41,697 bases of DNA from Chrysochromulina tobinii (taxonomy: Eukaryota > Haptophyta > Prymnesiales > Chrysochromulinaceae), in assembly GCA_001275005.1 (NCBI GenBank), contig JWZX01002978.1, positions 1-41,697 on the forward strand, read 5' to 3'. Position numbers and translations under genes: made by a program. The notes under the pieces were generated by a model. The model was given only the letters and a program-made list of their open reading frames with translations. It was not told the origin of the DNA and made no database searches. Positions 1 to 41,697 of this stretch are shown here, piece by piece (within the stretch, counting starts at the first letter, position 1; each line of letters begins with the position of its first letter).

Positions 1-885
1 CCCCGACCGACCACACATCATGCTCCAGCACCGATCGTGGTGCCCCAACATACCTCGCAGCAGGCGCTCTCTTCGCCGGCATTTGCCGCAGGTGCCTATC
101 CCGTGTTTGCTCTGTCGCCTGCAGGTGCCCCGCTCCGGACATCGCCAGCCCAACCGCTCGGCGCCGGCGCGACTTTCGCGACCCCAAGCGTACTGACCCC
201 AATCGGGACGGCGCTCCTGTCGTCGCCAGTCCAGCCGATCGGGACGGGGGCGAGTCCAAGTGGCTGCGGTTGGGCCACTCACCCGATGCCACTGAGTTCT
301 AGCGGCCCTATCGCACTAGTCGCCTGGGTGCCACGACAGTCGTGGCCCGGAGTGGTGCCGCAGACAGTACGGTCAGAGGCGACTCCCCTAGCCGCGTATC
401 CAGTGCAGCCTCTGCCTATACGGGCAGCTGTGGATTTCGGATCGATTCCTTTCGTCCCAAAGGCCCCATCGCAAAAGCCCTTTCCGCATCCCAAAGGGCC
501 GATCCGAAAGCGCCAACGTGGCAAGCACGGGTGGTCTTCTGAAGAGGATGCGGCGATCCTCGCCTACGTACAGCGTGAAGGGACGAGGTGGTGTGTCATC
601 GCCGAGTTCCTCAACGGGCGGACTGATGACGCAGTGCGCAACCGCTACCTGCGCCTGGTCAAGAAGGACGAGCAGCAAATCTCCCACCTGCGCGGGGGCG
701 ACATGTGGACCGCTGAAGAGGATGCTCTCATCCTCGATGGCGTGGCGCGCTTCGGTCAAAGGTGGCGGACCATCGTTGAGCTGCTGCCCGGACGCACAGT
801 CAACGCTGTGCGCAATCGTTATCTGCGCTGTGAGAGCCAGGCACGCACGGAGTTCTCAGGAGGAGGACGAGCCCCACAGGGATGA
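1..885 (+). CDS. MYB/SANT two-repeat DNA-binding protein, 5'-partial
   Basis: The frame is open from the first base, so the gene begins left of the window; 294 codons are visible and end at TGA 883-885. The first half is Pro/Ala/Ser-rich and low in complexity. Two tandem MYB/SANT repeats follow, at about residues 176-221 and 234-280. Each has the Trp spacing and the ending NGRTDDAVRNRYLRL or PGRTVNAVRNRYLRC, typical of the third helix of R2R3-type MYB domains. Known members bind DNA and regulate transcription in the nucleus; snRNA-activating (SNAPc-like) and CDC5-like proteins use the same fold. The tail after repeat 2 is short, about 15 residues. No ATG in this frame precedes the low-complexity part, so the true start is not visible. 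The MYB assignment is firm; the target genes are unknown. Confidence 0.85.
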   Translation, partial: PRPTTHHAPAPIVVPQHTSQQALSSPAFAAGAYPVFALSPAGAPLRTSPAQPLGAGATFATPSVLTPIGTALLSSPVQPIGTGASPSGCGWATHPMPLSSSGPIALVAWVPRQSWPGVVPQTVRSEATPLAAYPVQPLPIRAAVDFGSIPFVPKAPSQKPFPHPKGPIRKRQRGKHGWSSEEDAAILAYVQREGTRWCVIAEFLNGRTDDAVRNRYLRLVKKDEQQISHLRGGDMWTAEEDALILDGVARFGQRWRTIVELLPGRTVNAVRNRYLRCESQARTEFSGGGRAPQG

Positions 886-1224
886 GTCCGAAAACGAGGA
901 CACTGCAACGCGTCTGGCCGCCGCCACGGAAGCGCATGCACGCAGCCAGGAAGTACAGAGGCCGCCACCAACACGTGGTGCGCTGGTGGCAGCTCCCAGC
1001 TGCACAAAGTACAGTATACAGATTACAGCCTGTACAGCTCTGTGCACTGAGATCTCAGTACCGATCGGACCCCATCAAAGAGAAGTGCATTTCTAAAAGA
1101 TGATCAGGGTCAAAGCCCTCGATACATGTATGAACAATTCTTCCACGCCCAAATGGCATTTACAGTGAGCGCTGTCCTGGTTTACGCGCAATTCCGCGAG
1201 CCCCGTGGGCAGTCGCGAGAGAAA
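886..1224. other. intergenic, probable eIF2-beta promoter
   Basis: This 339-bp stretch lies between the MYB stop and the proposed split start codon of eIF2-beta, so it should hold the MYB 3' UTR and the eIF2-beta promoter and 5' UTR. I see several TACAG/TGTACAG copies near 950-1040 but no clear TATA box or RNA gene. Confidence 0.4.
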
Positions 1225-2019
1225 ATGTGAAAGCCGCGCTCCCGCCGCGCCGGGCCCGCTCTCGACGCAAAGACGACAACTGGCTGACGTGCTTCATCCT
1301 GCTCCCCCTCTCGCGCGCAGGGCGGACGACGAAGACGTGTCGATCGATTTCTCGCTCAAGAAGAAGAAGGTTAGTGCCTCGCCCCCGCATAGCGGGTGCC
1401 CCACGGCTCACGCTGCTGCTTGCTGCCATGGCGATTGCTGCAAGCGCTGCATCAAGGCTATCTGCCTGCTGATGAGCTGTTGGGTGCATGTGGCTCACGT
1501 TCGCAGAAGAAGAAGCCCAAGGCCGGGGAAGAAGAGGAGGAGGAGGAGGAAGTGAAGAAGCCCGTGAAGGCAGCAGCTGAGGACAAGAAACCTGCTGCTG
1601 CGGCGGCGGAGGAGGACGAGGACGAGTCGCTTGACTTTTCGAAGATCAAGAAGAAGAAGAAGAAGCCCAAAGATGGCGAAGAGGAAGGCGGTGACGGACC
1701 CACGCCGCCTCCTCCCGCGCCATCGGCGGCGGCGGCAGACGACGACGACGACGAGTCGCTCGACTTTTCGAAGATTCCGAAGAAGAAGAAGAAGCCCAAG
1801 GAAGACGAGGCGGCGGCGGCGGCGCCTGCGCCCGCGGAAGAGGGCGAGGACGAGGTGCTGGACTTCTCCAAGAGCAAGAAGAAGCCGAAGAAGCCGAAGG
1901 AGGACGAGGGGGCTGATGACAAGGCGGAGAAGGCGGAGGGCGCGACTGGCGCGGCGGAAGGGGACGATGGGGAAGGCGAAGACGATGACGACGGTGACGG
2001 CGTCGGCTTTGGTCAGGCG

Positions 2020-2054
<35 letters not shown>

Positions 2055-2598
2055 TGGCGACGACGACGGCGAGGACGAGGGCGGCGAGGGCGGCTTCATC
2101 TCGATCCCGGCAGATCGCGAATACAAGTACGAAGAGCTCCTCGACCGGATGTACTCGCTGCTGCATGCGAACAACCCCGAGCTCGCGGGCGACCGCAAGC
2201 GTTTCCTCATCAAGCCGCCGCAGGTGGTGCGCGAGGGCTCGAAGCGTGTCGTCCTCACGAATTTCGGCGAGATCTGCGAGACTCTCAATCGCTCGATGGA
2301 TCACGTGTACTCGTTCATGCTGGCCGAGATGGGCACCACCGGCTCGATCGATGCGTCGTCGCGCATGGTGATCAAGGGGCGCTTCCCACCCAAGGCGATC
2401 GAGCAGATCATCCGCAGGTACGTGGGCGAGTACGTGAGCTGCTCGTCGTGCAAGTCGCCCGCGACGGCGCTGCAGAAGCAGAATCGGCTCTACTTTATGC
2501 AGTGCAACAACTGCGGCGCGCGCCGCTCGGTCACCCCCATCAAGACCGGTTTCGTGGCCATCAGCAGGGGCGCGCGCAAGAAGAATCGCGCCGTGTAG
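1225..2598 (+). CDS. Translation initiation factor eIF2 beta subunit (3 exons)
   Basis: Beta subunit of the eIF2 heterotrimer, which carries initiator Met-tRNA to the 40S ribosome. Proposed exons are 1225-1226, 1321-1369 and 1507-2598, giving 380 residues. Intron 1 (1227-1320) has a CTGAC branch point and a pyrimidine run before CAG. Intron 2 (1370-1506) starts GTTAGT and ends TTCGCAG. Both keep phase and give the N-terminus MADDEDVSIDFSLKKKK, with the ATG split AT|G. Four copies of a D/E-x-SLDFSK-then-Lys motif follow; these match the K-boxes that bind eIF5 and eIF2B-epsilon. Then come an Asp run (about residues 188-205), the conserved core, and a C-terminal zinc ribbon CSSC...CNNC at about 329-353. 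The family identity is near certain. The split start is inferred, because no in-frame ATG lies upstream in exon 2. Confidence 0.92.
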
Positions 2599-3364
2599 GC
2601 TCGCGCTCGGCTCCGGCCAACACGCTCGCGTCGGCGAGGCACGAGGCACGAGCGGCCTTGGCGCAGGGCGCTCTACAGTAGGCAGGTGGGTCTTTGTCCT
2701 TGCGGGAGCAGAGCAGAGTGGAGTCATAGCATGAGCAGCAGCAGAGAGAGAGAGAGTAAGAGAGTCCAGGGGTGGGTGGGTGTCGCGCCGGTGTGTGCGC
2801 ACTCATGCGCGATTTGTGGCGAGGGGTCATATAAGTCGCTCGATGCCCCCCACCCCCCGGTGCCCGGATCCGTGTATCACCTCTGCACTTTTCGGGCATG
2901 CCCCGCTCTCCTCAGCTATGCCTATGCGGTCGGGTCGTCATGGGCGTCCAGCCGGTTATGTATTAACCGACTTACGCGAATCAATTGACGCGAATTCTAT
3001 AATATTAATTATGATAATTATTCATAGAATTTAAGTTTCCATTAAGTTCTCTATTTTCACTATGAAAATACCTCCCGGCGCGTCCGGGACGGTGGTATGG
3101 TGAGCGCGGGGGACCGCGACGAAACTGACTGCGGACTGACTGGTATGACGACTGCGGGCGGTTCGTTTGGCTCACCAAAAAGAAAAACAAAGTATTCTTG
3201 AAGTAATTGTGTGCCGACTTTTGTGATGTGGGCACTAGGATTGCTGCTCTATCTCATGGTGCGCTCTGTCTTTGTGGTACTCATAGTGTACATTGGGTTC
3301 ACACGTTCACTTCGCCAAGTGTGAACACGGTTCTGTTCAAGAGGAAACCATTGGTTTCGTGTGC
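2599..3364. other. intergenic with an AT-rich patch
   Basis: This 766-bp stretch separates eIF2-beta from the J-domain gene. About 2955-3060 is much richer in A and T than the surroundings and includes an ATTAATTATGATAATTATT patch. This may be the promoter of the downstream gene or a nucleosome-free spacer. No gene or RNA is recognised. Confidence 0.35.
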
Positions 3365-4297
3365 ATGTTTCGTGTACATGTATCCGCAAGGAAAGTCCTG
3401 TTTGGTGCGACTCATGGACTGAGGCTCTTTGTGCGGCTCGTGCTCGGCATGAATGTCGCGGGACGATGCAGCGCACGAAGCATTCCGCTATCGTCTTCCT
3501 CGTCCGGACTCCAGGCGGGCTACTGCGCACCCTCGCTGAGCGATAGCAGCGGGTTTTGTTGCACGCAGAGCGACTTAACCGCATGGGAGAATCAGTTTGG
3601 GTACTATCCATCCGGGATAGCCTTGAGAGGGTCCACCTGCCGAAGGGCGTGGCGCAAAGTGAATTGCGCTATAGCTTGCGACGCGTCTTCATTAGGCTGG
3701 TGGGACGCGAGCATATCTCGTGCTCATTTGTGCACAAATGTATGTCAGGACCTGTGGCAGTGCTATTCGCCAGGCTTCACGACGACGCAAGGGGTGATTT
3801 TCGACAGCATGACTTCGTTCTGCAACTATCACTCGGGGCCCAAGCGGCCGGATCTGAACGCGTGCCTGGGCTACTACGCCGGCGAGGAAACCTCGAGCAC
3901 CGCAAACTTCCTCACAATAGGCGTGGGGTTTCTCCTGGGTCCGCCATCTCCGCCGCGCCCGCCGTCTCCACCGAGCCCTCCGCCTCTTGGCGAGGACAAG
4001 AGCTCTGGAGCGGCGGGCGCGGGGGTGGGCGTTGCTTGTGGAATCCTCCTTCTGTGTTGCTTGTGCTGCTACCGGAGCTGGCTGAAGCGGAGGCTGCGAC
4101 AGGAGGAGCGCTTTCTGCAAGCGCTTGGAGTTGGAGGAACGGCGATGTATCCCGCTCCAACTGTGCGCCAGGTGGAGCAGCCGGGCATGTCCCTCTATGA
4201 GCAGCAACGCTTGCGTCAGCAGCAATTCCAGGTGCAGAATGAGGTGGCAGCCATCGAGGAGAGGCAACGGGAGCTCAAGGAGAAGCAGCGTCAGTTG

Positions 4298-4338
<41 letters not shown>

Positions 4339-5722
4339 CACCGGAGGTGCGCCGGACGCATCATATGTGCGACGCGATCGGGTGGCGGAGATGCGGGCGC
4401 AGGTGGCCGCGGAGCTGGCGGCAGAGCAGGCGGCGGCGGCGCGTGCACACGGTCCTGTCCCCGTGGCGATTGCCGTTCCAGTTGCGGCGCACGTTGCCGC
4501 GAGGACGCCCGAGGAGCGCCGACGCGCCCGTTTGCATGCTCAACTCGACGCTCAGCTCGAGGCGCAGGCGCAGGCAGACCGATCCGTTCCAAATATGGCA
4601 GCCCAGCTCGGTGCGAGGATGGCCCCCGACACGCGGGGCGCTGTGTTGGGCGGCAAGTCGCGGGTGCGTACGTCGTACGCGATGGACGACGATTCGGATG
4701 AGGAGGGCCCAACACAGCGCGATGGCCCCCGCGTAGCGCCCAACACAGCGCCCAACCACGCAGCGTGGAATGCCACCTCGGGCTGGTCTAGCGGGCCGCG
4801 CGGCCCCAACGGGCAGAGTGAGCATGAGCCGCCCCAAATCCTCGACCCTGATTGCATGCTGATTGCATGCTGATTGCCTCCCTCATCAGGTGAGCGTGAG
4901 CCGCCCCAAATCCTCGACCCTGATTGCATGCTGATTGCATGCTGATTGCCTCCCTCATCAGGTGAGCGTGAGCCGCCCCAAATCCTCGACCCTTTCCTCG
5001 ACGTGCTCGCGGCCGGTGCTCGGAGCGTTTCGGAGAGCGCCGCGGTCGAGACCGCCGTCAAGCGCAGTCGAGCGGCGGCCGCCTCATTCAACGCGCAGCA
5101 GGGGCAGCAGGCGCAGCATGAGCAGCATGGCGGTAGGGCGCGCCGAGCTACCGGCCCGCCGTCAACGCAAGGGCCACCGCAGGGGGCGCGGCCGTCGGCA
5201 GCGCAGACGCCGCCGCGAGCGAGCCAATCCGCTACCAGTGGCACCGCCTCTGTCGATCCTGACGAGAGTGAGGACCGACGCGCGCCCGCGCGCTCAGTCA
5301 GTCGACGAGCGATGGACGTGGCCGCGCGTGTGGGGCAGCGCGTGCACCACCAGCGCATCGCGAGGGAGGTGAATGAGAAGCAGCAGCAGCGCCGACAAAA
5401 GAAGAAGGAGGAGGCCGCCGCCCACACGAACGGCTGGGCGCACGCGCATGCCTCCATTTACGAGCAGCTCGCTGCACTTCCCCAGGTCGGCCCTCCCATC
5501 TTCCCACAGGCTTGGACGGCAGGTGAGGTGACCCGTGGTGACCTCAAGGCGCTCAAGAAGGCCTATCACCGTGCTGCCGTGAAGCTGCACCCGGACAAGG
5601 TCCAGAGCTTGCCCCTCGCCAGCCAGGCCCTCGCCGAAGAGCTCTTCAAGGTTCTGGGCGACGCCTACGCCAAGGAGCTCAGGGCTCTCGAAGGAACCTC
5701 GGGTGGCGTCTCGTGTGCATGA
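3365..5722 (+). CDS. Single-pass membrane protein with C-terminal J domain
   Basis: Exons 3365-4817 and 4962-5722 give 737 residues. The N-terminal part, to about residue 190, is rich in Cys and aromatics and is probably extracellular or lumenal. A PPSPPRPPSPP stalk at about 192-207 resembles hydroxyproline-rich wall proteins. One hydrophobic segment at about 216-238 (ACGILLLCCLCC) is followed by basic residues, placing the rest in the cytosol. The cytosolic part has a Gln-rich coiled coil with 12 CAG codons (4301-4336), long disorder, and a J domain at about 665-727 with HPD at 694-696. J domains stimulate Hsp70 ATPase; a C-terminal J domain is the auxilin arrangement. The intron (4818-4961) keeps the frame and removes a TGA at 4871. 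The start is the first in-frame ATG; its signal peptide is weak, so an upstream exon is possible. Confidence 0.72.
4301..4336 (+). repeat. (CAG)12 coding microsatellite
   Basis: Twelve perfect CAG codons encode a Gln tract in the coiled coil of the membrane J-domain protein. Confidence 0.95.
4818..4993 (+). repeat. 72-bp tandem repeat forming an intron (2.4 copies)
   Basis: Copies lie at 4818-4889 and 4890-4961, with a partial third at 4962-4993. Each full unit begins GTGAGC and ends CATCAG, so every unit is itself a complete GT-AG intron with CTGATTGC branch-point-like motifs. The partial third copy is exon sequence. Copies 1 and 2 differ by a single base (GTGAGCA versus GTGAGCG). Inside each unit CTGATTGC recurs at 11-bp spacing. 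Confidence 0.95.
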
Positions 5723-6068
5723 AATCCATGACACGGCCGCGTGGACCGAACATGCCAAATGCGACATGGTTCTACCGCGACTTAAAGTAGAATCAGCGTG
5801 ATTTATGTTTGATACTCGAAATTCGATTGTCTGATCTGCGGATCTCTGTAATCTAGCCCTGCTTCGCTTCTGCCATCACGATCCGCGTTACGCGATACGT
5901 ACATGCGATACGGGTTTTTCTTGTGCTTGTTTTGCTTGTCACTTGCACAGCAGTTCTCTTCACGCCGTCGTTGAAAGCGCGAAGCACATAAAGGCCGCAA
6001 CCCTCCTACAAAGGCGTCGCGTGCGGCACGCCAAGCAGTGCGGCTTCCTTGGCTCTCCAAGCTTGTGC
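5723..6068. other. intergenic between convergent 3' ends
   Basis: This stretch separates the stop of the J-domain gene (+) from the stop of the calmodulin-like gene (-). It should hold both 3' UTRs. No gene, RNA or notable repeat is seen. Confidence 0.4.
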
Positions 6069-6572
6069 TCACAGATAGGATTTGACGAAGAGTTTGACAA
6101 ACTCTTCATATGAGATGAGTCCGTCGCCGTTCGTGTCGGCTTCATCGAGAATTTTGTCCACTTGAGTGGGTGTCAGTGTCCGGAAGCTGTTGGTGTCGAG
6201 ACCCTTAAAGATAGCGTGCATCTCATCCCGGTCAATGTAGCCACTGCCGTCCCTGTCGAACACCTTGAAGGCCTCCTTGAGGATGCTCTCATCGCTCCCC
6301 CCGTCCTCAGATACCTGCTTGCCCATCATGCCAACGAATGCCGGAAAGTCCACGCCTTCATCACTTGTTTTTGCAGCCGACATCATCATCGACAGCTCGT
6401 TGTCCGACAGTTCCTTTCCAAGCTCGTTCATCACTTCCCGGAGCTCTTGAATATCAATGTACCCGGATTTGTCCTTATCGAACTTATCGAAGGCGGCATG
6501 GAACACCATCATCTCCGCCTCCGAGGCAAAGGGCAGCTTCCCGATGTCAAGCTTTGGCATGTCCTTCGGCAT
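6069..6572 (-). CDS. Calmodulin-like EF-hand protein
   Basis: A 167-residue single-exon protein starting at ATG 6572. It has the four-EF-hand plan of calmodulin and troponin C. Loop 1 (32-43, DKDKSGYIDIQE), loop 3 (106-117, DRDGSGYIDRDE) and loop 4 (146-157, DTNGDGLISYEE) have the canonical D-x-D-x-[SD]-G pattern with Glu at position 12. Loop 2 (about 68-79, AKTSDEGVDFPA) lacks the usual Asp ligands and probably does not bind calcium. An N-terminal extension of about 18 residues precedes helix 1. Family members are calcium sensors that change the activity of kinases, channels or cytoskeletal targets. It is convergent with the J-domain gene. It is not calmodulin itself, which would be far more conserved; the partner is unknown. 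Confidence 0.88.
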   Translation of the reverse strand: MPKDMPKLDIGKLPFASEAEMMVFHAAFDKFDKDKSGYIDIQELREVMNELGKELSDNELSMMMSAAKTSDEGVDFPAFVGMMGKQVSEDGGSDESILKEAFKVFDRDGSGYIDRDEMHAIFKGLDTNSFRTLTPTQVDKILDEADTNGDGLISYEEFVKLFVKSYL

Positions 6573-7224
6573 TTCTCTCCCGCTTCAGTACCTCTCGCCG
6601 CACAGGAGGGACGCACCGCCAAAGTTTCGCCTCGAGAGTTGCGGGTTCGATTCCACAGATGATCGTGTAATGGCCTCCGTCATCATTTTCGAATCGGCAT
6701 CACTGCGGCATGACGTCCTTTTATCATGTAATACGTGGTTTCTTTCATGCACGCACAAAAAGCCCTATACTGTAGTTTGCGCGCGCTCAGTCGAGTGCAC
6801 CGCAGCATGGTGCATGCCCGGGGCCAGCTTCCGGTCCTTAGACCTTGCATCTGCACGGTGCGCACGACGACGACCGCACACGCATGACCATACTCCTAAC
6901 ACACTGCTAACACAGGACCCGTGCGCACCCCGGCAACAGTAATTGCACTCCCTGCCGCACCCACGCACATGCGTATTCCAACTGAACCGACTGCAGCAGC
7001 AGCTCCGGCATAGAGCACAAGTGCTCACACATCCGAGCGCCTCCGGCTTCCGTCAGTCAATGATTCTTGCGGCCACACGTGGCCTCGCCTCTCACGCCAC
7101 CGAGCGCCGTCCCGAGCGCGTGCCGCGCAGCGAGGCGGTCGGTGGCTCCTTGTCGGGAGAGTTCTGCTTGGGCGCGATCTCGGCTCACCATGCAGGTTCT
7201 AAACCCTTTAGGACTCAAGCAGGT
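6573..7224. other. intergenic, upstream of the calmodulin-like gene
   Basis: This 652-bp stretch lies between two minus-strand genes. It should hold the calmodulin-like promoter and the 3' UTR of the helical-protein gene. A GGTTCGATTCC string near 6646 resembles a tRNA T-loop but no cloverleaf surrounds it. I see nothing else. Confidence 0.4.
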
Positions 7225-8295
7225 TCAAGCAGGGGAGGCTGTAGCGCCGCCTGGACTTCTGCTGGCGTCAAGGTCGAGTGCATTGGCGACGACGGAGGAA
7301 GCAATGCTTGCGGCAAGTCCCGAGTCGTCGACCTTGGCGAGCGCGCCCGTCAAGGGCGGGATGCTGCTTAGCGCCGTCTCCGACTCCATCCTGATGTCGT
7401 CGAGCGCTTTGCGGTGCACGGCTGCGGTGGCATATTCCTCACGATTCAGAGCGTCGCCCTTGGCGAGGATTGCCGCCTCCGCGCGGTCGCCCAGGTCCTT
7501 AAGCTTGTTCTGCGCGTCGAGGGCGATGCCGGCAGCCACGTAGTTCTCGTTCTTCAGGTGCTGCGCCTTCATCACCTGCGCCTCGGCCTCCTTCTCTCGC
7601 AATGCCATGAGCTCATCGGCATTCTTACGCACGGACAGCGCACCCGCAACGGCGCCGTCGAGCATCTGCTGCGCGAGCTTGCCCTGCAGGCCGGTCCATT
7701 TGGCGAGCGCCGCCTGCTGCACCGTCGCCCACTTTTGGGTGTCCACCTGCCGGTCCTTGATCCACACCATCGAATGCCTCTTCGCCACGTCAGCAAGCGT
7801 GCAGCACCTCTCGGCGGCCGCATCGACATACGGTTTGGATTTCTCTGCGAGGTCGAGCAGCGCCGGCTCCGCCTTCTTGTAGTACTCGATCGATTTGATC
7901 TTGCCCTCCTCGATGATTAACTTGGACTTCTCGACTAGCTCGTCGAAGGTCGGCTTGGCCTTTGCGACCAGCGGCGCGACCCTCTCCGCGTAGAACGGTG
8001 CAACCTTCTCCGCGTAGAAGGGGTCCCACTTGGCCTTGAGCTCAAGATATTTGGGCTCGAGCTTGACCTTGGCTTGGTCTATGAGCACGGTCAACTTAGA
8101 CATGCCTGGCTGCACCACTGTCATTGTTGCCCATTCCTGGAATTTCTTCCATTCCTCGAGCAGAAAGACGAGCGCCGGATGGACGGGCTCACTGTGCAGC
8201 TGAATGACGGTCGTGGACGACGTGGCCGCGCCAGCCACGTTCGCCGGTGGACCCACGGGCATGGTTTGACTGTCTCCCTTACCAAACATGAACAT
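7225..8295 (-). CDS. Helical coiled-coil protein with UVR-like motifs
   Basis: 356 residues from ATG 8295 (MFMFGKGDSQTMPV) in one exon; the frame is open a little further upstream but without another ATG. The protein is almost wholly helical and rich in Ala, Lys and Glu. A short repeat, FYAEKVAP then FYAERVAP, lies near residues 90-106. Toward the C-terminus two segments, NENYVAAGIALDAQNKL and REEYATAAVHRKALDDI, resemble the UVR motif found in UvrB/UvrC and in some plastid Clp-related proteins. I see no signal peptide, membrane segment or catalytic motif. A lipid-surface or scaffold role would fit the amphipathic repeats, but that is a guess. It is divergently paired with the armadillo gene. 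Confidence 0.6.
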   Translation of the reverse strand: MFMFGKGDSQTMPVGPPANVAGAATSSTTVIQLHSEPVHPALVFLLEEWKKFQEWATMTVVQPGMSKLTVLIDQAKVKLEPKYLELKAKWDPFYAEKVAPFYAERVAPLVAKAKPTFDELVEKSKLIIEEGKIKSIEYYKKAEPALLDLAEKSKPYVDAAAERCCTLADVAKRHSMVWIKDRQVDTQKWATVQQAALAKWTGLQGKLAQQMLDGAVAGALSVRKNADELMALREKEAEAQVMKAQHLKNENYVAAGIALDAQNKLKDLGDRAEAAILAKGDALNREEYATAAVHRKALDDIRMESETALSSIPPLTGALAKVDDSGLAASIASSVVANALDLDASRSPGGATASPA

Positions 8296-8763
8296 GCGCA
8301 CTTGGGCTCGCTGGTCGATCCGTCGATCCGGTGACAAATGAATCTTTCTCTCGCAACCACGAGTACAGACGTGTGAACGTTAACACGACAGACGCCGGTG
8401 CGACGTGAAAATGGCGCTTCGGGACGCTCTAAAGATCTCACAACCTTTGGGCTAAGCGCGCAGTGCTCCGGGTGCGCGCGCGCGGCGGGATTACTGCCTG
8501 TGTTTCCCAATGTCTGCCATGTCCCGCGACCCGCGTGCCTCACTGGCGCCAGGTGGCCTGCCAACTGCCTCTTGCGTCCGGGCGCATGTGCGCTGACTCG
8601 CACTGACAGCAATGCGTCCGCCCATGGATGTATGACCGTTTTGCGGAAGCCCTCATGTTTTTGTAACCGCTCTCCAAAACGACTCTCCACTCTCTCCGCG
8701 TCCGAGGGTTTCCCAGCCACCTGAGCAGGCGGCCGAGGTACCGGGGGGGCGCCCCGGCGTGCA
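8296..8763. promoter_or_regulatory. probable bidirectional promoter
   Basis: 468 bp lie between the start codons of two divergent genes, so both promoters and 5' UTRs must be here. No TATA box is obvious. This rests on gene arrangement alone. Confidence 0.45.
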
Positions 8764-11700
8764 ATGCCGAAGTCGGCAGACCTAGTGTCGGAGACAAAGC
8801 AGTTGGCTAAGAAAAACTCTGGCAAAAGCGCTCGCAAGAAGGTCACTCGAAAGGATATAAAGTCGGCTGAGTCGCTGCCGGAGCTGATCAATAAGCTGGT
8901 CAAGCGTATCAAAGAAGGCGACGCCGAGATCAAGGAATTTTCGGCGGCAGCGCTCAAGGAGATTGCGGGAATGGATCACGGCTCGCACGCAGCGGAGCTC
9001 TCGCGAGCGGGCGCCATTGAGCCGCTGGTCAGGTTGCTCTCGTGTGGCGCGGCGAACACGCAGTGCTCTGCGGCATCGGCGCTGGCCGGGATCGCGGTCA
9101 TGAAGGCGGAATACCAAAAGCAGATCGTGGCGGCGGGCGGCGGGCCTGCGCTCGTTGCGCTTCTCAAGACGGGAAGCGCCAAGGTGCAGGAGGAGGCGGC
9201 TGCGGCGCTCGCGACGCTGCGCGTGGACGTGAGCTTCCAGAGCGAAATCTTGCGGGCGGGCGCGATCCCGGCGCTGGTGGGGCTGCTCAGCAATGGCTCG
9301 GCCATCGCGCAGGCAGCGGCTGCGCAGGCGACCGCCAATGCCGCCGCCTACAGTGCGCACGCTCAACGCGAGATTGCGAAGGCGGGCGCCATCCCGCTGT
9401 TGCTCACACTTCTTGGTAGTGGAAAGGCGCAGAAGCCGGCGGCGGTGGCGCTGGGCAATCTGGCGGCGAACAACCGAGAGATCCAGGACATCGTGGCCGG
9501 TCTCGGCGGCGTCGCGCCGCTCCTCGCGCTTCTCAATGGAATGGATGTCGAGTCACAGGTGGAAGCTGCCGCGGCGCTCGCAGAGATGGCACGAGACAAC
9601 CCTGAGACACAGTCAGCCATCGCCAAGTCGGGCGGTATCGGGCCGCTGCTCGCAATGCTCGGGTCGCGCGTAGCCGCCGCGCAATCGCGCGGCATGGCGT
9701 GCCTGGCGCAGCTCGCGCGCAACAACAAGGAGAACCAAGACTCGATTGCGCGCATGGACGGCCTGACACCACTCTGCCGGCTACTCGACGCTGGAGAAGA
9801 TGCGGCGGAGGTCCTTTGGTGCGCGGCGTGCGCCATCATGGAGATCACGCGGAACAACCTGGAGAACCAGCGCTTCGTCGTGGATTTGGGCGGCATATCC
9901 TATCTCGCCGGTCTCATCAAGCTCAGCAGCAACACACGTGTCAAGGCGGAGGTCGCGGGCGCCTTTTGGGCCTTATCTGAGGATGCAGCCATCAAGTGTA
10001 CGATCGCAGAGAATGCCACGATCTTTCCCCTCGTGCAGCTTTTGGCTGTGGACGACGCGCGCGCAACGGAGCATGCTGCGTGTGCCATCCTCTCGCTCGG
10101 CCTCGATAATAAGAAGAATCAAATCCAGATCGCACAGATGCTCATCGAGTTGCTAACGAACGGGTCGGAGGCAACGCAGGACCGCGCAACAAAGGCGCTC
10201 TGGGGGCTCGTGAACCAGAATCCGTCCGCGCACGATGCGATCGCAAAAGCAGGCGACCCGGCGGCGCTCGTCGAGCTGCTCAAGAGGGACTATGCCGATG
10301 TAAAGGACTACGCGCTCTGGTCTCTATCACTCGCGATCTCGAGAGAGAACCAGATGACAGTGGCCGAGTCGGGTGGCATCTCGCCTCTAATTGCATGTCT
10401 GGGCGACATGCGCCCCAAGATCCAAAAGCAAGCGGCCGCGGCGATCGCCAAGCTCGCACGCAACAATGACGACACCCGCTCGCAGATCGCCAAGCTCGGC
10501 GGCGTCAAGCCTATTATAAAACTTCTCCAGCCGTCGGCCGCGTGGCAGGAGTGGGCCAAGAAGCAAGTAAAGCTAGAGGCGGCCGTAAAGCTCGAAGCTG
10601 CGAACCTAGAGGCTGTTTCGAGGCAGGCTGATAAGATAGAAGAGGGCAAACTGACGGAAGCGGAGCTGGGGCCACGCGTCAACGAGCCGGACGCGGACGG
10701 GAGCGGCAAATTGGCCACGAATGATTACATCAGGTTCTCGCTGCACGAGGCCTTGCGCCGCTCCTCGGTGAACTTGATCAACATGTTTCAAAGGTGGGAC
10801 GAGGATAGCAACGGCATTATCGATAGATTTGAGTTCCGCCGTTCGGTCCGCGCGCTCGGCTTCGACGCCATCGACTTCCCGGATTCCGCCATCGACGCCG
10901 TCTTCGACGAGTTCGACGAGGATGGGTCCGGCAGCCTGGACTACAGGGAGCTGGCTCAGCAGATGGCCAAAGTCGAAAAGGGGGGGATGGAAATGGGTGC
11001 GATCGGCAGTGCGGCCGCCGCGAGGAGCAGAGGCGCTACCATCGAGCCTGTGCCTGTGCACGAGGATGCCACCGACGCGCTGGCCAATCTCGCAGCGGAC
11101 GCGGCCGCGCGCGACGAGATTACGAACACCAGTGGCATCACGAACATTGTGGCGCTGTTGCAGACGCTCGGCTCGAATACGAAAAAATTCGCGGCGATAG
11201 CGCTCGCAGCCCTCTCCAAAGATCATGAGGTCACGCAGAGTGCGATCGCCAAGGCAGGCGCGATCGGCCCGCTTGTGTCGCTGCTCGATGGCAACGAGGG
11301 TCCAGAGGCCCAGGAGGCGGCCGCAGGAGCCATCCTCGCTCTGGCAGACCACGAGGCTAATCGGCACATGATCACTGAGAGCGGCGGCATCGGCTTCCTT
11401 GTCATGCTGCTCGGCTGCACCAACCCGAAATCGCGCGAGCACGCCGAGGGCGCGCTGGTGCGCCTTTCGATTGAGAATGCGAATCGAGTGCAGATCATCA
11501 AGAAGCTCGTGCACATGCTCCAGGACCCAGGCGCCGGGGGACAGGAGCAGGCTGCTGCCGCGCTCGCCAACCTCGCGCGCGAGTCCGAGAACAATCGCCA
11601 GTCGATTGTGGACGCAAACGGCATCACGCCGCTGCTCGAGATCCTCGACGCGTCGTCTGCCAAGGCCAAAGAGAATGCGGTCGACACGATCAAGGAGCTC

Positions 11701-14700
11701 TGCCGCAACTCAAAAAACAACCAGGCGCAAGTGGCACGAGCGGGCGGCATTGCCAAACTCGTGGGCGTGCTTCAGGGCTTCTCAGTCAATGCACTCAAGG
11801 AGTCGACAGTGCTGCAGCTGATGACGCTTGCGGCGTCGGCAATCAAGGAGATGGCCAGGGACAACCGCATGAACCAGGACGCGATCACCGAGGCGGGCGC
11901 CATCGGGCCTCTAGTCTCCATGCTCATTGCGCCATCGCCGGTGATGCAGGCAAATGCGGCGGGCGCGCTCGCCAACCTCGCGCGCAACCATCCCGACAAC
12001 CAGGGCGCGATCACGAAAACGGGCGCGGTGGCGCCGCTCTGTGTGCTCATGAAGGAGGGCAGCGACGATACGAAGGATGAGTCTGCGTTTGCCATCTGGT
12101 CACTAGCGACGAATCACCAGGGCAACAAGGACACGATTGCCAAGCTTGGCGGCATCGACCCTCTCCTCTCGCTGCTTGTGACTGGCTGGACGGAGCGCTC
12201 TGTGGAGTGCGTGGCGGGCGCACTCACTGCGCTCGCCGCCAAGCACGCCGAGAACCGCGGTGTGATCGCCAAGCGGCTCGTGGGTCTGCTCGGCTCCTCG
12301 GCCGTCCGCACGCCCGATCGCGCCGAGCGTGTTCTGCGCACATGTGCGGGCTTTCTGAGCGACTCGTCGGCGAACCAGGTGACCTTTGCGAAGCTGGGCG
12401 GCATCCCGCCGCTCATCGCATGGCAGGCGAAGGATGCAGTCGTCGCTGCCGGTGCCGAGCAGGCGAAAATGGCCAAGCGAGTGCAAGCACAGGCGGCGCG
12501 CTCGATGCTCTGCCTTGCTGCCGACAATGCGACGACCCAAGCGCTCATCGCCAAGTCCGATGGCATCCCGCCGCTCATCGGACTCGTAAAGAAGAGCTCC
12601 GCCGAAGCGCAGCAGCACGCGGCGTGTGCGCTCTGGCACCTGGCGTCGCTCGCCGAGAACCGCGCGGCAATCGTCGAGGCGCAAGGCATCAAACCACTCA
12701 TCTCGATGCTCACCGCCGACGAGGAGCTTGACGAGGGGCGCGAGGCGCGTCACCCGAATGAGCTCTCGGCCCTTTTGCTTGTGCGTCTCGGACGGTCGAA
12801 CTCCGAGGTTTCGGCCGAGATTGCGGAGAAGGGCGGCGTGCTGCCCCTCGTCAAGCTGCTCTCTAAGGGCACACCAGGCGCGGAGCAGATGGCGGCGGCT
12901 TTACTCGCAGAGTTGGCTTTGGTCTCGCGCAACCGCGACAAGATTGCCAACGCGGGGTGCATCGAGTCGGCCACTAAGTTGCTCAGTTCGACTACTGTCG
13001 GCACGCCTGAAGTGGCGGCGCGCCTGCTCGCGCACCTGGCATACAAGGATGGACCGAGTGACCCGACTGCTGACCTCTCGCCCCGTGGCCCGGGTGAGAT
13101 GCGCTTTGAGGCAGAGCGACGCGCGAAGATGCACATCACAGGTGCCATCAAGAAGCTGATCGCGATGCTCAATAACACGCATCTGACTGGTTTCTCCGTG
13201 CAGGACATGATCACTCTCGAGCCGGTGCACGGGCTCAAGGAGAAGGAAGACCCAACCCTCAAGGTCGGCTTGAAGGAGCAGGCAGCGATCACGCTCGCCG
13301 AGATTGCGCACGACAACCACGACATGCAGGATGCGATTATCCACGCGGACGCGGTGGCGCCGCTTCTCACGTGCATCCGCACGGGCTCGCAGCTCGGGCA
13401 AGAGCACGCGGCGCGTGCGATCTGGCACTTAGCTGCACTGACGGAGGGGCAGGGCGAGCTCGTTGCCAAGGGAGCCATCCCTGAGCTCGTGCAGCTGCTC
13501 AAGACGGGCTCGCCGCGTGCGCAGGAGATGGCAGCGGCAGGTCTGATGGACCTCTCGCAGGGTGCCGTCGAGCTGCGCATGAAGCGACAACAGGAGACGG
13601 GCTACATGCCCGTGCTCAAGCCGCCGCCAGTGCTCATTGGTCCCGACGGCGTGCGTGTCGTGCCGCCCGTTGCACAGGCGGTCTCAAGCATTGCGACGGG
13701 CGACGACCCTCCGGATACAGATGGCGCCGTGCTGGCCGCCGCGCCGGTGCCGCCCGCGCCGACAGGGGTACTCGACGAGCCCGAGTGTGCCGAGCGACGC
13801 GATGCGCGTGCAAGGGGGCCTCACTCGGAGGACCGGCGCGGCGCCGGCGACTCGTCCGATCGTCTCGTGCTCATTGCAGACGCTGGTGGCGTTCTGCCAC
13901 TGTTAAACCAGCTCACGAACGGCACGATGCAGGCGCGTGAGAATGCGGCAGGCGCGCTATGGCATCTTGCGCTCGAGGTGTCCAACCAGAACTTGATCGC
14001 TAAGTGCAACGGCATCTCGCCCCTCGTCAACATTCTCGACGACGGCACCGAGCAGGCGCACAAACATGCTGAGAATGCGCTCGCGCGACTCGCGTTCCAG
14101 AATATCGACAATCAAATCTCGATTGCCAAGTACTGCGTCGCGCTGCTCGGCAACCAGAACACGGGCGCGCAGCGGCGCGGCGCACGCGTGCTGCGCGACC
14201 TAGCAGCGGCCAATCCGGGCTCGCCCGTGCTTATTGTGAATGCGGGCGCCATCTCGCCGCTTGTGAACCTGCTCACAACCGGCGTTTCAGAGGTGAAGGA
14301 GGAGGCGGCGGGTGCTCTCTCGACGCTCGCCTTCAACTCGCCCTCGACGCAGCTCGCGATCGCGTCCGGCTTGGTGAACCTTGTAGGCAGTGGCTCGGCG
14401 GAGGCACAGGAGCAGGTGACGCAGCTGCTGCTGCGCCTCGCACATGACCAGGCCAACTGTGTTGCCATCGCGAAAGCTGGGGCGATCCAACGGCTCGTCA
14501 TCCAGTTGAAAGGCGGAGGTCGTACCTCGATCAAAGCTCAGGAGCTCGCTGCAGCAGTGCTCTCGCACCTCTCCACACTTGAGGAGGAGTGCAAGGCCAT
14601 CACCGCCGCAAACGGCATCCGACCCCTCGTGGTCATGCTCACGTCCGGTACGCCAGTGGCGCAAACGCATGCGGCGGCAGTGCTCTCGGACATCGCGCGC

Positions 14701-17700
14701 CTCTCCGTCCGTAATCAGCGCCAGATCATCTCAGAGAACGGGATCGCGCCCCTCGTCAATCTCCTCTCCAAGGAGAATAGGCCCAAGGCCAAGGCCGAGG
14801 CGGCAGGTGCGCTGCTGTACCTGTCAGCCGGCCAGCCCGCAACCCAGAAGGCGATCGCCGATGCAGGCGGCCTGCGGGCGCTCGTGGCGCTGCTCAACGA
14901 GGAGGATGATCTCTGCCTCAAAAAGGCCGCAGGCGGGCTCGCAGCCCTCTGCCAAGGCTCGATGGAGAACCAGGACGCCGTGGAGAAGAATAAAGGCATC
15001 AGTAAGCTCGTTGGGCTGCTCAAGCCGCCGTACACGGCAGAGGTGAGCGCCGCAGCGGCGGCGGCGCTCGCGGTACTCGCCGAGGGCAACTCCAAGAACC
15101 AGGACAAGGTGGCGGCCGCGGGGGGCATCGAGCCGCTCGTTTATCTCCTCGAGGACCACCCCGGAGAAAACCGAAGCGGAATCGGCACATCGGGTGAGCA
15201 AGGGTACGGTCGAGCGTCGACACCTGGGGTCGATGGGTACGAGCTTGCGAAGCAGGAGGCTTGCGGTGCGTTGTGGTCGCTCTCGTCCGGGCACAATCTC
15301 AACCAGATCGCCATCGCTGAGGCGGGCGGCATTTCGAAGCTCGTAGTGGTGCTTGGGCAGGGAAGCCTGCGCGCTCAGGACCAGGCCGCTGGCGCACTCG
15401 CGGCGCTCGCGCTCGACAATATGAAGAATGAGTTCTCGATTGCGGAGATGATGGTGGCATTGCTCGGCTCAGAGGATCCCAAAGCATGTGCCAAGGCCGC
15501 GCGCGCCATCTCGCGGCTCGCCCGCACGCATGTGTCCAACCAGCGAGCGATTGCGAACGCAGGTGGCATTGCTCTCCTTGTGCGGTTGCTCGAGGCGAAC
15601 AGCAAAGACAAGTCCTCATTTGGAGAGGGTGCTGCCGAGACTGCCGAGGCCGATGCAAATCGGGCTGTGTGCCGCGAGATGGCGAGTGCCATATGGTCCA
15701 TGGCCGCCAAGAATGAGGCCAACCAGATCGCGATCTCCAAAGCGGGCGGCATGCCGCCGCTCATCAGGCTGCTTCTCGTGGGTCACCCTGATGTGCACCG
15801 GGACGTGGCGGGCGCGCTCGGGGCCCTCGCCTCCAATGATGACCTTCGGAAGGCCATCGCTGACGCGGGCGGCATTGCCCCGCTCGTCGAGCTGCTCAGG
15901 CCACCCCCTAATGGATACCCACCCCAAGATGCCGAGTCCAAAAGAGAGGACTCGGTTTCGACAGAGTTGGCACAGGTGCTAGGGGCGCAGGAGGCGGCCG
16001 CTGGTGCGCTCTCGGCCCTTGCCGTCCTCGCCGACAACAGGGTTGCCGTTGCCCAGGCGGGCGGCATTCCGCTACTCGTCGCTCTGCTCGACGGCGCGAC
16101 CGACGAGGCCAAGGAGGAGGCAGCGAACGCGCTGCAGACGCTCGTGCTTCAGAATGCGTCGAACCAGCTCGCGATCGTCAACGAGGCGGTCGCCATGCTG
16201 AAGACGGGCTCCCCCATGGGGCAAGAGCACGTGACCAAGCTCCTGCGCAACCTCGCGCAGGACCCCGAGAACCGGTCGGCGATCGCAAAAGCAGGCGCGG
16301 TGCCTGAGCTCGTGCGCCAGCTCGAGTGTGGCTCCGAGCGCGCGATGGGCATGGCCGCGAGCGGACTGGCGCTCATCGCGCTCAAATCGGACAAGGACCG
16401 AGCTACGGTGACCAACGAGCTCGTCAAGCTGCTCTCATCGAGCAAAGAGGCTGTACGCCAGCGTGCGGCCGAGGCGCTTACCGACATGGCTGCAGGTGAA
16501 GGCTCGCACACGAAGCACCGCCAAGGCAATCAGAATGCCAACGGCGTACCACTGGTAAACCTGCTCAAGGACGGGCTCAAGGACGGACGCGTGGAGGCGC
16601 AGGAGTACGCGCTGCGCTCGCTGCTGGCCATCTCGGACAACTCAGCCAAAGAGGCCATCGTCGAGGCAGGTTGCATCGTGCCACTCATCGAGACCCTCCG
16701 GCAGGGAAAGCTCTCGGCCGTCGCGCAGGAGCACGCAGCCGCCGTCGTCTCTGGCCTCGCGCCACTCGGCCGCAACGCCCTCGCCATCCACCGCGCCGGT
16801 GGCATCGACCCTCTCGTGCTGCTCCTCTCGACCGGTACCGCGGAGGCGAAAGCCCATGCCGCAGCGTCTCTTGCACAGCTCGCACGCCGCGCGAGCGCCG
16901 CGTCGCAGATTGCGCAGGCGGGCGCCGTGTCGGCATTCGTCCGCTGGCTGGCTGACCCGAGCCTTGGCCCATCGGAGGTTGCCGCGCGAGCGCTCGCTGA
17001 GATTGCGCTCGACAACCCGGACACGCAGACTCAGATCGCCGAGGAGGGTGCCATCTCCCCTTTGGTCGACATGGTCGGCGCGTGGAAGGTAACCGCTGCG
17101 GCCTCCGAGCTCGCCGCTGCGGCCGTGCCAGCGCCGGGCGCCGCCGCCGTCGCCGCCGTCGCCGTCGCCGTCGTCGTTGGCGCGATTACCCCGGTCGATA
17201 CGATCGAGCAGGAAGCGGTGGCCAAAGCAAAGCAGGCTGATGAGGCGCAGGCGGCGAATGCTAAGATGCGTGCGGCGAAGAAGGCGCTTGCCGCAGCGCT
17301 CAGAGTGGCCACCGTGGCTGCGAGTGCGCTGGCAACGCTGGCCAAGAACAACGTGAGCAACCAGATCCGTATCACGGAGGAGAACGGCATCGGGCCGCTC
17401 GTCGAGCTACTTAAAACTCCCTCAGAGACGTATGAGCACTCGACCAAGGCACTCTGGCACCTGGCGGCGAATGAGGAGAACCAGACGGCGATCGCCAAGG
17501 CGGGCGGCATAGCGCCTCTCGTGCAGCTCCTAAGCAGTGAGAGCGCAGTGACGGCACAGTACGCGGCCGCGGCACTGCAGTCTCTCGCGCGCGAGCACGC
17601 CGAGAACCAGATCGCGATCGCCAAGGCGGGTGCCATCGCGCCGCTCGTCAACCTGCTGGCCTCCGAGTCTGTGGAGACGCAGGAAAATGCGGTCGCCGCG

Positions 17701-18984
17701 CTGCTCCACCTGGCTTCACAAGACGTGGCCTCACGCAACACGGCCGTCAAGCAGCTTGTGGCGGTGCTCTCGCAGCGCAGCGCAACCGCGCAGATGAAGG
17801 CCGCCGAGGCACTCGCCGTGCTCGCTGCGCGTTCAGAGGAGAACCGCAAGGCAATTACCGCCGCTAACGCCATCGAGCCGCTTGTGGTGCTGCTCGGCGA
17901 CGGGCGGCGCGTGAAGGTGAACACGCCGCAAGAGCGCGCGGCGGCAGTACTTGCCGACCTCGCGCGCACAGGTGACAACAAGAGCTCTATTGTGAAGGTG
18001 GGTGGCGTGGGTCCGCTCGTCGCGATGCTCTCGTCCGACTCTCGCGACGCCCAGACGCATGCTGCCTGCGCCATTTGGCAGCTCGCGGCACTCGGCACGA
18101 ACAAGACGATAATCGTCGACACGGGCGCCATCCCGCCGCTCGTTGCGCTTCTGGCCATCGGGATGACCGAACTCGATCAGAAGATGCTCCCGCAGCGGTA
18201 CGCCGCGGGCGCGCTCTGGCATCTTGCCTCGTCCGCCGACAACAAGACGCAGATCGCCAATGCGGGCGCCATCCCGTTGCTCGTCGAGATCTTGTACTCG
18301 AAATTCTCCGAGTGTCGCGAGCATGCGGCCGGCGTCCTCTCGGCGCTCGCACGCACGCAGGGCGGGAACAAGAAGGCGATCTTCCAAGCGCGCGGCATCC
18401 CCCCCATCGTCAAGCTGCTCTCTGACTCGCGTCTGATCACGCGTAAGTACGCGGCGAGCGCTCTTTGGGGTCTATCAGACGGGAAGGATGGTGTGTACGA
18501 CAAGTACATTGCCGAGGCGGGTGCCATCCCGCCGCTCATTGCGATGCTGCAGGAGAACGAGGAGGAGACTCGAGGGTTTGCAGTCGCTGCTTTGCTCTGC
18601 ATCTGCCGCGACAAGACGGCACATCCAGCCATCCTCGAGGCGGGTGGCGCAGAACTGCTGCAAGCCCTCTCTTATGGGCCGGCGACGCGGTTACGCGAGC
18701 AGGTCGTTGAGATGCTCACGCTACTTGACGTTGAGGTGCCCAATGAGGACTCCGCCCCGGTGCCTCTGCCCGTCTCGATCGTCAAGGGCCCAGACGGCGA
18801 GATGGTGCCTGCGGCCTTGCCCGGAGCCACGGGCCGTACCGCCGGGCGCACCGGGCGCCTCTCGCTGGCGGCGGGCGCCCAGGCAACATCCCGCGCCCAG
18901 GAAACGTCGCGAACGGCGCGCATGCGGTTCCACTTCTTTAGCTTCCAGATCGCCAACACCACCGGGTACTCCGGGTTTACATGA
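8764..18984 (+). CDS. Giant armadillo-repeat protein with embedded EF-hands
   Basis: 3,406 residues in one uninterrupted 10.2-kb exon, starting at ATG 8764 after a short Lys-rich leader. The sequence is a long array of armadillo repeats of about 41-42 residues, each recognisable by I-A-K-A-G-[GA]-I-x-P-L-V-x-L-L followed by A-A-x-A-L-x-x-L-A and NxxN, so probably several tens of repeats. At about 643-729 three EF-hand loops interrupt the array: DADGSGKLATND, DEDSNGIIDRFE and DEDGSGSLDYRE. A disordered acidic/Pro linker lies at about 1615-1700, and an Ala/Val-rich hydrophobic stretch at about 2785-2815 could be a membrane helix. Armadillo solenoids are protein-binding scaffolds; the EF-hands suggest calcium control. 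The C-terminus is basic and disordered. The partner and location are unknown. Confidence 0.9.
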   Translation: MPKSADLVSETKQLAKKNSGKSARKKVTRKDIKSAESLPELINKLVKRIKEGDAEIKEFSAAALKEIAGMDHGSHAAELSRAGAIEPLVRLLSCGAANTQCSAASALAGIAVMKAEYQKQIVAAGGGPALVALLKTGSAKVQEEAAAALATLRVDVSFQSEILRAGAIPALVGLLSNGSAIAQAAAAQATANAAAYSAHAQREIAKAGAIPLLLTLLGSGKAQKPAAVALGNLAANNREIQDIVAGLGGVAPLLALLNGMDVESQVEAAAALAEMARDNPETQSAIAKSGGIGPLLAMLGSRVAAAQSRGMACLAQLARNNKENQDSIARMDGLTPLCRLLDAGEDAAEVLWCAACAIMEITRNNLENQRFVVDLGGISYLAGLIKLSSNTRVKAEVAGAFWALSEDAAIKCTIAENATIFPLVQLLAVDDARATEHAACAILSLGLDNKKNQIQIAQMLIELLTNGSEATQDRATKALWGLVNQNPSAHDAIAKAGDPAALVELLKRDYADVKDYALWSLSLAISRENQMTVAESGGISPLIACLGDMRPKIQKQAAAAIAKLARNNDDTRSQIAKLGGVKPIIKLLQPSAAWQEWAKKQVKLEAAVKLEAANLEAVSRQADKIEEGKLTEAELGPRVNEPDADGSGKLATNDYIRFSLHEALRRSSVNLINMFQRWDEDSNGIIDRFEFRRSVRALGFDAIDFPDSAIDAVFDEFDEDGSGSLDYRELAQQMAKVEKGGMEMGAIGSAAAARSRGATIEPVPVHEDATDALANLAADAAARDEITNTSGITNIVALLQTLGSNTKKFAAIALAALSKDHEVTQSAIAKAGAIGPLVSLLDGNEGPEAQEAAAGAILALADHEANRHMITESGGIGFLVMLLGCTNPKSREHAEGALVRLSIENANRVQIIKKLVHMLQDPGAGGQEQAAAALANLARESENNRQSIVDANGITPLLEILDASSAKAKENAVDTIKELCRNSKNNQAQVARAGGIAKLVGVLQGFSVNALKESTVLQLMTLAASAIKEMARDNRMNQDAITEAGAIGPLVSMLIAPSPVMQANAAGALANLARNHPDNQGAITKTGAVAPLCVLMKEGSDDTKDESAFAIWSLATNHQGNKDTIAKLGGIDPLLSLLVTGWTERSVECVAGALTALAAKHAENRGVIAKRLVGLLGSSAVRTPDRAERVLRTCAGFLSDSSANQVTFAKLGGIPPLIAWQAKDAVVAAGAEQAKMAKRVQAQAARSMLCLAADNATTQALIAKSDGIPPLIGLVKKSSAEAQQHAACALWHLASLAENRAAIVEAQGIKPLISMLTADEELDEGREARHPNELSALLLVRLGRSNSEVSAEIAEKGGVLPLVKLLSKGTPGAEQMAAALLAELALVSRNRDKIANAGCIESATKLLSSTTVGTPEVAARLLAHLAYKDGPSDPTADLSPRGPGEMRFEAERRAKMHITGAIKKLIAMLNNTHLTGFSVQDMITLEPVHGLKEKEDPTLKVGLKEQAAITLAEIAHDNHDMQDAIIHADAVAPLLTCIRTGSQLGQEHAARAIWHLAALTEGQGELVAKGAIPELVQLLKTGSPRAQEMAAAGLMDLSQGAVELRMKRQQETGYMPVLKPPPVLIGPDGVRVVPPVAQAVSSIATGDDPPDTDGAVLAAAPVPPAPTGVLDEPECAERRDARARGPHSEDRRGAGDSSDRLVLIADAGGVLPLLNQLTNGTMQARENAAGALWHLALEVSNQNLIAKCNGISPLVNILDDGTEQAHKHAENALARLAFQNIDNQISIAKYCVALLGNQNTGAQRRGARVLRDLAAANPGSPVLIVNAGAISPLVNLLTTGVSEVKEEAAGALSTLAFNSPSTQLAIASGLVNLVGSGSAEAQEQVTQLLLRLAHDQANCVAIAKAGAIQRLVIQLKGGGRTSIKAQELAAAVLSHLSTLEEECKAITAANGIRPLVVMLTSGTPVAQTHAAAVLSDIARLSVRNQRQIISENGIAPLVNLLSKENRPKAKAEAAGALLYLSAGQPATQKAIADAGGLRALVALLNEEDDLCLKKAAGGLAALCQGSMENQDAVEKNKGISKLVGLLKPPYTAEVSAAAAAALAVLAEGNSKNQDKVAAAGGIEPLVYLLEDHPGENRSGIGTSGEQGYGRASTPGVDGYELAKQEACGALWSLSSGHNLNQIAIAEAGGISKLVVVLGQGSLRAQDQAAGALAALALDNMKNEFSIAEMMVALLGSEDPKACAKAARAISRLARTHVSNQRAIANAGGIALLVRLLEANSKDKSSFGEGAAETAEADANRAVCREMASAIWSMAAKNEANQIAISKAGGMPPLIRLLLVGHPDVHRDVAGALGALASNDDLRKAIADAGGIAPLVELLRPPPNGYPPQDAESKREDSVSTELAQVLGAQEAAAGALSALAVLADNRVAVAQAGGIPLLVALLDGATDEAKEEAANALQTLVLQNASNQLAIVNEAVAMLKTGSPMGQEHVTKLLRNLAQDPENRSAIAKAGAVPELVRQLECGSERAMGMAASGLALIALKSDKDRATVTNELVKLLSSSKEAVRQRAAEALTDMAAGEGSHTKHRQGNQNANGVPLVNLLKDGLKDGRVEAQEYALRSLLAISDNSAKEAIVEAGCIVPLIETLRQGKLSAVAQEHAAAVVSGLAPLGRNALAIHRAGGIDPLVLLLSTGTAEAKAHAAASLAQLARRASAASQIAQAGAVSAFVRWLADPSLGPSEVAARALAEIALDNPDTQTQIAEEGAISPLVDMVGAWKVTAAASELAAAAVPAPGAAAVAAVAVAVVVGAITPVDTIEQEAVAKAKQADEAQAANAKMRAAKKALAAALRVATVAASALATLAKNNVSNQIRITEENGIGPLVELLKTPSETYEHSTKALWHLAANEENQTAIAKAGGIAPLVQLLSSESAVTAQYAAAALQSLAREHAENQIAIAKAGAIAPLVNLLASESVETQENAVAALLHLASQDVASRNTAVKQLVAVLSQRSATAQMKAAEALAVLAARSEENRKAITAANAIEPLVVLLGDGRRVKVNTPQERAAAVLADLARTGDNKSSIVKVGGVGPLVAMLSSDSRDAQTHAACAIWQLAALGTNKTIIVDTGAIPPLVALLAIGMTELDQKMLPQRYAAGALWHLASSADNKTQIANAGAIPLLVEILYSKFSECREHAAGVLSALARTQGGNKKAIFQARGIPPIVKLLSDSRLITRKYAASALWGLSDGKDGVYDKYIAEAGAIPPLIAMLQENEEETRGFAVAALLCICRDKTAHPAILEAGGAELLQALSYGPATRLREQVVEMLTLLDVEVPNEDSAPVPLPVSIVKGPDGEMVPAALPGATGRTAGRTGRLSLAAGAQATSRAQETSRTARMRFHFFSFQIANTTGYSGFT

Positions 18985-19459
18985 GACTTGAAGAGCGACA
19001 AATCCGATCTCCAGAACACCAGATCACGATGCTGCTTTGTGATAGATTGAGTCATACACGACGCATGCTCCACTCCGTACTCGCATGATGTTATCGCGTT
19101 ATCAAAACTTGTCAAAATGTGAGGTACGCCCGGCGCGCAGCCCTTAGCTGTCCGCTGTCGTCTAGCTTGCCGCATACAACGATACAAAACTTTCGAGACG
19201 AACCAGGCCGGCCCGACTCTACAGCTACGAGCTAGCCGGGTCGGGTCCGTTGGAATTCTCGGCTACCTCTGACCGAACGCTGACCGAACTGACCGAATGC
19301 CGTTCTGCAGCGTCTGGCCTCCCTGTGCACTAAAGTAGGAATTCTAATTCCTACAGGCGGCAGGTCGGGTCTCGTCTGCGCTGGGCCGCGGTCACCGGTC
19401 TCAGTGGAAGCAGAATGCGACACTTCTGTGAGCCCCGATTGGATTGGATCGCGCGTCTT
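18985..19459. other. intergenic between convergent 3' ends
   Basis: This stretch separates the armadillo gene stop from the glycosyltransferase stop. No gene or RNA is recognised. A GAATTCTAATTC patch near 19338 is the only local oddity. Confidence 0.4.
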
Positions 19460-19807
19460 TCACGAGCCGCTCATCTGCTTGAGAGCCTCGAGCTGCAACT
19501 TGCTCAGGCGCGAGCGCCACGGCCTGGGACCGCGGAAGTCAGTGCGCTCCACCGCAGACTGGCTCAGCTGACACGACGAGATCAAGGTCAGCTGCCCGGC
19601 AGTCCAAACTGGTTGACGCTCGAGCCTTGACGGCGGCGGCTCGGCCTCCCCGGGCGACGGCACCTGTGAGGGAGGCGTTTGCATTGGCAGAGGCGCCATC
19701 GCTGTGCTAGAGGTCGGGCCGGTGCGCGACGCAAGCGGCGGCGTGACCTTCGCCGGCGGCGTGACCGTCGACGGCGGCGTGGCCAGCGCTGGCAGCGCCG
19801 GCGGCGG

Positions 19808-19847
<40 letters not shown>

Positions 19848-21219
19848 AACTGCAGCGAAGCGGGAGCGACACTTGCTTTGAGCGCACGAATCGTGCGCGC
19901 TGCCGTGGGCACTCGCAGCAGCACGCCGCAGGCGATCTGAAGCGCGAGGTCACCATGCAGCACGTACCTGAGGCCATCAGTGGTGATCAGAGGCCATCAC
20001 GAACAGCCCCGAGGCACTCTCAAACACTCAGTGGCACTCGGAGGAACGCGCACTTGCGCCAGAGAGCCTCGGGCTCCCACACGGGGAAGTGGAGCACCGC
20101 CGACGCCTCGTGCACGTGGTGGCGCATCCCCCCATTCCGCACATCATTCGTCCAACCACGCAGCTGCATCCGCTGCGCGTCCCACTTGCCGCACCTCAAG
20201 CGCGGCAGGCACAGGTGAACGTTCACAGGTACCCAATTGCCGTCGGTGTCGACCCGGCACGCGCACTTGCCATTCTCGTAGTACAGGAACAGCTTGCCTG
20301 CGTGGCTGCGAGCTCGCCACTGCTCGAGGGCGCGTGCAGCTTCGGGCACCGCGCGCCAGTCGACCCTCGCCTCGCACTGCTTGAACACCTCGAGCGACAC
20401 GAACGGGTCGCTCGTGCCATCTCTCGTGCCCACGACGGCGTCGGTTCGAGCAGCGGCGTTTCCGAGCAGCGGCATTTCCGCGGTGGCAGCGCGAGGCTCG
20501 TCGACGTGCGTGGGCACGCCCTCGTAGTTGTGATACAAGAAGCACTCACAGCCAGCGGCGGCGAGCGCTCCAAAGTGAGCCACCACGGCGCCTGGCTCAC
20601 AACGCGGCTCCTCGGCCTCGGATCTGGCCGACCTCGCGCCGTGTTGGACGTCATTGCGCGGCAGGAAGAGCTCGTCCGAGTCAAGGTGCAACAGCCACGT
20701 GAGCCCATCTGCACGCGCGAGCTCCATTGCGAGCTGCGCGTTCAGGAGCTGCCGCACCTGCACATCGCGATCAGCGTTCATCCCCATCGATGACCAGCTC
20801 GGCTGGCGCGCCCACGCAGCGCGGAGCGCCTCGCTCCCGCGCAGCAGCGCGACGACCGCCCGTTCGCCCCATGGCTCGGCGGCCGCCTTGGCAGCCTCGA
20901 TGGATGTGGTCTCCGTGCTGTCGTCAAAGAAAATGTACAGTCGCGAGAAGCCGAGCCAGAGGTGCCATCGCACCCACGAGTCGATGCGCCCGCGAACGTC
21001 CTTCATCGTGGAGCACACGGCTGCGCGGCCGTTTGGATCGGCCGGCACCGGAAGATGGCCTGAGAATGTGGTTCCGCCCGGAGAGGCTGGCCACGACATT
21101 CGCACGGGGCTGCTGCCGTCCAGCGAGACCGCAGGCATTCCGAATGCCTGCGGTCCTGGCAACTGCGACAGCGGTAGCTGCGGGTGCCGCTGCTCCGAGT
21201 CAAAGATTGCTTCGAACAT
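19460..21219 (-). CDS. GT92-like glycosyltransferase with Pro-rich C-tail
   Basis: Exons 21219-20054 and 19967-19460 give 557 residues. The N-terminal two thirds match the GT92/Glyco_tranf_2_4 pattern: DVRGRIDSWVRWHLWLGFSRLYIFFDDS (quoted in parts: DVRGRIDSWVRWH, then FSRLYIFFDDS at about 92-101), then WLLHLDSDELF with the metal/sugar-nucleotide D-x-D at 180-182, and a final VLHFPVWEPEALWRKY. The last tyrosine is made by splicing: intron 19968-20053 begins GTGCGC, has CTGAT before CTCAG, and is phase 2. Exon 2 adds a helical part, a poly-Pro run and a basic end. Such enzymes add sugars to secreted glycans or proteins, usually in the Golgi. No signal anchor is seen after ATG 21219, so an upstream exon may be missing. 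The exact sugar is unknown. Confidence 0.75.
19796..19850 (-). repeat. GGC/GCC low-complexity tract (poly-Pro)
   Basis: An almost pure GGC run on the plus strand encodes consecutive Pro residues on the minus strand, in the C-terminal tail of the glycosyltransferase. Confidence 0.85.
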
Positions 21220-21605
21220 GCGGGACGAGAGCGTCGCGCGCCGCCGCCGCTCCGCTCAGGTGACTCTCAGTGCCATTCACACGAGTCTGTCTACGGGCGC
21301 AGTTTTGTGACGGGTTGCATGCACCCGGACTGACTGTCAGTCCGTTACTTGTAATTCGCGGCCACACCCGCGCGCTCACCAAACTCCCCCCGAGCCCCGT
21401 CTCAAAAGGACGGCTCGTACTCAGTACAGTACTAGTTCTTGTGGCGTGCACACGACAGAACAAGTCACAATACCATGCACAGCCCTGCGCAGTTTACACT
21501 GTGGCGGTCGGTGCGACGGTACTGTGACAGCCGTAGCTACCACGTGTGTACTCACTGTACAGCTGTGCACGGTAACGTATAGTATGCTCACGACAAGCAG
21601 GCACC
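21220..21605. other. intergenic, probable glycosyltransferase promoter
   Basis: 386 bp between the RdRP stop and the glycosyltransferase start, both on the minus strand. GTACAGTAC and TGTACAG strings occur near 21424 and 21558. No gene is seen. Confidence 0.4.
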
Positions 21606-24600
21606 TCAGCGTCCCTTCATATGGCGGCTCTTGAGATACAACAGGACGTCACCTGCGACGTTCCAGACGAACGAGAGCGCTGCCGCTGGTTGCCCTCGCT
21701 CATCCATCGCCATGCCGCTCGCCTCCTTTTGCGCCTCAGAACCGTGCTTCCTGCATGCATCCGCTTGAGCTTGTTGCTCCTCTTGGCGCTTCTTGAGGCT
21801 TGCCTCGGCCGCCCTGTAGCCACGCGTATAGATGGCCTGTGCGAGGCAAATTTGCTTTTCGGACGGTCTCTCGATTGGCGTAAGGAAGTCACGCTTCGGG
21901 TCGTACTCATCGAGAAAGGGCGCCATGAACAGGTTGCTGTAGTACTCTCGTAGCTCGAGCATCTTCTGGTCCTTATGCTCCTTAGTTTGGGCGCAGTTTG
22001 GAAAATGCTGCGCCTGCTGGAGGATCGAACTCACCTTCAGATTGTACTCTTTGCGGTACTCGTCCCAGCGCTTACTCTCTTTCTTGAGCCAATCCCCGTC
22101 GACGTCGCCGATTTGTTCTTTCAACTTGAGGTGGTCGTCAAGCCCAAAAGATTCTGCAACACTGCTGCTGCCCTCGAGCGCCTTGCCATTCTCGTAGAGC
22201 TCCATCATGACCGACTTGAACTCGCGTCGCCTCATAGGCTCGAGTTTCGTCTGCGCCTCCTCAAACGTTAGGTACTTGATGTGCGGGTCCTTGCTCCTGC
22301 CGCTCATCCAGATCGGGTAGATAGTTGTGATGTAGTCGTCGATCCTCTCGGACTTGGCGCCTGTCTTGCCCGAATCCAGGCTCGCTGCGCAGGCGAGAGA
22401 ATGCGAGCGCCGTCACGAGCGCCGCGCGACGAGGTCAGAAAGGGGAGGATCGCGTCCAAAGGCAGTCCAAAGGCAGTCCAAAGGCAGTCCAAAGGCATTC
22501 CAAAGGCAGTCCAAAGGCAGTCCAAAGGCAGTCCAAAGGCATCAAGGCAAGAAAGCGGACGATCAGGTGTGTGGAGCCGAGCGCGCTCTCAAGCTCGAGC
22601 GCGCGCTCTCAAGCTCGAGACGGGCATACCGTAATAGGTGTCGACGAGTTTTCCCTTGACTTGACTGTCGTCCGCGCCGTACCAGTCGCCCTGCGCCATG
22701 ATGTTGAAGGCTGCCTTGGCGAGTACATCGAGCTCATTGTACTTGCGATCGAGGGCGAGCCCAGCGAGGATGAGCGTGCGTGCCGCGCGGTCAGAGAGCC
22801 GCGCCTCCGCCACCTTGGCTGCGGGCTCATCCGCCGGCCCCTTGCGCACGGGGGCATCTGCTACAAGCTCCACCAGTTTCGGGTCAGTGAGCACGACGAA
22901 CTCGTCACCATCGTAGTCGGCACCGCCCAGCTTGTCAGCCGCCGCTTGCGAGCCGCGTACGGAAAAGAAGATGGCGTTCTGACGCTCTGAGGAGCCGCCT
23001 GCAAGCATCTGGTGCAGAGCTGGTGGCGGCGGCACGTGCTTGAAGCGGCGCAAGTCGCCTGGGTGGCAGCCGGGCGCGTGATAGACGAGCACCCAAAGGT
23101 GGCCATCGGTGCTGCCACCATCGGCCAACTTGGGCTGCAGCGGCTTGCCTTCGATCACCACCACAATCTCGTCCGACTCGAGTGAATCCGTCTGATCGGG
23201 CACACCAACCACGTAGTGCGAGTCGGGCAGGCGCCACTTGCCCTGGCACAGGTTGGACAGCCTGTTGGCCGCCTCCTTCTCCAGCAGCTGCGCGAGGTAG
23301 GGCTCGTGAAGCGAGAAGCCCGCCTGCAGCATCTCGAGTGCGCGGCCCCCGCTGCCCGTGCTTAGCATACGCAGTATCTTATCCTTGCGCTCGCGCTCGA
23401 GCGCCTTCTCCGAGGGCACGTTGAGCACCGAAATGCGCCGCTTCTCGTCGGCCTGCTGCGCCTTGAGCAGCTCGAGCAGCGCCTGGCGGCATTTGCCGGC
23501 GACGGGATCCTTGCGCAACGCATTCGCCTCGAGCAGTGCGACTAGGCTCGGGTTGGACTTGCACTGTGAAGCACGCTCAAACGTGTTGCACGCGAGGATC
23601 TTGCACACGCGGTGGTATCTCTTGCCAGCCCTCACCTTTGCTGGTTGCACCTTCACCATCTCGCGACGCAGCACGATGAGCTGCCCCTGCAGCTGCGCCG
23701 CCGTCGTGAGCGTGCCCTTTGCAAGATAGCCTTGAAGCCACGCTCGAATCTGCGTGACGAGCGGCGCCGATGTCTGCTTTTTAACCCCATCATCCAAGGC
23801 TAGCTGCTTGCTGCCGCCCTGAATGGGTTCAATGTGCTTCGCGAGCTCGAGCGAGATGAGCCCGCCCCCGTCCGTCATCACCTTGCCCGTGTCGCCCTTG
23901 ATGTCGTCGCAGACAAGAACAAGTGTCTCGCCCTCCGCCACCGTGTACTCAAAGGGCCGCCCCTGATGGTCACGCAGCCCTGTACTGGAGAGGTAGAGCG
24001 CGGACTGCACCTCCTCGATGCGTACCGTCTCCAGCTGCGGCTGCAGGATGTCGAGGGCATGGGAGAAGAGAAGGTCCCGCCGCTTGAGCTGCTTGACCGC
24101 GGTGGGCAGCTGATCAAAGGCTGCGAGCGCGTTGATGGCCTCCTCGGGATCGTGCCATCGGAAGCCCTCGCGCCTGCACCAAAGTGACGCAACGCACAGG
24201 GTGACGTGAGCAGATCCATGGCCTTTGAGCCGAAGGCAGACGCCAATGCGTAGGGGTGGAGAGTTCATCCATTTGGTCACTCACGAGAGCAGTCCCTCTG
24301 GCTCATGCAGGCTTGGGCACGCGAGCAGGTAGATCTTGGTGTCGCTCTTTCGCTGATCTGTCTTGCAGCCCAGGAAGCGGAACGTTGTGCCGAGTAACTG
24401 CACGCCGTCGCTCAGCCGCTGCGCGAGCTTCGCCTCCAGCTGCTTTGCCGCTTTCTTCTCAGCTGGGGGAGCGCCCCAAGCCACGAGCCGCTCCGGCAAG
24501 TCGACGCGAAGAACACACTCGGACTGCATGCGCAGGGCCACCCAGACCGAGGCGGCATGTCAACACGTTGATTGGGCTGAGAGAGAGCAAGGCAGTGTGT

Positions 24601-25276
24601 GTGGCGCGCGCACCCCGAAGACAGCGTGTGCGATGGTGGTCCCAATCGACCTGCCCGCCGTCGCTCCGAAGCTGCTCAGCTGCGGCTCGCCGTTCTTGTC
24701 CAGCTCCACGTGGTAGCGCACCGACTTGCCCTGACGGAAGAGGTCCTCGTCATCATGAACGTGGAACTTGAGGCCGGGGAACCAGATGCGAACCTTTCGG
24801 TTGGCCGCCTGCGCCCCATAGCAAATAGCCTCCTTGAGAAGCACAGAGATTCGAGTGGGCTCAGCCTGCGAAGGATGCAGGCAGTTAGGCAGACGGTAAG
24901 CACAGAGCCACTTTCTCGCACGCTCGCAAGTTAAGTGCACAGTGCGGTCGATGGCTCATACTACCTTGTTCAAATCTTTGAGGTTGAGTTCCTTGCATTC
25001 GAGCATGGCGGCCATCAGCGCAAACGCACGTGCACGGCACACGCGATCGTCCGCCTCGTACTTGGCGACGATTTCTTGGGCGTGGCTTTCTTCGAGCTGG
25101 CTCTTCAGCCAGTCCGGACTAAGCTGTGTGTGCTCAGTTGCTGAGACGAAGATTTGCATCAGGGATTGGGGGAGTGGAGGCCCCTTGCCGAGTGTAGCAC
25201 GCCGCAGCTCCTCGAGCTTGTCGCGGCTTGCAGCCTGCCTTTGCTGCTGCTGCTGCCGATCCGATGAATTGGCGTC

Positions 25277-25327
<51 letters not shown>
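21606..25327 (-). CDS. Cellular RNA-dependent RNA polymerase (C-terminal part of probable fusion)
   Basis: Exons about 25327-24965, 24865-24614, 24523-24285, 24173-22630 and 22384-21606. All four introns (24866-24964, 24524-24613, 24174-24284, 22385-22629) are GT-AG and phase-consistent. The protein is a eukaryotic RdRP of the RDR/QDE-1 family, which makes double-stranded RNA for small-RNA silencing. Diagnostic segments are VMTDGGGLIS, VYHAPGCHPGDLRRF and the catalytic GGADYDGDEFVVL, whose three Asp residues hold the magnesium ions. After the intron at 22629/22385 the reading DTYYASLDSGKTG fits the family's ...DxPKTG motif. The C-terminus SFVWNVAGDVLLYLK is also typical. No ATG in frame lies upstream of 25159 and the frame stays open back through the CAG tract, so it probably continues the helicase gene; if separate, the start would be ATG 25159. 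Confidence 0.88.
22454..22541 (-). repeat. 11-bp minisatellite x8 inside an RdRP intron
   Basis: Eight head-to-tail copies of GTCCAAAGGCA (plus strand), one with TT in place of GT. They lie inside intron 22385-22629. A separate direct repeat of GCGCTCTCAAGCTCGAG lies at about 22584-22620, near the donor end. Confidence 0.95.
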
Positions 25328-25331
<4 letters not shown>

Positions 25332-28300
25332 GTCGAGTTGAGCTTGGAGCGCTTGAGCCGCCTCGGCTCCCTCTTGCACTCTCTTCTCCTTTTCTTGCTC
25401 CGCTCGCTTGCTTGCTCGATGCTTCTCCTCCGTCTCCTGCTCCAGTTTTCTCTCCATTAGAATTGATTTTCTCCTCATCTCTGCGATCTCTTCTCTCGCC
25501 TTCTGGAGCTCATCCGCAGCCTTATCGGACGATGCCTTGTCAGCCGCCGCATTCATCTGCTGAGCCGCCGCGTCAGTCTCACCAGCCAAGTTTGGCGGCA
25601 CTGATACCATCTCTGCGACCCCTGGCTGCCGAGATGCATTCTCGGCTGCCGCCTGCCCAGCAGCAGCCTGCTCAGCCTGCCCAGATACATGCCGAGATAC
25701 CACCGACTGCTCAGCCGCAGCCTGCTCAGCCGTAGCCTTGTCGGTTGCTGTCGCCTTCATCTGCTGACGTGCCAAGATGGGCGGCACCAATGGCAAGCCA
25801 AGCACATTCGGTGCAGGCCACATGGGCACCTGGATCCCATTCGGCGGCCATGTGTGCGGCAACCTTGCGAGAGGCGTTGCTTGCATCGCTATCAATGGAG
25901 GGAGGACGTTTGATAGTAACAGCGAAGGCATTCTTGGTCCCGTCGTCGCGCGTAACTCAGGGAGGTCATAGGGCGGTAGTAAATCGTCGCAGGGCGGCAC
26001 GCCTTCGATGGCCCATTCCTTGATTTGGCGGCAGAGAGAATCTTGATGGAAGATGTTCACACCGAGCATACCCATTTTCTTCTTGTCTGGGCCCTGATCC
26101 TTATCACGCATGTCGATGAGGTCCCTGAGCGCTTGTCCGTTGATCTCGTGCTTCTTGAACGCTTCTTGATAGCGGTTGCGAACCTCCGAATCACCTGGGA
26201 AGACGACGGCGAGCAGTTGACAAACCTCCGTGATGCTAAGACTCTCGATAGGCCGATGACCGTTACGTATCTTAGGCTTCCGCTTCCCCGTTTGGACCCG
26301 TCTTCTCACGCAGGTGTGCGTACGGTGTAAGCCACGGCACGCATCACAGCTCAGGTCGGGCTGTGCCTCAACTGCGTCGTTCGAAGCAGGGTACGCTACC
26401 ACCACCACTGACCTTTCAGCCGGTGGAGCCGCGTGCTCAGCCATCGAAGATGACGATGCGCCCGCAGATGGCTGCGATGTGGGAGCTGGAGCGGTATCAC
26501 CATGCGGCGGCGCCGGCGATGGTGCTCGAGTCGCGGTTGCCTGACGGCGCTTAAAAAATGCATCGAGGTGGCTCTTATCCAGGTTGGAGCCGGGCTCCCA
26601 CGTCTCCTCCTTCTCGTTGAAGCCGTTCCGAGCGCACGGCTCCCACCGCACGAGGTAGTGGGGCTCCAACTTGTTCGTTTCCTGGTTAGGCAGCATCTTT
26701 TCGTCAAGAATGGTCCGGATGAGGTAGCACTGATTTGGGTCGCGCTCGCAGTCTGGGCAAAACCAGGGGGTGCGATATGGCGGGCTGCATCGGCCCCCCA
26801 GAAATGCGGGCCCGCATGACGCATGCAGGCCCTGCATGCATTGCGCGCCTGCACAGCACGCATCCCCCTCGTCCGCCACCTCCTTTTTACAGTGCATGCA
26901 GATGAACTCGCCGTCGTCCTCATCGCTATCGGGGGGCATGCATTGCACCTGCTGATACTCTGCGTGGCTCAAGTGCCACGGCATCGGTAGCATCACCGAC
27001 ATCGCCTCGACCCCTGGCGCTGCACACAACTTCTTGCGCATGATCTCGCCGTCGACGGACAGGAAATAGACCGCGTGCCCTCTGTCTTGGCCCCCCGGCC
27101 CAACGTGGGCGCGCCGTTCACAGCTCACGAGCTTCGCTGGCACGAGCGCGTGGTCCAGAAAGGCCCGGAGCTTGTTCTCGTCTTGGGTGGTGCCATTCTG
27201 GCCCCGCTTGGGCTTGCCACGCAACGTGAGCGGCATCTCATCGTAGCGCGCGCGCATCGGCGTGCCCGGCTCCTTGGCCTTATCTAACAGGACTCTCCAC
27301 GACTTTGCGCTCTGTTGGCACGTTGCATCACACGCAAACAGCAAGTCGACAAAGAACCCCACCTCTGAAGCAAAGTTGAAGGTCCTTGCGGAGCTCTTGT
27401 CGCAGCAGACATCGCACTTTTTGCAGCCGTCCTTGACCAAGAAAGACGCGTCCTCGCCGCAGAGCCTCGAGAGGGTATGCCAGCGGCACGTCGTGGTCGC
27501 CTCAAGAAATTGACCAAGCAATGCGCGCGAGTTGGGCGTGTGCCCCGCCTCCATGAAATCTTGCGCCGCCGCGAAGACGGTGCACCTGGCTCGCTTGCCG
27601 TCACGCCCCGGCCTGCCGATCTGTTGCACCAGTTGCTCGAGGCTCTTGGGCATGCAGTAGAGGATGACGTGGCGCAGCTCAGGGTGATCTATCCCCTCTC
27701 CGAACGATTGGCCGGTGGCAACGAGCACGTCGATCGTCGAGTCCATGAATGCCTGATGAGCGGCCGCGTTCTCGGCATCGGAGCGGCCCTCCTTGTAGTA
27801 CAGGGCTACCTTCAGGCCGCCCTGCTCGAGAACCTTTGCAATCTGCCGAGCCGTCTCGCGCTTGGTCACGTAGATCAACGTGAGCCCCACGCGCTCGGGC
27901 AGCGGCTCAATTCGCCGTCCCGTCTGCTTGCAGTGGCGCTCGTCAACGAGAAATCGCAGATTGTCCTGCTTGCTCGTCCGAGGGAGGACCTGAATCTCGA
28001 GAGCCAACAGGCGTCATCAGGCGTCATCAGGCGTCATCAGGCGTCATCAGGCGTCATCCGGCGTCATCCGGCGTCATCCGGCGTCATCAACGCACCTGGA
28101 TCTCGATGTTCTCGCGGTAGATAGGCAAGATGAGCTCGAACGATTTGGAATCACGCGGATTGAACTTCAGGGAGCTGTTGGTCGGTCCGAATTTGAGCTT
28201 CTCCTTGATGGCCGTGCGCGCCGCCTGCGTCGCCGTGGCAGTCGTGGCGATGAAGCGCACGGGCGGATTGAGACCTTGTAAGAACTCGATGGCGCGCGGG

Positions 28301-31109
28301 TACTCTCGGGCGTGCTGCAAATGAGATGAGCCTTCCTCAGTCTCGTCGGATAGAATCAGATTGTGGGCCTCGTCCACAACCACGTTGAGAATCTGGCCCA
28401 TATCGTTAAGGACCGAAATGGCCTTTTGGACGGCATTGTTCTTCGAGAGCTTCTCAGGGGTGACGTAAACCAATCGGATCTCCGTATTCTGCAGCAGGAA
28501 GCTCATGGTCTGATTATAGTTTAGGCCATCGCCGCCCTCGAGGAAGGAGGCTACCTCACGCTGAGTCTGCTGGTTCACGCGTTCAACTTGATTTCTCGCC
28601 AACGCCTTGGTGGGAACAATAACGATCGTCTTTGTCTTCGGGGTCATCAGGGCGGGGCTGTGCGCACGGCGAAATAGCAGGCCCGCTCATGAGCAAGAGC
28701 GAATCTTAACAGAGGTAATCAGAGCACGAGAGCTCACCTGGTCAGAGGTAGCTTGGAGGCAATCAGGATGCACTCATGCAGAAAGTTGCACGCTAAGGCT
28801 CCGGTAGGCCATGGGCTCACAGTTGGTAAATAAGCGATTTGCCACCGCCCGTCGGTAAGATGAACAATAGGTGACGCTGCTTCTGTGCCGTGTCAAGGAC
28901 GACTTTGAGACCGACTTCTTGGGCATACTTGAGCGAGTTGAACCCAAAATGCTCCTTGGCGCCAGCGCTCGCAGGGCTTGGCGCCGAAGCTTTTGCTGGC
29001 GCTTCCTTTGGCCTCTCCAGCTTCCTGCGCTGCGCGATGCTTTCATCATCGGCAACAGTCTGGCGGGCTGATGGAGGAGGTGCCGCCGCTGGCGCTTCCT
29101 TGCGCTTCCTTGCGCTTCCTTCCGCCGCTTCCTTGCGCTTCGCCGTCGGCCCTTCCCTTGCCTTTGCCGCAGCCGCGGCCGCCAATGCTTGAGCTTGCGC
29201 ACCTTCTTCTTGCCTCTCCAGCTTCCTGCGCTGCGCGATGCTTAACTCATCGGCACCAGTCTGGTGGGCTGATGGAGGAGGTGCCGCCGCTGCCGCTTCC
29301 TTGCGCTTCCTTGCGCCTCCTTCCGCCGCTTTCTTGCGCTTCGCCGTCAGCTCATCTTCCCTTGCCTTTGCCGCAGCCGCGGCCGCCGCCTCTGCCTGTG
29401 GCATGAGCTCCTCGAACGGTTGGGCTCCTCGAGCGATGCGCTGCTTCTTGAGGGGAGGCGCAGTGGCGAGGCTCAAAACCAGGCGGACTTTGACGCTACC
29501 GTCGGGCACGCATAAGGGCCTGCACACGGCCGTGACCAAGGGCGTCTTGCACTCGGCATCATCATCGCCGCTGAGGCCACCTACCCGAGGGCTTGGCTGC
29601 TTGCTCGGGGCCTTGGCAGCGGGCTTGTGTTTGGCAATTGCGGTGGTTGGCAGTGTGGCGGCTGCGGTCGAAGGTGCCATGCTCTGCGCGTGAGTCTGCG
29701 GCTCCAGGTTGAAATAGCGCGCGACCTCGGCTTTAGAACGAAAGCGATTGCCCTGTGTACGTGGGGGCAGGGTGGGGTGGGTGAGCGCTTAAGACTGACC
29801 TGCAGGGCTGTGCGCACGACGGCGCCGCGCTCCCGCTCACTTGCGGAGTGAAGAAGTACGAGTCGGGGGTGCCTGCAGTTGCGCCCTCCTTGCGGAAGTG
29901 GGTCTTGGTGTACCAGCCATTGATCATCTCCGCCGAGCCGCCGCAGTTCTCGAGGTACTCCGCCAGTGACGCAAGGAGTTTCACGGAGTGCTCGGACGAG
30001 TCCGCATCAGCGTGGACCCGCATCTTTGACGTCCGCGCCTGTTTTGGCTCTGCTTGTGGCATGAGCTCCTCGAACGGTTGGGCTCCTCGAGCGATGCGCT
30101 GCTTCTTGAGGGGAGGCGCCGTGGCGAGGCTCAAAACCAGGCGGACTTTGACGCTACCGTCGGGCACGCATAAGGGCCTGCACACGGCCGTGACCAAGGG
30201 CGTCTTGCACTCGGCATCATCATCGCCGCTGAGGCCACCTGCCCGAGGGCTTGGCTGCTTGCTCGGGGCCTTGGCAGCGAGCTTGTGTTTGGCAATTGCG
30301 GTGGTTGGCAGTGTGGCGGCTGCGGTCGAAGGTGCCATGCTCTGCGCGTGAGTCTGCGAACACGGAAGCTCCTCGGGGTCATCGTGACGAATGCGTTGCT
30401 TTTTGGCGACCGTCGCCGCGGCTGGCTGTAATGATAGGCCAACGGCAACGCTGCCATCGGCCTTTTTCGAGAGCGTACAGCAGGCCTCGACCAAACGCTT
30501 CGCACGGCTGTCACGCAAATGGCCTCCGCCATCGCTGCGGCTTCCAGTGACCCTGCCGTCGCCCCGAGTGGCTGGTGGTTTGGCGACGGTGCCTGCTGCG
30601 GCGACCCGGCCTCGAGAGGCTCGGCCGGAGTCATTGTCAACGGGTAGCGCGCCCTCCTTTGACATAAGGGCGAAGAGTTCCTGCGCGGCCTCCAACCGCA
30701 GGCGCTCGTCGATCCGAGCGAGCTTACCCACCAACTCCTCGCTGCCGGCTTGCTCTCTGAGCTTACCCACCACCTCGTCGCGGAGCTCGCTTCGACACAA
30801 CTCGAGTGCGGCAGCGACGCTTGCCTGCTCGGCCACGCCATCCCTTGACGCTCGCCCAATGCGCTTAACACCAAAACACCGATCGCCCGTCTTCCTCGTC
30901 AAGGTCTTCGCAGCCTGGTCAACGCTATCCACGTCACGCCAGGTGATGGTCACTTGATGGTCCAGGGCGTCGACGAGCACGACCATGCCAAGCTCCGGCG
31001 CACACCAAGTGGATCCGGAGAACTGCGCGTCCTTCATGAGCACCACGAGGTCCCACTCTTGCAGATCAGGCTTTGACGTCCTCGCGCGTTTTGGCGTCGT
31101 CGCTGCCAT
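25275..31109 (-). CDS. RecQ-type helicase with MBD-like, PHD, chromo and SAM-like domains
   Basis: Exons 31109-29841, 29752-28821, 28657-28096 and 27989 to about 25380 or the TGA at 25275. Introns 29753-29840, 28658-28820 and 27990-28095 keep phase. The start is ATG 31109 (MAATTPKRARTSK). An MBD-like segment, DSYFFTPQ|GNRFRSKAEVARYF, is rebuilt by the first splice (about residues 405-442). Helicase motifs follow: Walker A PTGGGKS (about 726), VVVDEAHNL, ATTATAT, then VLVATGQSFGEGIDHP and QQIGRPGRDGK of RecQ type, and a CKKCDVC zinc region. Next come a PHD finger (about 1283-1337, CMHC...CPDC), a chromodomain (about 1341-1400, HYLVRWE...TWEP), a SAM-like domain (about 1504-1581) and a coiled coil. 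RecQ enzymes unwind 3'-5' DNA; the readers suggest targeting to modified chromatin. It probably runs on into the RdRP. Confidence 0.85.
25280..25330 (-). repeat. (CTG/CAG)17 microsatellite at the helicase-RdRP junction
   Basis: Seventeen perfect triplets. Read in the helicase frame they are Ala (GCA) codons ending at TGA 25277-25275; read in the RdRP frame they are Gln (CAG) codons continuing into the polymerase. The change of frame between the two halves therefore falls at or just before this tract. Confidence 0.95.
28011..28090 (-). repeat. 10-bp minisatellite x8 inside a helicase intron
   Basis: Eight tandem copies of GCGTCATCAG or variants (CCG, CAA endings) fill most of intron 27990-28095. 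On the coding strand the unit reads CTGATGACGC, so each copy carries a branch-point-like CTGAT. Confidence 0.97.
29391..29699 (-). repeat. 309-bp in-frame direct duplication, copy A
   Basis: Nearly identical to 30049-30357, offset 658 bp, with only a handful of differences by eye (for example at 29582 and 29619). It encodes about 103 residues running from MAPSTAAATLP to EELMPQAE in exon 2 of the helicase gene. Confidence 0.95.
30049..30357 (-). repeat. 309-bp in-frame direct duplication, copy B
   Basis: Partner of 29391-29699. Copy B lies in exon 1 of the helicase gene, copy A in exon 2, with the MBD-like segment and intron 29753-29840 between them. Confidence 0.95.
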
Positions 31110-31537
31110 ACTTGCCCGAGGAAGTGCTCGGCGTGCGACGTCCTGATTATTAAAAAGGGAATCTGAGAGAATCCACGCGCGGAGATCACGGAGAAATCGC
31201 CACGTGTCAACCCCGGTGTTTTTCGTCTTCAACCGGGGGAGCCGGGGCACTCACAGGACACACGGGGTGCCGTAGCACCGGTTGTCGCGTCTGTCGTGTC
31301 AACGTCCACGGGGACACACGGCTCACGGGCACACGGATCACACAGACGAACCTCACAACCCAACCGACCCAATCCACACCAACGCACCCGCACCGCACGA
31401 CAGGCACGACCGCGCGACGACCGGATCCGCGGCCGACTCAACAGCCGGTCAGCCGCAGTTCCGGAGTTAATTCCGGAGCCGGGCGAACCAATGAGCCCCG
31501 CTCCCCGCGGCCGACTCAGAAGAGGCCGCCCCCCTGG
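31110..31537. promoter_or_regulatory. upstream region of the helicase-RdRP gene
   Basis: About 430 bp between the helicase start and the foldback element. CACACGG-like strings cluster at 31255-31350 and CCGGAG/CTCCGG copies near 31460. It should hold the promoter of the minus-strand gene by position; no specific box is recognised. Confidence 0.35.
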
Positions 31538-32127
31538 GGTTGGGGGGGGGTTCCTATCCTTTTTTGGGGGGGGTTCCTATCGGATACGTATCCTGATGTA
31601 TTTTGATGTATCCTGCATGTATCCTCGTGCATGTATCCTGAAGGAAGAAGGATACATGTATACCTTATGTATCCTGATGTATCTTAGATGTAATACTCAA
31701 ATGTATCTTAAATGCCCTGTTACATTCCAAGAGAATACATGTCTTGATATTTTGCATGTATTTTACAGTATCCCGAACGAGTCCAAGATACATTTTGGGA
31801 TACATATGAGATACATATCAAGATACAAGATGTATCGTGCACGTGGGACGTACATGCGGGATACATGCGGGATACATATGAGATACATGTATCTGCAGAG
31901 GTTCGAGGATACATGGAGGATACATGCGGGATACATGAGGGATACATAATGAGATACATGTATCTCAATTGTATACAGAGAGGTACGTATCTGCAAAATA
32001 TGTATCTTGTTGTATCTTGATGCATCTTGTATTATATGAACGGGACACATCAAGATACGATCAGGATACATGCAGGATACATCGAAATACATCAGGATAC
32101 GTATCCGATAGGAAACCCCCGTCACCC
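31538..32127. mobile_element. MITE-like foldback element
   Basis: About 590 bp, AT-richer than its surroundings. The terminal inverted repeats include a 52-bp arm at 31574-31625 matching the reverse complement of 32063-32114 with one mismatch (CGGATACGTATCCTGATG and neighbouring sequence). Inside, short units spelled TGTATCC on the left and GGATACA on the right make most of the element a long imperfect hairpin. An identical 11-bp CGCCCCCCTGG lies at 31527-31537 and 32128-32138 and may be a target-site duplication. No transposase frame is visible, so it is non-autonomous. The superfamily is not known. Confidence 0.7.
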
Positions 32128-32361
32128 CGCCCCCCTGGCCCTGCATACATACGAACCCGACCCTGCCGCCTCCCGCTCCCAGAGCGCCTCCCCGCGCCTT
32201 ACCCGGTACCGCACTTTGCGAATCTCTGAAACGACACACGCGCGCGCCGAACACGGCCTCTTCCACGTACAGTGTCGCGGCGCCTGTGAAGTGAACATGT
32301 AAAAGTCAGCTCATGCCCACCCGGACCAAAAAAACACGCAAAGTTCGAACCTTCGAGATGT

Positions 32362-32382
32362 CAAGGGGCTGGGAGCCCCTTG
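32362..32382 (+). promoter_or_regulatory. perfect 9-bp hairpin upstream of the kinase
   Basis: CAAGGGGCT, a GGG loop, then AGCCCCTTG, ending 24 bases before the kinase ATG. It may lie in the 5' UTR and affect translation; function is not known. Confidence 0.5.
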
Positions 32383-32405
32383 AGCGGCAAGCGCTAGATT
32401 AGGTC

Positions 32406-34029
32406 ATGGCGACGATTGCGCCGCCCAAGTCCAAGGGCGCGGCCACGGGCGTCTCCGGCGAGTTCACGAAGCTCAGCCTCGTGGGCAAGGGCAGTTTTGG
32501 CTCGGTCTGGCTCGTGCGGCACACGCAAAAAGGAGGTGAGACGCGCATCATGAAGGAGGTGCAGATCATGGGACTATCGCAAGCGGAGCTGCGTGCGACG
32601 AAGCAGGAAACGGCGGTGCTCAAGCACGTCAATCACCCCAACATCATCGGATACATCGGCACCTTTGAGAACGATGGAAACGTGTGCATTGTCATGGAGT
32701 ATGCGGCAGGCGGCGACCTTGGCCGGCTCATCAAAAAGCGCATCAAGGAGAATGCGCGCTTCACCGAGACGGACATCAAGCGGTACGCGATGCAGCTAGG
32801 GAGCGCGCTCGAGTACCTGCATAACGACATCAAGCTGCTGCACCGCGACGTGAAGCCCAAGAATGTCTTCCTCTCGGCCGAAGGCGACGTGCGGCTGGGC
32901 GACTTTGGACTGTCCAAGGTGCTCTCGAAGACGGACGACGTGGCCGAGGCACAGGTGGGCACGCCGCTGTACATGAGCCCGGAGCTCGCCAATGGCAAGC
33001 CGTACGACCGCGGAGCGGACGTGTGGGCATTTGGGTGCACCCTTTTCGAGGCAATGAGCTTTAAGCCTCCGTGGAGCGAAATGTGCACGCCTGATGGCGG
33101 GCTCGAGGGCGGCATGAAGGCGCTCGCGAACGCGCTGCGCAACCGATCGCTCGACATCATGCAGCTGCGGTCGCACTACTCTGCGGACTGGTGCGACAAG
33201 CTGACCAAGCTGCTCGCCAAGCGGCGCGAGGATCGCATGCCACTCTCGGCTCTCATCGCGCAGGTGAGATTGCCTCTGAGTGCCTCCGAGTGCCTCTGAT
33301 TACCGCGAGGATCGCATGCCACTTTCGACTCTCATCGCACAGCTCACGGAGGCTCCCAAGCACCCTGCGTCGTGGGGCCTCTCGGCGGCGGCGCAGGCGG
33401 CGCTCGAGGAGGCGAACATGCCCGCGCCACCGCTGGCCGCGCCTGCTCCGCGCAAGAGTAACGCCGGCAAGAATAGCCTTGATGAGTTCTCGAGGGAAGT
33501 CGAGGAGGGCATGGGGCCGTTGGGGATTGAGGAGCACGCCGCCGCGGGCGTGCTGCAGCGTTCGTGGGCAGCGAGGAAGCAGAAGGAGCAAGCTAAGACG
33601 ATGCAGACGGCTCCGAAGAAGATCGTCAACATGGTCGCGCCGGACGATCAGACCCCTTTGACGTGCTCGGCCCCGTCAGCGGACGAAGCTTCTTCAAAGG
33701 CGCCCAACTTCAAATCCAAGCACAACCTCGGTGATCGGCTCAAGATACCGGTGGCGCCCGCGATCGATCCGAACAAGAAGTCGGCGCTCAAGCCGAGTCG
33801 AGTGGGGATGCTGAAGCCGGCGCTCAAGGCCGATGTAGTGAGCTTCGCCGGCCCGTCAGGCGGCACTGCTATGCCCTCAGCCAGCGAGGTGCGCCAGGCC
33901 GCACGACCGCCTTCGTCGATCCGTGCTCCCAAGGCGACGCCTCGGTCATCCGCCACTGCGCCCAAGTCGTCTGTAGCCGGCAAGAAGCCTGGCCTCAAAC
34001 CGACGCGCGTGAGGGACGGCCTGGGCTGA
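32406..34029 (+). CDS. NEK-like protein kinase with basic C-terminal tail
   Basis: Exons 32406-33263 and 33343-34029 give 514 residues. The catalytic domain (about 20-285) is intact: glycine loop GKGSFGSV (27-34), Lys50 in IMKEV, catalytic HRD (146-148) in LHRDVKPKNVFL, DFG (166-168) and MSPE (190-193). The sequence around HRD and GTPLYMSPEL is typical of the NIMA-related (NEK) Ser/Thr kinases, which act in cell-cycle, centrosome and flagellar control. The tail has an IQ-like GVLQRSWAARKQ and is otherwise basic, Pro/Ser/Ala-rich and probably disordered. The intron (33264-33342) restores IAQ|LTEAPK and carries a duplicate of the last 39 exon bases. The gene is divergent from the helicase-RdRP gene, with the foldback element between them. 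Confidence 0.9.
33225..33342 (+). repeat. 39-bp exon duplication bounding a kinase intron
   Basis: 33225-33263 (exon end) and 33304-33342 (intron end) match at 36 of 39 bases. The period is 79 bp, exactly the intron length. Between them lie 40 bases starting GTGAG and containing GAGTGCCTC twice and CTGATTACC. Confidence 0.95.
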
Positions 34030-34660
34030 GAGCGCCGAGACCACAACCGAACTAGGACCATGATTATGATTCGATACAGCCGAGCTGTACTCTGTACTCT
34101 AACAGCTAACAGGAATAACAGGGCCGAACACACACAGACTTCTTGCATCATGTCTTGCATGCATGGTTCGTCACTAGGGCTACGGTATTCGGAATATAGT
34201 GAACCTCCGAACGCGATAGTCGGACGAGACGTACTACGAACGAAGATACGTGTATGTGTAGTACACCCATCATGAGTACACCCCTATACACCCCGGAAGC
34301 ACACATCACACCCGTGGCGTAACACCTCCGCCGCCCCGCCGCCGCCGCCGCGCCAAAATGTTCCGGAAGCGAAGGTCATCCCAACGGGCCCACATGTTGG
34401 CGCGGCGCGTCATGACCCCTACCTTCCTTTCAAACCCAGAGCATGATGCCTCTCTCATCCACGCGGTCTCAACAGCACGACATATGTCACTTGCGTCTCA
34501 TCAGAAGCTTCTTCGCAGACTTCGAGGTGGGAGAGCCGCCGCCGCCGGCGCGCGCCGCGCGAACGCTGCATGAAGGTGGGCCCGCTGCATGCATGACGCA
34601 CGACAAGCAGTACTAAGTAAATTGACTGCGCGGGTGCAAACCGCGCGCCCACCCCAACCG
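34030..34660. other. intergenic between convergent 3' ends
   Basis: 631 bp between the kinase stop (+) and the scaffold-protein stop (-). It contains a CCGCC-rich run near 34328-34350. No gene or RNA is recognised. Confidence 0.4.
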
Positions 34661-37600
34661 TCATACGCGCATCATATATGCCCGCTCCAGCGCCTCGGGG
34701 TTGCTCGGCTTCCGGTTGAAGGAGAGCTTCGATTTCAGGTAGTCCCCCGTCTTTGCGGCCGTGCGGCCAAAGGAGAGCGTTGCTTGCCCGAGGCCCCGGC
34801 GCACGCGCCCAAACGACTGTCCACGGCTCATTGAGCTCACAGAAGGTTCCGTGGCCGCCGCTGGGGCGGCGGCATACGGCCCGACGGGTGAGAGGAAATC
34901 AGTCTTTCTTGGCGGCCGTTCACCACGCGGAGAGCCGCCGGGAGTCTGGGCCCAATCCTCTTCATTCGTCAACTCGTTCATCAGCTCCTCGCGCTCGAGC
35001 CACTTGAAGATATCTGAGCGCAGCTCGTGAGGCGTCTTGTTGGGCGTTTCGGGGAAGCCCAGATCCCCGGCCGCTTCGGTGCCTCTCGTCGTGGCCGCGA
35101 CGGCCGCTGCTGAGCCCGCTCCACCGCCGCGGCGGCTCTCGCAGGCCGTATCGTTCTCAGAGTTGCTGAACATTTCCCCCCTACGGCCATCCGCCGCGCC
35201 GGTGCCGCGCGCAAGCAGCTCCTCTCGCTTGGCTTCAAATTGCTCTGGCGTGATCAAGCCGTCGTCGAGCAGCCCCTGGAGCTGCCTGAGCAACACAACT
35301 AGTGACCCCGGCGGCAATGCGAGAGCTCGCGCGCCTGCCGCGAGGTTCTCGCCCTTGGCGGTTGCATGATGCGCAGGCCGGAGTGCTGACCGAAGTGCTG
35401 TTCGCACAAAGTCCGCCTGAGGTGGCTTCTTCGCCGGGGGTAGCTGCGGCAGAGGCGTCGGCGGCTTGACGAACCCGGCGTGCAGACGGTCCCCCGGCGT
35501 CGAGCACTCGTCGCCGTTCACTTCGATCGTGTAGTACAGGTCAGGCGTGTTGTCCGTGTGCACGGCGCGCACCGTCGCGGGAACGAGCACATTCCCGTCG
35601 GCCCTTCCGTAGAGTACCTCGTCGCCAACGTCCCACGACGCGGGAGCGACTTGAGCACCGCTCAACTTCAGGCGGCGAGGCGGCGCCTCCACTCGCATGA
35701 GCCGATCCCACTCGACGTACCATTGACGCCAACTCCGCCACCCACGCCGCAGGTGCGCCCGCCGCAAGTGATCTTCGCCGACATCCAAGTGCGTGTAGAG
35801 CTCCGCGCGCGCCTCGTGCCTTGCGGTGCAATGTGCCAGCCAGCTCTGCCATGAGTGCGCGAGCCGAAGGCCCTGCTGACGACGATGCCGTACGTCTGCG
35901 ACCTTGTGGGCTGTAGCCCGGGCTGCTGCGACCACTTGACGCTTACGGCGTTCGTAGACTGTCTCCCCCAGCTTGCCTCCAGCCGCCAGCCACACGGCCT
36001 TCCACCGCCGCCAGCCCCCCTGCACCCGGTTGGAAGCCATGCGCCGCCGGAGGAGCTGGCTGCGGAGCTGCATTCCCATGGGGGACAACGGCTCGCGCCT
36101 TCGCTGGCTCTTTTCGCGCTGCTTCTTCTCGTGCGCCCGCCACACCAGCCATGAGCGCCACGTGTGGACTCCTTGGCGCAGGCCACGCGGCCGCCACCAG
36201 TTACAGGCAATTTGCTTGTTTGAGAACTCAATGTTCTTCCATACCCAGTCGGGCGGCCGCGCCCAATAGCTGAAGGCCTCGGCGAGCCGCAGCGACGTGA
36301 AGCGGTGCGAGCAAGCCAGCAGCCGCCTGTGGTGCACGAGGTGGCGCCACAGGTTGGCCCACGATTCAAAGGCGCGCGCTATTTCCTGGTTGCGTATCCT
36401 GCGAGCAGCACGGTCGATCACGAGCTCGAGCGCCGTGTGACGCATTGAGCTCGTCTGCATGCCGAGATCGAGGCCGAGGTCGAGGGACTCAACCGCGCTT
36501 GCCACGGTCTCCGCCACGGTCTCCACACTCTTGGAGATGCTCTCGGACATGCCGAGCCAGAGGTCCGCCAGTGCGCTCAAGGGATTGCCACCTACGTCGT
36601 CCAGCGTCGCCCCGCGCAGCGGCGCCACGTCCTCCACCTTCTTTACGGCCGTGGGACTGGCGGCCGGAGCGTCGGTGGTGGAGGTGGCACGAGTGGAGGT
36701 GTCAGGGGTCAGATCACCTGGATCCGCAGTGAAGGAGCTGGCTCGATGCAGCTTCTCCGCCCTCGCCCCCACCATCACCCCCAGCACCTTCATCACCGGT
36801 GTTGGTGGCTCAGACTCGGGCACGCGCGCGCTGGTGCAGAAGCTGCCTCTGTAGCCCCCTCCTTGTGCAGAAGGCGCCTGCGGCTTATTCGGCCATCTGG
36901 GTGTGGCACAAGCGGCCGCAACATCCGTTAAGGGCAATGGAAGGCTGGCAGCGGAAGTGGCAGGAGTGAAGAAGGCGGGAGCTTGCAAGGCATCAGCGGT
37001 GGACTGGCTGCTCGGATCATTCGGCTCAGGTTGTGTTGGTTGACTCAGAGGTTGAAGGGCCTCGAGACCCATGGCACTGCCGCGAATATCCATGGTTTGT
37101 AGGCTATGGCGTTCCTCGGGGCCGGACTCGGTCACCTCGGAGTTGGCTGCATCGAGGCGCATCGCGAGAGCCTGGTTGATGTATCCCACATTCAGCAGCT
37201 CCTCCAAGGACCAGCCGGCCGCCTTGGCATCGACCAGAGTGTAGCCTACCGCCTTTGCGTCGGCGCACGAGTAGCCCGCCGCCCGTGCCTCAGCGCACGA
37301 TAGGCCCGCCTCCTTGATCTTGGTGAGCGTAGCGCGTCGCTCGATCTGGGAGAAGCTGCCTCCGTTGTCACGATTCCGTGGAGGAGCTGGCTCGGGCTGC
37401 TTCGGGCTACTGTAGTCGTCAAGCTCCGCCCTCGCTGCCACAGCCCTCGCAACCACCTCGGACATTGGCACTTGTACGCTTGTGCTGAAAGCGCCTCTGT
37501 AGCCCCCGCCTCGACGTGCAGAAGCCGCTCTGGCTTCCTTGGGCGGACTCGGTGTGGCCGCGGCGGCCGGAGCGGCGGTGGATGGGGGGACCGCGGCGAG

Positions 37601-38755
37601 CCGGCGGCTGCGATCCTCCGGCTCCGCCACTCTCGCCACCGGCTTCTCCAGCACAACCTTCTTCGCAGGCTCCTCAAACACCACCCCCATCATTACCGCC
37701 CGCACCCTCATCGCTGGTGTTGGTTGGCCGCGAGCCGCCGCGAGCTCCTCCTCGTCCTCGGGCTTTTGCGGCGTGGTTGGCGCTGTGGCGAACGAGAAGC
37801 CGCCTCTGTAGCCCCCGCCGCGACGGGGAGGAGAAGCCGGTCTGGCTTCGTTGGGTGGACTCGGTGTGGCCGCGGCGGCCGGAGCAGCGGTGGATGGCAC
37901 CAAACTCCGTGGAGGGTGGATGACATGGTAGCCTGTTGGAGACGTGTCCTGTGCCTCATCGAGGTCCCATCCCGTGGGTCCATGGCCGAGGAGAATGCTG
38001 AAGATGCGTTCTCCACCGTCCGCTTGTAGAGGAAGAGCCCGAGGAAGAGCTGCTGCCGCGGCTCGTGCGGGCTGGCTGCTGCGATGGTCCGACTCAGCCG
38101 CCACCGCCGCCCTCGGCACTATGCTTGCGGCGGGTGCGCCTGCAGCTTGGGTGACGGGGCTGGCACACGGAGTGGCCTCACTCGGCGTGGGTGGTGGTCC
38201 CGAGGGCGCCGGTGACTCCCTCGACGGGGTTAGTTCATGTGTTAGTTCATGTGTTAGTTCGGGCGAGGTCTCCGAACCACTCGCGAGCCGAAGACTCTGC
38301 GTAGTGGCGTATCTCCTCGCCGGGGCACGCCACTCCGTGTGCCAGTCTCGCCATCCACGCTGCAGGCGCACCCGCCGCAGGTGATTCTCACAGCAATTCC
38401 ATCTTGCGCACAGCTCGAAGCGCTTTTCGTGCCTTGCGGTGCAATGTGACATCCATCTTTGCAACATCATTGCAACCCGAAGGCCCTGCTGACGTCGATG
38501 CCGTACCCGATGCCGTATGTTGGCGACCTTGAAGGCCGCGGCAAACGCTTGCCGCCGGAGGCGCTCGGCTATCATCCCTTTCTTGCCCCCGGCCGCCACG
38601 AAGAGAGCGCGCCACGTACTCCAGCCATGCTTGATCCGATAGCGGCGCCACTCGCGCCCCTGAAAGCGCTTTACCGCCTCGGCTCGCTCAAGTTTTGCAG
38701 CGGCACGGACTGCCTCGGCTTGCGTCTCGTCCTCCGTAGCCAACCTATCTTGCAT
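34661..38755 (-). CDS. Large Trp-rich scaffold protein with SHOCT and Tudor-like domains
   Basis: 1,364 residues in one exon from ATG 38755 (MQDRLATEDE); an upstream exon is possible. Two related Trp/Arg-rich helical modules, coded at about 38710-38270 and 36060-35700, share RHRRQQGLRxA, W-x-SxxxHCTARHE and LRRGWRxW. Their W-x-x-W spacing is like Sfi1-type centrin-binding repeats. Between them lie a disordered Pro/Ala region with three GGGYRG[GAS]F motifs and a repeat of the form AGYSxxDAKAAGW (about 37330-37170). After module 2 come a Tudor/SH3-like domain (DVGDEVLYGRADG...YYTIEVNGDE, about 35640-35480) and a SHOCT-type helix pair (LLDDGLITPEQFEAKREELL, about 35310-35205). The architecture suggests a cytoskeletal or basal-body scaffold; the function is inferred from weak motifs only. 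Confidence 0.7.
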   Translation of the reverse strand: MQDRLATEDETQAEAVRAAAKLERAEAVKRFQGREWRRYRIKHGWSTWRALFVAAGGKKGMIAERLRRQAFAAAFKVANIRHRVRHRRQQGLRVAMMLQRWMSHCTARHEKRFELCARWNCCENHLRRVRLQRGWRDWHTEWRAPARRYATTQSLRLASGSETSPELTHELTHELTPSRESPAPSGPPPTPSEATPCASPVTQAAGAPAASIVPRAAVAAESDHRSSQPARAAAAALPRALPLQADGGERIFSILLGHGPTGWDLDEAQDTSPTGYHVIHPPRSLVPSTAAPAAAATPSPPNEARPASPPRRGGGYRGGFSFATAPTTPQKPEDEEELAAARGQPTPAMRVRAVMMGVVFEEPAKKVVLEKPVARVAEPEDRSRRLAAVPPSTAAPAAAATPSPPKEARAASARRGGGYRGAFSTSVQVPMSEVVARAVAARAELDDYSSPKQPEPAPPRNRDNGGSFSQIERRATLTKIKEAGLSCAEARAAGYSCADAKAVGYTLVDAKAAGWSLEELLNVGYINQALAMRLDAANSEVTESGPEERHSLQTMDIRGSAMGLEALQPLSQPTQPEPNDPSSQSTADALQAPAFFTPATSAASLPLPLTDVAAACATPRWPNKPQAPSAQGGGYRGSFCTSARVPESEPPTPVMKVLGVMVGARAEKLHRASSFTADPGDLTPDTSTRATSTTDAPAASPTAVKKVEDVAPLRGATLDDVGGNPLSALADLWLGMSESISKSVETVAETVASAVESLDLGLDLGMQTSSMRHTALELVIDRAARRIRNQEIARAFESWANLWRHLVHHRRLLACSHRFTSLRLAEAFSYWARPPDWVWKNIEFSNKQIACNWWRPRGLRQGVHTWRSWLVWRAHEKKQREKSQRRREPLSPMGMQLRSQLLRRRMASNRVQGGWRRWKAVWLAAGGKLGETVYERRKRQVVAAARATAHKVADVRHRRQQGLRLAHSWQSWLAHCTARHEARAELYTHLDVGEDHLRRAHLRRGWRSWRQWYVEWDRLMRVEAPPRRLKLSGAQVAPASWDVGDEVLYGRADGNVLVPATVRAVHTDNTPDLYYTIEVNGDECSTPGDRLHAGFVKPPTPLPQLPPAKKPPQADFVRTALRSALRPAHHATAKGENLAAGARALALPPGSLVVLLRQLQGLLDDGLITPEQFEAKREELLARGTGAADGRRGEMFSNSENDTACESRRGGGAGSAAAVAATTRGTEAAGDLGFPETPNKTPHELRSDIFKWLEREELMNELTNEEDWAQTPGGSPRGERPPRKTDFLSPVGPYAAAPAAATEPSVSSMSRGQSFGRVRRGLGQATLSFGRTAAKTGDYLKSKLSFNRKPSNPEALERAYMMRV

Positions 38756-38953
38756 TTCCACAGGCTGTTCTCAAAGCATTCCGGTTCGGGACGAGTTCCT
38801 TTAAAGTGCGTGCATGCAGCCCAATCGCTAGCAACAAAGAATTTGGTGGGCCGCAGGCTCGCAGCCGTTGACGGCGGCGGAGTATCCAGTTTTCATAAAC
38901 TGTTTTTCCCCACGATCTCAGCGCGGCGATAGACTTTCGAAAAGACTCCAGGC

Positions 38954-39730
38954 CTAGGACTGACCGACACGCCCGGCGCGCTCGATGCCTTCAGGGCGAC
39001 TCGTGAAATCTACAATAGAACGTCCAAAAACTTCCTTCATGGAGGTGATCCTCATCTCGATCAAGCTCACCACCGTTATGGGCGGCGGTCGGTAGCTGCT
39101 TTCGATCGCCGCCTTCTTCGGCGCGGCCGGCTCATGGGCACAGATGGTGGCGCCTGGGTTTGCGACTATGCAGGCCATGCAGTTGACCGGGGGCGCGCTG
39201 CTCTCCCACCGGGCCCGCTTGCATGCCAACGCGGAGGAGGTGACTATGCTGCAGAGAAGGTGACCACCCTTTAGGGCGCACCAGCGGAGCGACAGTTAAT
39301 GGATCGGGCTGCCAGCGTGCACACACGCGCCTCGAGAACGTGCACGTGCGAGAGTGGCACCGCATGCCGTTAACGGTTGTCAGTGGCCAATCCGACGGGC
39401 ATGTCTGGTGCGCGGGCGACGCCAGATTTGCACGCGAGCGCACACGCCCTTGCGCAGAGCACACACGCACCCGAGAACCTCGGACCCTGGCCTCAACCCT
39501 TACACTGGGTTCTGTGTCCTGTGTCTCGCAGAGATTGGCACGCTGAACGTCGGCGCCAACCTCAACACGTTCTGCCACTGATTTTCTCCCGTGTGCTGAA
39601 CAACTCGTTCACGCCGCGCCCTTCGAGCGAGTCAGCGCTCTTGTGCAACTCGAGGGCCTACGCGCACGCCGCTGGGTTGGTGGCGCTCGAGCTCAGCACC
39701 AACGGACGTGTACACCAACGGACGTGAGTA
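38954..39730 (+). pseudogene. Decayed ABCD-type (peroxisomal) ABC transporter fragment
   Basis: Pieces in different frames line up with the membrane domain of ABCD half-transporters. AFRATREIYNRTSKN lies at about 38988-39032. After a frame change comes FMEVILISIKLTTVMG (39036 on), then an in-frame TAG at 39093-39095. Next are LLSIAAFFGAAGSWAQ and HRARLHANAEEVTML, ending at TGA near 39261. The last part matches the family's conserved H-x-RL-x-x-x-x-EE(I/V) motif. A possible later piece (GTLNVGANLNTFC, then LIFSRVLNN) lies at 39540-39640 after a strong-looking TCTCGCAG acceptor. No ATP-binding domain is present in the window. Stops and frame changes indicate a relic; the match is from memory of the family, so it is moderate. 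Confidence 0.45.
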
Positions 39731-39807
39731 CACGTCGAGCTCGTCGAACTCGTGATGCTCGCGCTGGCGCTGTGCGCGCGCGGGTCCCGAGACGGGCGGC
39801 ACGGTGC

Positions 39808-41697
39808 TCACGATCGGTGGCGCTTTCGCGAACTGCCGCTGCCTGCCCCCGCCGCCTCCTTGGCCGCTGCGTCGTGCTTGTGCCGCGCGACTTGCAGGGC
39901 CGCTTCCTGAGCAGTCGCGAAGCTACCAAGGCGCATCACGATGCCACCCACCGTGACTGATGCTCGGTACTTGCTTTTGTCGCGACTCACGCAGGCGAAC
40001 CCCGTGTCGTTGTCTGCAGGTACGAGTTGGAGGCCCTCGTGCACCGCGGCCTCTATGGCTTGCTCGGCGGTCAGGTCGAGTTGCGGCCCACCCAGCGCCT
40101 TCTTGGCCGCGCGCGCCTCGCGTGCTGCCTTGCTTGCTGCCTCGCGTGCTGCCTCGCGTGCTGCCTCGCGTGCTGCCTCGCGTGCTGCCTCGCGTGCCGC
40201 CTTGCCCGCCTCGTACACCTCGCGTGCTGCCTCGCGTGCTGCCTGGCGTGCCGCCGCCTTCTCCTCCTTCTCCCGCGCCTCCTCCGCCTCGCGCGCCTCG
40301 CGTGCTGCCTGGCGTGCCGCCGCCTTGCCCGCCAAGTACACCTCGCGTGCTGCCTCGAGTGCTGCCTCGCGTGCTGCCTGGCGTGCCGCCGCCTTCTCCT
40401 CCTTCTCCCGCGCCTCCTCCTCCGCCTCCTCCGCCCGCGCCTCGCGTGCTGCCTGGCGTGCCGCCGCCTTCTCCGCCTTCTCCCGCGCCTTCTCGGCCGC
40501 CTTCTCCGCCTGCACCTTGCGTCCCGCCGCGAAGCGCGCGTTGGCCTCCTCCTCTGACATCTCCTCGTGCTGCTGCCCACTCTCAAATGCTCCCCACCGC
40601 AGCCACAGGGCGCAGATCTGGGGCTGCGAGCGCGGCTTGACAGACGGCACCTTGCCGAGCGCGGCGGCGCCGAGCGTGGCGATGTGCTCGAGGGCACGCA
40701 GGCCGCTGGCAATAGGTACGTAGGCCGACTCCTCTGCTGACAGAAGCAGCTTGATTGTGATTGCCCCCTTGTCGCCTGGACGGCAGCCTGCAATGTGCTT
40801 CTCGGTGAACTGCTTGTACTTCAGGAATGCCTCCGGGACCATCGAGTACATCCACCAGCCGTCGTGCTCATCATTGATGGCCGGCATCATGACGTCCGCA
40901 GGCCGACGAATGTTGCCACCGTACTTGACGAACGCACGCCCATAGTGCGCGTTCGCGCCCATGTGGTCGTGGTGCGGGGTCATAGACTGCGCGAAACGAG
41001 AGCGGGTATTCTCAGTCCAGTCCAGTCCAGTCAAGGTGTGTGTGCACATGTATCGGTGTGGGTCGGGAAGCGTTCAGTTCAGTTCAGTTCAGTTCAATTC
41101 AGTTTTCGCTTTCTCACGGCGGGGAAGCGCGGCGCACCGAGCCTGGCTTGTGGATGAAGACCCGGTTGAGGTCCATATCAAGGTTGGGTGGAAAGAGCGC
41201 GTTCATCATCTGGCTCTTGAAGTAGTTGGAAGGTTGCATCTTCGTGAGCAGGTAGTTTGGGGAACCATCATACTTCTTGGCCGTTTCATCCCTGTTACGG
41301 CGAGAGTTCCACGCGTTGCCAATGTGAGACTGATTTGGGTTGCTCTCTGCCCTTGCCCTTGCCTTGCGCGCACCTGCCCTTGCGCCACACGCCCTCCTGA
41401 ATCGAGTCGACCAGGTTCTCCATCTGCCGGCAGAGTGCCTCGCACTCTGCATCCTTGGACTCCTTGTCCATGCCCGCCGACTGGGGCATCTTTACTGACC
41501 AGTACACAACGTTGCCATCCCTGCCGTAGGCGATGCGGACTTGCGCTTTGCGGCCAGCTGGCAGCGCTGCCCAGTAGAACGAGGACGAGAACGGCACGCC
41601 AAGATCATCCTCGTCCACTGTGTCGCCGAGCTCGTCGTGCTCGTCTTCATCGCCTCGACCGAACAGGTGCGTCACTGCGCTGCTGCCGCTGCCGCCG
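39808..41697 (-). CDS. AP2-like domain protein with Ala/Arg/Glu repeat helix, 5'-partial
   Basis: Exons 41697-41374, 41291-41138 and 40986-39808; the frame is open to the right edge, so the start is outside. 551 residues are visible. Introns 41292-41373 (phase 2) and 40987-41137 (phase 0) are GT-AG. The N-terminal half has acidic linkers and two conserved-looking stretches, YDGSPNYLLTKMQPSNYF and VFIHKPGSSMTPHHDHMG, that I do not recognise. A long charged helix of AAREAARE type follows, built from a 12-bp repeat. The C-terminal segment SKYRASVTVGGIVMRLG, then SFATAQEAALQVARH, matches the AP2/ERF DNA-binding fold (YRG...LGxFxTxEEAAxAYD) with some changes. The end is basic and nuclear-localisation-like. 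AP2 proteins are transcription regulators or parts of mobile elements; which applies here is unclear. Confidence 0.65.
40117..40200 (-). repeat. 12-bp coding repeat (AARE units)
   Basis: CTCGCGTGCTGC-type units in tandem, with irregular copies to about 40520. On the minus strand they encode AAREAARE helical units in the AP2-like protein. Confidence 0.85.
41013..41032 (-). repeat. 5-bp microsatellite (CAGTC)x4 in an intron
   Basis: Four CAGTC units near the acceptor end of intron 40987-41137. On the coding strand the unit reads GACTG. Confidence 0.9.
41072..41101 (-). repeat. 5-bp microsatellite (GTTCA)x6 in an intron
   Basis: Five GTTCA units and one ATTCA in the same intron. On the coding strand they read TGAAC, giving repeated CTGAAC strings similar to a branch point. 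Confidence 0.9.

Follow-up and report, generated by a model that had tools for sequence, protein, structure and literature searches.

It has long been asked how an RNA-dependent RNA polymerase (RdRP) picks out its proper template. In Neurospora, the RdRP reportedly requires a RecQ helicase in order to function, and to our knowledge it is undecided whether the two enzymes make direct contact and whether they are paired outside the fungi. A locus in the haptophyte Chrysochromulina tobinii raises this question within a single gene. It lies on one contig (JWZX01002978.1; 41,697 nucleotides, hereafter the window) of a 53.15-Mb assembly of 2,253 contigs (GCA_001275005.1), and an earlier note had read its helicase, chromatin-reader and RdRP parts as one protein. 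Is this one protein or two, and what would it do? The locus itself is confirmed as more than a chance arrangement, since three database relatives can be aligned with it part by part in an unchanged order.

On the minus strand, the gene model runs from an ATG at 31109 to a TGA stop that ends at 21606, with eight exons joined by seven GT–AG introns (Table 1). The start and stop of the earlier note stood, whereas seven introns suffice in place of its eight. The open stretch upstream of a CAG tract is 1,825 residues and that after it 1,038 residues, about 2,860 residues in total with the tract included, which bears out the proposed length of about 2,850 residues with a sole frame change. That change falls in the tract (25330–25278), which reads as alanine in the upstream frame, ending at a stop at 25275, and as glutamine in the downstream frame. 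All seven exon joins elsewhere keep the frame, no further break occurs in about 2,860 codons, and the third-position GC of the exons is 0.65–0.80. Exon 4 encodes, in order, Helicase_C, the RecQ-type zinc cysteines, a winged-helix-like part, a PHD-like finger, a chromodomain, a SAM-like part, a Pro/Gln-rich linker, a coiled-coil-like part and the CAG tract. The tandem repeats in introns 7 and 3 have units of 11 and 10 nt, respectively, and 8 copies each.

Table 1. Features of the fusion locus in the window, in order of transcription
Feature	Position	Strand	Basis
Exon 1, with start codon, uncharacterised N-terminus, copy 1 of 300-nt repeat and beginning of MBD	29841..31109	-	gene model
Intron 1, 88 nt, GT–AG, within MBD	29753..29840	-	gene model; spliced MBD aligns gap-free
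Methyl-CpG-binding domain (MBD), residues 397–442	29696..29921, including intron 1	-	Pfam MBD
Exon 2, one uninterrupted frame: remainder of MBD, copy 2 of 300-nt repeat, low-complexity basic linker, helicase motif I	28821..29752	-	
Intron 2, 163 nt	28658..28820	-	gene model
Exon 3: remainder of helicase lobe 1, DEAH box	28096..28657	-	DEAD residues 709–879
Intron 3, 106 nt, largely a 10-nt tandem repeat	27990..28095	-	gene model
Exon 4 to stop: Helicase_C through CAG tract	25278..27989	-	gene model, Pfam; aligned with P0002, P0003, P0004
Helicase lobe 2, Helicase_C, residues 954–1052	27597..27893	-	Pfam
RecQ-type zinc-binding cysteines, C..GCKKCDVCC	27348..27500	-	pattern kept in P0002, P0003
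Winged-helix-like part, RQC position	27003..27374	-	secondary structure of model; Foldseek
PHD-like zinc finger, residues 1283–1333	26754..26906	-	Cys/His spacing kept in P0002, P0003
Chromodomain, residues 1345–1402	26547..26720	-	Pfam; PDB CBX1
SAM-like helical part, residues 1500–1585	25998..26255	-	sub-threshold Pfam SAM; well kept in P0002, P0003, P0004
CAG tract, frame change	25278..25330	-	17.7 perfect triplets; Gln in three relatives, continuous frame
Exon 4 after tract, other frame: RdRP N-terminal region	24965..25277	-	open frame 25456–24956
Intron 4, 99 nt	24866..24964	-	gene model; no intron at same place in P0003
Exon 5, ending ..TTIAHAVFG	24614..24865	-	P0003 matches to last residue of exon
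Intron 5, 90 nt	24524..24613	-	gene model; P0003 diverges at same point
Exon 6, RdRP	24285..24523	-	gene model, Pfam
Intron 6, 111 nt	24174..24284	-	gene model
Exon 7, RdRP catalytic part with DYDGD at 22918–22904	22630..24173	-	Pfam RdRP
Intron 7, 245 nt, includes 11-nt tandem repeat	22385..22629	-	gene model
Exon 8, C-terminal part and stop codon	21606..22384	-	gene model

A stop followed by an open frame, as the window is assembled, would also suit a pair of neighbouring genes, the first for a chromatin-associated RecQ, with its end at 25275, and the second for an RdRP that starts near 25160. Relatives of the long exon argue against this arrangement. A search with the 887 residues of that exon returned ten proteins, of which seven cover 12–19% of the query, in the helicase part only. 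The remaining three are fusion-type relatives on ENA contigs, P0002 (1,189 residues; 31 member sequences; contig of 9,483 bases), P0003 (1,358 residues; 4; 8,786 bases) and P0004 (493 residues; 1; 2,920 bases), with 77.6%, 43.6% and 75.4% identity, respectively, to the long exon over shared columns. Because they are 36–82% identical to one another and 44–78% to the window exon, these sequences are taken to represent different species or lineages; in the genome of the window, the fusion-type gene occurs as a single copy. P0002 and P0003 begin within helicase lobe 1 and P0004 in the linker ahead of the SAM-like part, and all three pass through the coiled-coil-like part and the Gln tract into the RdRP N-terminal region in one continuous frame. 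Upstream of the tract they are 73% (P0002), 49% (P0003) and 69% (P0004) identical to the window, and to its downstream frame 80% over 84 residues, 52% over 171 and 90% over 84. Since the relatives carry no stop at the tract and continue beyond it into the N-terminal region of the RdRP, and coiled-coil-like sequence lies on either side of it, two genes are highly improbable; alignment to these relatives makes a single polypeptide very probable in this lineage. Helicase and RdRP always on separate loci in relatives, the outcome that the earlier note had set against its reading, is the opposite of what P0002–P0004 display.

The relatives also define how much of the architecture appears to be conserved. 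P0002 and P0004 end at the position of window intron 4, with a few intron residues read as in the window frame. P0003 lacks intron 4, continues to ..SIGTTVAHAVFG and departs exactly at the start of window intron 5, adjoining residue 247 of the downstream frame, where the window's Pfam RdRP match begins; this edge of the RdRP domain is set by the window's Pfam boundary and an alignment by eye. Against the RdRPs of the genome, the P0003 tail matches the window at 4.1e-44 and the best other, on contig C514, at E = 0.21. In none of P0002, P0003 and P0004 do helicase and catalytic RdRP core share a frame, because introns end the predicted proteins first, and none covers the MBD region. By sequence, then, the helicase joined to the RdRP N-terminal region is the conserved unit, and the whole RdRP, MBD and chromodomain are joined to it in the window. 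A full-length search with 2,850 residues, limited to proteins of about 1,570–4,990 residues, yielded 87 matches from 7,979 scored candidates, all by the helicase part and none listing PF05183. No relative was confirmed among 19 pattern matches in viral contigs or 110 in prokaryote genomes.

As the relatives read through the tract in one frame, the break belongs to this contig and not to the family. It is most likely local, whether through a faulty assembly or allele at the microsatellite or through recent loss, and most likely not the gene's normal state. A fusion that is real in relatives and decaying or null in the present copy would account for the break, for the nearly identical 300-nt direct repeat in exons 1 and 2 and for an assembly with one full match and no second copy. 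It is nonetheless unlikely, given that the other seven joins are in frame, the remaining codons are unbroken and the catalytic motifs are intact; microsatellites are, moreover, frequent sites of assembly slips. Two other explanations were tried and rejected. An intron across the tract, with a donor in the upstream frame and an acceptor within the tract, is ruled out by P0004 and P0002, which encode the corresponding residues (..ALQAQL and ..ALKAQL, respectively) immediately ahead of the Gln run, so that this stretch is coding. The same genome was also examined for another haplotype or paralogue whose tract is unbroken; only the window matches in full, and the four other matches reach 72% over about 110–120 bases of repetitive coding sequence.

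The helicase fits a diverged RecQ type best, and its SF2 core lies closer to RecQ than to other families of SF2. Pfam DEAD (2.7e-21) and Helicase_C (1.6e-14) both exceed their curated cut-offs, and the motifs GGGKS (motif I, 28849–28835), DEAH (28374–28363) and QIGRPGRDGK are intact. The best NCBIfam model for the core is TIGR00614 (recQ_fam; 4.5e-53), at 180.7 bits for the 434-residue core submitted against a curated cut-off of 219.8, and we therefore name it a diverged RecQ-type helicase and not a full RecQ member. A PDB profile search placed BLM first (3.3e-21), and comparison of a predicted model returned RecQ1, BLM and WRN folds. The best Foldseek matches are to the RecQ1 D2–Zn–WH region over 349 columns, with a whole-length rmsd of 15–20 Å, and VIA-align chiefly covered residues 1–180; model confidence is low to middling (pLDDT 57, and 61 for the RdRP model). 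The four-cysteine RecQ zinc pattern is kept in P0002 and P0003 and, in the window, scores 7.7 bits against the Pfam RecQ_Zn_bind cut-off of 25. The winged-helix-like part has no sequence match in Pfam or PDB. In its core and lobe 2, and putatively in the placing of its zinc cysteines, the helicase resembles RecQ1, BLM and WRN, whereas in a 27-row tree of helicase cores the three fusion helicases form a branch of their own (100/100) on a stem of 3.37 changes per column, without close kin among the RecQs sampled and with deeper placement unsure from long branches. The closest RecQ in the same genome, on contig C2220, is a 1,545-residue frame running off the contig end (2.5e-28; 25% identity over helicase and flanks), and its helicase passes the recQ_fam cut-off with 290.8 bits. 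An N-terminal and MBD-like stretch that C2220 seemed by eye to share was rejected, with probabilities of 0.1% and 0.7% in single-sequence profile comparison and no Pfam MBD.

The downstream half matches Pfam RdRP (PF05183) at 2.4e-59, with 202 bits against a cut-off of 23.8, over residues 247–875 of its frame. Its DYDGD catalytic motif aligns with DLDGD, DYDGD, DADGD and DYDGD of the four other RdRPs in the genome, and a profile of all five finds maize RDR2 (4.1e-53) and Arabidopsis RDR2 (2.7e-43). With the predicted model as query, each of the 21 Foldseek matches at E ≤ 0.001 was QDE-1 or RDR2 (TM by query 0.38–0.46), and on this model the half is a two-barrel cellular RdRP. Searching with the RdRP half gave one match, P0001, 98.6% identical over 515 residues, on a 4,081-base JGI contig with 48 member sequences; the match is unspliced and read into flanking introns. 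P0001 is therefore this RdRP, from the same organism or one very close to it.

Ahead of the helicase, residues 1–95 have no Pfam match, and the MBD is detected at E = 3.2e-8 (33.5 bits against a curated cut-off of 21), with MBD1 as best PDB match (1.6e-8). Spliced, it aligns gap-free to human MBD1, MBD2 and MeCP2 and keeps the FRK, D-Y and FRSK residues that we take to be methyl-CpG contacts, as in MeCP2. The MBD block is flanked, inside the coding sequence, by a 300-nt direct repeat (29390–29689 and 30048–30347; 99% identical), which may be a recent duplication, gene conversion or an assembly artefact. The chromodomain scores 3.1e-6 and 27.5 bits against a Pfam cut-off of 25.1 (PDB CBX1, 1.4e-4); in P0002 it reaches 24.0 bits, just under the cut-off, and in P0003 Pfam gave no match. 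The PHD-like part has C4HC3-like spacing in the window and two relatives, with no Pfam PHD match for the window piece and E = 0.95 for the P0003 piece, and the SAM-like part stays below threshold (best 4.1e-5, 23.8 bits against a cut-off of 27). The chromatin readers that had been named are therefore upheld for MBD and chromodomain and not, by Pfam, for PHD and SAM. The earlier note's reading largely holds, with MBD, DEAD/Helicase_C, chromodomain and RdRP on one strand above curated cut-offs in Pfam searches of both halves.

The reading that we favour, with a probability of roughly 0.55, is that this protein would carry out double-stranded RNA (dsRNA) production of the kind performed by QDE-3 and QDE-1 in Neurospora, tethered in one chain and directed to marked chromatin. 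Because this chain also holds MBD and chromodomain, methylated or otherwise marked chromatin is the suggested target. The readers would bring the protein there, the MBD through 5-methylcytosine and the chromodomain and PHD-like finger possibly through histone marks; the helicase would open the duplex or clear the template, and the polymerase would copy exposed single-stranded DNA or nascent RNA into dsRNA. This product would pass to the Dicer-like enzyme and Argonaute encoded in the genome, which would use it to silence repeats or transposons, and placing both enzymes in one chain would couple duplex opening to copying. We infer, as the earlier note did, that one machine would by itself read marked chromatin, open it and copy RNA. 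More tentative, and on balance doubtful, is a single-molecule initiator that reads 5-methylcytosine (perhaps also histone marks), unwinds, transcribes the opened strand itself and makes dsRNA; were this true, small-RNA silencing of repeats in an algal lineage would start without another RNA polymerase or a separate recruitment step.

A close precedent lies in quelling and qiRNA production in Neurospora, where the same two enzyme types act and to whose QDE-1, together with RDR2, the RdRP fold is nearest. Unlike here, QDE-3 and QDE-1 are separate proteins; the fusion is one polypeptide with an MBD, a chromodomain and a PHD-like finger in addition, and we know of no MBD or chromodomain in either Neurospora protein. 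Recombinant QDE-1 copies single-stranded DNA better than RNA and does not copy double-stranded DNA, RPA promotes dsRNA production, and the QDE-1–RPA contact is lost without QDE-3 (PMC2950127). The same article reports that QDE-1, QDE-3 and RPA are required for damage-induced qiRNA. The fusion could accordingly be a DNA-damage protein, with its RecQ at broken or stalled repeats and its RdRP making damage-induced small RNAs without chromatin targeting. The presence of an MBD and a chromodomain alongside suggests that the protein is instead targeted to marks, and we consider a damage role rather unlikely as the sole explanation, the two roles not being exclusive. Plant RDR2 is likewise a two-barrel RdRP, tied to chromatin through its partner Pol IV (structures 7eu0 and 7eu1), whereas here readers and helicase are fused to the polymerase.

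RecQ proteins are, in the cases known to us, DNA helicases. This matters for a further alternative, work on RNA only, in which the helicase would clear RNA structure or R-loops, the RdRP would make secondary siRNAs as in Dictyostelium and the readers would only anchor the protein. Helicase–RdRP fusions, with the helicase N-terminal to the RdRP in one protein, occur in Dictyostelium, some (peronosporomycete) oomycetes, Hydra and Nematostella, and their DEAD/Helicase-C parts are discussed in relation to Dicer (PMC4791657). As described there, those fusions are set apart from the present one, which has a RecQ-type helicase, zinc cysteines and chromatin readers; we found no Dicer-like DEAD helicase in it, and RecQ models and structures were matched instead. 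With a RecQ-type helicase and a DNA reader in the MBD, RNA-only work is the less probable account, although it retains appreciable weight. The earlier statement that no described protein has all these modules needs qualifying by these Dicer-like fusions, and stands for the RecQ combination in a thin literature check, which found nothing relevant on RecQ with RdRP in haptophytes or with chromatin domains. Emiliania huxleyi reportedly has one RDR gene, whose motif is DLDGD, besides Dicer-like gene models (PMC4839659), and the word RecQ is absent from that article's main text. A conserved natural fusion in an unrelated lineage would provide independent evidence for direct RecQ–RdRP coupling, the extra MBD and chromodomain suggest which marks label the template, and coupling becomes testable in vitro with one protein.

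Silencing genes are present elsewhere in the genome. RdRP matches fall on five contigs, including the window, and in the four other RdRP genes (C990, C1842, C514 and C1320) Pfam detected no helicase at E ≤ 1 within single open frames, that on C1320 beginning at the contig start. Their N-terminal additions differ, with a UBA-like match below cut-off on C990 and two zinc knuckles on C514, and the RdRP family is expanded, with varied domain shuffling. RecQ-type or other helicases match in 25 places, three of them in the window. A Dicer-like frame with two RNase III domains lies on C892, and Piwi gave two partial matches (C1111 and C799), one above cut-off; by gene content, the candidate quelling components are the fused RecQ-type helicase and RdRP, and the Dicer-like and Piwi genes. 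C5-DNA-methylase matches number 12 on 9 contigs, and four MBD loci occur besides the window. The CpG observed/expected ratio is 1.1 in the window and 1.01 in the gene; CpG is not depleted and so gives no sign of heavy CpG methylation. It is plausible that small-RNA silencing and cytosine methylation are both present in this organism, which 58 matches to light-harvesting proteins identify as a photosynthetic alga. Two of the nine methylase contigs, C2140 and C1312, are retroelement-like, each with a long frame that matches both C5-DNA-methylase and a gag-type aspartic protease, as if retroelements there carried a DNA methyltransferase. On the plus strand of the window, positions 8725–18984 form a single open frame of 3,419 residues with Armadillo-repeat and EF-hand matches.
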